Below, one piece after another: positions 1 to 64,000 of a stretch of 64,000 nt of DNA. Both the position numbers and the translations under genes were made by a program. Each line of letters begins with the position of its first letter. Position 1 is the first letter of the stretch. This DNA is from Streptomyces sp. SKN60 (GTDB lineage Bacteria > Actinomycetota > Actinomycetes > Streptomycetales > Streptomycetaceae), in contig NZ_JAHTMW010000002.1 in the NCBI RefSeq assembly GCF_026236535.1, positions 496,001 through 560,000 of the forward strand. The letters are read 5' to 3'. A model generated the notes under the pieces. The model saw only the letters and a list, made by a program, of their open reading frames with translations, had not been told where the DNA came from and searched no databases.

Positions 1-281
1 AAGGGCAGCGCGAGCGCGACGCAGGCCCGGATCAGGTCCATGGAGACGAGCAGGGCGCGCCGGGAGACGCGGTCGGCGAGGGCGGTGGCGAGCGGTGCGA
101 TCAGCACGTACGCGAGCATCTTGATCGCCAGGGCGGTGCCGAGGACGGCGGAGGCGTCGGCCCCGGCGAGGTCGTAGGCGAGGAGGCCGAGGGCGACGGT
201 CGCGAGGCCGGTGCCGACGAGGGCGACGACCTGGGCGGTGAACAGATGGCGGTAGGTGCGGTTGCGCAGGACGGACGGCAT
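1..281 (-). CDS. MFS transporter, N-terminal part (cut by the window edge)
   Basis: Only the first 93 residues are in the window; the 3' end lies beyond position 1. The start is the ATG at 281. The visible part begins MPSVLRNRTYRHLF, has two or three hydrophobic helices, and then ADRVSRRALL, which fits the basic loop (motif A) between helices 2 and 3 of the major facilitator superfamily. It is probably an efflux pump of about 400 residues; the substrate cannot be read. The gene lies 94 bp downstream of an ArsR-family gene on the same strand, and a perfect 24-bp palindrome sits between them at 320-343. This suggests a metal- or metalloid-responsive exporter controlled by that regulator. The family call is secure and the substrate is inference. 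Confidence 0.8.
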   Translation of the reverse strand, partial: MPSVLRNRTYRHLFTAQVVALVGTGLATVALGLLAYDLAGADASAVLGTALAIKMLAYVLIAPLATALADRVSRRALLVSMDLIRACVALALP

Positions 282-319
282 GGGCCACCTCGGGGGCGCG
301 GGTGACTCCACCGTAGCGG

Positions 320-343
320 ACGCGTGCGCATGTGCGCACGCGT
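320..343. promoter_or_regulatory. Perfect palindrome, candidate ArsR operator
   Basis: The sequence ACGCGTGCGCA-TG-TGCGCACGCGT has perfect 11-bp arms and a 2-bp centre. It ends 39 bp upstream of the MFS start codon at 281 and lies just after the ArsR stop at 376. Its position and symmetry fit an operator through which the neighbouring winged-helix repressor controls the exporter from a promoter separate from its own gene. Confidence 0.6.
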
Positions 344-375
344 TGAATCGTCCGACGGGAGAGATCGAGTGGCGC

Positions 376-756
376 TCAGTCGTGCCAGGGCTCGCCCGTC
401 ACCTGGTGGTCGGCATGGCTGATGGCCTCGACGACCAGGCGCTTCATATGCCCGTCGGGCAGCGAGTAGACCACCCGCCGGCCCTCCTTGCGGGACTCCA
501 CCAGACCGCCGAGGCGCAGCTTGGCCAGGTGCTGGCTGACGGCGGGGCGGGCGGCGGCGACGCTCTCGGCGAGCGCGCTGACGTCGGACTCGGCGCGCGA
601 GAGCAGCCACACCAGATGCAGCCGGGTGGGATCGGAGAGCAGCCCGAAGACACGGGCGGCGGCGTCGAGCTCGCGGACGCCGGGGGTGTGCTCATGGGCG
701 CGCGGGTGGGCGCCCTTCGGGTCTGCCGGTTCGGGGTCGCCGTCACGTGAGGCCAT
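376..756 (-). CDS. ArsR-family winged-helix regulator
   Basis: This is a 126-residue protein beginning MASRDGDPEPADPKG. The middle carries the family signature: FGLLSDPTRLHLVWLL, followed by the recognition region ARPAVSQHLAKLRLGGLVESRKEGRRVVYSL with a typical wing. These proteins are dimeric repressors that leave DNA on binding metal or another signal. The segment HPRAHEH near the N-terminus and DGHMKRLVVEAISHADHQ near the C-terminus are histidine-rich and could provide metal ligands; no classic CxC site is present, so a zinc- or nickel-type sensor is more likely than arsenite. An ATG 30 codons upstream is in frame but lies in the upstream repeat region and is less likely as the start. The gene precedes the MFS exporter. 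Confidence 0.87.
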   Translation of the reverse strand: MASRDGDPEPADPKGAHPRAHEHTPGVRELDAAARVFGLLSDPTRLHLVWLLSRAESDVSALAESVAAARPAVSQHLAKLRLGGLVESRKEGRRVVYSLPDGHMKRLVVEAISHADHQVTGEPWHD

Positions 757-802
757 GGGGGCATCGTAGGCACGCTCGCCGACACTCGACCCCATCCGCC
801 GG

Positions 803-943
803 TCCCGGAGCGACGACTTCCGCCGTCCCGGACCGAAAGGTTCCACTCCTCCCGGACCGACAGGTTCCGCCCGTCCTGGACCGGCACGTTCCGCCCGTCC
901 CGGACCGGCGACTTCCGTCGTCCCGGACCGGCGGCTTCCGCGG
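803..943. repeat. Six tandem 23/24-bp units in an intergenic region
   Basis: Units begin at 803, 826, 850, 874, 898 and 921, and each starts TCCCGGACCGNN or a close variant (TCCTGGACC in the fourth). Units are 23 or 24 bp long and differ mainly at positions 11-15. Mixed unit length and lack of reading-frame conservation argue against coding. The array separates the ArsR gene from the serine hydrolase gene. Confidence 0.75.
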
Positions 944-982
944 TCGCGCCGCCCGCGCCACGGTTAGACCTCCCTGGTGGAC

Positions 983-2038
983 ATGAACACGACCCTCGCC
1001 GTTCCCCGCATCGAACGGCTCCTTCAGGACGGGGTCCGCGCCCAGGTGTTCCCGGGGGCCGTGTGGGCGGTCGGGGACGCCGGCGGTGCGGTGGCGGGCG
1101 GGGGCGTCGGGGCGCTCGCACCCGGCGGCGAACCGGCGGGCGCCGACGCGCTGTTCGACCTCGCGAGCCTCACCAAGATCATCGCCGTGTGGCCGGTCGT
1201 CGGCACCCTGGTGGAGAGCGGGAAGCTGCCCCTCGACGTACCCCTGGGCGACTTCTGGCCGGAGGCGGCGGGCCATCCGCTGGGCGACGTCACGCCGTTG
1301 CAGCTGCTCACCCACACCGCCGGGCTGCCGCTGCGCGCCAACCTCCGCGCGCTGTACGGCTCGGACCCGCAGGACGTACGGGACGGGGTCGTCCGGGAGC
1401 GGTTGCGGCGGCGGCCCGGCGAGGCGGTGGAGTACACCGACCGGGCGGCGCTCCTGCTCGGCTATCTCGCCGAGTTCCTGACCGGCGGCCGGCCGCTGCG
1501 CGAACTGGCCGCGACCCGGGTGTGGCAGCCGCTCGGGATGGCGCAGACCCGGTACGGGCCGCTGCCGCCGGAGCTCGTCGCGCGGGCCGCGCCGACCGAG
1601 TACGACGAGGAGACCGGCGCCCATCTGCGGGGCACCGTCCACGACTTCTCGACCCGGCTGCTCGGCGGGGCGTGCGGGATCGCGGGGACCTTCGCCACCG
1701 CCGGGGACCTGGGGCGCTTCCTGCGGCAGGTGCTCGATCCCGTACGGCCGCCGTTCGGGGCGGAGTGGACGGCGGCGTCGCTGCGCGTGCGGACCGGCGA
1801 ACTCGCCCCGCCCCGCGGCCTGTTCTGGCATCTCGCGCCGGGCACGACGGCCCGCGACGACATCTGGGCGCACTACGGCTTCACCGGCACCGGGATGTGG
1901 GTGAGCCCGGCGCGCGGCCGGTGGGCCGTCCTGCTCACCAACAAGCTGTACTTCACGCGCGCGACGGGCCCGATCACCCGGGTCCGGGACGTCTTCCGCG
2001 CGACCGCGTTCCCGCCGCGCACACCCCTCCGCCCGTGA
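983..2038 (+). CDS. Serine hydrolase of the beta-lactamase / penicillin-binding-protein-like family
   Basis: This 351-residue protein belongs to the class C beta-lactamase-like fold (COG1680 type: esterases, D-aminopeptidases and related enzymes). The catalytic motif SLTK is at about residues 62-65 in DLASLTKIIAV, the tyrosine motif YTD is at about 151, and HYGFTG at about 297 takes the place of the usual third motif. No signal peptide is evident, so it is probably cytoplasmic, which favours an esterase or transesterase over a cell-wall enzyme. A GTG two codons upstream (977) is an alternative start; neither start has a strong ribosome site. It may be transcribed with the YrdC-like gene that follows after about 100 bp. 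The substrate is unknown. Confidence 0.83.
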   Translation: MNTTLAVPRIERLLQDGVRAQVFPGAVWAVGDAGGAVAGGGVGALAPGGEPAGADALFDLASLTKIIAVWPVVGTLVESGKLPLDVPLGDFWPEAAGHPLGDVTPLQLLTHTAGLPLRANLRALYGSDPQDVRDGVVRERLRRRPGEAVEYTDRAALLLGYLAEFLTGGRPLRELAATRVWQPLGMAQTRYGPLPPELVARAAPTEYDEETGAHLRGTVHDFSTRLLGGACGIAGTFATAGDLGRFLRQVLDPVRPPFGAEWTAASLRVRTGELAPPRGLFWHLAPGTTARDDIWAHYGFTGTGMWVSPARGRWAVLLTNKLYFTRATGPITRVRDVFRATAFPPRTPLRP

Positions 2039-2140
2039 CGCAACGTGACCGCGGGTGACCGGATCGGGCCGGGATCGTTGCACGCCGTAAACGATCAGGC
2101 AGGCGAGGCGGGGGCGCCGAGGAGCAGCGGAGGTACGACG

Positions 2141-2938
2141 GTGGGAGACGAACGGACGGCACTGATGACGGAACCGGCGACGGAGCACGCGCCCCGAGGG
2201 ACGATCGCAGGACCCGGGGACGTACGGGCGGCGGCCGACGAACTGGCCCGGGGCCGTGTGGTGTTGCACGGCTTCGGCACCGTCCACGCGCTGACCGCCC
2301 GCCCCGACCGGGAGGGCATCGCCCTGGTGAACCGGCTGACGGGCCGCCCGGACGGGCGGGCCGGCAGCGTCACCACCGTGCCCGACGCGCTGCCCGGGCT
2401 CTTCGACTGGACCCGGCTGCCCGCCGAACTGCCGCGCCGGCAGGTGCGGTCGCTGATGGACGAGCTGTACGAGCTGGGGCCGTTCGGCTTCCGGGGCCCG
2501 GCCGCGGACGCGGTGCCGGAGCGGCTGACCGCCGTACGGGACGGGGTGCGCACCGCCCGGGTCGTCGCGCCGGGCCGGCACTGCCCGTCGAACGCCTTCC
2601 TCGCCGCCGCGCTCGACCGCGCCGGTACGGGCCTGCTGTGCACCGCCTCCGCCGACCGCTCGCGGGAACTCCCGCCCCACGTACGGATCCTGACGCATGC
2701 CGGTGACACATCGGCGCGGGAGCGCTTCCCGCATCACGCGCCGGTGCCGGTGACCGTCGTGGCCTTCCACCGCGCGGCGGGGTACGGCCGGGCGGGGCTG
2801 CCCGCGCTGATCCTGGAGCGGCCGGGTTCGCTGTCCGCCGAGCACCTGCGGTCGGTGGCCGCGAACCACGGCTTCGCGCTCGCCCCGGCCGTCCCTCGGG
2901 CGGAGGCGCGGGTCTACGCACCCTCCGTACGGCGGTAG
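2141..2938 (+). CDS. Sua5/YciO/YrdC-like protein
   Basis: This 265-residue protein shows the YrdC pattern in its second half: CPSNAFLAAALDRAG followed by LLCTASADRS, resembling the SN and SANRS elements with which Sua5/TsaC proteins bind RNA or nucleotide. The family makes threonylcarbamoyl-AMP for tRNA t6A, but the N-terminal KRxxx region of true TsaC is not recognisable, so this is probably a divergent paralogue of unknown role. The GTG at 2141 was chosen because GGAGG lies 7 bp upstream; ATG 2165 is the alternative. The last 25 bp overlap the 3' end of the convergent TetR gene. Confidence 0.6.
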   Translation: MGDERTALMTEPATEHAPRGTIAGPGDVRAAADELARGRVVLHGFGTVHALTARPDREGIALVNRLTGRPDGRAGSVTTVPDALPGLFDWTRLPAELPRRQVRSLMDELYELGPFGFRGPAADAVPERLTAVRDGVRTARVVAPGRHCPSNAFLAAALDRAGTGLLCTASADRSRELPPHVRILTHAGDTSARERFPHHAPVPVTVVAFHRAAGYGRAGLPALILERPGSLSAEHLRSVAANHGFALAPAVPRAEARVYAPSVRR

Positions 2939-3609
2939 GCACGCAGGAAGGCGCCGACGCCGCCGCGCAGAAGGCGGTCGGTCTCGTCCTCCGGGAGCGG
3001 CAGCAGGCCGTAGATGGAGCGCTGGAGGACGGCGGCCGAGGTGAGCGCCGGGAAGTGGACGGCGGCGAGCGCGGCGTCGCCGTGCAGGTCGAGCAGCCCG
3101 GCGTCCTCCAGGGCGGCGAGGGCGGCGGTGAAGGCGTGGGCGACGGGGACCGGGCCGGCCTCCCGCCAGGCGGTCATGACCTCCTCGGGCATGTGTCCGG
3201 CATCGGCGTGGATGTGCCGGACGAGGGCGAAGTGGTCCTGGTACTCGCCGATGAGGTCGGTGAACGCGCGGGCGAGGGCGACCAGGTCCCGTTCGAGGTC
3301 GTCGGGGTGGGGCGGGCGCGCGGGATCGAGGAGCGCGTGGAGGCGGGCGAGCTGGGCGTCCCGCACCTCGTTGGCCGTCCAGGTGACGACGGTGCGGAAC
3401 AGCAGGGCCTTGCCGCCCGGGAAGTGGTTGTAGAGCGTGCGCGTCGACACGTCCGCGGCGGCGGCGATGGCGTCGACCGAGGCCCGCGCGTAGCCCTCGC
3501 GGCCGAAGACCCCGCAGGCCGCGCGGACGATGGCGAGCTGTTTCTCCAGCTTGCGGGGCGGGACCTCGCGCTTGGCGCGCTCCATCCAGGCGTCGTTGCT
3601 GCTGCTCAT
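2914..3609 (-). CDS. TetR-family repressor of the FMN-reductase/MFS operon
   Basis: This is a 231-residue protein. The N-terminal HTH (about residues 25-70) reads AACGVFGREGYARASVDAIAAAADVSTRTLYNHFPGGKALLF, the standard TetR recognition helix with LYNHF; the C-terminal domain is the variable ligand pocket. The gene diverges from a reductase-exporter pair, and the 76-bp gap to its start contains two inverted CAACG-NN-CGTTG sites (3640-3679) that very probably are its operators, so it should repress both directions. Its 3' end overlaps the YrdC-like gene by 25 bp tail to tail. The inducer is unknown; exported drugs or quinone-like electrophiles are plausible given the targets. Confidence 0.9.
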   Translation of the reverse strand: MSSSNDAWMERAKREVPPRKLEKQLAIVRAACGVFGREGYARASVDAIAAAADVSTRTLYNHFPGGKALLFRTVVTWTANEVRDAQLARLHALLDPARPPHPDDLERDLVALARAFTDLIGEYQDHFALVRHIHADAGHMPEEVMTAWREAGPVPVAHAFTAALAALEDAGLLDLHGDAALAAVHFPALTSAAVLQRSIYGLLPLPEDETDRLLRGGVGAFLRAYRRTEGA

Positions 3610-3639
3610 GACGGCACCTTACCCGCGGAACCCCGGACG

Positions 3640-3679
3640 AGTACAACGAGCGTTGCACTTTTTACAACGCTCGTTGTAC
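3640..3679. promoter_or_regulatory. TetR double operator in the divergent promoter
   Basis: GTACAACGAGCGTTG (3640-3654) and its exact reverse complement (3665-3679) face each other across 10 bp. Each arm also contains the smaller dyad CAACG-NN-CGTTG, so there are two half-overlapping dimer sites. They sit between a TetR gene and the FMN-reductase gene and overlap a possible -35 (TTGCAC, 3652-3657). Confidence 0.8.
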
Positions 3680-3737
3680 CTTCCTGGTGTGCCGGAACGC
3701 AGCGGGCGTCCCGGCCGCTCATGGAGGGGGAACAGCC

Positions 3738-4382
3738 ATGTCCACGACCACCACCGAGAACACCGGCGCGCACACCACCGAGAACACCGGCGCGACGGCT
3801 CCGCTGCGGGTCGCCGTCCTCGTCGGCAGCGTCCGCGAGGGGCGCCAGGGCCCCGCCGTCACCGACTGGTTCACCGGCGTCGCCGCCGCGCACGGGGGCC
3901 TGGAGCTCGATGTGATCGACCTCGCCGAGGTCGATCTGCCGCTGGTCATGCCCGGCTGGGGCGGGGAGCTCGACCCGCGCGCCGTCGCCGCGCTCGCCGG
4001 GGTCTCGCCGCGGCTCGCCGCCGCCGACGCCTTCGTGGTCGTGACCCCCGAGTACAACCACAGCTTCCCGGCCGTCCTGAAGAACCTCATCGACTGGCAC
4101 CGCACCGAGTGGTACGCCAAGCCGGTCGGCTTCGTCTCGTACGGCGGCCTCGGCGGCGGCCTGCGCGCGGTCGAGCAGCTCCGGCTGGTCTTCGCCGAGC
4201 TGCACGCCACCACCGTGCGCGACTCGGTCAGCCTGCACGGCCCCTGGTCCGGCCTGGGCGCGGACGGGCAGCCGCTCGACCGCACCGTCGCCGAGGGCGC
4301 CGCCAAGGGCATGCTGGGCCAGCTCACCTGGTGGGGCCGCGCACTGCGCACCGCCCGGGCCGACCTCCCGTACCAGGGCTGA
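3738..4382 (+). CDS. NADPH-dependent FMN reductase-like flavodoxin-fold protein
   Basis: This 214-residue protein belongs to the NADPH-dependent FMN reductase family (ChrR/YieF/azoreductase type). Key features are the phosphate-binding loop LVGSVREGRQGPAV near residue 35 and VVTPEYNHSFPAVLKNLIDWH near 110, the classic flavin-contact segment PEYN, followed by SYGGLGGG. These enzymes reduce quinones, chromate or azo dyes with bound FMN. The start is ATG 3738 with GGAGGGG 8 bp before it. The N-terminus carries a repeated TENTGA(H/T) stretch absent from most relatives. It is first in an operon with the MFS exporter 13 bp downstream and is controlled by the divergent TetR gene, which suggests a detoxify-then-export role. 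Confidence 0.87.
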   Translation: MSTTTTENTGAHTTENTGATAPLRVAVLVGSVREGRQGPAVTDWFTGVAAAHGGLELDVIDLAEVDLPLVMPGWGGELDPRAVAALAGVSPRLAAADAFVVVTPEYNHSFPAVLKNLIDWHRTEWYAKPVGFVSYGGLGGGLRAVEQLRLVFAELHATTVRDSVSLHGPWSGLGADGQPLDRTVAEGAAKGMLGQLTWWGRALRTARADLPYQG

Positions 4383-4395
4383 GGGGGCACCGGCC

Positions 4396-5823
4396 ATGAC
4401 CTCCGCACCGCCCCGTACCGGACCCGTCGCCCCTTCGGGGCAGGCGGTCCCGGGCGGACCGACCGGCACCGCGCTCAACCGGGTCCTCGCCGTCACCGTC
4501 CTCGGCTCCGTCATGGCGGTCCTGGACATGACCATCGTCAATGTGGCGCTGCGCAGCCTCTCGGACGCCTTCCAGGCTCCGCTGACCACCATTCAGTGGA
4601 CCGCCACCGCCTACACCCTGGCGCTCGCCGCCGTCATCCCGACCGCCGCCTGGGCGATGGGCCGGATCGGCGCCCGCCGCACCTATCTCACCGCGCTCGT
4701 CCTCTTCACCCTCGGCTCGCTGCTCGCCGCGCTCGCCTGGGACGCGGGCAGTCTGATCGCGTTCCGGGCCGTGCAGGGGCTCGGCGGCGGGCTGCTCATG
4801 CCGGTCGGCATGACGATGGTCATGCGCGCCGCCGATCCGGAACGGATGGGCCGGGCGATGGCGATCGGCGGACTGCCGATCCTGGTCGGCCCGGTCATCG
4901 GGCCCACCCTCGGCGGCTGGCTGGTCGACGCCGCGACCTGGCACTGGATCTTCCTGGTCAACCTGCCGCTCGGCGCGCTCGCCCTCGTCCTCGCCACCCG
5001 GCTGCTGCGTCCCGACGCGCCGCGCGCCGGCGCCCCGGTGCCCCGGCTCGACGTACCGGGCCTGCTGATGCTCTCCCCCGGGCTCGCGCTGCTCCTGTAC
5101 GGGCTCGCGCGGGGCGGCGAGGACGGCGACCCGACCGCGCCCGGGGCGCTGCTGCCCGCGCTCGCCGGACTCGTCCTCGTGGCGGGTTTCGTACGGCGGG
5201 CCCTGACGGCCCGTGAGCCGCTGCTCGACCTGCGGCTGCTCCGCGACCGCACCTTCGCCGCGGGCATCGGCACCCTCGCCCTGTTCACCTGCGGCTACTT
5301 CGGCTCGATGCTGCTCGCTCCGGTGTACTGGCAGTCGGTGCGCGGGTTCACCGCGAGCACCGCCGGGCTGCTCTCCGTACCCGTCGGGCTCACCGTCGGC
5401 CTGACGATGCAGCTCGCCGCCCGGCGCATCGACCGGACCGCGCCCCGGCGGCTGATCCCGCTCGGTGTCGCCCTCGGCGCGCTCGGGATGGGGCTGATCG
5501 CCGTACAGGCCGGGATCCCGGGCGTGGCGGTCTGGCGGCCGGTCGCGGCGGCGATGCTGATGGGCGTCGGCTCGGGCATCGTCCTGATGCCGACGATGAC
5601 CACCGCGAGCCGCGACCTGCCGAAGGACCGGCTGGCCGCCGCGAGCACCGCGCTGAGCATCAACTCGCAGCTCGGCGCGTCCATCGGCACCGCCCTCTGC
5701 TCGGTGGTCCTCGCCTCGGCCGGCACCGACCCGGCCGGCTTCCGGCTCACCTACGCGGTCGCGGCGGCCCTCATCGCCCTGGCCGTCCTGCCCGCGCTGC
5801 TCCTGCCGGGCCGCCGGGCCTGA
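4396..5823 (+). CDS. MFS drug exporter, DHA2 (EmrB/QacA) type, 14 helices
   Basis: This 475-residue protein matches the 14-helix drug:proton antiporter subfamily in length and pattern. The first helix is VLAVTVLGSVMAVLDMTIVN, with the conserved acidic residue (motif D1 LDMTIVNVAL). Motif A-like GRIGARRTYL follows helix 2, and GGLPILVGPVIGPTLGGWLVD carries motif C, typical of exporters, in helix 5. It sits 13 bp after the flavin reductase gene and is probably translated from the same mRNA. The substrate is unknown; the TetR regulator and reductase suggest a redox-active or aromatic toxin. Confidence 0.9.
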   Translation: MTSAPPRTGPVAPSGQAVPGGPTGTALNRVLAVTVLGSVMAVLDMTIVNVALRSLSDAFQAPLTTIQWTATAYTLALAAVIPTAAWAMGRIGARRTYLTALVLFTLGSLLAALAWDAGSLIAFRAVQGLGGGLLMPVGMTMVMRAADPERMGRAMAIGGLPILVGPVIGPTLGGWLVDAATWHWIFLVNLPLGALALVLATRLLRPDAPRAGAPVPRLDVPGLLMLSPGLALLLYGLARGGEDGDPTAPGALLPALAGLVLVAGFVRRALTAREPLLDLRLLRDRTFAAGIGTLALFTCGYFGSMLLAPVYWQSVRGFTASTAGLLSVPVGLTVGLTMQLAARRIDRTAPRRLIPLGVALGALGMGLIAVQAGIPGVAVWRPVAAAMLMGVGSGIVLMPTMTTASRDLPKDRLAAASTALSINSQLGASIGTALCSVVLASAGTDPAGFRLTYAVAAALIALAVLPALLLPGRRA

Positions 5824-5840
5824 GGCCTGCTTCCGGCGCC

Positions 5841-5873
5841 GTGGCGGCGTCAGCCCTTGGCTGACGTCGCCAC
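5841..5873. terminator. Hairpin between the MFS gene and kdpC
   Basis: GTGGCGGCGTCAGCC pairs with GGCTGACGTCGCCAC (14 of 15 bases) across a 3-base loop. It overlaps the last codons and stop of kdpC (stop at 5850) and lies 18 bp after the MFS stop, so it could end transcription from both directions. There is no T-tract. Confidence 0.55.
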
Positions 5874-6494
5874 GAGGTTCTTCAGCGCGATGTTGAGCCG
5901 GAGGACGTTGACCCGGGGTTCGCCGATGAAGCCGAGGATCCGGTCGTCGGTGTGGTCGGCGACGAGCTTGTCGACCTGGGCGACGGTGAAGTGGTTCCGC
6001 TGGGCGACCCGGTGGATCTGGAGCTTGGCGTACTCCGGGGAGATGTGCGGGTCGAGGCCGGAGCCGGAGGAGGTGACGGCGTCGGCGGGGACGTCGGACG
6101 GCTGCACCTTGTAGTCGGCGGTGGAGTTGTCCTTGACGACGGCGGCCTTGGCGTCCGTGACCCACTTGATCAGGTCCTGGTTGTCGCCGGAGCGGTTGGT
6201 CGCGCCCGACAGGATGATCTTGTACTGGGTGTTGACGGAGTTGGCGCCGAGACCGTTCGACGGGCGCGACTGGAACCACTTGAGGTCCTGGTAGCTCTGG
6301 CCGATGAGTTCGGAGCCGACGACCTTTCCGCTGGTGTCCTTGATCTCGGAGCCGTTGGCCTTGCCGGGGAAGGCGAGTTGGGCGATGCCGGTGACGGCGA
6401 GCGGGTAGAGCACGCCGAGCACGACGGTGAGGACGAGGAGGGCGCGGAGTCCGGCCCAGAGCAACCGTCCTGCGTTTCCAACAGAGTTGTTCAT
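5850..6494 (-). CDS. kdpC: KdpC, accessory subunit of the Kdp potassium ATPase
   Basis: This 214-residue protein has one N-terminal membrane helix (LLWAGLRALLVLTVVLGVLYPLAVTGIAQLAFP) and the family's soluble domain with GSELIGQSY, WFQSRPSNGLGANSVNTQY and SGSGLDPHISPEYA. KdpC stabilises the KdpFABC complex and raises its K+ and ATP affinity. It is the last gene of the operon, 17 bp after kdpB. Length and motifs are full; nothing is missing. kdpD and kdpE, often next in line, are absent here. Confidence 0.96.
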   Translation of the reverse strand: MNNSVGNAGRLLWAGLRALLVLTVVLGVLYPLAVTGIAQLAFPGKANGSEIKDTSGKVVGSELIGQSYQDLKWFQSRPSNGLGANSVNTQYKIILSGATNRSGDNQDLIKWVTDAKAAVVKDNSTADYKVQPSDVPADAVTSSGSGLDPHISPEYAKLQIHRVAQRNHFTVAQVDKLVADHTDDRILGFIGEPRVNVLRLNIALKNLVATSAKG

Positions 6495-6511
6495 GGTTGG
6501 TCCTGAAGTCC

Positions 6512-8629
6512 TCAGCCGATTCCGGGGATGAGAGAGATGAGCAGGTCGATGAGTTTGATGCCGATGAACGGGGCGATGAGGCCGCCGAGTCCGTAGAGGC
6601 CGAGGTTGCGGCGGAGCATCGAGTCGGCGCTGCTCGGCCGGTAGTGGACGCCCTTCAGGGCGAGCGGCACGAGGGCGATGATGATCAGTGCGTTGAAGAT
6701 GACGGCGGACAGGATCGCGGACTCGGGCGAGGCCAGGCCCATGATGTTGAGCTTTTCCAGGCCGGGGTAGGCGACGGCGAACATCGCGGGGATGATCGCG
6801 AAGTACTTCGCCACGTCATTGGCGACGGAGAAGGTGGTGAGCGCGCCTCGGGTGATGAGGAGTTGCTTGCCGATCTCGACGATCTCGATGAGCTTGGTGG
6901 GGTTGGAGTCGAGGTCGACCATGTTGCCGGCCTCCTTCGCGGCCGACGTGCCGGTGTTCATCGCGACGCCGACGTCGGCCTGGGCGAGGGCGGGTGCGTC
7001 GTTGGTGCCGTCGCCGGTCATCGCGACGAGCTTGCCGCCGGCCTGCTCGCGCTTGATGAGGGCCATCTTGTCCTCGGGGGTGGCCTCGGCGAGGAAGTCG
7101 TCGACGCCCGCCTCTTCGGCGATGGCCTTCGCGGTCAGCGGGTTGTCACCCGTGATCATGACCGTCTTGATGCCCATGCGCCGCAGCTCCTCGAACCGCT
7201 CCCGCATGCCGTCCTTGACGACGTCCTTCAGATGGATGACACCGAGGACACGCGCGCCCTCGCCGTCCGCCACAGCCACGAGCAGCGGCGTGCCACCAGC
7301 CTGCGCAATGCGGTCGGTGAGCTGCTGTGCGTCTTCGGCGACATGACCGCCCTGCTCCTCCACCCAGGCCACGACCGAACCGGCCGCGCCCTTCCTGACC
7401 TTGCGGCCGTCCACGTCCACGCCCGACATGCGGGTCTGGGCGGTGAACTCGACCCACGTGGCGTGCGCGAGCTCGCTCTGGTGGCGCTCGCGCAGCCCGT
7501 ACTTCTCCTTGGCCAGGACCACGATCGAACGGCCCTCGGGCGTCTCGTCCGCGAGCGAGGAGAGCTGGGCGGCATCGGCGACCTCCGCCTCCGTCGTCCC
7601 GCGCACGGGCACGAACTCGGCGGCCTGGCGGTTGCCGAGGGTGATCGTGCCCGTCTTGTCGAGGAGAAGGGTGGACACGTCGCCGGCGGCCTCGACGGCC
7701 CGGCCGGACATGGCGAGCACGTTGCGCTGCACCAGGCGGTCCATGCCGGCGATGCCGATCGCGGAGAGCAGCGCGCCGATCGTCGTCGGGATCAGGCAGA
7801 CGAGGAGAGCCGTCAGGACGATCATCGAGGTCTGCTTGTCGGCACCCGCGTAGATCGCGAACGGTTTGAGGGTGACCACGGCGAGCAGGAAGACGATCGT
7901 CAGCGAGGCGAGCAGGATGTTGAGGGCGATCTCGTTGGGGGTCTTCTGCCGGGCGGCGCCCTCGACCAGGTTGATCATCCGGTCGATGAACGTCTCACCG
8001 GGCTTCGTCGTGATCTTGATGACGACCCGGTCGGACAGCACCTTGGTCCCGCCCGTGACAGCACAGCGGTCACCACCCGACTCACGGATGACGGGCGCGG
8101 ACTCACCCGTGATGGCGGACTCGTCGACGCTCGCGACACCTTCGACGACATCGCCGTCGCCGGGGATGACGTCACCGGCCTCGCAGACCACAAGGTCACC
8201 GATCGTCAGCTCGGTGCCGGGCACCCGCTCCTCGCCCGTCTTGGTGATCCGCCGGGCGACGGTGTCGGTCTTGGCCTTGCGCAGCGTGTCGGCCTGGGCC
8301 TTGCCCCGGCCCTCCGCCACGGCCTCCGCCAGGTTGGCGAAGATCGTGGTCAGCCACAGCCAGGCGGTGATCGCCCACCCGAACCAGTCGGTGGGGTTCT
8401 TCACCGCCAGCACGGTGGTGACCACCGAGCCGACCAGAACCACGAACATCACCGGCGACTTGACCATCACGCGCGGGTCGAGCTTGCGCAGGGCGTCGGG
8501 AAGGGACTTGACCAGCTGCTTCGGGTCGAACAGACCCCCGCCGACCCGGCCGCCCCCGTCGGCGTCCTCCTGGTGCGGAGGCCGGGGCGCGTCCTCGTGA
8601 GGGGCGCGGGTAGGTGTGAGGGTGCTCAT
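6512..8629 (-). CDS. kdpB: KdpB, catalytic P-type ATPase subunit
   Basis: This 705-residue protein has all the key P-type elements: the TGES loop in [12 protein letters not shown], the phosphorylation motif [10 protein letters not shown], the nucleotide region KGAAGSV, and the hinge [20 protein letters not shown]. It hydrolyses ATP to drive K+ passed from KdpA. The N-terminus has a proline- and histidine-rich extension ([18 protein letters not shown]) of about 40 residues compared with E. coli, common in actinomycetes. The start is ATG 8629, which overlaps the kdpA stop by 4 bp (ATGA), so translation is coupled. Confidence 0.97.
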
Positions 8630-10290
8630 GCTGCCAGCCCTTCGGCGAGCGGTCCCAGCGCGAGGGCCGGGAAGTAGGTCAGACCGGTGATGATCATGAT
8701 GGTGCCGACGAGCAGGCCGGTGAACAGCGGCTTCTCGGTACGCAGGGTGCCCGCGGTCTCGGGTACGGGCGTCTGCTTGGCGAGCGAGCCGGCGAGCGCG
8801 AGCACGAACACCATGGGCAGGAACCGGCCGAGCAGCATCGCGATGCCGATCGTCGAGTTGAACCACTGGGTGTCGGCGTTCAGGCCGGCGAAGGCGGAAC
8901 CGTTGTTGTTGGCACCGGAGGTGTAGGCGTACAGGATCTCGGAGAAGCCGTGCGCACCGGAGTTCGTCATCGAGTGCGCCGGGGTGTCCAGCACGAAGGA
9001 GGCCGCCGTGAAGCACAGCACCAGCGCCGGGGTGATCAGGATGTAGCAGGCCGCGTACTTGATCTCGCGGGTGCCGATCTTCTTCCCCAGATACTCCGGG
9101 GTGCGGCCGACCATCAGACCCGCGATGAACACCGCGATGATCGCCATGATCAGCATGCCGTAGAGGCCGGAGCCCACGCCGCCGGGCGCGATCTCGCCCA
9201 GCTGCATCCCCAGCAGGTTGATGCCGCCGCCGAAACCGGTGTTCGAGGAGTGGAAGGAGTTCACCGCGCCGGTCGACGTCAGCGTGGTCGCGACCGAGAA
9301 GATCGCCGACGCGCCGATGCCGAACCGGGTCTCCTTGCCCTCCATCGCACCGCCCGCGATGTCGAACGCCGGGCCCCTGCCCGCGAACTCCGTCCACATC
9401 ATCAGCGCGGTGAACCCGAGCCAGATCACGGCCATCGTGCCAAGAATCGCGTACCCCTGCCTGATCGAGCCGACCATCCGCCCGAAGGTCCGCGTCAACG
9501 CGAACGGAATGACGAGAATCAGATAGATCTCGAACAGGTTGGAAAGCCCGTTGGGGTTCTCGAAGGGATGGGCGGAGTTGGCGTTGAAGTACCCGCCGCC
9601 ATTGGTCCCCAGCTCCTTGATGACCTCCTGCGACGCCACCGCGCCACCGTTCCACTCCTGCCCGCCACCCGTGAACTGACCCACCTCGTGGATGCCGGAG
9701 AAGTTCTGGATCGCGCCGCACGCCACCAGGACCAGCGCACCGACCACCGAGAGCGGCAGCAGGATCCGGACGACACCCCGGACCAGATCGGCCCAGAAGT
9801 TGCCCAGCTCACCCGTACGCGACCGGGCGAAACCGCGCACCAGGGCGACCGCCACAGCGATGCCCACGGCCGCCGACACGAAGTTCTGCACCGCCAGACC
9901 ACCGGTCTGCACGACATGACCCATCGCCTGCTCGCCGTAGTACGACTGCCAGTTGGTGTTCGCGACGAACGACGCGGCCGTGTTGAAGGCCTGATCCGGA
10001 TCGATCGAGACGAACCCGAGCGAGCCGGGCAGAAAACCCTGCAACCGCTGCAACAGATACAGGAACAGAACACTCACCGCGGAGAAGGCGAGCACCCCGC
10101 GCAGATACGCCGGCCACCGCATCTCGGTGTCGGGATCGGCCCCGACGGCCTTGTAGATCCACTTCTCGGGCCGGTAGTGCCGCTTCGAGGAGTAGACCTT
10201 GGCCATGTAGTCACCCAACGGCCGGTAGGACAGACCGAGAGCGACGACCAGGGCAAGCAGCTGGAGGACTCCAGCCAGGACGGGACTCAT
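8626..10290 (-). CDS. kdpA: KdpA, potassium-channel-like subunit
   Basis: This 554-residue membrane protein has the four-fold SKT-type pore. Filter-like segments are visible, for example [21 protein letters not shown] and [10 protein letters not shown]. KdpA binds K+ with micromolar affinity in the KdpFABC pump. The start [12 protein letters not shown] was set at ATG 10290, 8 bp downstream of the kdpF stop; the open frame continues further upstream without a sensible start. The gene is complete and canonical. Confidence 0.97.
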
Positions 10291-10298
10291 ATCCGTAC

Positions 10299-10388
10299 TC
10301 AGAACCTCTCCGGCTTGACGAGGGCGAGGACCAGATACCCGAGCAGGCCGGCGGCCACGATGAGACCGACGATGTTCTCGACAGTCAC
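10299..10388 (-). CDS. kdpF: KdpF, small stabilising subunit
   Basis: This is a 29-residue single-helix peptide starting with GTG at 10388 (VTVENIVGLIVAAGLLGY) and ending VLALVKPERF, the conserved KdpF tail. KdpF sits in the membrane and stabilises the complex. It starts inside the stop of the upstream 27-residue gene (GTGA overlap) and precedes kdpA by 8 bp. Confidence 0.93.
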   Translation of the reverse strand: MTVENIVGLIVAAGLLGYLVLALVKPERF

Positions 10389-10468
10389 AGCTTCGCCACC
10401 CCCCTCGCGACGAAAGCCACCAGCGCGAAGATCGCGACCGTGGTGACGACGAAGGCCACGTCGGCCAT
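10385..10468 (-). CDS. 27-residue membrane peptide at the head of the kdp operon
   Basis: This short frame starts at ATG 10468 with AGGAG 7 bp upstream and encodes one hydrophobic helix, beginning MADVAFVVTTVAIFAL and ending FVARGVAKL. Its stop overlaps the kdpF start by 4 bp, the same coupling used elsewhere in this operon, which is strong evidence that it is translated. It resembles KdpF in size and layout (short polar start, one helix, basic end) but not in sequence. It may be an extra Kdp accessory peptide or a membrane regulator. I recall similar unnamed peptides before kdpF in other streptomycetes but could not check this. Confidence 0.7.
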   Translation of the reverse strand: MADVAFVVTTVAIFALVAFVARGVAKL

Positions 10469-10542
10469 CGTGAGCTCCTGACAGAAGAGAGCGGATTGTC
10501 TGACCAGACGAGGAAACCTCTTTCCGGCCAGGCCACCGCCGC

Positions 10543-10582
10543 CGTTGACGCACCCCTGACGCCCTCGACGCCCGTCTTGACG
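10543..10582 (-). promoter_or_regulatory. Tandem TGACG repeats upstream of the kdp operon
   Basis: On the plus strand TGACG occurs at 10546, 10557 and 10578, with CGACG at 10566, giving steps of 11, 9 and 12 bp. On the kdp-sense strand these read as CGTCA repeats. Steps near one helical turn are usual for direct-repeat sites of OmpR-family regulators such as KdpE. They lie 78-120 bp upstream of the first kdp-operon start at 10468. Similar repeats precede the KimA-type gene (12581-12620). Confidence 0.5.
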
Positions 10583-10638
10583 CATCCCCTACGCCCCTTC
10601 CGGCCAGGGCTCGATCCCCAGGTCCTCGTCGTGATCCG

Positions 10639-12495
10639 TCACGGACGGGCCGAGGCTCGGATCCGGAGGCGCAGGCGGCACACCGCCGCGTCCGTGTCCC
10701 GGCGGACCGCGTGGGCGACGACCGCGCCGCGCTGGTTCTGCAGCAGTCGCTGCCAGAGGCGTTCGGGTTCGGCCTCGGGGATGAGCACGGTGACCCTGGT
10801 GTCGGGGCGGGCCGCGCCCAGCTCCCGTACGTAGGCGGTGATCGGGCGGCCGAGCGAGCGCCGCTCGGAGGGCAGCCGGACCAGATCGACGCCCGGGTTC
10901 CACAGGGCCCAGTCGCGTTCCAGGGCCTCGGTGAGCGCCTGGTCCTCCGGGTCGGGGTGGCAGACGGTGACCGCGCGGACCTCGTCGCCGAGGGAGACGG
11001 CCGCGGTCAGGGCCTCGCTGGTGACCCGGGTCAGGGACGAGACCGGCACCAGGACCAACGAGCGGACGCGGTGCGGGGGTTCGGGGATCCGGCCGACGCC
11101 GAGGCGCTCGTCGATCCGCCCGTACGCCCGGTGCACCCCCTCGAAGAGGGCGACGAGCAGCGGCAGCGCGATCACGATCAGCCAGGCGCCGTCCTGGAAC
11201 TTGGTGGCGGTGACGACCACGGCGCTGACGCCGGTGAGCAGCGCGCCGAAGCCGTTGAGTACGGCCTTGCCCCACTGCCCTTCGGCCCGCCAGTGCAGCA
11301 CCATGCCGGTCTGGGCCAGGGTGAAGCCGACGAAGACGCCGATCGCGAAGAGCGGTACGAGGGTGTTGGTGTCGCCGCCGGAGAGGACGAGCAGCGCGGC
11401 GGAGACGAGCGCGAGCCAGACCACGCCGTGCCGGTGCACCTGGCGGTCGGCCTTGAGGCCGAAGACGTGGGGCACGTAGTGGTCGCGGGCGAGCAGCTTG
11501 AGCAGCACCGGCAGCCCGCCGAACGAGGTGTTCGCGGACAGGGCGAGCAGCACCATGGTGGCGAACTGGACGACGTAGAAGGCCGCGTTGTGGCCGAAGG
11601 ACGCGTCGGCGAGCTGGGCGAGGACGGTGACGCCCTCGACCGGCTGGAGGCCGAAGCGGGAGATCAGGACCGACAGGCCGATCAGCATGACGCCGAGCAG
11701 CGCGCCGAGCGCGACCTCCGCGCGCTGCGCGCGGCGGACGGCCGGGGCGCGGAAGGACGGCACCGCGTTGGCGATGGCCTCGACGCCGGTGAGGGCCGAG
11801 CAGCCGGAGGCGAAGGCCTTCAGGAGGAGCAGCGCGCCGACGGTGGTGGCGTCGGCGGCGAGCGCGGAGGCGTGGCCGGCGGACGCGGCGGTGGACACCG
11901 GGGCGTCCCGGAAGAGGCCCACGGCCACCATGGCGAGGATCGCGCCGACGAAGACGGCGGTCGGGAGGAGGAAGGCGCGGGCCGAGTCGACGATCCCCCG
12001 CAGGTTCACGGCCGTGACGAGGACGAGCACGCCCAGGCAGATCCACAGCCGGTCGGCGTGGAGGGCGGGGAAGGCGGAGGTGAGGGCGGCGACGCCGGCG
12101 GTGACCGCGACGGCGACGTTGAGCACGTAGTCCAGGACCAGGGACGCGGCGGCCACCAGTCCGGTGCGCCGGCCGAGATGGGTCCGGGCGACCGCGTACG
12201 AGCCGCCGCCGTCCGGGAACGCGGCGATGACCTGGCGGTACGAGGCGACGAGCACCGCCAGGAGGCCGGCGATGGCGAGCGTCACCGGGAGCGTGAAGCC
12301 GAGCCCGTGGGCGCCGGCCGCGGCGAGGACCAGGACGACGGCCTCGGGCCCGTACGCCACGGACGCCATCGCGTCGAGCGACAGGGCGGCGAGCCCCTGG
12401 AGGGCGGTGAGCCGGTGCCGGGAGCCGGTATCCGGGGGCTCCTCGGGGCCGCGTGCGGCCTCGCTCGTGGCGGTGTCTCCGGTCTGTACGGCCAT
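10639..12495 (-). CDS. kimA: KimA-type potassium permease (APC superfamily)
   Basis: This 618-residue protein has about 12 membrane helices followed by a cytoplasmic C-terminal domain. From memory it follows B. subtilis KimA (YdaO) along its length: SSDALSSVAYG corresponds to SLDAMASVAYG, YPQGGGAYIV to FPDGGGSYAV, KAFSSGCSALTGVEAISNAIP to KAFASGCSALTGVEAIANAVP, and the C-terminal domain begins VRSLVLVPVSSLTRV. KimA is a high-affinity K+/H+ symporter inhibited by c-di-AMP through that C-terminal domain. Its place directly upstream of kdp supports a potassium role over the generic amino-acid permease label. No ydaO-type riboswitch was recognised in the 126-bp leader; that leader instead has TCTTGACG repeats like those before kdp. 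Confidence 0.8.
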   Translation of the reverse strand: MAVQTGDTATSEAARGPEEPPDTGSRHRLTALQGLAALSLDAMASVAYGPEAVVLVLAAAGAHGLGFTLPVTLAIAGLLAVLVASYRQVIAAFPDGGGSYAVARTHLGRRTGLVAAASLVLDYVLNVAVAVTAGVAALTSAFPALHADRLWICLGVLVLVTAVNLRGIVDSARAFLLPTAVFVGAILAMVAVGLFRDAPVSTAASAGHASALAADATTVGALLLLKAFASGCSALTGVEAIANAVPSFRAPAVRRAQRAEVALGALLGVMLIGLSVLISRFGLQPVEGVTVLAQLADASFGHNAAFYVVQFATMVLLALSANTSFGGLPVLLKLLARDHYVPHVFGLKADRQVHRHGVVWLALVSAALLVLSGGDTNTLVPLFAIGVFVGFTLAQTGMVLHWRAEGQWGKAVLNGFGALLTGVSAVVVTATKFQDGAWLIVIALPLLVALFEGVHRAYGRIDERLGVGRIPEPPHRVRSLVLVPVSSLTRVTSEALTAAVSLGDEVRAVTVCHPDPEDQALTEALERDWALWNPGVDLVRLPSERRSLGRPITAYVRELGAARPDTRVTVLIPEAEPERLWQRLLQNQRGAVVAHAVRRDTDAAVCRLRLRIRASARP

Positions 12496-12580
12496 CGTTC
12501 CGACGCCTTTCGCTGCGGGCTCCAGAGGACTGCCCCAGCGTGAGGCGGGTTTCGGCCGGTTCCGGGTGCTCCTCCCGCGC

Positions 12581-12620
12581 TCTTGACGCGGGTGGCGCCG
12601 GTCTTGACGCGATCCTGACG
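12581..12620 (-). promoter_or_regulatory. TCTTGACGCG repeats upstream of the KimA-type gene
   Basis: TCTTGACGCG occurs at 12581-12590 and again at 12602-12611 (21-bp step), with TCCTGACG at 12613-12620 (11-bp step). On the gene-sense strand this is CGCGTCAAGA. The same core (TCTTGACG) occurs in the kdp leader at 10575, so one regulator may control both transporters. Confidence 0.5.
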
Positions 12621-12621
12621 G

Positions 12622-12975
12622 TCAGAAGCTCTGCGCGACCTCGACGCCCAGCCAGACCGCGCCGAGACCGGCGGCGGTGCTGCCGGCGAGGTTGGCCGCG
12701 GCGTAGGCGCGCGCGCCCGACTCGTACAGCTTCAGCGTCTCGTAGGAGAAGGTCGAGTACGTGGTGAGCGCACCGCACAGGCCGGTGCCGAGGAGCAGGC
12801 CGAGGCGGGTCGAGGCGACGCCGGTCAGCAGGCCCAGGACGAAGGAGCCGACGACGTTGACGACGAAGGTGCCCCAGGGGAAGACCGAGTCGTGGCGGGC
12901 CTGGACGGCCCGGTCGGTGAGGTAGCGCAGGGGGGCGCCGACGGCGGCGCCGGCGACGACGAGCAGCCAGTTCAC
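12622..12975 (-). CDS. fluC: Fluoride channel FluC (CrcB), second copy of the pair
   Basis: This 117-residue, four-helix protein begins [22 protein letters not shown] and contains [17 protein letters not shown] and [18 protein letters not shown], the GxxTTFSTFSxE-type signature of fluoride channels. FluC proteins form dual-topology dimers that expel fluoride passively. This copy follows a DUF190 gene with a 4-bp overlap. Two adjacent FluC genes of unequal sequence usually make a heterodimer with opposed subunits. Confidence 0.93.
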
Positions 12976-13334
12976 GCGGGCGGCTCCCCGGCCGCCGCGG
13001 GCGGCCCGTACCGTACGACCTCGCAGGCGTCGAGCAGCACCAGGCCGCCGTCCGCCATCAGTTCCTCGAGCTCGGGCAGGAAGGCCCGCACCCGCTCCTC
13101 GGTGTCGACGATCACGATCGCCATCGGCAGGTCCTCGCCGAGCGAGAGCAGCCGGGCGGTGTGCACCAGGGCGGAGGAGCCGAAACCTTCGACGCCGTGG
13201 AAGACGGAGGCGCCGGCCAGTCCTGCGGCGTGCGCGCGGTGCACGATCTCGGTGGACAGCGGGCGGTGGTGCCAGGTGTCGTTCTCGCCGACGAGGGCGG
13301 TCAGCCGCAGCGCGCGGCCCGCGAGCCGGGTCAT
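12972..13334 (-). CDS. DUF190 protein between two fluoride channel genes
   Basis: This 120-residue soluble alpha/beta protein reads [44 protein letters not shown], typical of the DUF190 family. The predicted fold is PII-like (ferredoxin-like). DUF190 genes are often linked to crcB/fluC and are thought to act with fluoride export, perhaps by sensing, but the biochemical role is unknown. It overlaps both neighbouring fluC genes by 4 bp, so the three are translated as one unit. Confidence 0.88.
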
Positions 13335-13744
13335 GACGGGCTCCTCCGTACGGTGGCGGCGCGGGCGGCGACGACGCCGGCCCAGACGGCGGCGAGCGCG
13401 GTCACCGCGGTGCCCCCCAGATAGAGCAGGGCGCGCGGGACCTCGCCGCCGGCGAGCAGCCGCTGGGTGTCGAGGGAATAGGTCGAGAAGGTGGTGAAGC
13501 CGCCGCAGACGCCGGTGCCGAGGAAGGGACGGACGAGCGGGTGCGGCGGGTTGGCGGTCTCGGTGGCGACCACCATGAGCGCGCCGAGGACGGCGCAGCC
13601 GACCGCGTTCACGGTCAGGATCGTCCAGGGGAACGCGCCGGCCGGGGTGGTCCAGAGCAGGGTCGCGGCATAGCGCGCGGTCGCGCCGAGCGCGCCGCCC
13701 GCGGCGATCACCCCGACGACCGGCAGCTGTGCGCGGAATCCCAT
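13331..13744 (-). CDS. fluC: Fluoride channel FluC (CrcB), first copy of the pair
   Basis: This 137-residue, four-helix protein begins [25 protein letters not shown] and has [20 protein letters not shown] and [18 protein letters not shown], the fluoride-channel signature. The C-terminus ([12 protein letters not shown]) is basic. The start at ATG 13744 places it first in the fluC-DUF190-fluC operon. I saw no fluoride riboswitch upstream; the leader is filled with short GC-rich repeats (13774-13945). Confidence 0.92.
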
Positions 13745-13773
13745 GGCACCAGCGTAGGCGCAGCGCATTCCCG

Positions 13774-13945
13774 CCGGTGGGCAGGGACCCGACCGGGCGG
13801 CGGCAGAGACCTCGCCGGCCCCACATGGGTCCCGCCGGGTCGGCATGGCACCAGCGGTCGGCACCGCACACCACCGGTCGGCAGGGGACGGCCCGCCGCT
13901 CGGCAGTGGCCCCGCCGGCGGCGGGGACGGCCGGCCGGTCGGCGA
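13774..13945. repeat. Degenerate repeats based on CCGGTCGGCAGGGAC
   Basis: Variants of CCGGTCGGCAGGGAC start near 13774, 13794, 13835, 13854, 13874, 13899 and 13935, spaced about 20 bp or 40 bp. They fill the region upstream of the first fluC gene. The rest of the 508-bp gap (13745-14252) shows no gene I can support. Confidence 0.5.
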
Positions 13946-14252
13946 GGGACGAGGCGCACAGGCACGGTCTCCGGCCTGGGGCATTAACCGGAGACCGGCC
14001 CGTGCTGCCTCGCCCCGATGTTCCGGGCGGGGCCGCACGGGGGTCAAAGCCGGGCTCCCGAATCTGTCAGATCCCCCCGTGGGGTATCGCGTTCCCGTGG
14101 CCGGAAAGGGTCGAGCGGGAGTGGGGGTGTGGTCCGGCCACCACCGGGCGGCCCAGACGGGTGCCGTCTCCACCTCGTCCGGGAGGGGGCGGGGACGGGA
14201 GTGTGGTGGGGCAGCGGGAGGGAGCTGCACCACCCCCCATGGCAGGAGTGTC

Positions 14253-15482
14253 GTGAGTACATCCGTCGCAACCGCATCGAGGTTCAGGACCGTCACCGGG
14301 CACCGGGACGCGGTCGGCAAGACCGCCGGCGAGGACGTGTACGGCGAACTCTGCGCCGCGCTGTTCTCCGGCTTCCCGCGCCGCGACCAGCGGATGAAGG
14401 CCGAGCAGTATCTGAGCGGTCTGCTGACCGCGCAGGGCCGCAAGTCCATCCGCAACATCGCCGCCCAGATCGGCGGCCCGGCCGCCGAGCAGAGCCTGCA
14501 TCACTTCATCTCCAGCTCCACCTGGGACTGGCGGCCGATGCGCGCCGAGCTGGCCCGGCACGTCCAGCGCACCGCGGCCCCGCAGGCCTGGGTCGTGCGG
14601 CCGATGCCGATACCGAAGGCCGGACAGCACTCGGTGGGCGTCGACCGGCGGTTCGACCCGGAGCGCGGGCAGGTCTTCCGCGGGCAGCAGGCGTTCGGTC
14701 TGTGGTTCGCCTCCGAGGAGACCAGCGTGCCGGTCAACTGGCGGCTCTTCCTGCCCGATCCGTGGGTCAAGGACCGCACCCGGCGCGACCGGGCCGAGGT
14801 CCCGGAGGGCGCCGGCGAGGAGACCCTGGAGGAGTGCGCGGTCAACGCGGCGCTCGACACCGCCCGCTGGCCCGACGTGGCCCGCAAGCCGCTGCTGCTC
14901 GACGTGCGCGGCGGTGCGGGCCGGGCGGCCCTGCACCGGCTCGCCCTGGCGGGCGTGCCGGTGGTGGCGCGGATCGGCGCGGGCTGCCGGCTGACCGTCG
15001 CGGACCGCTCGCTGCCCGGCTTCGGCTCGGGGCCGCTGACCGCGCTGCAGATCCTGGAGTCGCTGAAGGGGCTGCGCCGCCCGGTGAGCTGGGTGGACTC
15101 GGTGCACGGCGTGCGCACCTCGCGGACCTCGCTGGCCACGGCCGTACGGGTCACCCTGCCGGTGCCGGCGGGCGAGCGGCAGCGGCCGCTGCTCCTGCTC
15201 GGCGAGTGGGACGAGCCGCAGGAGGCTCCGGCCCGGCTGTGGATCACCGATCTGACCGGTTCGGCGGTCGGTCCGCTGCTGCGGCTGACCAAGCTGTCCC
15301 GGCGGGTCGAGCGGGACTTCCGGGCGGTCGGCGAGGGCGCGGGCCTGCGGGACTTCGTGGGCCGTTCCTTCCGCGGCTGGCACCGGCACATCACGCTGGC
15401 CTCGGCAGCACACGCGGCCACGGTGCTCGCCGCGGACCGGAACGCGCCGTTCGGCGCGGCGCCGGCGCGCTCGGCGGGCTGA
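14253..15482 (+). CDS. IS701-like transposase homologue with eroded catalytic acids, probably domesticated
   Basis: This 409-residue protein starts at GTG 14253 with AGGAG 5 bp upstream. It follows the IS701 layout: YLSGLLTAQGRKSIRNIAAQIGG near residue 50, then IPKAGQHSVGVDRRF, NWRLFLPDPW near 165, and FVGRSFRGWHRHITLASAAHA near the end. In active IS701 enzymes the segment before PKxGxHSVGV reads DDTGF; here it is VRPMPI, so the first catalytic aspartate is gone. ExRSWRG is FVGRSFRG, so the usual Glu is also replaced. LLLDVRGGAG may keep the second Asp. No terminal inverted repeats were found. It looks like a transposase-derived chromosomal gene, not a mobile element. Confidence 0.72.
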   Translation: MSTSVATASRFRTVTGHRDAVGKTAGEDVYGELCAALFSGFPRRDQRMKAEQYLSGLLTAQGRKSIRNIAAQIGGPAAEQSLHHFISSSTWDWRPMRAELARHVQRTAAPQAWVVRPMPIPKAGQHSVGVDRRFDPERGQVFRGQQAFGLWFASEETSVPVNWRLFLPDPWVKDRTRRDRAEVPEGAGEETLEECAVNAALDTARWPDVARKPLLLDVRGGAGRAALHRLALAGVPVVARIGAGCRLTVADRSLPGFGSGPLTALQILESLKGLRRPVSWVDSVHGVRTSRTSLATAVRVTLPVPAGERQRPLLLLGEWDEPQEAPARLWITDLTGSAVGPLLRLTKLSRRVERDFRAVGEGAGLRDFVGRSFRGWHRHITLASAAHAATVLAADRNAPFGAAPARSAG

Positions 15483-15529
15483 GGCCGACGGAGGCTCGTC
15501 GACGCTGATCGAGGCTGATCGAGGTGCTT

Positions 15530-15561
15530 CCGGGCCGGGGCCGGATCGGTCCCCGGCCCGG
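15530..15561. terminator. Bidirectional hairpin terminator
   Basis: CCGGGCCGGGG and CCCCGGCCCGG form a perfect 11-bp stem around a 10-base loop. It lies between the convergent IS701-like gene (ends 15482) and the PucR-type gene (ends 15633). Confidence 0.7.
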
Positions 15562-15570
15562 GCTTCGGAC

Positions 15571-15602
15571 CGGGGTCCGGGAGTTGGGGCTTCCGGACCC
15601 CG
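15571..15602. terminator. Second hairpin in the same convergent gap
   Basis: CGGGGTCCGG (15571-15580) pairs perfectly with CCGGACCCCG (15593-15602). It lies 31 bp downstream of the PucR-type stop codon and probably reinforces termination of that gene. Confidence 0.65.
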
Positions 15603-15632
15603 TACCCCTTGTCCCGGCTGCGCTCCACGGAG

Positions 15633-17615
15633 TTACTCGGGGTCCGCGACCAGGGCGGTGCGGCGGCGGGCCAGGACGTCGCGGGTGCGCTGGAGGCGCA
15701 GGGCGAGTTGCACTTCGAGGACCTGGCCGGGCTTCTGCCATTCGGTGCCGAGGAGTTCGCCGATGCGCTCCAGGCGGCGGGAGACCGTGTTGGGGTGCAC
15801 GTGCAGGGCCTCGGCCGCGTTGGTGGGGCTGGCGCCGGAGGCGAAGTAGGCCTCCAGGGTGCGGGTGAGATCGGTGAACCGCTCGGCGTCGTAGTCCAGT
15901 ACGGGGCCGATCGCCGACTCGATGAAGCCGTCCACGTCGTGGTCGTCGGAGAGCAGCAGGCCCAGGAAGCCCAGGTCGTCGACGGACGCGGCGGCACCGG
16001 CGCCGCCGAGCGCGCTCATGGCGTCCAGGCAGCGCATGGCCTCCTGGGAGAGCCGGGCGACGCTGTCGGGGCTCCAGCCGGGGCCGGCGGCGCCGACGGA
16101 CACCGGATGCCCGAGCAGCGGGGCGAGTTCGGCGGAGACGGCCTTCGCGGCGGCGGAGGCGTCCACTCCGGGCAGCAGCAGCACGATGCAGCCGCCCTGC
16201 ACGGTCTTCAGACCCGCCATCCGGTACGCGTACGAGGACGCCCACACGACGGCGCGGCCCTGCTCGCCGCCCTCGGGCCGGGCCACCACCAGGACGTGCG
16301 GCTTGCGCAGGTCGATGCCGAGGCGGCGGGCGCGCTGGGCGATCTGCTGCGGGGCGTGCTGCGGCTCGGCGAGCAGGTCGTCGAGGAGCTCGTCGCGGAC
16401 GGGGCCCTCGGCGACGGCGGTGGAGCGCTGCATCAGGAGCAGGAAGGCGACGGACTGGGCAGCGAGTTCGAGCAGGCGCTCGTCCTCTCCGGTGAGCGGG
16501 GTGGCGGCGCTGACGACGAGGACGCCGAGGTCCTCGGAGCCGGCGATGACCGGGGCGACCCAGGTCTGCGCGGGGGCCCCGGCCCGCGGGGTGTCGTCCC
16601 CGGCGGGGGCGCGGACGGGACGGCGGCCGGCGTGCGCGTCGAGGGAGGCCTTCGCCACCGCGTCCTCGTCGAAGGCAGGGACCTCGCCGGCGGCGGCGAG
16701 CGTGCGGCCGCCCGGGTCGCGGACCAGGACGCAGGCGTCGAGGGCGTCGCCGGCGGTCTTGGCGACGCCGAGGAGATCGCCGCCGGACAGCACCAGGTTC
16801 ATGATCCGGCCGTGGGCCTCGCCGATGTAGCGCATGCGGGTGAGCGCGGTACGGGCGCGGGAGCTGTCCTGCTCCAGTTCGGTGACCTCGGCGCGGGTCT
16901 GGTCGAGCAGGCCGGCCTTCTCGGTGGCCACGGCGGCCAGGTCGGCGAGCGGGGCGAGCAGGCCGAGCTCGCCGTCGGCGAACCGGCGGGCCCGGCGGTC
17001 CCCGCCGTACAGCAGGCCGAGGACCGTGTCGCCGATCCGCAGCGGCACGGCGAGCACCGCGCGCAGTCCCTCGTCGCGGACCAGCCGGTCGACGGCGGGC
17101 ACGTGCGGGAAGCGGTCGTCCGTCAGATAGTCCTCGGTCCAGGCCGGTCCGCCGAGGACGTGGACGAGACCGCCCAGCCCCTCGCGCTCCAGAGCGGCGG
17201 TGCAGCCGGCCGGGTCGAGGACGGTGAGCCCGCCCTCGCTGCTGTGCAGCACGCGCGTGCCGTGCGCGTCGCGCAGGGTGACGCAGGCCAGGTCGAGGTC
17301 GAGGAGCCGGCGGGCGCGGCGGACGATCAGGCGCAGCAGTCCGTCGAGGTCGTACGGGTGGGTGAGGTCGCGGACGGTGTCGGCGAGCGCGTCGAGCGCG
17401 AGGCCGCGCTGCTCGCGGCGGGCGAGCGACTGGGCGACACCGGTCGCGAGCTGCACGGCCCGCTCCAGATGGGCGAGTTCGGCGGCCGGGCGGCCGGCCT
17501 CGCGGGCCCCGTCGAGCAGCTCGGCGAGCCGCTCCGGCGGCGCCTGCTGGGCGAGCAGCTCCAGCACGGAGAGCGCGTCCACGCTTCCGCCCCCGTCCGT
17601 GCCGTGGTGGGACAT
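15633..17615 (-). CDS. GAF-domain PucR/CdaR-type transcriptional regulator
   Basis: This 660-residue protein has an N-terminal helical region, a GAF sensor domain around residues 75-235 (DLDGLLRLIVRRARRLLDLDLACVTLRD ... GLRAVLAVPLRIGDTVLGLLYGG), a second sensor-like region to about 380, and a C-terminal PucR helix-turn-helix (LEAYFASGASPTNAAEALHVHPNTVSRRLERIGELLG, about 595-635). Such regulators often control catabolism of purines, amino acids or aromatics. The start at ATG 17615 has GGGAG 7 bp upstream. Just before it are a 46-codon frame with QQF repeats and the SARP gene on the same strand, so the three may be cotranscribed. The ligand is unknown. Confidence 0.87.
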   Translation of the reverse strand: MSHHGTDGGGSVDALSVLELLAQQAPPERLAELLDGAREAGRPAAELAHLERAVQLATGVAQSLARREQRGLALDALADTVRDLTHPYDLDGLLRLIVRRARRLLDLDLACVTLRDAHGTRVLHSSEGGLTVLDPAGCTAALEREGLGGLVHVLGGPAWTEDYLTDDRFPHVPAVDRLVRDEGLRAVLAVPLRIGDTVLGLLYGGDRRARRFADGELGLLAPLADLAAVATEKAGLLDQTRAEVTELEQDSSRARTALTRMRYIGEAHGRIMNLVLSGGDLLGVAKTAGDALDACVLVRDPGGRTLAAAGEVPAFDEDAVAKASLDAHAGRRPVRAPAGDDTPRAGAPAQTWVAPVIAGSEDLGVLVVSAATPLTGEDERLLELAAQSVAFLLLMQRSTAVAEGPVRDELLDDLLAEPQHAPQQIAQRARRLGIDLRKPHVLVVARPEGGEQGRAVVWASSYAYRMAGLKTVQGGCIVLLLPGVDASAAAKAVSAELAPLLGHPVSVGAAGPGWSPDSVARLSQEAMRCLDAMSALGGAGAAASVDDLGFLGLLLSDDHDVDGFIESAIGPVLDYDAERFTDLTRTLEAYFASGASPTNAAEALHVHPNTVSRRLERIGELLGTEWQKPGQVLEVQLALRLQRTRDVLARRRTALVADPE

Positions 17616-17618
17616 GTA

Positions 17619-17759
17619 TCAACTCCCGCTCTTGTGCAGAACCGGGCGTCGCGCCGGACGCCCGTACCGCTGGTACTGCTGGAACTGCTGGAACTGCTGG
17701 AACTGCTGGAACTGCTGGAACTGCTGGAACTGCTGGCTGAGACTGGATCGCTCGTGCAC
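17619..17759 (-). CDS. Possible 46-residue peptide with a QQF repeat (doubtful gene)
   Basis: The frame runs from GTG 17759 to a TGA that ends 3 bp before the PucR start codon. It encodes VHERSSLS, then six QQF units and QQYQRYGRP, and ends VLHKSGS. The 9-bp tandem repeat at 17667-17738 keeps the frame because its unit is a multiple of three, and the stop lies beside the next gene as in coupled pairs. Against it, there is no ribosome site, the composition is low-complexity, and I know of no homologue. It could be a leader peptide or simply a repeat with an open frame. Confidence 0.3.
   Translation of the reverse strand: MHERSSLSQQFQQFQQFQQFQQFQQFQQYQRYGRPARRPVLHKSGS
17667..17738. repeat. 9-bp tandem repeat, about eight units
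   Basis: The unit CTGCTGGAA is repeated perfectly six times from 17676 to 17729, with degenerate units on each side (CCGCTGGTA and CTGCTGGCT). It starts 52 bp upstream of the PucR-type start codon. Perfect short repeats suggest recent copy-number change by slippage. Confidence 0.9.
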
Positions 17760-17805
17760 GCCGGTCAACGGACCGGGCGTCAGGAGCGGGCGGGGCGCGG
17801 CCGGA

Positions 17806-18720
17806 TCAGACCGGCGCGCCCGCGAACGACGCGCCCGCGAAGGCGGGTACGAGCCGGGGCGTACGGGCCCACACGCCGGGCGCCTGCGCGGGCACCCGGG
17901 GCGGCCGGGCGCCGTCCCGGACGGTGAGCAGCGAGCGGTAGAGCCGGCGCAGCCGCGCGGAGGGCTCCCGGTCGCCGTCGACGAGGAGCGCGCCGCACAG
18001 ACGCTGGTAGACGTCGAGGGCGTCCTCGGTGCGCCCGGAGCGCAGCAGCGCGACCATGAACTGGGCGTGCAGCGCCTCGTTGACGGGGTGCCGGGCGACG
18101 AGGGTGGCGAGTTCGGGGACCATCTCGGCGTGCTTGCCGAGGCCCAGCTGCGCCTCCACCCACTGGTCGAGGACGCTCATCCGGGAGGCGGCCAGGCGCA
18201 CGGTCTCGGCGCGCAGCCGGGGTCCGGCGGCCACGCCCTCGTAGGGCTCGCCGCGCCAGAGGGCGAGCGCCTCGCCGAGCCGGAGCGCGGCCCGGGACAG
18301 GTCGCCGGCCTCCATGGCGCGGTAGCCGGCGCCCGCGGCGCGCTCGAACCGGCCGACGTCGTGGGAGCCGCCGCCGGTGTCGAGGCGGTAGCCGCCGGAC
18401 TGGGCGGCGAGCACGGTCTCGGCGGTGCGCCCGTCCGCGGCGCGCCCGTCGCCCGTACGCCCGTCGCCCGGACGCCGGTCGCCGTCGTGGAGGGCGGCGG
18501 CGATGAGCGCGCGAAGTCCCGTGATGTGCGCGTGGAGTTCGGCGCGGGCGCCGCGCGGGCCGCCGGACGGCCACAGTTCGGCCATGAGCACGGTGGCCGG
18601 CACGACCTGGTCGGCGGAGGCGGCGAGCAGCGCGAGCACCTGTCGCGGCGCGGCGGCGGTCGGGGTGATCGACACCCCGTTCTCGCACACCGAAAGTCCC
18701 CCCAGGATCCGGACGTCCAC
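17806..18720 (-). CDS. SARP-family pathway activator
   Basis: This 304-residue protein has the small-SARP layout: an N-terminal OmpR-like winged helix (MDVRILGGLSVCENGVSITPTAAAPRQVLALLAASADQVVPATVLMAELWP) and a bacterial transcriptional activation domain (GDLSRAALRLGEALALWRGEPYEG ... HPVNEALHAQFMVALLRSGRTEDALDVYQRLCGAL). SARPs activate antibiotic clusters by binding direct repeats near -35 with RNA polymerase. Here no biosynthetic cluster is adjacent. The linker has a GDGRTGDGRAADGRT repeat at about residues 82-97. Two ARE-like sites lie 48-91 bp upstream of the start and a third further out, matching control by the gamma-butyrolactone receptor encoded next to it. Confidence 0.9.
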   Translation of the reverse strand: MDVRILGGLSVCENGVSITPTAAAPRQVLALLAASADQVVPATVLMAELWPSGGPRGARAELHAHITGLRALIAAALHDGDRRPGDGRTGDGRAADGRTAETVLAAQSGGYRLDTGGGSHDVGRFERAAGAGYRAMEAGDLSRAALRLGEALALWRGEPYEGVAAGPRLRAETVRLAASRMSVLDQWVEAQLGLGKHAEMVPELATLVARHPVNEALHAQFMVALLRSGRTEDALDVYQRLCGALLVDGDREPSARLRRLYRSLLTVRDGARPPRVPAQAPGVWARTPRLVPAFAGASFAGAPV

Positions 18721-18767
18721 CTTGCCCCCTCAGTGTCTGCGCACGGGATGACCCTGGACGATTAGAA

Positions 18768-18788
18768 AAGAGACCGCGCGGCATGTCA
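18768..18788. promoter_or_regulatory. ARE-like receptor site 1 upstream of the SARP gene
   Basis: The sequence AAGAGACCGCGCGGCATGTCA has the geometry ACCG-NN-CGGY-ATG. It matches site 2 at 15 of 21 positions with a 23-bp offset, so the two form a direct repeat. The centre is about 58 bp upstream of the SARP start. Confidence 0.55.
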
Positions 18789-18790
18789 AT

Positions 18791-18811
18791 AAGAAACCGG
18801 ACGGTATGGAA
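18791..18811. promoter_or_regulatory. ARE-like receptor site 2 upstream of the SARP gene
   Basis: AAGAAACCGGACGGTATGGAA contains ACCG-GA-CGGT-ATGG. The right half, GGACGGTATGG, agrees at 10 of 11 positions with the known ArpA half-site GG(T/C)CGGT(A/T)(T/C)G(T/G). This is the best receptor site in the window. Confidence 0.7.
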
Positions 18812-18910
18812 TCTCCGGACCCCGTGGGCGGAAATTTTGCCCGGTTCGCCCCACCTTTGCCCCATCAACAACGCGTCAGGATGTGAGGAAACGTACTCGC
18901 GGATCCAGAT

Positions 18911-18931
18911 ACTGGACCCACGGGTATGGTT
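18911..18931. promoter_or_regulatory. ARE-like receptor site 3, distal
   Basis: ACCC-AC-GGGT-ATGG (18916-18929) has the same ACC-N4-GGTATGG pattern as sites 1 and 2 and a perfect 4-bp dyad. It lies about 200 bp upstream of the SARP start, where it could support looping or a separate transcript. Confidence 0.5.
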
Positions 18932-18982
18932 TCCCGCTCGTTTTCAGGCAGGCGTGCGGGCGCCTTCCGGCCAGCGGCACGA

Positions 18983-19004
18983 GAAAACCGGCATGGCGGT
19001 TTTC
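18983..19004. terminator. Stem-loop GAAAACCG/CGGTTTTC
   Basis: GAAAACCG and CGGTTTTC form a perfect 8-bp stem around GCATGG, with T-rich sequence on the flank. It lies between the receptor gene (ends 19275) and the SARP promoter region, so it may stop receptor transcripts before the SARP promoter. Confidence 0.5.
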
Positions 19005-19132
19005 TTTGAGATCATGATGGCCCGGCGCGGACGCAGGGGGAAGCACCCCACCACCAGGAAGTGACGCATCAGAACATGACGTCCGGGGGACGCCAGGGGT
19101 ACGGGCCGGGAACGGGCGCGGGGAGACCCACA

Positions 19133-19244
19133 CGGAAGGGCCCAAGCGGAAGGGCCCAAGCGGAAGGGCCCACGCGGAAGGGCCCAAGCGGAAGGGCCCA
19201 AGCGGAAGGGCCCAAGCGGAAGGCCCCCACGAGGAAGGGCCTCC
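19133..19244. repeat. 14-bp tandem repeat, about eight units
   Basis: The unit CGGAAGGGCCCAAG starts at 19133, 19147, 19161 (one change), 19175, 19189 and 19203; two degenerate units reach 19244. Each unit carries the GGGCCC palindrome. The 14-bp period rules out a simple coding repeat. It begins 31 bp beyond the receptor stop codon. The remaining gap to the SARP gene (18721-19274, 554 bp) holds the ARE sites and the stem-loop but no gene I can support. Confidence 0.9.
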
Positions 19245-19274
19245 CCAGAGGGGTCCGGCCGTGCGGAGCCCCGC

Positions 19275-19922
19275 CTAGGAGGCCTCGTCCGCGAGGCCCA
19301 GCGCGCGGGCGCCGCGGCCCGGCTCCAGGTCCAGCATGGTGAGCACCGCCGGCACCACGATGCTGGGCAGTAAGTGCTGGTAGAGCGCGGAGGCCCAGCG
19401 CTCCATGGAGGAGCGGTCGCCCTCCAGCGCATGGGTCATCAGATTGAGCCCGGCGTAGGCGCCGACCACCAGCGGGGCCACCTGCTCGGGGTCGGCGTGC
19501 GGCAGCAGCTCGCCCTGCCCCTTCGCCTCGCGCAGCAGGCTCATGTTGATGTCGGTCCACTCACGGTAGGGGCCGCTGCGGTTGAGGTCGTGGCCGCCCT
19601 GGTCGAGGGTGAGCCGGACGCTGCCGCTGAGCACCCGGTCGACGGTGAGCCGGTGCGCGAAGACCATGCCGACGTCCACGAACTCCTGGACCTTGCAGGT
19701 CTGCGGCGGGGGCGTGGGCACCACGGACACCTGCGCGTCGATCACCGCGTGCGCGAGGTCTTCCTTGGAGTCGAAGTGGAAGTAGAGCGCGCCCTTGGTC
19801 ACCTGGGCGAGGGCGAGGATGTCGGAGAGCTTCGCCGCCTCGTAGCCCCGCTCGTCGAAGACGGCCGCCGCCGCCTCCAGGATCGCCCTGCGGGTACGGA
19901 TCGCCCGATCCTGCTTCGCCAT
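19275..19922 (-). CDS. Gamma-butyrolactone receptor (ArpA/ScbR family) with a TTA codon
   Basis: This 215-residue TetR-superfamily protein opens MAKQDRAIRTRRAILEAAAAVFDERGYEAA and has VTKGALYFHFDSKEDLAHAV, close to ScbR (MAKQDRAIRTRQTILDAAAQVFEKQGY, GALYFHFQSKEELA). Later receptor-type features include VRLTLDQGGHDLNRSGPYREW and LPSIVVPAVLTMLDLEPGRGAR. These receptors bind ARE sites and release DNA when a gamma-butyrolactone is bound. Codon 184 (19371-19373 on the plus strand, in HLLPS) is TTA, the rare bldA-dependent leucine codon. An ARE-like site lies upstream at 19976-19996. No gamma-butyrolactone synthase gene (scbA/afsA type) is nearby, so it may be an orphan receptor. Confidence 0.9.
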   Translation of the reverse strand: MAKQDRAIRTRRAILEAAAAVFDERGYEAAKLSDILALAQVTKGALYFHFDSKEDLAHAVIDAQVSVVPTPPPQTCKVQEFVDVGMVFAHRLTVDRVLSGSVRLTLDQGGHDLNRSGPYREWTDINMSLLREAKGQGELLPHADPEQVAPLVVGAYAGLNLMTHALEGDRSSMERWASALYQHLLPSIVVPAVLTMLDLEPGRGARALGLADEAS

Positions 19923-19975
19923 GGGAGTCACGTCCCTCTCATCGCGCCCGAACCGGCATCCCGGTGGCCCGAGAA

Positions 19976-19996
19976 AACAAACCTTGGGGTACCAAT
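19976..19996. promoter_or_regulatory. ARE-like site 4 upstream of the receptor gene (autoregulation)
   Basis: AACAAACCTTGGGGTACCAAT contains ACCT-TG-GGGT-ACC, the same ACC-N4-GGTA(T/C) geometry as the sites before the SARP gene. It is 54-74 bp upstream of the receptor start at 19922, a usual place for receptor self-repression. Confidence 0.6.
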
Positions 19997-20110
19997 TTTC
20001 CGGCAGCTGGAAGATACCCGAAGCCATGTTCGCAATGAACCCGAACGCCCGGCCATCGCCGAATTCACGCCTCTGACCAGCTGATTTGCCGATCTACTCG
20101 AGTAAGAGAA

Positions 20111-20143
20111 CGTCAGGTCGGCTCCGCTCGCGCCGACCTGACG
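20111..20143. terminator. Strong hairpin after the vWA lipoprotein gene
   Basis: CGTCAGGTCGGC and GCCGACCTGACG form a perfect 12-bp stem with a 9-base loop. It lies 108 bp downstream of the vWA stop (20251) and upstream of the receptor promoter on the same strand, separating the two units. The rest of 19923-20250 holds site 4 and further GC-rich inverted sequence but no gene. Confidence 0.75.
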
Positions 20144-20250
20144 GCGTGCTCGATCTCTTCGAACGTCACTCAGGGCGACCGGAAAACCGACCCTCCGGTC
20201 CCCTGTTCGGTATACCGGCCGGACCGGCCGGTCGGTCAGCGTACGGCCGG

Positions 20251-21819
20251 TCAGTCCGCGTACGGGTCGGCGGAACCGTCGCGGCCGCCGAGCCGGTCGG
20301 CCTGCCGGATGGCCTCGGCCAGCTCCCGTACGGACGCCGAGCGGGCCCGGTCGGCGAGCGCGCCCGCGCGGGCCGCGAGGCCGGAGAGCTGCGGGGCTCC
20401 GGCCACCTGGCCGCCGCGCAGCCGGTCGGCGAAGTAGGCGGCGATGGCGGTCAGCTGGAGGCTGTCGTGGCCGCCGCCCCAGATCGGCGCGGTGAGCGCG
20501 GCGGTCTCGACGGTGCCGGAGCGCTCGTGCGGGGCGCGGGTCGCGGGGTCGAGCCAGTGGACGGTGGCGGTGGCGACCCGGCCCTGCTGCCCGGGCCGCA
20601 GCTTCACCGCGTACAGCGCGGTCACGGTGTGCCCGGCGCCGACCTCGCCGCCGTCCACCCGGTCGTTGCGGAAGTCCTCGTCGGCGACCTTGCGGTTGTC
20701 GTAACCGATGAGCTTGAAGCTCTCCACGGTCCTCGGGTCGAAGGCGACCTGCGCCTTGGCGTCGCGGGCGCGCAGTTCGATGTGGCTGGGGAGCTGGTCG
20801 ACGAAGACCTTGCGGGCCTGCTCGGAGGTGCCGACGTAGCTGGTGTGGCCGTCGCCCTTGTCGGCGAGCTGCTCCATGAAGGCATCGCCGTAGTCGCTGC
20901 CGACGCCGACGCCGAACAGTGTGATGCCGTACGTGCGGCGCTCCTTGTCGACGCGCTCCAGGATGCCGGAGGCCTCGGTGTCGCCGGTGTTGGCGAGGGC
21001 GTCGGAGAGCAGCACGACCCGGTTGGTGGCGCCCTTGCGGCGGCCCTCGACGGCGACGCCGTAGCCGGTGCGGACGCCCGCCTCGACGTTGGTGGAGGAG
21101 GTGGTCTCCAGGGCGTCGACGACCTCGTGGATCCGGCCGCGGTTGGGGCCGACGCGGGTCATGGGGAGCCGGGTCTCGGCGTCGGAGCTGAAGGTGACGA
21201 GGGCGACGGAGTCGTCGTCGCGGAGCTTGTCGGCGAGCAGCCCGAGGGACTCCTTGACCAGGTCGAGGCGGCCCGGTTCGCCCATGGAGCCGGAGATGTC
21301 GACGACGAAGGTGAGGGCGGCGGGCGGGCGTTCGCCGTCGCTGGGCCTCGTGGCGAGGCCGACGCGTACGAGCGACCAGCCGGGCGCGTCGGAGCGGGCG
21401 CCGTCGACGGTGACGCTGAAGCCGTTGTCCTCGGGACGCCGATAGTCCGGTTTGAAGCTGTTGACGAACTCCTCGGGACGGACGTCCGCCGGGTCGGGCA
21501 GCCGGCCCTCGGCGAGGGTGCGGCGGGCGTAGCCGTACGAGGCGGTGTCGACGTCGAGCGCGAAGGTGGACAGCCGGTCCGGGGCGGGCGCGGGCTTCCC
21601 GTCGGGGGCCTTGCTCGGCGCCTTCTCCGCCGCGCCCTTGCCGCCGTCGGGGACGGCCGGGCGGTTCGGCGCGGGCGCGCCCCGGTCGGCGCGGGAGCCG
21701 TCCGCACTGGTGCGCGAACCGTTTGCGCCGCCCGCGCAGCCCGCGACCAGCAGGACGCCTCCGAGCGTTCCGGCGACCACACCGGCCAGCCTTCGCTTCA
21801 TGATCCGCTTCATGGGCAT
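20251..21819 (-). CDS. vWA-domain lipoprotein (YfbK-like)
   Basis: This 522-residue protein has a lipoprotein signal (MKRRLAGVVAGTLGGVLLVAGC), a Ser/Pro-rich linker, an N-terminal segment STFALDVDTASYGYARRTL typical of YfbK-type proteins, a von Willebrand A domain with a full MIDAS (DISGSM near residue 165, then SSTNVEAG and LLSDALANTGD), and a C-terminal DUF3520-like part. It should be anchored outside the cell membrane and bind divalent metal; the partner is unknown. Three nearby ATG codons are possible; 21819 was chosen because GGGGG lies just upstream. It is divergent from the HTH gene at 22048. Confidence 0.85.
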   Translation of the reverse strand: MPMKRIMKRRLAGVVAGTLGGVLLVAGCAGGANGSRTSADGSRADRGAPAPNRPAVPDGGKGAAEKAPSKAPDGKPAPAPDRLSTFALDVDTASYGYARRTLAEGRLPDPADVRPEEFVNSFKPDYRRPEDNGFSVTVDGARSDAPGWSLVRVGLATRPSDGERPPAALTFVVDISGSMGEPGRLDLVKESLGLLADKLRDDDSVALVTFSSDAETRLPMTRVGPNRGRIHEVVDALETTSSTNVEAGVRTGYGVAVEGRRKGATNRVVLLSDALANTGDTEASGILERVDKERRTYGITLFGVGVGSDYGDAFMEQLADKGDGHTSYVGTSEQARKVFVDQLPSHIELRARDAKAQVAFDPRTVESFKLIGYDNRKVADEDFRNDRVDGGEVGAGHTVTALYAVKLRPGQQGRVATATVHWLDPATRAPHERSGTVETAALTAPIWGGGHDSLQLTAIAAYFADRLRGGQVAGAPQLSGLAARAGALADRARSASVRELAEAIRQADRLGGRDGSADPYAD

Positions 21820-21990
21820 ATCCCCCATCTCCTCATCTCTCCCTGGGAGGTCGGCACTTGTGAATGTGACGTCCGGGAGGGCCGGAAGGAGCAGACGAAG
21901 GAGTTGCGGAAGGATCTCAATGCGGCAACGGCGGCGGGGGCGCGCTGCCGTGGCAGGGACTCGCCATCCTTGTCAACAGGGGTTGTCACC

Positions 21991-22010
21991 GTACGCAGTC
22001 GCGTGCGTAC
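21991..22010. promoter_or_regulatory. Inverted repeat GTACGCA/TGCGTAC before the HTH regulator
   Basis: GTACGCA and TGCGTAC face each other across 6 bp, 38 bp upstream of the GTG start at 22048. TTGTCA occurs twice just upstream (21970 and 21983). Together they mark the divergent promoter region between the vWA and HTH genes. Confidence 0.4.
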
Positions 22011-22047
22011 ATGGAGTGGCACACCGATCGGGCGGGGGTGGTCAGCG

Positions 22048-22758
22048 GTGGCAGAGACAGCGGGCTCCGTGATGCTCGCCCGTTCGGCGATGGGCCGGGC
22101 CGGTCCGGAGCCGCAGCGTCCGCCGGGGCGCCCGGTGCGCGGCACCCGCCGGGTCAGCGCCGCGCTCGCGGGCCTGGCGGCGTCCGCGCGGCACGAGTTG
22201 CTGACCTTCGACGACCCGGCGGCCTCCGTGTCGCGCGCGATCCCCGAGCCGTTCCTGGAGCTGGCGGGAGCGTGCATGCGCGCGGCGGCGGAGCGGGCCG
22301 GCGAGGTCCGCCGGATCGTCCCCCGGCACGCCCTCCCCCAGGTGGCGGGGGCGGTCCGGGTCCCGGGCCGGGCCCGGGTCGCCGAGACCATCCCGTTCAA
22401 GATGATCGTCGTGGACCGCACGGTCGCCGCGGTCCCGCTCGACCTGGAGCTGCACTACAACGGGCTGCTCCTGATCCGCGACCCGGTGGTCGTCCAGGCC
22501 CTGGTCCGGGCCCACCACGCCTCGTGGGACACCAGCCAGGAGCTGGCGGGCCTGACCCCTCCCGCCCGCGAACTGCCGCCGCAGCTGCGCCCCGTGCTCG
22601 ACGCCCTCCTCGCGGGGCTCACCGACGAGACGGCCGCGGCCCGCCTGGGCATGTCGCCGCGGACGTACAGCCGGAGGGTGGGTGAGCTGATGGCGGCCCT
22701 GGGCACGACGAGCCGCTTCCGCGCGGGGGCGGAAGCGGCTCGAAGGGGGTGGATCTAG
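22048..22758 (+). CDS. LuxR-type HTH regulator without a receiver domain
   Basis: This 236-residue protein ends with a LuxR/GerE-like helix-turn-helix (LLAGLTDETAAARLGMSPRTYSRRVGELMAALGTTSRFRAGAEAARRGWI, about residues 180-236). The N-terminal half (ARHELLTFDDPAASVSR ... ETIPFKMIVVDRTVAAVPLDLELHYNGLLLIRDPVVVQALV) resembles the phospholipase-D-like/TrmB-type sensor found in many Streptomyces orphan LuxR proteins, with no phosphoacceptor domain. The start was set at GTG 22048 by frame and codon usage; the ribosome site is weak. It ends 28 bp before the stop of the convergent ABC permease gene. The signal and targets are unknown. Confidence 0.75.
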   Translation: MAETAGSVMLARSAMGRAGPEPQRPPGRPVRGTRRVSAALAGLAASARHELLTFDDPAASVSRAIPEPFLELAGACMRAAAERAGEVRRIVPRHALPQVAGAVRVPGRARVAETIPFKMIVVDRTVAAVPLDLELHYNGLLLIRDPVVVQALVRAHHASWDTSQELAGLTPPARELPPQLRPVLDALLAGLTDETAAARLGMSPRTYSRRVGELMAALGTTSRFRAGAEAARRGWI

Positions 22759-22786
22759 ACGGCCGACAGAGGGGGCTCGTGCCGGG

Positions 22787-23679
22787 TCAGGACACGATGT
22801 CCTTGCGAGCGAAGCCCCGGAAGGCGAGGGCGAAGAGGATCAGGGCGTACGTGACGGAGACCGCCGCGCCCTTGGCCATGCCCGTCCACTCCAGCTGCGG
22901 CTGGAGCGCGTCGATCCAGGAGAACTGCCAGTGCGCCGGGAGGAAGGAGCGCCAGTCGCCGAGGGCGGTGACCGCGTCGAGGACGTTGCCGATGATGGTG
23001 AGTCCGACGGCGCCGCCGACCGCGCCCAGGGGTGCGTCGGTGCGGGTGGAGAGCCAGAAGGCGAGGCCCGCGGTGACGAGTTGGGACACGAAGACGAAGG
23101 CGACGGCGATGCCGATCCGCAGCAGCGACTCGCCGGCCGGGAGCGCGCCGCCGGTGGGCAGCTTCAGCGGGCCCCAGCCGTAGGCGACGGTGCCGGCGAC
23201 GAGCGCGACCAGCGGAAGGAGCAGCATCGCGGCGGCGCTGAAGCCGAGGGCCACGGCGAGCTTGGACCACAGCAGCCGGGCGCGCGGCACGGGTGCGGCG
23301 AGCAGATAGCGCAGCGAGGACCAGCCGGCCTCGGAGGCCACGGTGTCGCCGCAGAAGAGGGCGACCGGGATCACCAGGAGGAAGCCGGCGGAGACGAAGA
23401 GACAGGTGGCGACGAAGTTGGCGCCGGATGCCGTCGCCGTGTCCATCAGGTTGATCCGGCCGTTCCCGTTGCCGTTGTCGCCCGGCGAACCGCCGATGGC
23501 GAAGGCGACGATGAGGACGAACGGGAGGGCGGCCAGGATCAGCCCCATGACCAGGGTGCGGCGGCGCTTGAGCTGGCGCAGGGCCTCGACCCGCAGCGGC
23601 AGGGTGCGGCCCGGCGCGTAACCGGTCGCGGTGGCGCTCGCGGGCGCGGTCGCGGGCCCCGTGGGCGTGGTGGCGGTGG

Positions 23680-23683
<4 letters not shown>
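22787..23683 (-). CDS. ABC-2 type permease
   Basis: This 298-residue protein has a Thr/Ala-rich N-terminal tail, a first helix (TLVMGLILAALPFVLIVAFAIGG), a polar loop with GDNGNGNGRINLMDTATASGANFVATCLFVSAGFLLVIPVALFCGDTVASEAGWSSLRYLLAAPVPRARLLWSKL, and about six helices in total. The segment DTVASExxxSSLRYLLAxPVxRxRLLxSK is the usual ABC-2 coupling region. It overlaps the hydrolase-ATPase fusion gene by 4 bp and must be the membrane partner of that ATPase. The exported substrate is unknown. Confidence 0.88.
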
Positions 23684-26340
<2,657 letters not shown>

Positions 26341-26467
26341 GGCATCGAGCCTAGGCGGACCGGGGGCCGCGCCCCGGGTGCCCCGGTCGGAACTCGGAGG
26401 CCTCCTCCGGTCGTACGCGGTACCGTCCCCGTACACCAGGCGCGGTACGCGACACGGGAGGTGTGCG

Positions 26468-26887
26468 GTGGAGATCCGGCGGGCCACCACGGTGGCGGAG
26501 CTGCTCGCGGCGGCGCACCTGTACGACGCGCCGCCCCGCGAGGAGTGGGCGGCGGCCTTCCTCGCCGCCCCCGGCCATGTGCTGCTCATCGCCTACGCGC
26601 CCGACGGCACCCCGGCCGGCTTCGTCTCCGGCATCGAGATGCACCACCCCGACAAGGGCGTGGAACTGTGCCTGTACGAGCTCTCCGTCGACGAGGCCCA
26701 TCGCCGCCGCGGCATCGGCCGCGCCCTCACCGAGGCGCTCGCGGCGGAGGCCCGGGCGCGCGGCTGTTACGGCATGTGGGTGGGCGTGGACACGGACAAC
26801 GAGCCCGCGCTGCGGACGTACGCGGCGGCGGGCGCGGCGGACGAGGGCGTGTTCACGATGCGGGGCTGGTCGTTTCCCCGGTCCTGA
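26468..26887 (+). CDS. GNAT acetyltransferase, AAC(3)-I-like in its core motif
   Basis: This 139-residue protein starts at GTG 26468 after GGGAGG. The acetyl-CoA motif A reads LCLYELSVDEAHRRRGIGRALTEALAAEAR, with the pyrophosphate loop RRRGIG, and motif B follows as VGVDTDNEPALRTYAAAGA. The pattern YELSVxxxHRRxGIG resembles the aminoglycoside 3-N-acetyltransferase I group, but this is not enough to claim resistance. It is divergent from the hydrolase-ABC gene and overlaps the convergent DUF4291 gene by 35 bp at its end. Confidence 0.78.
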   Translation: MEIRRATTVAELLAAAHLYDAPPREEWAAAFLAAPGHVLLIAYAPDGTPAGFVSGIEMHHPDKGVELCLYELSVDEAHRRRGIGRALTEALAAEARARGCYGMWVGVDTDNEPALRTYAAAGAADEGVFTMRGWSFPRS

Positions 26888-27500
26888 TCGGCACGACCCG
26901 GTCGAGCAGCCCGTCCGGCACGGGGTACGGCCGCTCCTCCGGCAGCAGCCGCCCGGCCTCCGCCAGGCGCCCCTCCCGTACCAGCCCGTGGATCTCGTGG
27001 GCGAGCGGCGTCACGTCCCGGATCGCGACCGTCCACTCGTCGGCGTACCGCCGCGAGGCCTCCCCGGCAAGCCCGAGCTGCAGGGACCGGTGGCCGAGCC
27101 CGCTCAGGTGCAGGTCCCGCTCGGGATCCCACTGCACCCGGGCCGGTGCGCGCTTCAACTCCCGCTGCCAGTCCGCCCGGTCGGTGTGGAAGCCGCGCAC
27201 GTAGTGGGAGAGGGCGGCGTTCCGCAGGGCCCATTCGAAGCCGTCCCGCCGGATCTCGACGGCGAGCACGACCTCCTGCCCCTCCTTCTGCCCCCAGCCG
27301 CAGCGGTACATCATCCACAGGAACGACGGCTTGATCCAGGTCATCCGGTCCCGCTTCCACTCCGGCGGAAAGCGTCCGTCCCGGGCGGCGGGAAGGCCGA
27401 GCTCCGGGCGGTAGGCCTGGTACACGGTCACCGTCGAGTCGGTGTGCAGGGCGCGGATCTGATGCTTCGGGTGCTTCGGGTGCTGCGGCGGTGCGGACAT
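26853..27500 (-). CDS. DUF4291 family protein
   Basis: This 215-residue protein contains VTVYQAYRPELGLPAA and DRMTWIKPSFLWMMYRCGWGQKEGQEVVLAVEIRRDGFEWAL, which match the conserved core of DUF4291. The family is widespread in bacteria and fungi and has no established activity; the invariant Arg, Trp and Lys residues hint at an enzyme or nucleic-acid-binding role. The N-terminus carries a PPQHPKHPKHQ stretch. The last 35 bp overlap the GNAT gene tail to tail. Confidence 0.82.
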   Translation of the reverse strand: MSAPPQHPKHPKHQIRALHTDSTVTVYQAYRPELGLPAARDGRFPPEWKRDRMTWIKPSFLWMMYRCGWGQKEGQEVVLAVEIRRDGFEWALRNAALSHYVRGFHTDRADWQRELKRAPARVQWDPERDLHLSGLGHRSLQLGLAGEASRRYADEWTVAIRDVTPLAHEIHGLVREGRLAEAGRLLPEERPYPVPDGLLDRVVPIRTGETTSPAS

Positions 27501-27554
27501 GGCCCCCAGGGTGGGTCGGCGGGCACCCCGGGGGCCAGTGGTTTTCCCGTCCGG

Positions 27555-28700
27555 TCAGGGGACGTTCTGGACGACCTCGCAGGAGGCGTTGGCCGTGTCC
27601 GTGCCCGTCTGGCCGTTGCAGGTGTCGGGGGCGCCGGGGCCGCCGTCGAGGGAGTCGTTGCCCGGGCCCGCGAGGATGGTGTCGGCGCCGTCGTCGCCGC
27701 GCAGGGCGTCCGAGCCGCCCGCGGTGCCGACGGTGGCGGTGAGGTTGTAGTCGGCGTTGTCGCCGAAGATCCGGTCGTTGCCGCCGCCGCCGTTGATCAC
27801 GTCGCTGCTCGCGGAGGTGGTGGCCGCGCTGGAGACGGAGCTCTCGCCGGTCAGCAGTTCGTTGCTCGGACCGCCCGTGATCCGGTCGCTTCCGGAGCCG
27901 GTCGCGGTGCCTCCGTTGTCGACCCGGAGGTTGTGGTCGCCGATGATCGCGAACGATCCGTCCGTGGTGTCGCTGATGACGTCGTTCCCGCCGTTGCCGC
28001 TCGCGTTCCCGCCCGTCGCGTCGCTGTCACCGACGAGGAAGTCCTGGGCTCCCAGGCCGCCGTCGATGATGTCGCTGCCCGCGCCGCTCGCGTTCCCGGC
28101 CGTCGAACGGGCGTCGCCGACGATGTCGTCGCTCTCGGCGCCGCCGTTGAGGCGGTCCCATCCGCTGCCGCTGGCGTTGGCGCCCAGGCTGTCGCCGGTC
28201 AGGAAGTCGTTGCCCGTGCCGCCGTCCAGGGTGTCGTTCGCACCGCCCGAGGCGGTGAAGGCGCCGCTGAAGGGGGCCCGGTTGTCACCGGCCAGCGAGT
28301 CGTTGCCGCTGCCGCCGAGCAGGGTGTCGGAGGACACGGCGCCGGTGGAGGAGCCGCTCGTGTTGAACGTGTCGCCGATGAGACGGTCGTTGTCCGCGCC
28401 GCCGTCGAGGCGGTCGCTGCCGAGCCCGCCCGTCAGCAGGTCGTCGCCGCCGAGGCCGCAGATCAGGTCGTTGCCGCCGAGGCCGTTGATCGTGTCGCTG
28501 CCGGCCGTACCGACGATCACGTCGTTGCCCGCCGTGCCGTTGGTGGTCTGGCCGGGGGCGCCGACGACGATCGTGGCGGGCGCGCCGAAGCAGGTCGGCT
28601 GCTGGGCTTCGGCCGACGGGGCGGCGAGTCCGACGGCCCCCAGAGCGAGTGCGCAGGCGTATCCGCTCGTGGCTACACGGCGGAGATGACTCCTCGTCAT
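27555..28700 (-). CDS. Secreted RTX (hemolysin-type calcium-binding) repeat protein
   Basis: This 381-residue protein has an N-terminal signal sequence (HLRRVATSGYACALALGAVGLAAPSAEA) and then many GGxGxDxUx nonapeptides, for example GLGGNDLICGLGGDDLLTGG, GGSGNDSLAGD and GPGNDSLDGG, forming a calcium-dependent beta-roll over nearly the whole length. Repeats are interrupted by Ser/Thr/Ala-rich loops of about 10-15 residues. No catalytic domain is present, so it may be a structural, adhesive or calcium-storing surface protein. A C-terminal cysteine pair (DTCNGQ ... NASCEV) may form a disulfide. ATG 28700 was chosen because AAAGGA lies 6 bp upstream. Confidence 0.87.
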   Translation of the reverse strand: MTRSHLRRVATSGYACALALGAVGLAAPSAEAQQPTCFGAPATIVVGAPGQTTNGTAGNDVIVGTAGSDTINGLGGNDLICGLGGDDLLTGGLGSDRLDGGADNDRLIGDTFNTSGSSTGAVSSDTLLGGSGNDSLAGDNRAPFSGAFTASGGANDTLDGGTGNDFLTGDSLGANASGSGWDRLNGGAESDDIVGDARSTAGNASGAGSDIIDGGLGAQDFLVGDSDATGGNASGNGGNDVISDTTDGSFAIIGDHNLRVDNGGTATGSGSDRITGGPSNELLTGESSVSSAATTSASSDVINGGGGNDRIFGDNADYNLTATVGTAGGSDALRGDDGADTILAGPGNDSLDGGPGAPDTCNGQTGTDTANASCEVVQNVP

Positions 28701-28763
28701 CGACATTCCTTTCGATCATGGACAGATTTTCGAGAACTGCCTCAGGATCGTTCCCGCCCGCTC

Positions 28764-28792
28764 ACACCCCGTGACGGTTGCTCGCGGGGTGT
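28764..28792. terminator. Hairpin ACACCCC/GGGGTGT
   Basis: ACACCCC (28764-28770) pairs with GGGGTGT (28786-28792). It is the second of two stem-loops downstream of mmsA and upstream of the RTX gene on the same strand. Confidence 0.5.
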
Positions 28793-28813
28793 AGTCGAAC
28801 GGCGGACGAGGAC

Positions 28814-28841
28814 GGCCCGTACAGCCGAAGCCGTACGGGCC
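28814..28841. terminator. Hairpin terminator after mmsA
   Basis: GGCCCGTAC and GTACGGGCC form a perfect 9-bp stem with a 10-base loop, 30 bp downstream of the mmsA stop (28872). It closes the iolC-iolB-iolD-mmsA operon. Confidence 0.7.
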
Positions 28842-28871
28842 GCAGGGTGGCGCGAGAGGGCCGGTCGGGCG

Positions 28872-30374
<1,503 letters not shown>

Positions 30375-30396
30375 GACGGAATGCTCCTTCTGGCTG

Positions 30397-32265
30397 CTAC
30401 AGGTGGCGGCGTCGGGCGGTGACGTGCCGGTCGTACTCCTCGCGGGCCTTGACCGCCGACGGGCGGGTCGAAATCGCGGCCACGGGCACATCCCACCACG
30501 CCTGGGCGGGGGGCGGGCCCGACACACTGTCGCCCGTTTCGGTCTCCACGTAGACACATGTGGGAACCGTGGCCTGCCGGGCGTCCGCGAGGGCTTCCCG
30601 CAGGTCACGTACGGTACGGGCGCGCCGCACCCGCAGGCCGAGGGAGGCGGCGTTGGCGGCGAGGTCGACGGGGAGGGGCGGCCCGGTGAAGCCGCCGTCC
30701 TCCGCGCGGAAGCGGTAGTCGGTGCCGAAGCGCTCGGCGCCCACCGCCTCCGACAGGCCGCCGATCGACGCGTAGCCGTGGTTGTCGAGGATGACCAGCT
30801 TGACGGGCAGTCCCTCCTGCACGGCGGTGACGATTTCGGTGGGGTTCATCAGATACGTACCGTCGCCGACCAGCGCCCACACCGGCCGGCCGGGCGCGGC
30901 GAGCGAGACGCCGATGGCCGCCGGGATCTCGTATCCCATGCAGGAGTAGCCGTATTCGACGTGGTACTGGTCGGTGGAACGGGTCCGCCACAGCTTGTGG
31001 AGGTCGCCGGGCAGCGAGCCGGCCGCGTTGATCAGAATGTCGTCCCCGGTGACCAGGGTGTCGAGTACGCCGAGGACCTGCGCCTGGGTGGGGCGGGCGC
31101 TCGGGTCGGACGCGGCGCAGGCGGCGTCGGTACGGGCCTTCCAGCGCAGCTTCTCCTCCGCGTACTCGTGCACGTAGTGCTCGGTGACATGGTGCTGCTC
31201 AAGGAGACCGTGGAGTTGCTCCAGGCCCTCGCGGGCGTCCGCGACCAGGGGGAGCGCCGCCATCCGGTGGCTGTCGACGGCGGCGATGTTGAGGTTGACG
31301 AACCGCACGGCGGGGTGGCCGAACAGGGTCGAGGAAGCGGTGGTGAAGTCGCTCCAGCGGGTGCCGACCCCGATCACCACGTCGGCGGTACGGGCCAGGT
31401 GGTCGGCGACGGCGGTGCCGGTGTGGCCGATGCCGCCCATGTCCTGGGGGTGGCCGTGAGGCAGCGCGCCCTTGCCGGCCTGGGTGGAGGCGACCGGGAT
31501 GCCGGTCCGTGCCGCGAAGTCGGAGAGCGACTCCTCGGCCCCGCTGTACTTGACGCCGCCGCCCGCGACGATCAGCGGGCGGGCGGCCCGGCCGATCGCC
31601 TCCGCCGCCGCCTCCAGCTCGTCCTCGTCCGGTGCCGGGCGGCGCACCCGCCAGATCCGCTCGGCGAAGAACGCCTCGGGCCAGTCGTACGCCTCGGCCT
31701 GCACGTCCTGCGGCAGCGCGAGGGTGACGGCGCCGGTCTCGGCGGGGTCGGTGAGGACCCGGATCGCTTCGAGGGCGGCCGGGATCAGCGCCTCGGGACG
31801 GACGATCCGGTCGAAGTACCTCGACACCGGGCGCAGACAGTCGTTGACGGAGACGTCGCCGGCGTACGGGACCTGGAGCTGCTGGAGCACGGGGTCGGCC
31901 GGGCGGGTGGCGAAGGTGTCGCCGGGCAGCAGGAGGACCGGGATCCGGTTGATCGTGGCGAGCGCGGCACCCGTGACGAGGTTGGTGGCGCCGGGGCCGA
32001 TGGAGGTGGTGACGGCGTGGATCCGGAGCCGCCGGGACTGGCGGGCGTAGCCGACGGCCGCGTGCACCATGGCCTGTTCGTTGCGTCCCTGGTGGTACGG
32101 CATGAGGTCGGCGTGCTCGACGAGCGCCTGGCCGAGCCCGGCCACGTTGCCGTGGCCGAAGATGCCCCAGGTGGCGGTGACGAGCCGCTGCCGCACGCCG
32201 TCGCGCTCGGTGTGCTGGGCGGCGAGGAAGCGCACCAGGGCCTGGGCGACGGTCAGCCGGGTCAC
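30397..32265 (-). CDS. iolD: 3D-(3,5/4)-trihydroxycyclohexane-1,2-dione hydrolase (IolD)
   Basis: This 622-residue ThDP enzyme opens the inositol ring by hydrolysing the diketone to 5-deoxy-D-glucuronate. The N-terminal glutamate region is GRNEQAMVHAAVGYARQ, the ThDP-binding motif is LVGDGTYLMNPTEIVTAVQEGLPVKLVILDNHGY, and RLRIHAVTTSIGPGATNLVTGAA is typical of IolD. The start GTG 32265 has GGAGGG just upstream and overlaps the iolB stop by 4 bp. The order iolC-iolB-iolD-mmsA gives consecutive steps of one pathway, although not in biochemical order. Confidence 0.94.
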   Translation of the reverse strand: MTRLTVAQALVRFLAAQHTERDGVRQRLVTATWGIFGHGNVAGLGQALVEHADLMPYHQGRNEQAMVHAAVGYARQSRRLRIHAVTTSIGPGATNLVTGAALATINRIPVLLLPGDTFATRPADPVLQQLQVPYAGDVSVNDCLRPVSRYFDRIVRPEALIPAALEAIRVLTDPAETGAVTLALPQDVQAEAYDWPEAFFAERIWRVRRPAPDEDELEAAAEAIGRAARPLIVAGGGVKYSGAEESLSDFAARTGIPVASTQAGKGALPHGHPQDMGGIGHTGTAVADHLARTADVVIGVGTRWSDFTTASSTLFGHPAVRFVNLNIAAVDSHRMAALPLVADAREGLEQLHGLLEQHHVTEHYVHEYAEEKLRWKARTDAACAASDPSARPTQAQVLGVLDTLVTGDDILINAAGSLPGDLHKLWRTRSTDQYHVEYGYSCMGYEIPAAIGVSLAAPGRPVWALVGDGTYLMNPTEIVTAVQEGLPVKLVILDNHGYASIGGLSEAVGAERFGTDYRFRAEDGGFTGPPLPVDLAANAASLGLRVRRARTVRDLREALADARQATVPTCVYVETETGDSVSGPPPAQAWWDVPVAAISTRPSAVKAREEYDRHVTARRRHL

Positions 32266-33104
32266 TTGTATCCCTCCGTGTGGTCGGGGTGGAAGCTGAT
32301 CCGCCACTCCCGCTCGGGGCCGGGTCCGGCCATGACGTTGAGGTAGTAGAGCGGGTGCCCGGGCTGGGCGATCGACGGGCCGTGCCAGCCGTCGGGAACG
32401 AGGACGGCGTCACCGGTGCGCACCTCGGCGAGGAGTTCGGCGCCGCCGGGGCGGGACGGGGTGATCCGCTGGTAGCCGTAGCCGGGCGGGGCGTGGTGCG
32501 GGGCTCCGGGCGGCGCGTACACCTCGTAGTAGTAGATCTCCTCCAGGACGGACTCCGTGCCCGGGCGGTGCTCGTCGTGCTTGTGCGGCGGATAGGAGGA
32601 CCAGTTGCCGCCGGGGGTGATCACCTCGACGGCGATCAGCCGGTCGCAGTCGAAAACGCCCGCCGCGGCGAAGTTGCGCACCTCGCGGGTGCGGTTGCCG
32701 CTGCCCCGGGTCTCGACGGGAACCTCCGGCGCGGAGCCGTAGCGTGCGGGGAGTCGTCGCTCGCACTTCGCTCCTGCCAAAGCGAAGCGGCCTCCCGCAC
32801 CGGAGGCGATCTGGGCGTGGGCGTCCCTGGGTACGTAGGCGAAGTCCGAGACCCCGTCGAACGGGCTGTCGCGGCCCACGAGTTCGAGGATTTCCCCGTC
32901 GACGCGCACCGTACCGCCCCCGGAGAGCGGAAGCACCACCCATTCGCTGTTCCCCGTCTCGAACTCGTGGGTCCCGCCGGGCGGCAGATCGAGCACCCGC
33001 AGCGAGCTGTGCGTCCAGCCGGCCCGCTCGGGGTCGATGTCGACGTCGTACGGGCCGCGGGCGGCCGAGCCGGCGGGGAGATGGAGGGCGAGCGTGGAGT
33101 CCAT
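32262..33104 (-). CDS. iolB: 5-deoxy-glucuronate isomerase (IolB)
   Basis: This 280-residue double-cupin protein isomerises 5-deoxy-D-glucuronate to 2-deoxy-5-keto-D-gluconate. The metal site is visible as SYPPHKHDEH with LEEIYYYE, followed by VLVPDGWHGPSIAQPGHPLYYLNVMAGPG, a typical IolB ending. ATG 33104 was chosen over 33110 because AGGGA is 8 bp upstream. The gene is 45 bp after iolC and overlaps iolD by 4 bp. Confidence 0.94.
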   Translation of the reverse strand: MDSTLALHLPAGSAARGPYDVDIDPERAGWTHSSLRVLDLPPGGTHEFETGNSEWVVLPLSGGGTVRVDGEILELVGRDSPFDGVSDFAYVPRDAHAQIASGAGGRFALAGAKCERRLPARYGSAPEVPVETRGSGNRTREVRNFAAAGVFDCDRLIAVEVITPGGNWSSYPPHKHDEHRPGTESVLEEIYYYEVYAPPGAPHHAPPGYGYQRITPSRPGGAELLAEVRTGDAVLVPDGWHGPSIAQPGHPLYYLNVMAGPGPEREWRISFHPDHTEGYK

Positions 33105-33149
33105 GGTCATGTCCCTACCCGCCGGGGCGCCCCGTCATCGGGGGCCGGG

Positions 33150-34208
33150 TCATCGGGGGCGCTCCGGGATCGAGGCGTCGCCGGTGGCGAGGGCCAGGTC
33201 GATCTCCTCGGCGTACGGCATGGCGGGCGAGCAGGCGAGCCGGCCGGCCACGATCGCGCCCGCGGCGTTGGCCCGGCGCAGCAGCAGCTCCAGGTCGAGG
33301 CCGGCGAGCAGGCCCTGGGCGAGCGCGCCGCCGAAGGCGTCGCCGGCGCCGAGGCCGTTGACCACCTCGACGGGCAGCGGCGGGACCTCGGCGGTGGTGC
33401 CGTCGGCGGCGAGCGCGAGGACGCCCTTGGGGCCCTGTTTGACGACGGCGAGCCGGACACCGGCGGCGAGCAGGGCGCGGGCGGCGGCGTACGGCTCGCG
33501 CTCGCCGGTGGCGATCTCGCACTCGTCGAGGTTGCCGACGGCGACGGTCGCGTGCCGCAGCGCCTCCGCGTACAGCGGGCCGGCCTCGCCGGGGGCGTCC
33601 CAGAGGGCGGGGCGCCAGTCGAGGTCGAGGACGGTGAACGCGCCGGGTCCGGCCGCGGCGGCCCGCTCGCGCAGCGCCGCGAGGGTCGCGGTGCGGCTGG
33701 GTTCGGCGCTCAGTCCGGTGCCGGTGACCCACAGCGCGCGGGCCGCCCGGAGTGCGTGGAGGTCCAGCTCGTGGGGGTGGATCTCCAGGTCGGGGGCCTT
33801 GGGGCGGCGGTAGAAGTGGATCGGGAAGTGGTCGGGCGGGAAGATCTCGCAGAAGGTGACCGGGGTGGGGTACGCGGCGACCTCGGTGACCCACCGCTCG
33901 TCCACCCCGAAGGCCCGCAGCTCGCGGCGCAGGTACGCGCCGAACGGGTCGGCCCCGGTCCGGCTGATCAGCGCGGTGCGGCAGCCGAGCCGCGCGGCGG
34001 CGACGGCCACATTGGCCGGGGAGCCGCCGAGGAACTTCCCGAAGCTCTCCACCCGGGCCAGCTCCACCCCGCTCTGCAACGGGTACAGGTCCACACCGAG
34101 GCGCCCCATCGCGATCAGGTCGTAAGTGACCCGGTCGTACGCGACCGGCTCCCGCCCGATCGGGTCGTCGGGGCGGCCGTCCCGCCGGTGCTCCGGTTCC
34201 GCCGTCAT
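33150..34208 (-). CDS. iolC: 5-dehydro-2-deoxygluconokinase (IolC, PfkB family)
   Basis: This 352-residue PfkB-type kinase phosphorylates 2-deoxy-5-keto-D-gluconate with ATP. The N-terminal motif is MGRLGVDLYPLQSGVELARVESFGKFLGGSPANVAVAAARLG and the anion-hole/catalytic motif is VVNGLGAGDAFGGALAQGLL with the base Asp in GAGD. It is the first gene of the operon, with a good promoter at 34254-34282. ATG 34208 and GTG 34214 are both possible starts. The following aldolase (iolJ) and inositol dehydrogenase (iolG) are not in the window. Confidence 0.93.
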   Translation of the reverse strand: MTAEPEHRRDGRPDDPIGREPVAYDRVTYDLIAMGRLGVDLYPLQSGVELARVESFGKFLGGSPANVAVAAARLGCRTALISRTGADPFGAYLRRELRAFGVDERWVTEVAAYPTPVTFCEIFPPDHFPIHFYRRPKAPDLEIHPHELDLHALRAARALWVTGTGLSAEPSRTATLAALRERAAAAGPGAFTVLDLDWRPALWDAPGEAGPLYAEALRHATVAVGNLDECEIATGEREPYAAARALLAAGVRLAVVKQGPKGVLALAADGTTAEVPPLPVEVVNGLGAGDAFGGALAQGLLAGLDLELLLRRANAAGAIVAGRLACSPAMPYAEEIDLALATGDASIPERPR

Positions 34209-34253
34209 CGGCACGTCACCTCTCGCCTCGGCCCTGGTGGGCCCACGTCCTCA

Positions 34254-34282
34254 GGTCTATCCACGGCCCTGGGGCGTGTCAA
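34254..34282 (-). promoter_or_regulatory. Promoter of the iolC-iolB-iolD-mmsA operon
   Basis: On the minus strand TTGACA (34282-34277) is separated by 17 bp from TAGACC (34259-34254). The -35 is a perfect HrdB consensus and the spacer is ideal. It lies 46 bp upstream of the iolC start. Confidence 0.75.
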
Positions 34283-34391
34283 CGACAGGTCCTGCCATCC
34301 GGACGTGCCGCCGGACGCGACCGGGCGTGCTGCGCACGTACTGCCCGACGCCGTCTTGACGCCCCCAGGAGTCCGCCCCAAGGTGGCATTC

Positions 34392-35336
34392 ATGACGAAT
34401 CCGTCACCTCGGCGGCCCTCGCCGCCCCCGTCAGCCTCCCCCCAGCCGCCGCGGATCAGAGTCGGTTCCGCCCCGGACTCGTGGGGGGTGTGGTTCCCCG
34501 ACGATCCGCGGCAGGTGCCGTGGCAGCGGTTCCTGGACGAGGTGGCGGGCGCCGGCTACGAGTGGATCGAGCTCGGCCCGTACGGCTATCTGCCGACCGA
34601 TCCGGGCCTGCTCGCCGAGGAGACGGGCAGCCGGGGGCTGCGGGTCTCGGCGGCGACCGTGTTCACCGGGCTCCACCACGGGCCGGCCGGGTGGGAGCGG
34701 ACCTGGGCCCATGTCGCCGAGAACGCGGCGCTCGCCCAGGCCATGGGCGCGGAACATCTGGTCGTGATCCCCTCCTTCTGGCGGGACGACCGCACCGGCG
34801 AGGTCCTGGAGGACCGCACCCTCACGGCCGAACAGTGGCGGCAGCTGACCGGTCTGACCGAGCGCCTCGGCCACGAGGTGCGGGAGCGCTACGGGCTGCG
34901 GATCGTGGTCCATCCGCACGCCGACACCCACCTCGACACCGAGGAGAACGTCACCCGCTTCCTCGACGCCACCGACCCCGATCTGGTGGCGCTGTGCCTG
35001 GACACGGGCCACTACGCCTACTGCGGCGGCGACAGCGTGAAGCTGATCGAGACCTACGGCGAGCGGATCGGCTACCTCCATCTCAAGCAGGTCGACCCGG
35101 CGGTGCTCGCCCGGGTGGTGGCCGAGGAGCTGCCCTTCGGTCCGGCGGTGGCCCAGGGCGTGATGTGCGAGCCGCCGGCCGGGGTGCCGGCCCTGGAGCC
35201 GGTGCTCGACGCGGCGCGCGCCCTGGACGTGGACCTGTTCGCCATCGTCGAGCAGGACATGTACCCCTGCGAGCCCGACGCTCCCTACCCCATCGCGGAG
35301 CGCACCCGCCGCTTCCTCCGCTCCTGTGGCGTCTGA
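34392..35336 (+). CDS. IolE/IolI-like sugar isomerase or inosose dehydratase
   Basis: This 314-residue xylose-isomerase-like TIM-barrel protein (AP endonuclease 2 superfamily) contains RVGSAPDSWGVWFPDDPRQVPWQRFLDEVAGAGYEWIELGPYGYLPTDP, then VHPHADTHLD, LCLDTGHYAYCGGD and HLKQVDP, giving the Glu, Asp, His and Glu metal ligands. The family includes inosose dehydratase (IolE) and inosose isomerase (IolI). The opening GSAPDSWGVW is like IolE relatives of actinomycetes, but I cannot separate the two. ATG 34392 is preceded by AAGGTGG. It is divergent from the iolC operon and presumably coregulated. Confidence 0.8.
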   Translation: MTNPSPRRPSPPPSASPQPPRIRVGSAPDSWGVWFPDDPRQVPWQRFLDEVAGAGYEWIELGPYGYLPTDPGLLAEETGSRGLRVSAATVFTGLHHGPAGWERTWAHVAENAALAQAMGAEHLVVIPSFWRDDRTGEVLEDRTLTAEQWRQLTGLTERLGHEVRERYGLRIVVHPHADTHLDTEENVTRFLDATDPDLVALCLDTGHYAYCGGDSVKLIETYGERIGYLHLKQVDPAVLARVVAEELPFGPAVAQGVMCEPPAGVPALEPVLDAARALDVDLFAIVEQDMYPCEPDAPYPIAERTRRFLRSCGV

Positions 35337-35467
35337 TGATCGTGCGTCACTTTCGTCACGGCCGTCGCTCCTTCGTCACGCATGTCTCCGTTACGCGGGC
35401 TTTCCGTCACAGGCGCTCGACAGCCTCTCTCCTCCCGTCGGAAGGGGCCGTCGACCGGGCACAGGCT

Positions 35468-35496
35468 CAGTGATCACGCGTCACGAGTGATCACCA
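35468..35496. promoter_or_regulatory. Paired TGATCAC elements upstream of the small HTH gene
   Basis: AGTGATCAC occurs at 35468-35476 and GAGTGATCAC at 35486-35495, so the GTGATCAC palindromes are 18 bp apart with GCGTCACGA between them. Further CGTCAC copies occur at 35345, 35356 and 35376. They lie 70-100 bp before the start at 35566 and look like operator sites. Confidence 0.5.
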
Positions 35497-35565
35497 GTGA
35501 CGTCCGGCAGCTCCCCCGACGGCGCCCCCGCCGCCCTGCCGGGCACGCAGGAGAGGTGCCACGCC

Positions 35566-35763
35566 ATGACCGACAGAAGGCTCTGGTCGTACAAGGACAT
35601 CGCCGCGCACATCAAGGTGCAGCCGGACACGGTCCGCTCCTACCGGAAGCACGGACTGCTGCCCGTGCCCGACCACGTGGAGTCGGGCAAGCCCTATTGG
35701 ACCCCGGACACCATCCGCGCCTGGGTCGCGAACCGGCCGGGGAACCGGAGCCGCCGGAACTGA
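35566..35763 (+). CDS. Small excisionase/MerR-like HTH protein
   Basis: This 65-residue protein reads LWSYKDIAAHIKVQPDTVRSYRKHGLLPVPDHVESGKPYWTPDTIRAWVANRPG: one winged-helix HTH of the AlpA/Xis/MerR type with the signature Y.K..LP.P and W....I..W. Such proteins are DNA-bending factors or small repressors. The start ATG 35566 follows AGGAGAGG. No integrase, att site or phage gene is nearby, so a stand-alone regulator is more likely than an excisionase. It may bind the paired TGATCAC sites upstream of itself. Confidence 0.8.
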   Translation: MTDRRLWSYKDIAAHIKVQPDTVRSYRKHGLLPVPDHVESGKPYWTPDTIRAWVANRPGNRSRRN

Positions 35764-35796
35764 GCCGCCCCGAGGGAGACGGAGGCCCCGAGCCCC

Positions 35797-35836
35797 GGAG
35801 GCCCCGCACCGCGCCCCCGCGCGGTGCGGGGCCTCC
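35797..35836. terminator. Perfect 17-bp stem terminator between convergent genes
   Basis: GGAGGCCCCGCACCGCG pairs exactly with CGCGGTGCGGGGCCTCC around a 6-base loop. It lies between the small HTH gene (ends 35763) and the MMPL gene (ends 35866) and should work in both directions. Confidence 0.85.
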
Positions 35837-35865
35837 GTCGTCCCGCGCCGGTCATCCGCGGACGG

Positions 35866-38145
35866 TCATCCGGCGACGGTCTCCTTCTCTGGCTCGCGGG
35901 CGGCGCCCGCCTCGGGGGCGGGCGCCCCGGGTATGCCGCCCTCGCTGATGCCGAAGCGGGCATGGAGCCGGCGCAGCGGCGCGGGCGCCCACCAGGTGAG
36001 GCGGCCGGTCAGCTTCATCACGGACGGCACGAGCAGGCTGCGCACCACCATGGCGTCCATGAGGACGGCGAGGGCCACGCCGAGGCCGAGCATCTTGGTG
36101 TTGGTGACCCGGCTGGTGCCGATGGCGACCATGACGACGGCCAGGATGACGGCCGCCGCGGTGATCAGCCCGCCGGTGCGGCGCAGTCCGTGCCGGACGG
36201 CGCCCTCGTGATCGCCGGTGGCGTCGTACTCCTCCTTGATGCGGGAGAGCAGGAACACCCCGTAGTCCATGGAGAGTCCGAAGGCCACGCAGAACATGAG
36301 GACGGGCAGGGTGGTCTCGATGTCGCCGGTGGAGGTGAAGCCGAGGAGCCCGGCGAGGTGTCCCTCCTGGAAGACCCAGACGACGGCGCCGAACATGGCG
36401 GTCAGGCTGAGGGCGTTGAGCACGACGGCCTGGAGCGGGACGACGACGCTGCCGGTGAGCAGGAAGACCAGGATCAGGGTGACGACCGCGACGATGGCGG
36501 CTGCCCAGGGCAGACGCTCGCCGATGGCGTCCTTGGAGTCGACCAGGACGGCCGCGGCGCCGGTGACGGACGTGGCGAAGGGGGCCTCCTCGGCGCGCAG
36601 TTCGCCGACCACGCGCTGGGCTCCGGCGCCGACTCCCTCGCCCTCGGGGACGACGGTGTAGTACGCGTGGGTCCGCCCGCCGGCGCCCGCGGAACCGGCT
36701 GCATCGGCGGCACCGGCCGTGCCGGCGGTGACCGGCCCGTCGACCCGGGCGACGCCGGCGAGGGCCTCGATCCGGGTGCGGTAGTCCTCGTACTGGGCGG
36801 CGGTGGCCGGGCCCTCGGCGAGCACGGTGAGCGCGCCGCCGGGGTTGCCGGGGAAGCCCTCGCGGAGCTGGTCCTGCACGACGCGGGACTCGGCGGTGGC
36901 GGGCAACTGGCGGTCGTCGGCGGTGCCGAACTTCACGCCGAGGAACGGCAGTCCGAGCAGCACCAGGCCGGCGGCGGTGACGGCGGCGAACCACGGCGCC
37001 CGCCGCATCACGAGACCGGCCGCCCGCCCCCATCCGGCGCCCTCCGCCCGCCCGGCATCGGCGGTGCCCCGCCGCCGGAGGACCCGGCGCAGGTCCAGGG
37101 CGTTGACCCGGTCGCCGAGCAGCAGCAGCGCGGCCGGCAGCAGGATCAGGGCGGCCGCGGCGGCGAGCAGGACCACGGCGATGCCCGCGTAGGCGAAGGA
37201 GCGCAGGAAGTACTGCGGGAAGACCAGCATCGCGGCCAGCGAGACGGCGACGGTGAGGGCGGAGAAGAGCACGGTCCGTCCGGCGGTGCGCAGGGTGGTG
37301 GCGACGGCGGTGCGGGTGTCGGCGCCGCCGGCCAGCTCCTCACGGAACCGCCGGACCACGAACAGGGCGTAGTCGATGGCGAGTCCGAGGCCCAGGGCGG
37401 TGGTGAGGTTCTGGGCGAAGACGGAGACGTCGGTGAACTCCGTGATGCCGCGCAGCACCGCGTTGGTGCCGAGGATGGCGACGATGCCGATGCCCAGCGG
37501 CAGCACGGCGGCGACGGCGCTGCCGAAGACCATGACGAGCAGGACGAGGGTGATCGGCAGGGCGATCATCTCCGCCCTGAGCAGGTCCTCCTGGATGATC
37601 GTCTGCATCTCATGACGGACGGCGAGCGGGCCGCCGACGGAGACCTCGACGGGTCCGTGGGTGCCGCGGAACTCGGGGGCGAGGCGCTGCAGGATCTCGC
37701 CGGCCGCCTTCTCCTCGCCGTCGATGCGGGCGGCGATCACGCCCTGCCGGCCGTCCTTCGAACGCAGGGCCGGCGAGCCGGTCTGCCAGTAGGAGCCGAC
37801 GCCGTCGACGCCCTCCTGGGCGTCGAGCCGCTCGGCGAGCCGGCGGGCCTCGGCGACGACCGCGGGCGCGTCGACCCCGGCGGACCCCGCGTCGACCAGG
37901 AGCAGCACATTGGGCTGCGAGGCGGGGAACTCCCGCTCAAGCACCTGTATGGCCCGGGTGGACTCGGCGTCCGGGTCCTCCCAGCCGCCGCTGCCCATCC
38001 GGTCGGCGACCCCGCCGCCGGCCAGCACCGCGAGCGCGGTGAGGACCAGCGCGACGAGCAGCGACAGCCGGGGCCGGGCCGTCACCAGCCGTGTCCAGCG
38101 GCCGGGCCCACCCCCCGTGGGCAGGGCTTTCTTGACTTCGGCCAT
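35866..38145 (-). CDS. MMPL/RND-family membrane exporter
   Basis: This 759-residue protein has two repeats, each with one helix, an extracellular loop domain and five or six helices (12 in all). Typical segments are ALGLGLAIDYALFVVRRFREEL and FCVAFGLSMDYGVFLLSRIKEEY, which hold the proton-relay Asp-Tyr pairs of MmpL proteins. MMPL proteins export lipids, polyketides or drugs. A Gly/Ala-rich insert (TAGTAGAADAAGSAGAGG) lies in the second loop. The gene diverges from a TetR regulator, and the gap holds a large nested dyad (38212-38266). The substrate is unknown. Confidence 0.9.
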   Translation of the reverse strand: MAEVKKALPTGGGPGRWTRLVTARPRLSLLVALVLTALAVLAGGGVADRMGSGGWEDPDAESTRAIQVLEREFPASQPNVLLLVDAGSAGVDAPAVVAEARRLAERLDAQEGVDGVGSYWQTGSPALRSKDGRQGVIAARIDGEEKAAGEILQRLAPEFRGTHGPVEVSVGGPLAVRHEMQTIIQEDLLRAEMIALPITLVLLVMVFGSAVAAVLPLGIGIVAILGTNAVLRGITEFTDVSVFAQNLTTALGLGLAIDYALFVVRRFREELAGGADTRTAVATTLRTAGRTVLFSALTVAVSLAAMLVFPQYFLRSFAYAGIAVVLLAAAAALILLPAALLLLGDRVNALDLRRVLRRRGTADAGRAEGAGWGRAAGLVMRRAPWFAAVTAAGLVLLGLPFLGVKFGTADDRQLPATAESRVVQDQLREGFPGNPGGALTVLAEGPATAAQYEDYRTRIEALAGVARVDGPVTAGTAGAADAAGSAGAGGRTHAYYTVVPEGEGVGAGAQRVVGELRAEEAPFATSVTGAAAVLVDSKDAIGERLPWAAAIVAVVTLILVFLLTGSVVVPLQAVVLNALSLTAMFGAVVWVFQEGHLAGLLGFTSTGDIETTLPVLMFCVAFGLSMDYGVFLLSRIKEEYDATGDHEGAVRHGLRRTGGLITAAAVILAVVMVAIGTSRVTNTKMLGLGVALAVLMDAMVVRSLLVPSVMKLTGRLTWWAPAPLRRLHARFGISEGGIPGAPAPEAGAAREPEKETVAG

Positions 38146-38211
38146 GACGCGGTGTCCCCTTCACCGTGACCCGTGCGACGCGCGCAGGGGTCGCCCATTG
38201 CCATAGGCTGG

Positions 38212-38266
38212 CAAACACGAGACATCGCTCGCGTTTTTCAAGAATGCGAGCGACCTCTCGTGTTTG
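38212..38266. promoter_or_regulatory. Nested inverted repeat, TetR operator region
   Basis: CAAACACGAG (38212-38221) matches CTCGTGTTTG (38257-38266) and TCGCTCGC (38225-38232) matches GCGAGCGA (38246-38253), both perfectly, with the two dyads sharing one centre. It spans the divergent promoter between the MMPL exporter and its TetR regulator. Confidence 0.75.
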
Positions 38267-38296
38267 TCAAACGTGTTGAGGAGGCTGTGGACAGCC

Positions 38297-39013
38297 ATGT
38301 CCGAGGACGAGGAGACCCCCGGAACCGCGCCCGCGGAACCGAGGCCGCGCCGCCGCCAGGCCCGCGGCGAACGCCGGATCGCCCAGCTGCTCCAGGCCGC
38401 CGCGGACGTCTTCTGCGCCAAGGGCTACACGGCGGCGAGCACCAACGCGATCGCCCGCGAGGCGAGCGTCTCGCCCGGCACGCTCTACCAGTACTTCCCG
38501 AACAAGGAGGCCATCGCCCTGGAGCTGGGCGACCGACTGCTCTCCGAGATGCGAGCCGCCCACGGGCAGGCCTTCACTCCAGCGAACCTGGGACTGCCGA
38601 TCCCCCAGCTCGTGGACGCCGTCCTCGACCCGCTGATCGAGTTCAACTGCCAGCACCCGGTCTTCCTCGCGCTCATGCACGGCTCCGAGATCCCCGGCCG
38701 GATCGCCGAGGAGCACGACGCCCTGCACGCCTCGATGCTCGCCCGGGTCGGCGAGCTGATGGCCCACTACCTGCCCGGCACCGAGCCCGCCCAGCGCGCC
38801 CGGATGGCCGACATGATCTTCGCCATCGTGAAGTCCGGACTCGCGCTCGTGCTCGCCGCGCCCGAGGGACCGGAGCGGGAGGCGGTGATCACTGAGCTGA
38901 AGACGGTCCTGCTGCGCTACCTCGCCCCGCCCCTCGCGGACCAGCGGCTCACCACTCCCGGTGCCACGACTCCGGTCACCACGACTCCGGTCACCACGAC
39001 TCCGAGCCCGTGA
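38297..39013 (+). CDS. TetR-family regulator of the MMPL exporter
   Basis: This 238-residue protein has an N-terminal HTH (IAQLLQAAADVFCAKGYTAASTNAIAREASVSPGTLYQYFPNKEAIALEL, about residues 28-75) with the LYQYFPNKE signature, and an all-helical ligand domain. It is divergent from the MMPL gene and probably represses both. The C-terminus ends in a repeated TTPVTTTP tail encoded by a short direct repeat (38957-39004), and its last 23 bp overlap the 3' end of the antiporter gene. Start ATG 38297 has GAGGAGG 13 bp upstream, a long spacing. Confidence 0.88.
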   Translation: MSEDEETPGTAPAEPRPRRRQARGERRIAQLLQAAADVFCAKGYTAASTNAIAREASVSPGTLYQYFPNKEAIALELGDRLLSEMRAAHGQAFTPANLGLPIPQLVDAVLDPLIEFNCQHPVFLALMHGSEIPGRIAEEHDALHASMLARVGELMAHYLPGTEPAQRARMADMIFAIVKSGLALVLAAPEGPEREAVITELKTVLLRYLAPPLADQRLTTPGATTPVTTTPVTTTPSP

Positions 39014-40238
39014 TCCACTCGGACGCGGACTCGGGCACGGACGCGGACTCCGGCGCCCCCTCCGCCTCGCCCTCCGCGCCCGCCCGCAGCCTCAGCGCGA
39101 GCAGCGGGAAGACGAGGACCGACACCATGCCCGCCCCGACGAGCGCCGCCGCCTCGCCCGCCGTCAGCGTCTTGTCGTCCACACCGATGGTGGTGATGGC
39201 GACGACCAGCGGCAGCGCCGTGGAGCCGTAGAGCACGAGCCCGCTCCGGTCGCGCCGGCCGAGGTCGCGCGGGGCCAGGAACCAGATCGGCCCGCCCCGC
39301 ACCACCAGGAACAGCGCGAGGAAGAGCGGCAGGAGCAGCAGCGTACGGCCGCCGGAGAGCAGCGAGTCGAGGTCGAACTCGATGCCGGTGACGACGAAGA
39401 AGACGGGGACGAGGAAGCCGAAGCCGACGGCTTCGACCTTCTCCAGGATCCGCGGCCCGTACTCCGGGGCGGCTCCGGCGAGCAGCAGCCGGGTGATCAT
39501 CCCGGCGGCGAAGGCGCCGAGCAGCACGTCCAGGCCGAGCGCCGTGGAGGCGCCCAGCATCACGGCCAGCAACAGGAAGACGAAGCGGAGCGCGAACTGC
39601 CCGCTGCTGTCCAGAGTGCGCACGATGATGTCGGAGAACCACGGCCGGCGGGGCCGCATCGCCCAGAAGACGGCGGCCGCGGTGAGCGCGGCGAAGACGG
39701 CGAGCAGGGCGGCCGACTCGGCGGGCCGGCGGCCGCTCAGGAGCAGCGCCATGGCGATGATCGGCCCGAACTCGCCCACCGCGCCGAAGGCCATGACGAC
39801 CGAGCCGAAGCGCCCGTGCAGTCCGCCGGAGTCGCGCAGCACGGGCAGCACGGTGCCGAGCGCGGTGCTGGTGAGCGCGACCCCGATGAACACGCCCTTG
39901 GTGTAACCGCCGCCGAGCAGCACGCCCGCCCCGAGGCCGAGGACCAGGGCGATGCCCCAGGCGCCCAGGGAGCGTTTGAGGGTGTCGCCGCGGACCTTGC
40001 CGAACTCGATCTCGTACCCCGCCAGGAAGATCAGCATGGTGAGGCCGAGCTCCGAGAGCCCGTCGATGAGGGCGTCGGTCCTCGCCCAGTCCAGGACGTC
40101 GGGGCCGACCAGGATGCCGAGCAGGATCTCGAAGATGACGAGGGGTACGGGGAGCCAGCGGGCGGCTCCGTAGGCGAGCAGCGGCGCCAGGACGGCGATC
40201 GCCATGATCAGGATCAGCGTGGTCCCCGAATGCGACAT
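38991..40238 (-). CDS. Cation/proton antiporter of the CPA2 (KefB/NapA) type
   Basis: This 415-residue protein with 12-13 helices shows the CPA2 pattern: VPLVIFEILLGILVGPDVLDW, then LTMLIFLAGYEIEFGKVRG, TALGTVLPVLRDSGGL and GAVGEFGPIIAMALLL. It lacks the C-terminal TrkA-N domain of Kef, so it is a simple Na+/H+ or K+/H+ exchanger. The C-terminal tail is Glu/Ser-rich (EGEAEGAPESASVPESASEW). It ends inside the convergent TetR gene (23-bp overlap). Confidence 0.87.
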   Translation of the reverse strand: MSHSGTTLILIMAIAVLAPLLAYGAARWLPVPLVIFEILLGILVGPDVLDWARTDALIDGLSELGLTMLIFLAGYEIEFGKVRGDTLKRSLGAWGIALVLGLGAGVLLGGGYTKGVFIGVALTSTALGTVLPVLRDSGGLHGRFGSVVMAFGAVGEFGPIIAMALLLSGRRPAESAALLAVFAALTAAAVFWAMRPRRPWFSDIIVRTLDSSGQFALRFVFLLLAVMLGASTALGLDVLLGAFAAGMITRLLLAGAAPEYGPRILEKVEAVGFGFLVPVFFVVTGIEFDLDSLLSGGRTLLLLPLFLALFLVVRGGPIWFLAPRDLGRRDRSGLVLYGSTALPLVVAITTIGVDDKTLTAGEAAALVGAGMVSVLVFPLLALRLRAGAEGEAEGAPESASVPESASEWITGSESW

Positions 40239-40361
40239 ACGGGGTCAATACCATAAGCTCCGGCCAATCGCCGGGCACGCGGAGGAACGTGAGGGCCCGG
40301 CACGACCGGACCCCCGTCCGGACCCCGTACGAACCCGCACCCGGACCCCCACCCGCATCCA

Positions 40362-40377
40362 TACCCCCTAGGGGTAC
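40362..40377. promoter_or_regulatory. CsoR-type copper operator overlapping the copZ -10 box
   Basis: TACCCCCTAGGGGTAC is a near-perfect palindrome of the CsoR box type (TACCCC...GGGGTA). It overlaps a good -10 hexamer TACAAT (40375-40380), 37 bp before the copZ start. CsoR binding would block RNA polymerase until Cu(I) is present. Confidence 0.8.
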
Positions 40378-40416
40378 AATGGGGGTGAGTACACGCCCCT
40401 CGAAGAGGAGAACGCC

Positions 40417-40731
40417 ATGACCGCCGAGACCCGGACCGAACTCCCCCAGGCGACCGCCTCCTGCTGCTCCTCCACCGGCGGCTGTCAGGGCGGCGCGGCG
40501 GACGCGGCCCAGGCCGACGGCATCACCACCGTCTACGAGGTCAAGGGCATGACCTGCGGCCACTGCGAGGGCGCGGTGTCGAGCGAGATCTCCGAGATCG
40601 CCGGCGTGGCCTCGGTCACCGCCGTCGCCGCCACCGGCAAGGTCACCGTCGTCTCCGCCGCCCCGCTCGACGAGGAGGCCGTCCGCGCCGCCGTCGACGA
40701 GGCCGGCTACGAGCTCGTCGGCCTCGCCTGA
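40417..40731 (+). CDS. copZ: CopZ-type copper chaperone with an extra N-terminal cysteine cluster
   Basis: This 104-residue protein has a heavy-metal-associated domain from about residue 38 (TTVYEVKGMTCGHCEGAVSSEISEIAGV), with the Cu(I) site MTCGHC. It differs from ordinary CopZ in an N-terminal segment ASCCSSTGGCQGG carrying three cysteines. It hands copper to CopA, encoded 88 bp downstream. The start ATG 40417 follows AGAGGAG. The operator at 40362-40377 indicates CsoR control; csoR itself is not in the window. Confidence 0.92.
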   Translation: MTAETRTELPQATASCCSSTGGCQGGAADAAQADGITTVYEVKGMTCGHCEGAVSSEISEIAGVASVTAVAATGKVTVVSAAPLDEEAVRAAVDEAGYELVGLA

Positions 40732-40819
40732 CGTGCGGGCCGGGACCACCGGCCCTCCGCCTCACCCCCGCAGGGCCGTACGGTGACTACGTACGGCCCT
40801 GCTCCTGTTGGGAACCTCC

Positions 40820-43072
<2,253 letters not shown>

Positions 43073-43136
43073 GCCCCCGGGGGACCCCGTACGGCGAGTG
43101 ATCACGCGAATTCACCTACACGTGACGCACAGGACC

Positions 43137-43165
43137 TTCACAAAGAGATCTAGATCACAGATATT
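43137..43165 (+). promoter_or_regulatory. Promoter of the putative small RNA
   Basis: TTCACA (43137-43142) and GATATT (43160-43165) are 17 bp apart, matching the vegetative consensus at 5 of 6 and 4 of 6 positions. No convincing coding start follows in the next 200 bp. A GTGATCACGCG element lies just upstream near 43098. Confidence 0.55.
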
Positions 43166-43171
43166 GGGGGG

Positions 43172-43440
43172 TAACCATCTGGGCTGTTCGCGAGTCTAAG
43201 TGGGCGATGCCGAGAACGTCTTGGGGGACGTTCACGGAGATGTCTTGGGGGACGTCTCCAGGCAAGCGCGGCCGGGGCACGTGCACCGGGGAGCTTTGAG
43301 CGGCCCTCCCGTACGTACGTACCCCGGCAGACCGCGCGAGCAGACGCCCGGCCCGGATCCCGTGGGGGGAATCCGCACCGGGGATATGGGAAGCGCCCCG
43401 TTCGCCGACCCGTGGGGGGATCGGCGGCGGGGCGCTTCCG
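43172..43440 (+). ncRNA. Putative small RNA between copA and the citrate synthase gene
   Basis: A transcript of about 270 nt is predicted from a good promoter (43137-43165) to a strong terminator (43390-43440). It would carry two neighbouring hairpins, AACGTC/GACGTT (43215-43232) and GAGATGTC/GACGTCTC (43237-43258), that show the same loop TTGGGG. The composition is less GC-biased than in the flanking genes. A frame from GTG 43200 is open for 104 codons but lacks a ribosome site and has no recognisable domain. I recall small RNAs reported near citrate synthase in S. coelicolor but could not verify this. Confidence 0.45.
43390..43440. terminator. Long bidirectional terminator after the citrate synthase gene
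   Basis: GGAAGCGCCCCG (43390-43401) pairs perfectly with CGGGGCGCTTCC (43429-43440), and an inner CGCCGA/TCGGCG extends the stem. It is 26 bp downstream of the citrate synthase stop (43466) and would also end a plus-strand transcript. Confidence 0.85.
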
Positions 43441-43465
43441 CTTGTGACTGCTGGTGGTCCGGGAG

Positions 43466-44755
43466 TCAGCGGGACTCGACCGGGACGAAGTCGCGCAGGA
43501 CCTCGCCGGTGTAGATCTGGCGCGGGCGGCCGATGCGGGAACCCGGCTCCTTGATCATCTCGTGCCACTGGGCGATCCAGCCCGGAAGGCGGCCGAGGGC
43601 GAAGAGGACCGTGAACATCTCGGTCGGGAAGCCCATCGCGCGGTAGATGAGGCCCGTGTAGAAGTCCACGTTCGGGTAGAGGTTGCGCGAGACGAAGTAG
43701 TCGTCGGAGAGCGCGTGCTCCTCCAGCTTGAGCGCGATGTCGAGCAGCTCGTCGGACTTGCCGAGGGCCGACAGGACGTCGTGCGCCGCCGCCTTGATGA
43801 TCTTGGCGCGCGGGTCGAAGGACTTGTACACCCGGTGGCCGAAGCCCATCAGGCGGACGCCGTCCTCCTTGTTCTTCACCTTGCGGATGAAGGAGTCGAC
43901 GTCGCCGCCGTTGGCCTGGATGCCCTCGAGCATCTCCAGGACGGACTGGTTGGCGCCACCGTGCAGGGGGCCCCACAGGGCCGAGATGCCGGCCGAGATC
44001 GAGGCGAACATGTTCGCCTGCGAGGAGCCGACCAGCCGGACGGTGGACGTCGAACAGTTCTGCTCGTGGTCCGCGTGCAGGATCAGCAGCTTGTCGAGCG
44101 CCGAGACCACGACCGGGTCCAGGTCGTACTCCTGGGCCGGGACCGAGAAGGTCATGCGCAGGAAGTTCTCGACGTAGCCGAGGTCGTTACGCGGGTAGAC
44201 GAACGGGTGACCGATCGACTTCTTGTACGCGTAGGCCGCGATCGTCGGCAGCTTGGCGAGCAGCCGGATCGTCGACAGGTGGCGCTGCTTCTCGTCGAAC
44301 GGGTTGTGGCTGTCCTGGTAGAAGGTGGACAGCGCGGACACCACGGAGGACAGCATCGCCATCGGGTGGGCGTCCCGCGGGAAGCCGCGGAAGAAGTTCT
44401 TGACGTCCTCGTGGACCAGCGTGTGCTGGGTGATCTCGTTCTGGAAGACGGAGAGCTCGTCCGCCTTCGGCAGCTCGCCGTTGATCAGCAGGTACGCCAC
44501 CTCCAGGAAGGTGGACTGCTCGGCCAGCTGCTCGATGGGGTAGCCGCGGTACCGCAGGATGCCCTGCTCACCATCGAGATAGGTGATGGCGGATTTGTAG
44601 GCGGCGGTGTTGCCGTATCCGCTGTCCAGGGTGACCAGACCGGTCTGGGCTCGGAGCTTCCCGATGTCGAAGCCCTTGTCGCCGACGGTGCTCTCGACCA
44701 CCGGGTAGGTGTATTCACCGTCCGCGTACCGCAGTACTACAGAGTTGTCGCTCAC
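43466..44755 (-). CDS. gltA: Citrate synthase
   Basis: This 429-residue type II citrate synthase joins acetyl-CoA and oxaloacetate in the TCA cycle. Catalytic regions include LILHADHEQNCSTSTVR, WGPLHGGANQSVLEML and LMGFGHRVYKSFDPRAKI, with the His and Asp residues present; the C-terminus ends with RPRQIYTGEVLRDFVPVE. GTG 44755 is the start, with GAGGGA upstream. The gene is called citA in Streptomyces. It appears monocistronic, closed by a strong terminator. Confidence 0.96.
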   Translation of the reverse strand: MSDNSVVLRYADGEYTYPVVESTVGDKGFDIGKLRAQTGLVTLDSGYGNTAAYKSAITYLDGEQGILRYRGYPIEQLAEQSTFLEVAYLLINGELPKADELSVFQNEITQHTLVHEDVKNFFRGFPRDAHPMAMLSSVVSALSTFYQDSHNPFDEKQRHLSTIRLLAKLPTIAAYAYKKSIGHPFVYPRNDLGYVENFLRMTFSVPAQEYDLDPVVVSALDKLLILHADHEQNCSTSTVRLVGSSQANMFASISAGISALWGPLHGGANQSVLEMLEGIQANGGDVDSFIRKVKNKEDGVRLMGFGHRVYKSFDPRAKIIKAAAHDVLSALGKSDELLDIALKLEEHALSDDYFVSRNLYPNVDFYTGLIYRAMGFPTEMFTVLFALGRLPGWIAQWHEMIKEPGSRIGRPRQIYTGEVLRDFVPVESR

Positions 44756-44862
44756 GTCATCCCTCACCGACGTAGTGCCTCTTCTTCGAGGTGCCCTGAC
44801 TGTCTCTACCATCCCCCATTTGGCTGTGGAGAGTGCACTCGGGGTCGCTCATTGGGCCATTC

Positions 44863-44881
44863 GGCGGCACTCAGTGCCGCC
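44863..44881. terminator. Short hairpin after the recD2 gene
   Basis: GGCGGCAC and GTGCCGCC form an 8-bp stem with a TCA loop, 54 bp beyond the recD2 stop and upstream of the citrate synthase promoter. Confidence 0.6.
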
Positions 44882-44934
44882 AACCTGCTTATCCTGCCCC
44901 CTTCGCCCCGGTTCCGGAAGTCCTCCGTGATCTT

Positions 44935-47160
44935 TCACACGAGAGTGCTCCCTGTGAGCCGATGGGCGAGTGCGGTAAAGCGGCGCCCGGCCGAAACCGT
45001 GCGCACCGCCTGGGCGATCGCCTTGCGCGAGCCGACCAGGACAACGAGCTTCCGGGCGCGGGTGACAGCCGTGTAGAGCAGGTTGCGCTGGAGCATCATC
45101 CAGGCGCTGGTGGTGACCGGAATCACCACCGCCGGATACTCGCTGCCCTGCGAGCGGTGGATGGTCACAGCGTAGGCATGGGCCAGCTCGTCCAGCTCGT
45201 CGAAGTCGTACGGCACCTCCTCGTCCTCGTCGGTGCGCACGACGAGCCGCTGCTCGACGGGGTCGAGGGCGGTGACGACGCCGACGGTGCCGTTGAAGAC
45301 GCCGTTGGCGCCCTTCTCGTAGTTGTTGCGGATCTGGGTGACCTTGTCGCCGACCCGGAAGACCCGGCCGCCGAAGCGCTTCTCGGGGAGGTCGGGGCGG
45401 GCCGGGGTGATCGCCTGCTGGAGCAGCCCGTTGAGCGAGCCGGCGCCGGCCGGGCCCCGGTGCATGGGGGCGAGGACCTGGACGTCCCGCCTCGGGTCGA
45501 GGCCGAACTTGGCGGGAATCCGGCGGGCGGCGACCTCCACCGCGACCCGGGCGGCGTCCTCGGTCTCCTCCTCGGCGAAGAGGAAGAAGTCCGGCAGGCC
45601 GGTGGTGACGGGCTGCTCGCCCGCGTTGATCCGGTGCGCGTTGGTGACCACGCCGGACTGCTGCGCCTGCCGGAAGATCCGGGTGAGCCGGACCGCCGGC
45701 ACCGGGCTGCCCGGGGCGAGCAGATCGCCGAGCACCTCGCCCGCACCGACCGAGGGCAGCTGGTCCACGTCCCCGACCAGGAGCAGATGGGCCCCCGGGG
45801 CCACCGCCTTGACCAGCTTGTTCGCGAGCAGCAGGTCCAGCATCGAGGCCTCGTCGACCACGACCAGATCGGCGTCCAGCGGCTTGTCCCGGTCGTACGC
45901 GGCGTCGCCGCCGGGCTTCAGCTCCAGGAGCCGGTGCACGGTCGAGGCCTCGGCGCCGGTCAGCTCCGCGAGCCGTTTCGCGGCGCGGCCGGTGGGCGCG
46001 GCGAGCACCACCTTGGCCCGCTTGGCGCGGGCCAGCTCCACGATCGAGCGGACCGTGAAGGACTTGCCGCAGCCCGGTCCGCCGGTGAGGACCGCGACCT
46101 TACGGGTCAGGGCGAGGCGGACCGCCTCCTCCTGCTCCGGCGCGAGCGAGGCCCCGGTCCGCTCCGCCAGCCAGGCGAGGGCCCGGTCCCAGGCGACGTC
46201 CCGGAAGGCGGGCAGCCGGTCCTCCTCGGCGGCGAGCAGCCGGCGCAGCTGCCCGGCGAGGGACAGCTCGGCCCGGTGGAACGGCACCAGGAACACCCCG
46301 GTCACCGGCAGCCCCTCGGGGCCGGGCACCTTCTCCCGTACGACCCCCTCCGGGTCCTCGGCGAGCTCGCCCAGGCACTCGATGACCAGCCCGGTGTCGA
46401 CCTGGAGCAGCTTCACCGCGTCGGAGATCAGGCGCTCCTCGGGCAGGAAGCAGTGCCCCTGGTCGGTGGACTGCGACAGCGCGTACTGCAGGCCGGCCCG
46501 CACCCGGTCCGGGCTGTCGTGGGGGATGCCGACGGCCTGGGCGATCCGGTCGGCGGTGAGGAAGCCGATGCCCCAGACGTCGGCGGCCAGCCGGTAGGGC
46601 TGGTTCTTCACGACGCCGATCGAGGAGTCCCCGTACTTCTTGTAGATCCGCACCGCGATGGAGGTGGACACCCCGACGCCCTGCAGGAAGACCATCACCT
46701 CCTTGATCGCCTTCTGCTCCTCCCAGGCGGCGCCGATCAGCTTCGTCCGCTTCGGCCCGAGCCCCGGCACCTCGATCAGGCGCTTCGGCGCGGTCTCGAT
46801 GACGTCGAGGGTGTCGGTGCCGAAGTGGTCCACGATCCGCTCGGCGATGCGCGGCCCGATGCCCTTGATGAGGCCCGAGCCGAGATAGCGGCGGATGCCC
46901 TGGACGGTGGCGGGCAGCACCGTCGTGTAGTTCTCCACGGTGAACTGCCGCCCGTACTGCGGGTGCGAGCCCCACCGCCCCTGCATCCGCAGCGACTCCC
47001 CCGGCTGCGCCCCGAGCAGCGCCCCGACGACCGTCAGCAGGTCCCCGGACCCGCGCCCGGTGTCGACCCGGGCCACCGTGTACCCGGACTCCTCGTTGGC
47101 ATAGGTGATCCGCTCCAGGACCCCTTCGAGCACCGCGAGACTGCGCACTTCGCTGGACAT
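44935..47160 (-). CDS. recD2: RecD2-type DNA helicase
   Basis: This 741-residue SF1B helicase has an N-terminal OB-like domain and helix-hairpin-helix region (GSGLIKGIGPRIAERIVDHFG ... LIEVPGLGPKRTKLI), then the motor: Walker A TGGPGCGKSFTVRSIV, DEAS in VVVDEASMLDLLL, GDVDQLPSVGAGEVLGDL, and motif VI YTAVTRARKLVVLVG. RecD2 acts without RecBC as a 5'-3' helicase in replication-fork repair. Two perfect DnaA-box sequences lie 41 and 66 bp upstream of its start at 47160. Confidence 0.92.
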   Translation of the reverse strand: MSSEVRSLAVLEGVLERITYANEESGYTVARVDTGRGSGDLLTVVGALLGAQPGESLRMQGRWGSHPQYGRQFTVENYTTVLPATVQGIRRYLGSGLIKGIGPRIAERIVDHFGTDTLDVIETAPKRLIEVPGLGPKRTKLIGAAWEEQKAIKEVMVFLQGVGVSTSIAVRIYKKYGDSSIGVVKNQPYRLAADVWGIGFLTADRIAQAVGIPHDSPDRVRAGLQYALSQSTDQGHCFLPEERLISDAVKLLQVDTGLVIECLGELAEDPEGVVREKVPGPEGLPVTGVFLVPFHRAELSLAGQLRRLLAAEEDRLPAFRDVAWDRALAWLAERTGASLAPEQEEAVRLALTRKVAVLTGGPGCGKSFTVRSIVELARAKRAKVVLAAPTGRAAKRLAELTGAEASTVHRLLELKPGGDAAYDRDKPLDADLVVVDEASMLDLLLANKLVKAVAPGAHLLLVGDVDQLPSVGAGEVLGDLLAPGSPVPAVRLTRIFRQAQQSGVVTNAHRINAGEQPVTTGLPDFFLFAEEETEDAARVAVEVAARRIPAKFGLDPRRDVQVLAPMHRGPAGAGSLNGLLQQAITPARPDLPEKRFGGRVFRVGDKVTQIRNNYEKGANGVFNGTVGVVTALDPVEQRLVVRTDEDEEVPYDFDELDELAHAYAVTIHRSQGSEYPAVVIPVTTSAWMMLQRNLLYTAVTRARKLVVLVGSRKAIAQAVRTVSAGRRFTALAHRLTGSTLV

Positions 47161-47200
47161 GCCCCGAAGGTAGCGAAGCCCTCGGACAACGGGGCGGGCC

Positions 47201-47234
47201 TGTGGACAACCCGGATGCGCGCACCTGTGGACAA
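47201..47234. promoter_or_regulatory. Two DnaA-box sequences upstream of recD2
   Basis: TGTGGACAA occurs at 47201-47209 and 47226-47234, both in the same orientation, 25 bp apart. This is the exact complement of TTGTCCACA, the preferred DnaA box of Streptomyces. Each is part of a longer shared CCTGTGGACAAC. Confidence 0.65.
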
Positions 47235-47254
47235 CGCCCGCCCCTGCCCGGGAC

Positions 47255-48058
47255 TCACACGGCCAGGAATGCCTCCAGCGTCTCCTCCAGGACCTCCACG
47301 CCGTCGCGCGCCCACAGGGCGTCGTTGAAGAGTTCGACCTCCACCGGGCCCGTGTAGCCCGCCTTCTCGACCAGGGCCGCCCAGGCGGGGAGATCGATCG
47401 CGCCGGTGCCGAGCCGGCCGCGGCCGTTGAGGACGCCGGCCGGGAGCGGGGTGGTCCAGTCGGCGAGCTGGAAGGAGTGGATGCGGCCGGCCGCGCCCGC
47501 GCGGGCGACGGCGGCCGGGGCGCGGTCGTCCCACCAGAGGTGGTAGGTGTCGACCGTGACGCCCACCTGGTCGGCCGGGAAGTGCTCGGCGATCTCCAGG
47601 GCCTGGTCCAGGGTGGAGACCGCGCAGCGGTCGGAGGCATACATCGGGTGGAGGGGCTCGATGGCGAGGCGGACGCCCCGCTCGCCCGCGTACGGGGCGA
47701 GCGCGCCGATGGCCTCGGTGATCCGGGCCCGGGCGGCGGGCAGGTCCGGGCAGGCCGGGGTGAGGCCGCCGGAGACCAGGACGAGGGTGTCGGTGCCGAG
47801 GACCGCGGCCTCGTCGATGGCCGCGCGGTTCTCCGCCTCCCAGCCCTCACCGGTGAAGAAGCCGCCCCGGCACAGCGTGGTGACGGCGAGCCCCGCGTCC
47901 CGTACGAGCGCGGCGGCGGCCTCGATCCCGTACTCCTGGACGGGTTCGCGCCACAGGCCCACGCCCGGGATGCCGAGCCGGACGCACTCCCGCACGAGGT
48001 CGGGGAGGGCGAGCTGCTTCACGGTCATCTGGTTGATGCCGAAGCGTTCGAGGTTCAC
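47255..48058 (-). CDS. Sugar phosphate isomerase/epimerase (TIM barrel)
   Basis: This 267-residue protein of the xylose-isomerase-like superfamily begins NLERFGINQMTVKQLALPDLV. Metal-ligand segments are LAIEPLHPMYASDRCAVS, GVTVDTYHLWWDD and HSFQLADW, with a final VEVELFND. The family isomerises or epimerises keto sugars or inositol-like rings. It is the last gene of a three-gene unit with an oxidoreductase and a DUF993 enzyme, joined by a 4-bp overlap, and probably processes their product. Confidence 0.82.
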   Translation of the reverse strand: MNLERFGINQMTVKQLALPDLVRECVRLGIPGVGLWREPVQEYGIEAAAALVRDAGLAVTTLCRGGFFTGEGWEAENRAAIDEAAVLGTDTLVLVSGGLTPACPDLPAARARITEAIGALAPYAGERGVRLAIEPLHPMYASDRCAVSTLDQALEIAEHFPADQVGVTVDTYHLWWDDRAPAAVARAGAAGRIHSFQLADWTTPLPAGVLNGRGRLGTGAIDLPAWAALVEKAGYTGPVEVELFNDALWARDGVEVLEETLEAFLAV

Positions 48059-49209
48059 TGGGCGACTCCGTACACGGTGAGGAGCGAGCGCATCCGGGAC
48101 TCCGCGCGCGCCGGGTCGGGGAACAGGCCGAGGCCGTCGGCCAGTTCGTACGCCCGGGCGAGGTGGGGCAGGGAGCGGGCGGACTGCAGGCCGCCGGCCA
48201 TCGTGAAGTGCTCCTGGTGGCCGGCCAGCCAGGCGAGGAACACCACCCCCGTCTTGTAGAAGCGGGTGGGGGTCTCGAAGAGATGGCGGGACAACTCCAC
48301 CGTCGGGTCGAGGACGGCGCGGAAGCCTGCCGTGTCGCCCGTGTCGAGCACCCTGACCGCCTCCGCCGCCAGCGGACCCAGCGGGTCGAAGATCCCGAGC
48401 AGCGCGTGGCTGAAACCGTGAGTGTCCCCCGCGATCAGTTCGGGGTAGTGGAAGTCGTCGCCCGTGTAGCAGCGGACCCCGTCCGGCAGCCGGCGGCGCA
48501 GCGCGACCTCGCGGCCCGCGTCGAGCAGCGAGACCTTGATGCCGTCGACCTTGTCGGGGTGCGCGGCGATGACCTCAAGGAACACCTCCGTCGCCGCGTC
48601 CAGGTCCGCCGACCCCCAGTAGCCCGCCAGGGCCGGGTCGAACATCGGGCCCAGCCAGTGCAGGATCACCGGCTCGGCGGCCTGGCGCAGCAGCTGCCCG
48701 TAGACCTCCAGGTAGTCCTCGGGGCCGGTCGCGGTGGCCGCGAGGGCGCGGGAGGCCATGAGGATCGCCTGGGCGCCCGACTCCTCGACGACGGCGAGCT
48801 GTTCCTCGTACGCCGCGCGGATCTCCGTAAGAGAGGCCGGGCCGGTGGGGAGTTGGTCGGTGCCGACCCCGCACGCGATCGGGCCGCCCACCGCCTTCGC
48901 CTCGGCGGCGCTGCGGCGGATCAGCTCGGCCGCGCCCGCCCAGTCCAGGCCCATGCCGCGCTGCGCGGTGTCCATCGCCTCGGCGACGCCGAGCCCGTGG
49001 GACCACAGATGGCGGCGGAAGGCGAGGGTGGCGTCCCAGTCGAGGGCGGCAGGGCCGTCGGGGGTGGTGTCGGCGTACGGGTCGGCGACGACGTGCGCGG
49101 CGGAGAAGACCGTACGGGAGACCAGCGGGCCGGCCCCGGTGAGCGCGAGCGGCTCGGTACGGGGGGTGTACGCGCGCGTGCCGCCGCCCGGCAGGGGAAG
49201 GGCGATCAC
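48055..49209 (-). CDS. DUF993 protein, dihydrodipicolinate-synthase-like aldolase
   Basis: This 384-residue protein begins GTG (VIALPLPGGGTRAYTPR). The internal pattern (AILMASRALAATATGPEDYLEVYGQLLRQAAEPVILHWLGPMFDPALAGYWGS ... DKVDGIKVSLLD) is of DapA-type TIM barrels, with a Lys in GIKVS at the place of the Schiff-base lysine. DUF993 has no established reaction; aldol cleavage or lyase action on an oxidised sugar is inferred. It overlaps the isomerase and the oxidoreductase genes by 4 bp each. Confidence 0.75.
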   Translation of the reverse strand: MIALPLPGGGTRAYTPRTEPLALTGAGPLVSRTVFSAAHVVADPYADTTPDGPAALDWDATLAFRRHLWSHGLGVAEAMDTAQRGMGLDWAGAAELIRRSAAEAKAVGGPIACGVGTDQLPTGPASLTEIRAAYEEQLAVVEESGAQAILMASRALAATATGPEDYLEVYGQLLRQAAEPVILHWLGPMFDPALAGYWGSADLDAATEVFLEVIAAHPDKVDGIKVSLLDAGREVALRRRLPDGVRCYTGDDFHYPELIAGDTHGFSHALLGIFDPLGPLAAEAVRVLDTGDTAGFRAVLDPTVELSRHLFETPTRFYKTGVVFLAWLAGHQEHFTMAGGLQSARSLPHLARAYELADGLGLFPDPARAESRMRSLLTVYGVAQ

Positions 49210-50369
49210 AGCGCGACCTCCGGGACCTCGATCCGGCGCCCCTCCGCCGCCGAGCGCAGGCCCAGCTCGGCGAGCTGCACGCCGCGCGCCCCCGCGAGCA
49301 GGTCCCAGTGGTACGGCTCGCCGAGCACGACGTGCCGCAGGAACAGCTCCCACTGGGCCTTGAAGCCGTTGTCGAACTCGGCGTTGTCCGGCACCTCCTG
49401 CCACTGCTCACGGAAGGGCTCGGTCGCCGGGATGTCCGGGTTCCACACCGGCTTCGGGGTGGCGGCGCGGTGCTGGATCCGGCAGCCGCGAAGGCCGGCG
49501 ACGGCGGAGCCGTGCGTCCCGTCGACCTGGAACTCGACCAGCTCGTCGCGGTGCACCCGGACCGCCCAGGAGGAGTTGATCTGCGCGATCGCGCCGCCCG
49601 CCAGCTGGAAGATGCCGTACGCGGCGTCGTCGGCCGTCGCCTCGTACGGCTTGCCCCGCTCGTCCCAGCGGCGCGGCACATGGGTGGCGACGGCGGCGGT
49701 GACGGAGGTGACCCGGCCGAACAGCTCGTGGAGCACGTACTCCCAGTGCGGGAACATGTCGACGACGATGCCGCCGCCGTCCTCCGCGCGGTAGTTCCAG
49801 CTGGGGCGCTGCGCCTCCTGCCAGTCGCCCTCGAAGACCCAGTAGCCGAACTCGCCGCGCACGGACAGGATCTCGCCGAAGAAGCCGCCGTCGATCAGCC
49901 GCTTCAGCTTGCGCAGACCCGGCAGGAACAGCTTGTCCTGGACGACGCCGTGCCGGATGCCCTTCTCCTGGGCCAGCCGGGCGAGTTCGAGGGCGCCGGC
50001 CAGGTCACCGGCGGTGGGCTTCTCGGTGTAGACGTGCTTGCCGGCGGCGATGGCCCTGGTCAGCGCGGCGACGCGGGCGGAGGTGACCTGCGCGTCGAAG
50101 TAGATGTCGATCGTGTCGTCGGCGAGGACCGCGTCGAGGTCGGTGGACCACTCGGTCAGCCCGTGCCGCTCGGCGAGCGCGCGCAGCGCGGGTTCGCGGC
50201 GGCCTACGAGGACCGGTTCCGGCCACAGGACCTGGCCGTCGCCGAGGTCGAGTCCGCCCTGCTCGCGCAGGGCGAGGATCGAGCGGACGAGGTGCTGGCG
50301 GTATCCCATGCGGCCGGTGACGCCGTTCATGGCGATGCGGACGGTGCGGCGGGCGGTGCGGGGTGTCAC
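49206..50369 (-). CDS. Gfo/Idh/MocA-family oxidoreductase
   Basis: This 387-residue protein has an N-terminal Rossmann domain (TVRIAMNGVTGRMGYRQHLVRSILALREQ) and the EKP motif in GKHVYTEKPTAGDLAGALELARLA, both typical of NAD(P)-dependent sugar or cyclitol dehydrogenases. A C-terminal beta-sheet domain follows. The nucleotide loop is the variant NGVTGRMGY, not GxGxxG. Start GTG 50369 has GGGAGG upstream. It is the first gene of the three-gene unit facing a LacI regulator, with a perfect operator between them. Confidence 0.87.
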   Translation of the reverse strand: MTPRTARRTVRIAMNGVTGRMGYRQHLVRSILALREQGGLDLGDGQVLWPEPVLVGRREPALRALAERHGLTEWSTDLDAVLADDTIDIYFDAQVTSARVAALTRAIAAGKHVYTEKPTAGDLAGALELARLAQEKGIRHGVVQDKLFLPGLRKLKRLIDGGFFGEILSVRGEFGYWVFEGDWQEAQRPSWNYRAEDGGGIVVDMFPHWEYVLHELFGRVTSVTAAVATHVPRRWDERGKPYEATADDAAYGIFQLAGGAIAQINSSWAVRVHRDELVEFQVDGTHGSAVAGLRGCRIQHRAATPKPVWNPDIPATEPFREQWQEVPDNAEFDNGFKAQWELFLRHVVLGEPYHWDLLAGARGVQLAELGLRSAAEGRRIEVPEVAL

Positions 50370-50433
50370 GGGGGTGTTCCTCCCGGAGGGGCGGAGCGGC
50401 GGAGGGGAGAGGCGGAGTGGACGGAAAGGATGA

Positions 50434-50449
50434 TAGAAAGCGCTTTCTA
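50434..50449. promoter_or_regulatory. LacI-family operator, 16-bp perfect palindrome
   Basis: TAGAAAGCGCTTTCTA, with the CG centre typical of LacI/GalR operators, lies between the divergent oxidoreductase (start 50369) and LacI (start 50511) genes. Confidence 0.85.
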
Positions 50450-50510
50450 CCAGGGATGACGCTAGCCTGCCGACATCACTGCCGACAAGGGCCCTGGAGG
50501 TACGCACGCG

Positions 50511-51557
50511 ATGACCGTCACCCTGGCGGACGTGGCAGCCCGCGCACAGGTCTCCCCCGCGACCGTCTCCCGCGTCCTGAACGGCAACTACCCGGTCGCC
50601 GCCGCCACCCGGGAGCGGGTGCTGCGCGCGGTGGACGAGCTCGACTACGTACCGAACGGTCCGGCCAGCTCGCTCGCCGCCGCCACCTCCGACCTGGTCG
50701 GCATCCTCGTCAACGACATCGCCGACCCCTTCTTCGGGATCATGGCCGGGGCCGCGCAGGGCGCCATCGGCGCGCCGGGCGCGGGGCGGGCCGGCGGCGA
50801 GAAACTGGCCGTGGTGTGCAACACCGGCGGCGACCCGGAACGCGAACTCACCTATCTCACCCTGCTCCAGCGGCAGCGGGCCGCGGCCGTGATCCTCACC
50901 GGCGGCTCCCTGGAGGACCCGGAGCACCTGGCGGCGGTGAGCGCGAAGCTGGCCCGGCTCACCGAGGCCGGCACCCGGGTGGTGCTGTGCGGGCGGCCCC
51001 CGCTGGAGGGGGTGTCGGCCGCCACGCTCGCCTTCGACAACCGGACCGGGGCGCGCCGGCTCACCGAGTACCTGCTCTCGCTCGGGCACCGGCGGATCGG
51101 TTACGTCGCGGGCCCGGAGAACCGCACCACCACCCGGCACCGCCTGGAGGGCCACCGGGCGGCGCTCGCGGCGGCCGGGGTCGCGGAGGGCCCGACCGTG
51201 CACGGCCGCTACGACCGCCCGTCCGGCTACGAGGTGACCGCCGAGCTCCTGTCCCGCGCCCCGGACCTGACGGCGGTCGTCGCCGCCAACGACACGGTCG
51301 CGCTCGGCGTCTGCGCGGCACTGCGCGACCGGGGCCTGAGCATCCCGGGCGACGTCTCGGTGGCCGGCTTCGACGACCTGCCCTTCTCGGTCGACGCGGT
51401 GCCCGCGCTCACGACCGTACGGCTCCCGCTGCACGAGGCGGGCGCGCGGGCCGGGCGGATCGCGCTCGGCACGGAGGAGCCGCCGGCGGGCGGCGAGCCC
51501 GCGACGATCCCGGCGGAGCTGGTGGTACGGGGGTCGACGGCGCCGCCGAAGGGGTGA
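50511..51557 (+). CDS. LacI-family transcriptional regulator
   Basis: This 348-residue protein starts with the LacI headpiece TLADVAARAQVSPATVSRVLNGNYPVAAATRERVLRAVDELDYVPNG, including the hinge helix, followed by a periplasmic-binding-protein-like sensor (LVGILVNDIADPFFGIMAGAAQGAI ... GHRRIGYVAGP ... VAANDTVALGVCAALRDRG ... VAGFDD). It most likely represses the divergent oxidoreductase-DUF993-isomerase operon and itself through the palindrome at 50434-50449. The inducer is probably a sugar, cyclitol or pathway intermediate. Confidence 0.93.
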   Translation: MTVTLADVAARAQVSPATVSRVLNGNYPVAAATRERVLRAVDELDYVPNGPASSLAAATSDLVGILVNDIADPFFGIMAGAAQGAIGAPGAGRAGGEKLAVVCNTGGDPERELTYLTLLQRQRAAAVILTGGSLEDPEHLAAVSAKLARLTEAGTRVVLCGRPPLEGVSAATLAFDNRTGARRLTEYLLSLGHRRIGYVAGPENRTTTRHRLEGHRAALAAAGVAEGPTVHGRYDRPSGYEVTAELLSRAPDLTAVVAANDTVALGVCAALRDRGLSIPGDVSVAGFDDLPFSVDAVPALTTVRLPLHEAGARAGRIALGTEEPPAGGEPATIPAELVVRGSTAPPKG

Positions 51558-51576
51558 CCGCAAGGCCTGACGGGCG

Positions 51577-52149
51577 TCAGGCGGTGCCGGGAACGGCGGC
51601 GTCCAGTCCCGTGGCGGCGAGGACGGCGTCGACGGTCTGCTCGACCGTCTGCTCCGCGTTGTCGATCCAGACGCCCTCGCCGGACAGTTCCTCGCGCATG
51701 GCCTCGTCGAGCCAACCCCAGTTGGTCGTCAGGCGCTTGTGGCGGGCGTTGTTGCGCTCCCAGGCCTTGTCAGGACCCGGGGCCAGGAAGACGACGTGCA
51801 GCGGCGTCCTCGCCCGGGCGTGGTAGAAGTCGAGGTGGGAGCGGCGGACCACCACGTCGTCGAGGACGGGCAGGAAGCCGGCCGCGACGAAGCTGTCGGC
51901 GAGCAGACAGGCGTGCCGGGCCCGCAGCAGGATCTGCCGGTCGGCCTCGGCGTCGCCGTCCGGGCTCGGCCAGTGGCCGCCGCTGACGATGAGCTCCTGG
52001 AGGTGGTCGACCTCGATGTGCGCGGACCGTGCGAACCGGGCCGCGAGGGCCGCCGCGACGGTGCTCTTGCCGCTGCCCGGGATGCCGGCCAACAGGACGG
52101 CGCCGGGCGCGGGTTCGGGGCTGTCGACGACGACGTTCTCGAAGGTCAT
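51577..52149 (-). CDS. P-loop kinase-like AAA protein
   Basis: This 190-residue protein has the Walker A loop VLLAGIPGSGKSTVAAALAARF near residue 25, then VDHLQEL and FLPVLDDVVVRRSHLDFYHARA. The overall plan resembles small-molecule kinases of the AAA/Zeta/chloramphenicol-phosphotransferase group. The substrate is unknown. It is preceded by 13-bp repeats at 52177-52228 and ends 20 bp from the LacI stop, convergent. Confidence 0.75.
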   Translation of the reverse strand: MTFENVVVDSPEPAPGAVLLAGIPGSGKSTVAAALAARFARSAHIEVDHLQELIVSGGHWPSPDGDAEADRQILLRARHACLLADSFVAAGFLPVLDDVVVRRSHLDFYHARARTPLHVVFLAPGPDKAWERNNARHKRLTTNWGWLDEAMREELSGEGVWIDNAEQTVEQTVDAVLAATGLDAAVPGTA

Positions 52150-52176
52150 GCACACTCTTTCAGCGGACGGTACGGG

Positions 52177-52228
52177 TCACGCGCACGGCTCACGCGCAGG
52201 GTCAGGCGTACGAGTCACGCGTACGGGT
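52177..52228. repeat. 13-bp repeats based on TCACGCG
   Basis: TCACGCG occurs at 52177, 52190 and 52215 and as TCAGGCG at 52202; a last partial unit begins at 52228. Steps are 13, 12, 13 and 13 bp. The array fills the gap between the kinase-like gene and the EamA gene. Confidence 0.65.
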
Positions 52229-52229
52229 C

Positions 52230-53177
52230 TCAGGGGCGTGACACAGTAGCCCGGCCCGCCTGGCGCAGCCAGGAAATATTCGGCGCGCGGCCGGTGGTCG
52301 GCCGGAGGGAGGTCAGGGCCACTCCCCCGACGAGCAGCGCGGCGGCGCACCAGCGCAGCGGGCTGACCGGTTCGCCGAGGAAGAGGGCGGCGGAGGACAT
52401 GCCGAAGACGGGGACGAGGAGGGAGAAGGGGGCCACGGAGGAGGCCGGGTGGCGGCGGAGCAGCCAGCCCCAGGCGCCGAAGCCGAAGACGGTGGTGACC
52501 CAGGCGACGTAGACGATGACGCCGGCGCCGGTCCAGTCGAGTCCGCGCAGCGCCGCCAGGTCGCGGTCGGGGCCTTCGAGGAGGAGGGAGAGGGCGAGCA
52601 GCGGGAGTACGGGGACGGTGCTGACCCAGACCATGAAGTTGAGCGGGTCGGGCGGGGCGGCCTTGCGGGTGAGGACGTTGGAGACGCCCCAGCAGACGGC
52701 GGCCGCGATCACCAGGACGAAGCCGGTGAGCGGTCCGGAGGTGCCCTCGTCGACGGCGGCGACGCCGATGCCGGCGAGCGCGACACCCATGCCCAGCACC
52801 TTGACCCTGCCGGGCCGCTCGCCGAGGGCGAGGAAGGCGAACAGGGCCGTGAAGACCGCCTGGACCTGCAGGATCAGGGAGGAGAGGCCGGCCGGGGCGC
52901 CGAGGCTCATGCCGGTGAAGAGCAGTCCGAACTTGGCGACGCCGAGGGCGAGTCCGACCCCCACGATCCTCCCCCACGGCCCTCCGGGCGTGGGAGGTGC
53001 CCCCAACGCCACCTTGGGCCTCCCGACGAAGAAGACGGCGGGCAGGGCGGCGACGAGGAAGCGGAGGGCGGAGAAGAGCAGCGGCGGGAAGTGGTCGAGG
53101 CCGATCTCGATGACGACGAAGTTGACTCCCCAGACGGCGGCGACCAGGGCGGCGAGGGCTACATGAGCGGGGCGCAT
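52230..53177 (-). CDS. EamA/DMT-family transporter
   Basis: This 315-residue protein has ten helices in two EamA repeats; the first opens VALAALVAAVWGVNFVVIEIGLDHFPPLLFSALRFLVAALPAVFFV and the second contains AAAVCWGVSNVLTRKAAPP. The family exports amino acids or metabolites. It is divergent from a LysR gene with a clear dyad between them, the arrangement typical of LysR-controlled exporters. Starts at 53177 or 53189 are possible. The substrate is unknown. Confidence 0.87.
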   Translation of the reverse strand: MRPAHVALAALVAAVWGVNFVVIEIGLDHFPPLLFSALRFLVAALPAVFFVGRPKVALGAPPTPGGPWGRIVGVGLALGVAKFGLLFTGMSLGAPAGLSSLILQVQAVFTALFAFLALGERPGRVKVLGMGVALAGIGVAAVDEGTSGPLTGFVLVIAAAVCWGVSNVLTRKAAPPDPLNFMVWVSTVPVLPLLALSLLLEGPDRDLAALRGLDWTGAGVIVYVAWVTTVFGFGAWGWLLRRHPASSVAPFSLLVPVFGMSSAALFLGEPVSPLRWCAAALLVGGVALTSLRPTTGRAPNISWLRQAGRATVSRP

Positions 53178-53205
53178 GGGGACGAGCATCGCCCGCCCGG
53201 ACCGT

Positions 53206-53251
53206 GTAGCACCAGCACGGATTCCTTCATGATTGGATGAAGCACTGCTAC
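53206..53251. promoter_or_regulatory. Nested dyad in the EamA/LysR divergent promoter
   Basis: GTAGCA (53206-53211) matches TGCTAC (53246-53251) and CTTCAT (53225-53230) matches ATGAAG (53237-53242), both exactly. The sites lie just before the LysR start and upstream of EamA, fitting LysR recognition and activation half-sites. Confidence 0.6.
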
Positions 53252-53268
53252 AGAAAGGGGTCGTCGAC

Positions 53269-54180
53269 GTGCTCGATCTGGGACGTCTGCGTGCACTGCA
53301 CGCCGTCGCCGTGCACGGCACGGTCGGCGCGGCGGCCACCGCGCTCGGCTACACGCCCTCGGCGGTCTCGCAGCAGATCGCCAAGCTGGAGCGGGAGACC
53401 CGCACGACCCTGCTCGAACGCAGCGGCCGGGGCGTCCGGCTGACCGACGAAGCCCGTCAACTGGCCGACACCGCCGAGCGGTTGCTCGCGCTCGTGGAGG
53501 AGGCGGAGGTGCGTCTGGAGGAGCGGCGCGGGCTGCCCGCCGGGCGGCTGCGGATCGGCTGCTTCGCCAGCGCGGCGCGCGGTCTGATGCCCCGGGCGCT
53601 CGCCGATCTGGCCCGCCGCCATCCGGCGCTCGACGCCCGCCTGTCCGAGGTGGACCCGCACCTCTCGGTGGACCTGGTGGGGCGGGGCGTGCTCGACCTG
53701 GCCGTGGCGCACGACTGGGACATCGCGCCGCTGCCCGTACCGCCGGGGGTGGAGCAGGCGGTGATCGGCGACGACCTGTGCGACATCCTGGTGCCGCGGG
53801 AGCATCCGCTGGCGGGCCGGGACGGGGTGCGGCGCGAGGAGCTGAGCCAGGAGCGGTGGATCACCCAGCCGCCGGGGACGGTGTGTCACGACTGGCTGAT
53901 CCGGACGCTGCGGGCGACCGGTTACGAGCCGCTGATCGCCCATCAGGCCGAGGAGAACCACACCCAGGTGGCGCTGGTGGCGGCCGGGCTCGGCATCGCG
54001 CTCGTACCGCGGCTCGGGCGCGGCACCCTGCCGCCGGAGGTGGTGGCGCTGCGGCTCGACCCGATCCCGATGCGGCGGCTGTGGGCGCTGTGGCGGACCG
54101 GGGCCGCCCGGCGGCCGGCGATCACGGAGACGGTGCGGACCCTGCAGGAGGTGTGGCCGGAGATCGCGGCGACCGAGTGA
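53269..54180 (+). CDS. LysR-family regulator
   Basis: This 303-residue protein has the N-terminal winged HTH LGRLRALHAVAVHGTVGAAATALGYTPSAVSQQIAKLERETRTTLLERSGRGVRLT and a LysR substrate-binding domain (GRLRIGCFASAARGLMPRALADLARRHPAL ...). Start GTG 53269 follows AAAGGGG. It is divergent from the EamA exporter and most likely controls it in response to a small-molecule coinducer, often an amino acid. Confidence 0.9.
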   Translation: MLDLGRLRALHAVAVHGTVGAAATALGYTPSAVSQQIAKLERETRTTLLERSGRGVRLTDEARQLADTAERLLALVEEAEVRLEERRGLPAGRLRIGCFASAARGLMPRALADLARRHPALDARLSEVDPHLSVDLVGRGVLDLAVAHDWDIAPLPVPPGVEQAVIGDDLCDILVPREHPLAGRDGVRREELSQERWITQPPGTVCHDWLIRTLRATGYEPLIAHQAEENHTQVALVAAGLGIALVPRLGRGTLPPEVVALRLDPIPMRRLWALWRTGAARRPAITETVRTLQEVWPEIAATE

Positions 54181-54311
54181 CGGGCGGCGCCGCCCCGGCG
54201 ACGGACGCCGGTCGGGTGACGGGGCGTCATTCCTGCGCGGATCCTTGACCTGGCAGTTAGTTTCCGGATATCCGTGTCACCTTGGAAGTTTCCTTCACGG
54301 AAGGAGCACCA

Positions 54312-56150
54312 GTGCCCCCGGCCCCCTCCCGACGCACCGTCCTCACCGCCACCGCCGCTGCGGCGGCCGCCGCCGTCACGGGCGTGACCGCCCCCGCCGC
54401 CCTCGCCGACCAGCCGGTCTCCGACGAGCAGCGGACCGCCGACGACAAGAAGCTGCGCACGCTCCTCTCCCGGATGTCCCTGGAGGAGAAGGTCGGCCAG
54501 CTGTTCGTCATGCGGGTCTACGGCCATTCCGCCACCGCCCCCGACCAGGCCGACGTCGACGCCAACCTCAAGGAGATCGGCGTCCGCACGGCCGCCGAGC
54601 TGATCGATCGCTATCACGTCGGCGGGATCATCTACTTCGCCTGGGCGCACAACACCCGCGACCCGCACCAGATCGCCGACCTGTCGAACGGCATCCAGCG
54701 GGCCGGGCTCGCGCAGCCGACCCCGCTCCCGCTGCTCATCTCCACCGACCAGGAGCACGGCATCGTCTGCCGGGTCGGCGAGCCGGCCACCCTGATGCCC
54801 GGTGCGATGGCGCTGGGCGCGGGCGGTTCGCACGCCGACGCCCGCAAGGCGGCGCAGATCGCGGGCGCCGAGCTGGCCGCCGTCGGCATCCGGCAGAACT
54901 ACGCGCCGGTCGCCGACGTCAACGTCAACCCGGCCAACCCGGTGATCGGCGTACGGTCCTTCGGCGCCGACCCGGCGGCGGTGGCCGCGATGGTCGCCGC
55001 GCAGGTCAAGGGGTATCAGCAGGGCGGGGTCGCGGCGACCTCCAAGCACTTCCCGGGGCACGGCGACACGGCCACCGACAGCCACTACGGCCTGCCGACC
55101 ATCACCCACACCCGCGAGCAGTGGGCGGAGCTCGACGCCCCGCCGTTCCGCGCGGCGATCGCCGCCGGCATCGACTCGATCATGACGGCGCACATCGTGG
55201 TGCCCGCGCTCGACCCGAGCGAGGACCCGGCGACGCTGTCCCGCCCCATCCTCACCGGCATCCTGCGCGAACAGCTCGGCTACGACGGCGTGGTGGTCAC
55301 CGACGCGCTCGGCATGGAGGGCGTACGGACGAAGTACGGCGACGAGCGCGTCCCCGTGCTCGCGCTGAAGGCGGGCGTGGACCAGCTGCTCAACCCGCCG
55401 AACCTCTCCGTCGCCTGGCACGCGGTGCTCGCCGCCGTGAAGAACGGCGAGCTGACCGAGGCCCGGCTCGACGAATCGATCCTGCGGATCCTGCGGCTCA
55501 AGGCCGGACTCGGCCTGTTCAAGGACCCGTACGTCAGCGACGCCGGCGTCGACCGCACGGTCGGCACCCCGGCCCACCTCGCGCACGCGGACCGGATCGC
55601 CGAGCGGACCACCACGCTGCTGGTCAACGAGGGCGGCTTCCTGCCGGTCAGCCGGCGCAGCCATCCCAAGGTCCTGGTGGTGGGCGCCGACCCGGCCTCG
55701 CCGTCGGGCACCACCGGCCCGCCGACCGGCACCGTGGCCGGCGCCCTGAACGAACTCGGCTTCACCCCCACGGTGGTGCCGACCGGGACGGCCCCGACCG
55801 CCGCGAAGATCGACGAGGCGGTGGCCGCCGCGGCCGGCCAGGACCTGGTCGTGGTGGGCACGTACAACCTGACGGCGACCAGCACCCAGCGCACACTGGT
55901 CGCCCGGCTCGTGGCGACCGGGGTGCCGGTGGTCACGATCGCCATCCGCAATCCGTACGACGTGGCGCGGACCACCGGCCAGCGGGCCACGCTCGCCGCC
56001 TACTCCTGGACGGACGTCGAACTGCGCGCCGCCGTACGGGTCCTGGCCGGCCGGGCCGAGCCGCAGGGCCGGCTTCCGGTCCCGGTGCAGGACGCGGCCG
56101 ACCCGGCGAAGGTGCTGTACCCGGTGGGCTACGGACTCTCGTACCGCTGA
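54312..56150 (+). CDS. Secreted glycoside hydrolase family 3, NagZ-like
   Basis: This 612-residue protein starts at GTG 54312 after GGAAGGAG. A Tat-type signal (PSRRTVLTATAAAAAAAVTGVTAPAALA) precedes the GH3 domain. NagZ hallmarks are KHFPGHGDTATDSH (K about 245, the His of the acid/base dyad in GHGDT) and the nucleophile Asp about 331 in VVTDALGMEG. A C-terminal alpha/beta sandwich domain (residues about 440-612) is present, unlike the short cytoplasmic NagZ of E. coli. It probably removes N-acetylglucosamine from peptidoglycan or chitin fragments outside the cell. Confidence 0.9.
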   Translation: MPPAPSRRTVLTATAAAAAAAVTGVTAPAALADQPVSDEQRTADDKKLRTLLSRMSLEEKVGQLFVMRVYGHSATAPDQADVDANLKEIGVRTAAELIDRYHVGGIIYFAWAHNTRDPHQIADLSNGIQRAGLAQPTPLPLLISTDQEHGIVCRVGEPATLMPGAMALGAGGSHADARKAAQIAGAELAAVGIRQNYAPVADVNVNPANPVIGVRSFGADPAAVAAMVAAQVKGYQQGGVAATSKHFPGHGDTATDSHYGLPTITHTREQWAELDAPPFRAAIAAGIDSIMTAHIVVPALDPSEDPATLSRPILTGILREQLGYDGVVVTDALGMEGVRTKYGDERVPVLALKAGVDQLLNPPNLSVAWHAVLAAVKNGELTEARLDESILRILRLKAGLGLFKDPYVSDAGVDRTVGTPAHLAHADRIAERTTTLLVNEGGFLPVSRRSHPKVLVVGADPASPSGTTGPPTGTVAGALNELGFTPTVVPTGTAPTAAKIDEAVAAAAGQDLVVVGTYNLTATSTQRTLVARLVATGVPVVTIAIRNPYDVARTTGQRATLAAYSWTDVELRAAVRVLAGRAEPQGRLPVPVQDAADPAKVLYPVGYGLSYR

Positions 56151-56189
56151 CCGGCGAAGCGGCCGGCGGGCCCGGGCGACGACGAGCAA

Positions 56190-56229
56190 GGGCCCCCGTA
56201 CGCGCGCGATCGCGTGCGTACGGGGGCCC
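56190..56229. terminator. Bidirectional terminator with a 14-bp stem
   Basis: GGGCCCCCGTACGC and GCGTACGGGGGCCC pair perfectly, with inner complementarity in the loop. It lies between the convergent GH3 (ends 56150) and S37 peptidase (ends 56255) genes. Confidence 0.85.
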
Positions 56230-56254
56230 GGAACCACGGGAATCGCGGACGGAC

Positions 56255-57700
56255 CTACGGGCGCAGCCCGTGCTCCCGGGTGGCGTCCTCGTCGACCGGC
56301 CGGTCGATCCGGGCGTCGAAGCGGGCCAGCGGCTGCGCGGCCCGGACGGCGGGGGCGTCGACGCCGGCCCAGGCGAGGATCCGGGCGGTGGCGTTGGCCC
56401 GTTCGGCCTCGACCAGACCGGCCACGTTGGCGCCGTGGTTGGCGCCCGGCGCCACGTACACGAAGCTGTCGCGGGCGCCCTTGCCGAGGCGGAACTGCTC
56501 GGAGCCCCACGGGTCGTTGCCGCCGTAGACGAACAGCATGTGGTTGGCGTTGTGGCGGACCCAGGTGTCGACGTCCCGCATCACCCACGGCTTGAACTTC
56601 ATGGGGATCTCGCGCGGCACGAAGTTGCGGGCCGGCTGGTAGCCGTAGCGGCTCAGCCCGGCCAGGTGGGGCTGGGTGATGGTGGGCGAGCCGAGCTCGG
56701 TCGCCGCCTGGTAGTAGTACGGCGTGTAGCCCTCCAGGCTCTGGTCGGTGTACGCGGCCCAGCCGGAGTAGGCGTCGATCGTCTCGTAGACGGTGTCGTC
56801 GCTCGCGGTGGCGGCGTCCGGGATCTGGTCGCAGACGTCCTGGCCGTAGTACTGCCAGAAGCCCCACACGAAATCGAGGACGACGGCCTCGTAGGCCTTG
56901 TCGAGCGTGCCGAGGGTGTTGAAGGTGGAGCCGTCGGCCGCGGCCTGGGCGGCGAGCTTCTTCTCCAGCGGCTCGCGGCGCACCAGCGCCTCGCGCTGCA
57001 TCGCGTTCAGCCGGTCGCGGCAGTCCTTGGTGCCGACGGTCTCGAAGAAGCGGTCGTAGGCCGAGTCCTCCTTCTCCACCACGTCGTTGGGCGCCACGTA
57101 CGCCACCACGCCGTCCATGTCGCGCGGGTAGAAGCGCTCGTAGTAGGTGGCGGTCATGCCGCCCTTGGAGGCGCCGGTGGACAGCCAGTTCTTGCCGTAG
57201 ATCTTCTTCAGCGCGGTGAAGATGCGGTGCTGGTCGCTGGCGGCCTGCCAGATGTCCAGCTTCGACCAGTCGGCGGGCTGCGGCCGGGACGGCGTGAAGA
57301 AGCGGTACTCCATGGAGACCTGGTTGCCGTCGACGATCCGGGTCGGCTCGGCGCGGCCGGGCGTGGTACTCAGTCCGTAGCCGCTGGTGCGGAAGACGGT
57401 CGGGCGGTCCGTGTCCTTGTGCAGGACCGAGATCCGCTGCTGGAACGTGCCGGCCCACGGGCGCCGGTGGTCGATCGGCTGCTCGTAGTTCAGGACGAAG
57501 AAGCGGTAGCCGGCGTACGGCTTCTCCTCGATCAGGCTCATCCCGGGTATCGCCAGGATGCGGTCCTTGATGTCCGCGCTCTGCGCCTCTGCGACGGCTC
57601 TGCTGTCCGTGTCCGGTTCCGCGGCGGTGGCCACGCCGGTGGAGCCCGCGGTGCCTATGAGCACCGAGAGCGACAACAGCCATCTGAGCGACTTGCGCAT
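56255..57700 (-). CDS. Secreted prolyl tri/tetrapeptidyl aminopeptidase-like serine peptidase (S37 family)
   Basis: This 481-residue protein has a Sec signal (RKSLRWLLSLSVLIGTAGSTGVATAAE), then a body recalled as highly similar to the S. mobaraensis S37 enzyme: SADIKDRILAIPGM, VDGNQVSMEYRFFTPSRPQPADWSKLDIWQAASDQHR, and the nucleophile Ser about 178 in STGASKGGMTATY. FVYGGNDPWG and APGANHG supply the Asp and His. It removes N-terminal tri- and tetrapeptides with proline at P1 and helps digest secreted proteins or process transglutaminase. A 15-nt leader segment is shared with the next secreted-protein gene. Confidence 0.9.
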   Translation of the reverse strand: MRKSLRWLLSLSVLIGTAGSTGVATAAEPDTDSRAVAEAQSADIKDRILAIPGMSLIEEKPYAGYRFFVLNYEQPIDHRRPWAGTFQQRISVLHKDTDRPTVFRTSGYGLSTTPGRAEPTRIVDGNQVSMEYRFFTPSRPQPADWSKLDIWQAASDQHRIFTALKKIYGKNWLSTGASKGGMTATYYERFYPRDMDGVVAYVAPNDVVEKEDSAYDRFFETVGTKDCRDRLNAMQREALVRREPLEKKLAAQAAADGSTFNTLGTLDKAYEAVVLDFVWGFWQYYGQDVCDQIPDAATASDDTVYETIDAYSGWAAYTDQSLEGYTPYYYQAATELGSPTITQPHLAGLSRYGYQPARNFVPREIPMKFKPWVMRDVDTWVRHNANHMLFVYGGNDPWGSEQFRLGKGARDSFVYVAPGANHGANVAGLVEAERANATARILAWAGVDAPAVRAAQPLARFDARIDRPVDEDATREHGLRP

Positions 57701-57800
57701 GCACCCTCCCCTTGGTTCACAACGGTGTCGCGAACCTAGCGGGGGCAACGTGTGGACCGCCAGACCCAGTTGGGCCTTACGCCGGGGCGTTTCCTGTGCT

Positions 57801-58205
57801 TCAGCACAGGATCCAGCCGGTGGCGGTGGAGCGGCCGTCGATGGTGGCGGACACCCGGACGCAGCGGTTCAGCGCGTACACCGTGACCGGCCCGGCCTGC
57901 CGGCCGAACCGTCCGGCGTCCACGGCCGCCCGTCCGCCGCGCGGCTGCACGGACAGGGACATCGGCCGCAGCGGCCCGGGCCGCTTGGCGACGGCGACCG
58001 CGCACGCGTACTGCCGGGTGCGGTAGAGCCGCAGCTCGCCGGTGGCGAACCCGATGACGCGGGTGGGCCGCCCGGCGCAGACGGACGCCGCCTCGGCGCT
58101 CCCGGCCGGTGGGCCGGCAAGCACGAGCAGACCTACGGCCGTGACCAGGGCGAGCAGATACGCCGAGAGGCCCCGCCCCGTCTTTCGCACCGCCCCCGCG
58201 CTCAT
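57801..58205 (-). CDS. Small secreted protein, unknown function
   Basis: This 134-residue protein has a clear signal peptide (VRKTGRGLSAYLLALVTAVGLLVLAGPPAGSAEAA) and a mature part of about 95 residues with four cysteines (SVCAGRP, YACAVA, NRCVRV and the final WILC), which could form two disulfides. The mature pattern (FATGELRLYRTRQYACAVAVAKRPG ... RVSATIDGRSTATGWILC) looks like a small beta-rich secreted protein. I recognise no family. It shares a ribosome-site leader with the S37 peptidase gene. Confidence 0.75.
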   Translation of the reverse strand: MSAGAVRKTGRGLSAYLLALVTAVGLLVLAGPPAGSAEAASVCAGRPTRVIGFATGELRLYRTRQYACAVAVAKRPGPLRPMSLSVQPRGGRAAVDAGRFGRQAGPVTVYALNRCVRVSATIDGRSTATGWILC

Positions 58206-58261
58206 GTCCCCCGCCCCTCCCCTTGGTTCCCCCGCCTGAACTCGTACAGGTTTACGACGCG

Positions 58262-58290
58262 GCCGGGCCCGATTCGGTTGCGGGCCCGGC
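58262..58290. terminator. Hairpin GCCGGGCCCG/CGGGCCCGGC
   Basis: A perfect 10-bp stem with a 9-base loop lies 26 bp beyond the stop of the small membrane-protein gene (58316) and before the next gene on the same strand. Confidence 0.7.
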
Positions 58291-58315
58291 TCCGGCCGTA
58301 CGCCGAAGACACGGC

Positions 58316-58675
58316 CTAGCCCGAGAAGTGGCCGGCGACGAGGGAGAGGAAGGTCAGCTCGGCGCCGAGCAGGATCCAGAACGCGGCCGTGCGGCCGGTG
58401 GCGGGGGTGTGCGGGGTGTCCGGGGTGCTCAGGGCCCGGATCCAGGCGGCCACCGCCACGGCGAGGGTGGCCAGGTACGCCCAGCCGGGGATCTCCCCGC
58501 AGGTGCCGTACATCACGCACTCCGTGCCGCTCGCCGAGGCCAGCGCGAGCACCACGACGAGGATCGTCGCGGGCACCAGGAGCAGCCCGGCCCACAGGGC
58601 GCGGGTGCGCAGCCGGCGCGCCGCCGTCGGTGCGGGCCGGGGGCCCGGGAGGGGCGGGAGGAGGTCGTCGCTCAT
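58316..58675 (-). CDS. Small membrane protein, unknown function
   Basis: This 119-residue protein has three predicted helices (RALWAGLLLVPATILVVVLALA, AYLATLAVAVAAWIRAL and AAFWILLGAELTFLSLVAGHF). The external loop has a cysteine pair (TECVMYGTCGEIPGW), a pattern I associate with unnamed Streptomyces membrane proteins. No function is known. The N-terminus is proline-rich. Confidence 0.7.
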   Translation of the reverse strand: MSDDLLPPLPGPRPAPTAARRLRTRALWAGLLLVPATILVVVLALASASGTECVMYGTCGEIPGWAYLATLAVAVAAWIRALSTPDTPHTPATGRTAAFWILLGAELTFLSLVAGHFSG

Positions 58676-58755
58676 GCGACCGATTCAACCCCCGTCCGCC
58701 CGGGGCCCGGTATGCGCTCCCGTACTCAGATCTGCCGTGCTCGGATCTGCCGTGC

Positions 58756-61700
58756 TCAGATCGCCTCGGCGGGAGTCGGCTCCTGCTCGGTGTCCTCGTC
58801 CTCGCCGATGAAGGTGCGCCACAGGGCCGCGTACCGCCCGTCCAGGGCGAGGAGTTCGTCGTGGGTGCCGTCCTCGGCGACCCGGCCGTGGTCCATGACG
58901 ACGACCCGGTCGGCGCGGGCCGCGGTGGTCAGGCGGTGGGCGACGACCAGGGTCGTGCGGCGGCCGGCGAGGCGGTCGGTGGCCGCGTTGACCTGGGCCT
59001 CGGTGGCCAGGTCGAGGGCGGCGGTGGCCTCGTCGAGGAGCAGCACGTCGGGGTCGACGAGTTCGGCGCGGGCCAGGGCGATCAGCTGGCGCTGGCCCGC
59101 CGACAGGTTCCGGCCGCGCTCGGCGACCGCGTGGAGGTAGCCGCCGTCGAGGGTGGCGATCATGTCGTGGGCGCCGACCGCGCGGGCCGCGGCCTCCACC
59201 TCGGCGTCGCCGGCGTCCGGGCGTCCGTAGGCGATGGCGTCGCGCACGGTGCCCTCGAAGAGGTACGCCTCCTGCGGGACGACGCCGAGCCGGTGCCGGT
59301 ACGCGGTGAGGTCGAGCGCGCGCAGGTCGGTGCCGTCGGCGGTGACCCGGCCGGCCGTCGGGTCGTAGAACCGGGCGACCAGCTTGACCAGGGTGGACTT
59401 GCCGGCGCCGGTCTCGCCGACGAAGGCGACGGTCTGCCCGGCGGGGATGCGCAGGTCGATGCCGGTCAGGGCCTCCTCGCCGTCGTCCGCGGAGCCGTAG
59501 CCGAAGGAGACGTCCTCGAAGGCGATCTCGCCGCGCAGCGAGAGCACGTCGAGCGGGGCGTCCGCGGCGGCGGTGGAGGTGGGCTCCTGGAGGAGTTCCT
59601 GCATCCGCTTGAGCGAGACGGCGGCCTGCTGATAGCCGTCGAAGACCTGCGAGAGCTGCTGGACGGGGGCGAAGAACAGGTCGATGTAGAGGAGGTAGGC
59701 GACCAGCGCGCCGGTGGTGAGGGTCTTGTCCTCGATGCGGTGGGCGCCGACGATCAGGACGGCCGCGGCGGCCACCGAGGACAGCAGGGTGACGAACGGG
59801 AAGTAGACCGAGATCAGCCACTGGCCGTGGATGCGGGCCGCGCGGTACTCCTGGCTGCGGGCGGTGAACCGCTCGGCGCCGGACCGCTCGCGCCGGAAGG
59901 CCTGCACGATCCGCAGTCCGGCGACGGACTCCTGGAGGTCGGCGTTGACCACGCTGATCCGCTCGCGGGCCAGCTCATAGGCCTTCACGCTGGCGCGGCG
60001 GAAGAAGAAGGTGGCGACGGCGAGGACCGGGAGGGTCGTGAAGACCACCAGGGCGAGCTGGAGGTCGAGCACCAGGAGGGCGCCCATGATGCCGAAGAAG
60101 GTGACGACGGAGACGAAGGCGGTGACCAGGCCGGTCTGCAGGAAGGTCGACAGGGCGTCGACGTCCGTGGTCATCCGGGTCATGATCCGGCCGGTGAGCT
60201 CGCGCTCGTAGTAGTCCAGGCCGAGGCGCTGGAGCTGGGCGAAGATCTTCAGGCGGAGCGCGTAGAGGATCCGCTCGCCGGTGCGGCCGGTCATCCGGGT
60301 CTCGGCGGTCTGCGCGATCCACTGGACGAACACGGTGAGCAGGGCGAGCGCGGACGCGGCCCAGACGGCGCCGATGGCGAGCCGGTTGACGCCCTCGTCG
60401 ATGCCGTGCCGGATCAGGACCGGGAGCAGCAGCCCGGCGCCCGCGTCGACCGCGACCAGGCCGAGGCTGACGAGCAGCGGAAGGCCGAAGCCGTGCAGCA
60501 GTCGGCGCAGCCCGTACGAGGTCTCGGGGGCGACCGCGCGGCCCTCGTCGACCTCCGGGGCGTCGGTGGCGGGCGGCAGCGCGTCGACGGCGGCGAGCAG
60601 CTCCGGGGTGGCCCCGGCGCCTTTCGCCTCGCGTTCCTCGGCGCGCTCGTCCCGTACCCACAGGGTGGGGGTGATGCCGCGTTCGGCGTCGAACTCGGCG
60701 TCCAGCTCGGCCCGCAGGGTGCGGTCCTCGGGCGGCTCGGCCGGCAGCACGTGCCCCGGCGAGACGGCGCCCAGCTCGTCGGGGTCGGTGAGCAGCCGGC
60801 GGTAGAGCGCGGAGTGCTCCTGGAGCTCCTCGTGGGTGCCGATGGCGGCGAGCCGGCCGCCGTCGAGGACGGCGATCCGGTCGGCGAGGCCGAGGGTGGA
60901 GCGGCGGTGCGCGATGAGCAGGGTGGTGCGGCCGGCCATGACCGACCTCAGGGCCTCGTGGATCTCGTGCTCGACCTTGGCGTCGACGGCCGAGGTGGCG
61001 TCGTCGAGGACCAGGAGCCGCGGGTCGGTGAGGATGGCGCGGGCGAGGGCGATGCGCTGCCGCTGGCCGCCGGACAGGGTCAGGCCGTGCTCGCCGACCT
61101 TGGTGTCGTACCCCTCGGGCAGCTCGGCGACGAACCGGTCGGCCTGGGCGGCGCGGGCGGCGGTCTCGATCTGCTCCTGGGTGGCGTCGGGGACGCCGTA
61201 CGCGATGTTGGCGCGGACGGTGTCGGAGAACAGGAAGCTGTCCTCGGGGACCAGGCCGACGGCGGCGCGCAGCGAGTCGAGGGTCAGCTCGCGCACGTCG
61301 TGGCCGCCGACGAGGACGGCGCCGTGCGTCACGTCGTAGAAGCGGGGCAGGAGCAGCGACACGGTGGACTTGCCGGAGCCGGAGGCGCCGACGACGGCGA
61401 CGGTCTCGCCGGGCCGGATCTCCAGGGAGAAGCCCTCCAGGACCGGGTTGGCCTTGCCGTCGGCGCTCTCGTACGCGAACGACACGTCGTCGAACTCGAC
61501 CGTGGCGGGCGCGTCCGCGGGAAGCTCCTTGGTGCCGTCCTTCATCGTCGGCTCGGTGTCGATGAGCTCCAGGACCCGCTCGACGCCGGCCCGGGCCTGC
61601 TGGCCGACGGTGAGGACCATGGCGAGCATGCGGACCGGGCCGACGAGGGAGGCGAGGTAGGCGGAGAAGGCGACGAAGGTGCCGAGGGTGATCTGCTCCT

Positions 61701-62532
61701 TGTAGGCCAGCCAGCCGCCGAGGGCGAGCACGGCGACCTGGCCGAGCGCCGGGACGGCCTGCAGGGCCGGGGTGTACTTCGCGTTGAGCCGGATGGTGCG
61801 GAGCCGGCCCGCGAACAGCTTCCGGCCGGCCTCGCGGATCTTGCCGGTCTCCTGCTCCTCCTGCCCGAAGCCCTTCACGACGCGGACGCCGGTCACGGCG
61901 CCGTCGACCACACCGGCGACGGCGGCGGCCTGCTGCTGCGCGTACCAGGTGGCGGGGTGCAGCCGGGTGCGGCTGCGGCGGGCGATCCACCACAGGGCGG
62001 GGGCGACGGCGAGGGCGACGGCGGTGAGCGGCAGGGACAGGGCGGCCATCACGCCGAGCGAGATGAGGAAGAGCAGCACGTTCCCGATGGTCATCGGGAG
62101 CATGAAGAGCAGGCCCTGGATCAGCTGCAGGTCGCTGGTCGCGCGGCCGACGACCTGTCCGGTGGACAGCTCGTCCTGGCGCCGCCCGTCGAGCCGGGTG
62201 ATCGTCCCGTACATCTCGGTGCGCAGGTCGTGCTGGACGTCGAGGGCGAGCCGGCCGCCGTAATAGCGGCGGATGTAGGTGAGGACGTAGACGACGACGG
62301 CCGCGCCGAGGAGGAGGCCGGTCCACAGGGCGAGGGAGCCCGTCCTCGAACCGATCACGTCGTCGATGACGACCTTGGTGATGAGGGGCACGAGCGCGAG
62401 CACGGCCATGCCGGCGAGCGAGGAGCCCAGCGCGAGCACCACGTCCGCCTTGTACCGCCAGGCATACCCCCAGAGCCTGCGGGCCCATCCCGGGCCCCGC
62501 TCCCCCGTCTGCTGCTGCCCCACCGCCGCCAC
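58756..62532 (-). CDS. Double-length ABC exporter (two TMD-NBD halves in one chain)
   Basis: This 1258-residue protein has two fused ABC exporter halves, each with a six-helix ABC_membrane domain and an ATPase domain. The first NBD (about 365-600) has GASGSGKSTV, LSGGQRQRIALARAIL and Walker B LLVLDDATSAVD, with Asp at the catalytic Glu position. The second (about 1010-1240) has GETGAGKSTLV, LSAGQRQLIALARAEL and LLLDEATAALD, the normal Glu. Such asymmetric heterodimer-type pumps usually export drugs or lipids; the fused form recalls mycobacterial Rv0194. A linker of about 120 residues separates the halves. It appears monocistronic. Confidence 0.9.
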   Translation of the reverse strand: MAAVGQQQTGERGPGWARRLWGYAWRYKADVVLALGSSLAGMAVLALVPLITKVVIDDVIGSRTGSLALWTGLLLGAAVVVYVLTYIRRYYGGRLALDVQHDLRTEMYGTITRLDGRRQDELSTGQVVGRATSDLQLIQGLLFMLPMTIGNVLLFLISLGVMAALSLPLTAVALAVAPALWWIARRSRTRLHPATWYAQQQAAAVAGVVDGAVTGVRVVKGFGQEEQETGKIREAGRKLFAGRLRTIRLNAKYTPALQAVPALGQVAVLALGGWLAYKEQITLGTFVAFSAYLASLVGPVRMLAMVLTVGQQARAGVERVLELIDTEPTMKDGTKELPADAPATVEFDDVSFAYESADGKANPVLEGFSLEIRPGETVAVVGASGSGKSTVSLLLPRFYDVTHGAVLVGGHDVRELTLDSLRAAVGLVPEDSFLFSDTVRANIAYGVPDATQEQIETAARAAQADRFVAELPEGYDTKVGEHGLTLSGGQRQRIALARAILTDPRLLVLDDATSAVDAKVEHEIHEALRSVMAGRTTLLIAHRRSTLGLADRIAVLDGGRLAAIGTHEELQEHSALYRRLLTDPDELGAVSPGHVLPAEPPEDRTLRAELDAEFDAERGITPTLWVRDERAEEREAKGAGATPELLAAVDALPPATDAPEVDEGRAVAPETSYGLRRLLHGFGLPLLVSLGLVAVDAGAGLLLPVLIRHGIDEGVNRLAIGAVWAASALALLTVFVQWIAQTAETRMTGRTGERILYALRLKIFAQLQRLGLDYYERELTGRIMTRMTTDVDALSTFLQTGLVTAFVSVVTFFGIMGALLVLDLQLALVVFTTLPVLAVATFFFRRASVKAYELARERISVVNADLQESVAGLRIVQAFRRERSGAERFTARSQEYRAARIHGQWLISVYFPFVTLLSSVAAAAVLIVGAHRIEDKTLTTGALVAYLLYIDLFFAPVQQLSQVFDGYQQAAVSLKRMQELLQEPTSTAAADAPLDVLSLRGEIAFEDVSFGYGSADDGEEALTGIDLRIPAGQTVAFVGETGAGKSTLVKLVARFYDPTAGRVTADGTDLRALDLTAYRHRLGVVPQEAYLFEGTVRDAIAYGRPDAGDAEVEAAARAVGAHDMIATLDGGYLHAVAERGRNLSAGQRQLIALARAELVDPDVLLLDEATAALDLATEAQVNAATDRLAGRRTTLVVAHRLTTAARADRVVVMDHGRVAEDGTHDELLALDGRYAALWRTFIGEDEDTEQEPTPAEAI

Positions 62533-62676
62533 GTGGCGCCTCCCGTCCGTCCTGCTCTACCGGAAGGGCCAACGCGGCCGACGTGCGATTTCATCCCGCG
62601 GCAACAATCCCGGGCCGAAGGACCGACCCGGGCGGGTCGCAGGTCCTAGGCCGCCGGGCGGCCGGGCGGCCGGGCC

Positions 62677-62712
62677 GGGGCCGGGGCCGGGGCCGGGGCC
62701 GGGGCCGGGGCC
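62677..62712. repeat. GGGGCC hexanucleotide repeat, six perfect units
   Basis: Six uninterrupted GGGGCC units run from 62677 to 62712, with GC-rich imperfect units before them. G-runs of four on one strand can form a G-quadruplex. The array ends 62 bp before the small Csd1-like gene. Confidence 0.9.
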
Positions 62713-62774
62713 TGGAGGGCACATGGCCGGGAACGAACGTTCGCGGCCTGCCCCCGCCGGGGTAGGACGAGGGC

Positions 62775-63152
62775 GTGACGGAGTCCACGCGGAGTACCGC
62801 GTTTCTATGTGGCCGGCTGTGGGCGGCGATGCACGCGCTGCGCGTGATCAGCGGCCGGCCGGATCCGGGCCGGCTCGCCGGAGGGAGCGGTCTGTACGAC
62901 GCCCAGCGCTTCCCCGAACGGGAGCTGAACGAGCAGCTGGCCAGGGTCGGCAAGCGCCTGCGGGCGGCGCACACGCGCGGGGTGGAGCACGCCGCGGCGG
63001 CAGCCGAGGTCTTCCGGTCCATTCCCGACCACGTTCCGGCCGGCGGCCGGCTGCCGACCGGGCTGACCAAGGAGGCCCAGGAGGAGTTCCTGCTGGGCTT
63101 CCGAACCGGACTCGATCAGTACGAGACGGAGCACGGGGCCGTCATGAAGTGA
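62775..63152 (+). CDS. Small protein resembling the C-terminus of Cas8c/Csd1, no CRISPR nearby
   Basis: This 125-residue protein begins at GTG (VTESTRSTAFLCGRLWAAMHALR), continues QRFPERELNEQLARVGKRLRAAHTRGVEHAAAAAEVFRSIP, and ends RLPTGLTKEAQEEFLLGFRTGLDQYETEHG. Csd1 proteins end with a similar plan, recalled as YxxGRLxAxLE ... FPRLLRLAQxHLxKLR ... FPxxLTLEEQGLFALGYYHQRxxF. The matched elements are aFLCGRL, the amphipathic middle helix and LTxExQxxFxLGF. Full Csd1 is about 600 residues, so this is at most one domain. No Cas gene or array is in the window. It could be a domesticated module or a coincidental helical match. Confidence 0.5.
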   Translation: MTESTRSTAFLCGRLWAAMHALRVISGRPDPGRLAGGSGLYDAQRFPERELNEQLARVGKRLRAAHTRGVEHAAAAAEVFRSIPDHVPAGGRLPTGLTKEAQEEFLLGFRTGLDQYETEHGAVMK

Positions 63153-63161
63153 CCGTCCCGG

Positions 63162-64000
63162 TCACAGGTGCGTCGGCTCGAACATCTTCAGCAGGGCCGG
63201 GAGGACCACCACCGACGGGCCCGGGGTCTTCAGGGCCGCGGCGAGGTCCGACGCCAGGGTGTCCGGGGTGGTGAGGGTGGCCGGGACGGCGAAGGACTCG
63301 GCGAGGGCGACGAAGTCGGGGCGGGTGAGTTCGGTGGCGGTGGCCGCGCCGAAGGCGTCCGTCATGTACTCGCGCAGGATGCCGTAACCGCCGTCGTCGA
63401 CGATCAGCCAGGTGACGTCGAGCTCGTACTGCTTCGCCGTCGCCAGCTCCGCGATCGAGTACATCGCGCCGCCGTCGCCGGAGACCGCGAGCACCGGGCG
63501 GGTCGGGTCGGCCACGGCGGCGCCCAGCGCGGCGGGGAAGGCGTAGCCGAGGCCGCCGGCGCCCTGGGCCGAGTGCATGGTGTTCGGGTGGCGCGCGTCG
63601 AAGGCGGACCAGGCCCAGTAGGCCAGGATCGTCATGTCCCAGAAGCTCGGGGCCCGGGACGGGAGCGCCTCGCGGACCGCCGCCACGACCCGCTGCTCCA
63701 GGTCGAGCTCCTGGGCGGCGAGCCGGCCCCGCACCTTCGCGAGCAGGGCGGCGACCCGCTCCGGGGCGGCCGGGTCCTCCCGTACCGCCACCGTCTCCAG
63801 GAGCGCCTGGAGCGCGAGGCGGGCGTCCGCGTGGATGCCGAGCGCCGGGTGGTTTGACTCCAGCTTGCCCGCGTCGGCCTCGATCTGGATCACCCGGCCG
63901 CGCGGGGCGAAGGTGTGGTAGTTCGAGGACAGCTCGCCGAGGCCGGAGCCGACCACCAGGAGCACGTCCGCGTCCTCCAGGAAGTCCGTGGTGTGCCGGT
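63162..64000 (-). CDS. ThDP-dependent enzyme, acetolactate-synthase-like (5' end outside the window)
   Basis: The last 279 residues or so are present; the start lies beyond 64000. The middle domain reads LLVVGSGLGELSSNYHTF ... RGRVIQIEADAGKLESNHPALGI. The C-terminal ThDP domain has MHSAQGAGGLGYAFPAALGAAVADPTRPVLAVSGDGGAMYSIAELATAKQYELDVTWLIVDDGGYGILREYM, with the GDG-N25 motif (GDGGAM ... DDGGYG). The family includes acetolactate synthase and benzoylformate decarboxylase types. DDGGYG replaces the usual NNxxYG, so it is unlikely to be the housekeeping IlvB. It is convergent with the Csd1-like gene. Confidence 0.85.
   Translation of the reverse strand, partial: RHTTDFLEDADVLLVVGSGLGELSSNYHTFAPRGRVIQIEADAGKLESNHPALGIHADARLALQALLETVAVREDPAAPERVAALLAKVRGRLAAQELDLEQRVVAAVREALPSRAPSFWDMTILAYWAWSAFDARHPNTMHSAQGAGGLGYAFPAALGAAVADPTRPVLAVSGDGGAMYSIAELATAKQYELDVTWLIVDDGGYGILREYMTDAFGAATATELTRPDFVALAESFAVPATLTTPDTLASDLAAALKTPGPSVVVLPALLKMFEPTHL

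Follow-up and report, generated by a model that had tools for sequence, protein, structure and literature searches.

A receptor gene of the ScbR/ArpA family stands beside its probable SARP target, without three hormone-synthesis genes found with both in relatives, in a 64,000-nucleotide stretch of the genome of Streptomyces sp. SKN60 (the window). Judged from the loci compared, the receptor is orphaned by deletion of these three genes in the window genome and in two close genomes, G310 and G383. A surviving relic of the promoter shows that the cassette was once present in this trio. The receptor probably still represses the SARP gene and would answer a lactone that the locus no longer makes. 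Most probably it serves to listen for outside signals, perhaps with cross-wiring to the butenolide system of the strain itself. The protein families are familiar and their evolutionary state is unusual; the function proposed for them here is inferred.

Genes of the locus

The window belongs to a 7.87-Mb genome in 83 contigs. As the sequence-only reading had stated, a receptor-family gene, a BTAD/SARP gene and a GAF/PucR gene are present, all on the minus strand (Table 1). In a profile search the receptor gave 214.2 bits against the ScbR-family model NF041196 (cut-off 150), and a TetR_N domain was found; the solved structure nearest to it is that of AvaR1, the avenolide receptor. The SARP, a probable antibiotic activator, gave 131.7 bits for BTAD (cut-off 22.1), and its N-terminal OmpR-type DNA-binding domain scored under the cut-off (Trans_reg_C, 21.6 bits against 26.2). 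The PucR gene is a frequent neighbour of the SARP gene, matched at 25 of the 26 close orthologue loci described below and absent beside L090, L096 and L097. G310 and G383 retain a small anthrone-oxygenase-like gene beside the VWA gene, which the window lacks. Tandem arrays occupy the receptor/SARP interval (19133-19241; 7.7 copies of the 14-bp unit CGGAAGGGCCCAAG) and the SARP/PucR interval (17669-17736; 7.6 copies of the 9-bp unit GCTGGAACT). Elsewhere in the window, 27555-28706 encodes a protein with RTX calcium-binding nonapeptide repeats (PF00353).

Table 1. Features of the receptor-SARP locus in window coordinates.
Feature	Position	Strand	Remarks
GAF/PucR regulator gene, downstream of SARP	15633..17615	minus	PF13556, PF01590
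SARP-family activator gene	17806..18720	minus	304 aa, GTG start
SARP promoter (predicted)	18761..18789	minus	TTGACA 18789-18784, 17 nt, TCTAAT 18766-18761; called on invariance across loci
Proximal SARP operator (predicted), AAACC-N4-GGTAT	18794..18807	plus	beside the -35 box; one of the sites of the sequence-only reading
Middle site, imperfect 46-bp inverted repeat	18888..18933	.	contains ACC-N4-GGTATG at 18916; read from sequence
Distal SARP operator (predicted), AAACCGGCATGGCGGTTT	18985..19002	.	ACC-N8-GGT palindrome; 18/18 to the published AvaR1 consensus
Receptor gene, ScbR/ArpA family	19275..19922	minus	215 aa, ATG at 19922
Relic of former afsA/phosphatase divergent promoter	19945..20026	minus	fused to receptor leader at ~19945
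Relic operator (predicted), AAACC-N4-GGTAC	19979..19992	plus	within promoter relic; fourth site of the sequence-only reading
VWA-domain protein gene, locus flank marker	20251..21828	minus	PF00092, PF12034; same flank in most related loci

Loss of the hormone-synthesis genes

The gene order in relatives is afsA-phosphatase-dehydrogenase-receptor-SARP, with the synthesis genes directly upstream of the receptor. This full cassette was found in G025, G041 (= L088), G385, S. purpureus, S. lateritius and Streptomyces sp. ISL-36 (cassette-holder loci L163-L165, L088, L090, L096 and L097), and a distant version consisting of afsA, HAD, SDR, receptor and SARP was found in G074 (L166). Four cassette AfsA proteins were scanned and gave 369-379 bits against NF041195 (cut-off 200). 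The HAD-like phosphatase was weak in Pfam (22.8 and 28.5 bits in the two scanned, cut-off 26.4), and for L163, where afsA and HAD are present, tblastn listed no SDR match. With the same program, neither the window nor the G310 and G383 loci (L161 and L162) gave a match to any of the three genes afsA, HAD and SDR.

The 82-nt promoter relic is 87.8% identical to the afsA-HAD intergenic region of S. lateritius and 80-86% identical to those of G385, G041 and G025. The receptor leader to which it is fused (19922-19945) is 91.7% identical to four of five cassette receptor leaders, and in the alignment the promoter-leader fusion is the same in the window genome, G310 and G383. Among the cassette loci scanned, five of six have an AAACC-N4-GGTAY-type element in the afsA-HAD promoter; it is missing from S. 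purpureus (L090) and from the distant L166. Since the relic corresponds to the former synthesis promoter, the site that had been assigned to the receptor gene is the predicted operator of the lost operon. What had been described as a complete switch is the remnant of one, the synthesis genes that lie upstream of the receptor in relatives being gone here.

A SARP tree (50 rows, 16 duplicates dropped, L112 left out, midpoint root) separated five groups: the trio, a set of six cassette rows, 36 rows without a receptor, two distant rows also without one, and an outgroup that has the receptor. Several deep forks have moderate support only. In the simplest history, the ancestor of the trio would have lost the synthesis genes and the 36 the whole cassette; in the case of the 36, the other lineages may instead have gained the cassette later.

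The search for AfsA was extended to whole genomes. No match was obtained in the window's genome (83-contig assembly), and the same search matched 342 of 392 genus genomes, which serve as the positive control, and 0 of 14 named control genomes. The synthase of a complete receptor-synthase cassette was found neither as afsA in the window nor as AfsA in the genome. An AfsA match is present in 26 of the 27 genomes carrying the SARP promoter motif (see below). In G310 and G383 the deletion is the same, but AfsA matches occur at other places in these genomes, so that a home-made GBL is possible there. Four genomes that are receptor-less at the SARP locus were looked up (G004, G015, G076 and G143), and each has an AfsA-receptor pair elsewhere. 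The AfsA-receptor loci of G015 and G270 (L157 and L160) contain an 18/18 operator between the two genes, and this second pair is a candidate trans regulator of the SARP there.

Predicted operators and promoter of the SARP gene

The sequence-only reading had placed three ACC-N4-GGTA(T/C) sites before the SARP gene and one before the receptor gene. A both-strand scan of 18500-20300 gave three instead of four: 18796 and 18916 upstream of the SARP gene, in the same orientation, and 19981 upstream of the receptor gene; the third SARP site was not recovered. The best operator candidate, 18985-19002, was absent from that list. It matches the AvaR1 consensus, as an autoregulatory element (ARE) of this kind does, and is spanned by an inverted repeat at 18982-19005. 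The inverted repeat of the middle site (18888-18933) was not reported by the automated repeat search.

Conservation was analyzed in two overlapping sets of SARP loci. A search of 392 same-genus genomes gave 26 loci with close SARP orthologues (at least 64% identity; the next at 51-55%), and a second search returned 48 named loci, 36 of which were used as orthologues (L070-L104 and L112) and 12 of which (51% or lower) were set aside. The core of the proximal operator, RTACC-N4-GGTTTCTTATTGACA, occupies the same position in 26/26 and 36/36 loci (62/62, overlapping sets), and TACC and CGGTTTCTTATTGACATG are invariant across the 26. A consensus promoter scan gave nothing above threshold, and the SARP promoter was called because its elements are invariant: TTGACATG and TAATC are unchanged in the 26 loci. 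The promoter motif occurs in 27 of the 392 genomes, once in each, and its reversed control occurs in none. A general tie between this SARP and aco was considered and rejected, as only five of the 27 genomes have a close Aco (G000, G238, G268, G310 and G383), with a 37% match in G249.

A receptor gene is present at the SARP locus in 6 of the 26 and 4 of the 36 loci, and the proximal site is kept without a local receptor gene in 52 of 62 (20/26 and 32/36). The proximal operator of the SARP gene is therefore independent of an adjacent receptor, and the sites alone do not link the window receptor to the SARP. The earlier proposal that the receptor controls both the SARP gene and itself draws its support from the comparison of loci, and not from the sites by themselves.

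The other two sites may vary with the receptor. The distal position scores 16-18 against the AvaR1 consensus in ten receptor-bearing loci, and the best score anywhere in the upstream region of receptor-less loci is 15-17, a difference that is only suggestive as the groups are few and related. The second half of the middle site (GRGTACG) was found in four of six receptor-bearing and in 0 of 20 receptor-less loci; it looks as if it were an extra operator gained or lost together with the receptor.

Specificity of the motifs

The genome search proposed with the sequence-only reading, for ACC-N4-GGTAYG, gave 233 places against 104 for the reversed control, and the motif as written is not beyond chance and does not serve as a genome-wide classifier; ACC-N4-GGTA[TC] occurs six times within the window alone. 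The reported 10-of-11 agreement with the ArpA half-site is indeed present at 18799, but scores of 10 or 11 of 11 are reached 64 times in the window, which excludes the half-site as a marker.

The stricter AAACC-N4-GGTAY, which does exceed chance in this genome, was found at four places in 7.87 Mb, with none for the reversed control: in the promoters of the SARP gene, the receptor gene and the avenolide-type aco gene on contig C8, and at C15:114628. The last of these (C15:114628-114641, or L170:4628-4641) is situated some 31 bases ahead of an ORF start and may fall at the end of the preceding gene. Over five genomes the element gave 18 matches versus 10 in the reversed control, 10 of the 18 falling at both locus sites in each genome, 1 at aco and 7 elsewhere; the element is thus enriched without being exclusive. 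In 20 Mb of sequence simulated with a first-order Markov model, N4 sites arose at 1.6 per 7.87 Mb and the 18-mer did not occur. When the spacing of RTACC-n-GGTTT was varied from n = 0 to 14, only n = 4 occurred in the window, twice. The N4-spaced sites are conserved and promoter-placed, yet of the upstream regions of 24 other receptors just 2 contain one, and the N4 geometry is not supported as an operator for receptors in general.

Matches to the published 18-bp consensus for AvaR1 operators, AWWCCRBBHDDNMSGTWT (available part of PMC5744401), number three in this genome: the C8 aco promoter has two, and the third is that at 18985-19002. The reversed control gave 0. Ten places were found over six genomes; eight of them lie in aco clusters or SARP promoters and the other two are both in G385.

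The orphaned receptor and the avenolide-type cluster

Within the trio, the dN/dS of the receptor (against G310 and G383) is 0.13-0.16, compared with 0.06-0.16 in three cassette-holder pairs and 0.21-0.25 in two between-group pairs. These ratios indicate that the window receptor is still under purifying selection. Q64, T108 and W127, described for AvaR1 as the residues coupling ligand to DNA release in the available text of PMC7347384, are all retained. By a definition of our own, modelled on the residue roles in that paper, a pseudo-receptor (ScbR2/AvaR2 type) has lost these lactone-coupling residues; the window receptor keeps them.

Contig C8 encodes a pseudo-receptor-like protein, a P450 and a receptor, with the gene of an acyl-CoA oxidase in divergent orientation (L167 = G000:C8:110001-114500; L010:957-3799), a layout resembling that reported for S. 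avermitilis in the accessible parts of PMC5744401 and PMC7554373. The pseudo-receptor-like protein has Ala at 64 and Ser at 108. The aco promoter contains two exact AvaR1-type operators, the only others in the genome, together with an N4 element. The aco cluster is present in the window genome, G310 and G383 (80-100%; oxidase 83% in G383 and 80% in G310), and the G383 and G310 clusters include the receptor and the operators. No Aco match was obtained in G025, G041 or G385 at E 1e-60.

An AvaR1-type receptor would be linked to aco; here aco stands on C8 beside another receptor. In the receptor tree the window receptor falls within the cassette clade, away from all 14 aco-linked rows, and the pocket residues are divided in the same way: G85, F88, Y161 and A162 of the window receptor are as in its cassette relatives, with I130 in place of their usual Leu, and all 14 aco-linked rows have A85, L88, H130, F161 and T162 against G, F, I, Y and A. 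Residue 162, a Thr that contacts the lactone in AvaR1, is Ala in the window receptor and all cassette relatives. N131, which is common to the window and C8 receptors, was considered as a sign of retuning to a butenolide and dismissed, being shared by the cassette holders L165, L090, L096 and L097.

Proposed regulation and alternatives

In the mechanism that we favor, receptor dimers on 18985-19002 and 18794-18807 would block the SARP promoter, and the receptor would repress its own gene via the relic operator at 19979-19992. A GBL or SAB-type butenolide from neighbouring strains would free the receptor, and the freed promoter would let the SARP activate a pathway. As no AfsA match was obtained in the strain, release would depend on such an outside lactone or on cross-action of the butenolide system. 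The C8 receptor may also act on the SARP promoter because its cluster carries the same operators, and full induction could need both signals. Another receptor can, from the distribution of the site, be the main reader of the proximal operator, since this is kept in 52 of 62 loci without a local receptor. The rarity of N4 spacing before other receptors and the residues at 162 (Ala) and 130 (Ile) also count against the favored mechanism. A more elaborate form of the proposal seems unlikely to us, in which a two-hormone listener would have captured the promoter of the lost genes, would report only foreign lactones and would share the SARP operators with the butenolide receptor, the SARP needing both signals.

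A somewhat unlikely alternative is a rewired switch that answers the avenolide-type butenolide of the strain itself, the SARP being controlled by either the C8 receptor or the window receptor with a butenolide ligand. It is favored by the positions of the genome's three exact 18-mers (a pair at aco and a single one before the SARP gene), by the N4 element in the aco promoter and by the occurrence of the aco cluster in the trio, with no Aco match (E 1e-60) in G025, G041 and G385, and S. pristinaespiralis, reported to be without an afsA-like gene and to have a probably avenolide-type ligand (PMC7554373, in the portion available), provides a precedent. The pocket of the window receptor at 85, 88, 130, 161 and 162 is unlike that of all 14 aco-linked rows, however, and the exact 18-mer also precedes the SARP gene in G025 and G041, both without Aco at E 1e-60; it may therefore be the cassette receptor's own operator. 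Quite improbable is a receptor that acts as a ligand-blind brake or that senses an antibiotic or intermediate like a pseudo-receptor. The locus without a synthase and the genome without an AfsA match would fit such a protein, and antibiotic-binding pseudo-receptors are known (available part of PMC6930871), but Q64, T108 and W127 are kept, whereas positions 64 and 108 are Ala and Ser in the pseudo-receptor-like protein of C8, and purifying selection continues. A third alternative, that some unrelated regulator or indeed the SARP binds the SARP-promoter site and that the likeness to receptor operators is incidental, agrees with the presence of the site in receptor-less loci, its position abutting the -35 box and the rarity of N4 spacing before other receptors. 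We consider it very improbable because the same element recurs in the afsA-HAD promoter (5/6 cassette loci), the receptor promoters of the trio and the C8 aco promoter, and because the four receptor-less genomes looked up have an AfsA-receptor pair elsewhere and the two such loci analyzed (G015 and G270) have an 18/18 operator.

Comparison with known systems

The locus lets one see how an 'orphan' receptor comes about and acquires an operator. A strain that keeps its receptor intact and under selection, together with the target promoter, and has no AfsA match would offer a clean test: any response to a lactone would have to originate outside the strain or in its butenolide cluster. Full cassette, receptor only and no cassette together form a natural series in which the target promoter site stays constant, over 45 distinct SARP orthologues. 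In proteobacteria, LuxR solos are likewise receptors without a synthase of their own and are proposed to hear other signals; their protein family and chemistry are unrelated. Among the matches listed in a search of titles and abstract openings in the open-licence literature, no paper dealt with this SARP locus or described a receptor that had become an orphan through loss of its synthase by deletion. The cross-listening of Streptomyces strains to gamma-butyrolactones is named as an objective for future work in the available part of PMC7885098.

Several characterized systems resemble parts of the locus, as far as the accessible portions of the cited papers describe them. SabA-SabP-SabD/SabR1 of S. 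ansochromogenes (PMC6930871) is alike in the AfsA-like protein, phosphatase, dehydrogenase and ArpA-type receptor of the relatives; the window has lost all three synthesis genes, and the lost product would be a GBL or a butenolide. Aco-Cyp17-AvaR1 of S. avermitilis (PMC5744401 and PMC7347384) has an identical class of 18-bp operator and a counterpart in the similar cluster on C8, but the window receptor falls outside the aco-linked clade and differs in its pocket residues. SpbR of S. pristinaespiralis (PMC7554373) is also an ArpA-type receptor in a strain reported without afsA and with an avenolide-type candidate synthase; unlike the window receptor, it adjoins its P450/Aco genes and an antibiotic cluster. 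Compared with the orphan receptors CprA and CprB of S. coelicolor, as presented in the available part of PMC6930871, the window receptor differs in that the orphaning deletion is visible and the target SARP gene adjoins it.
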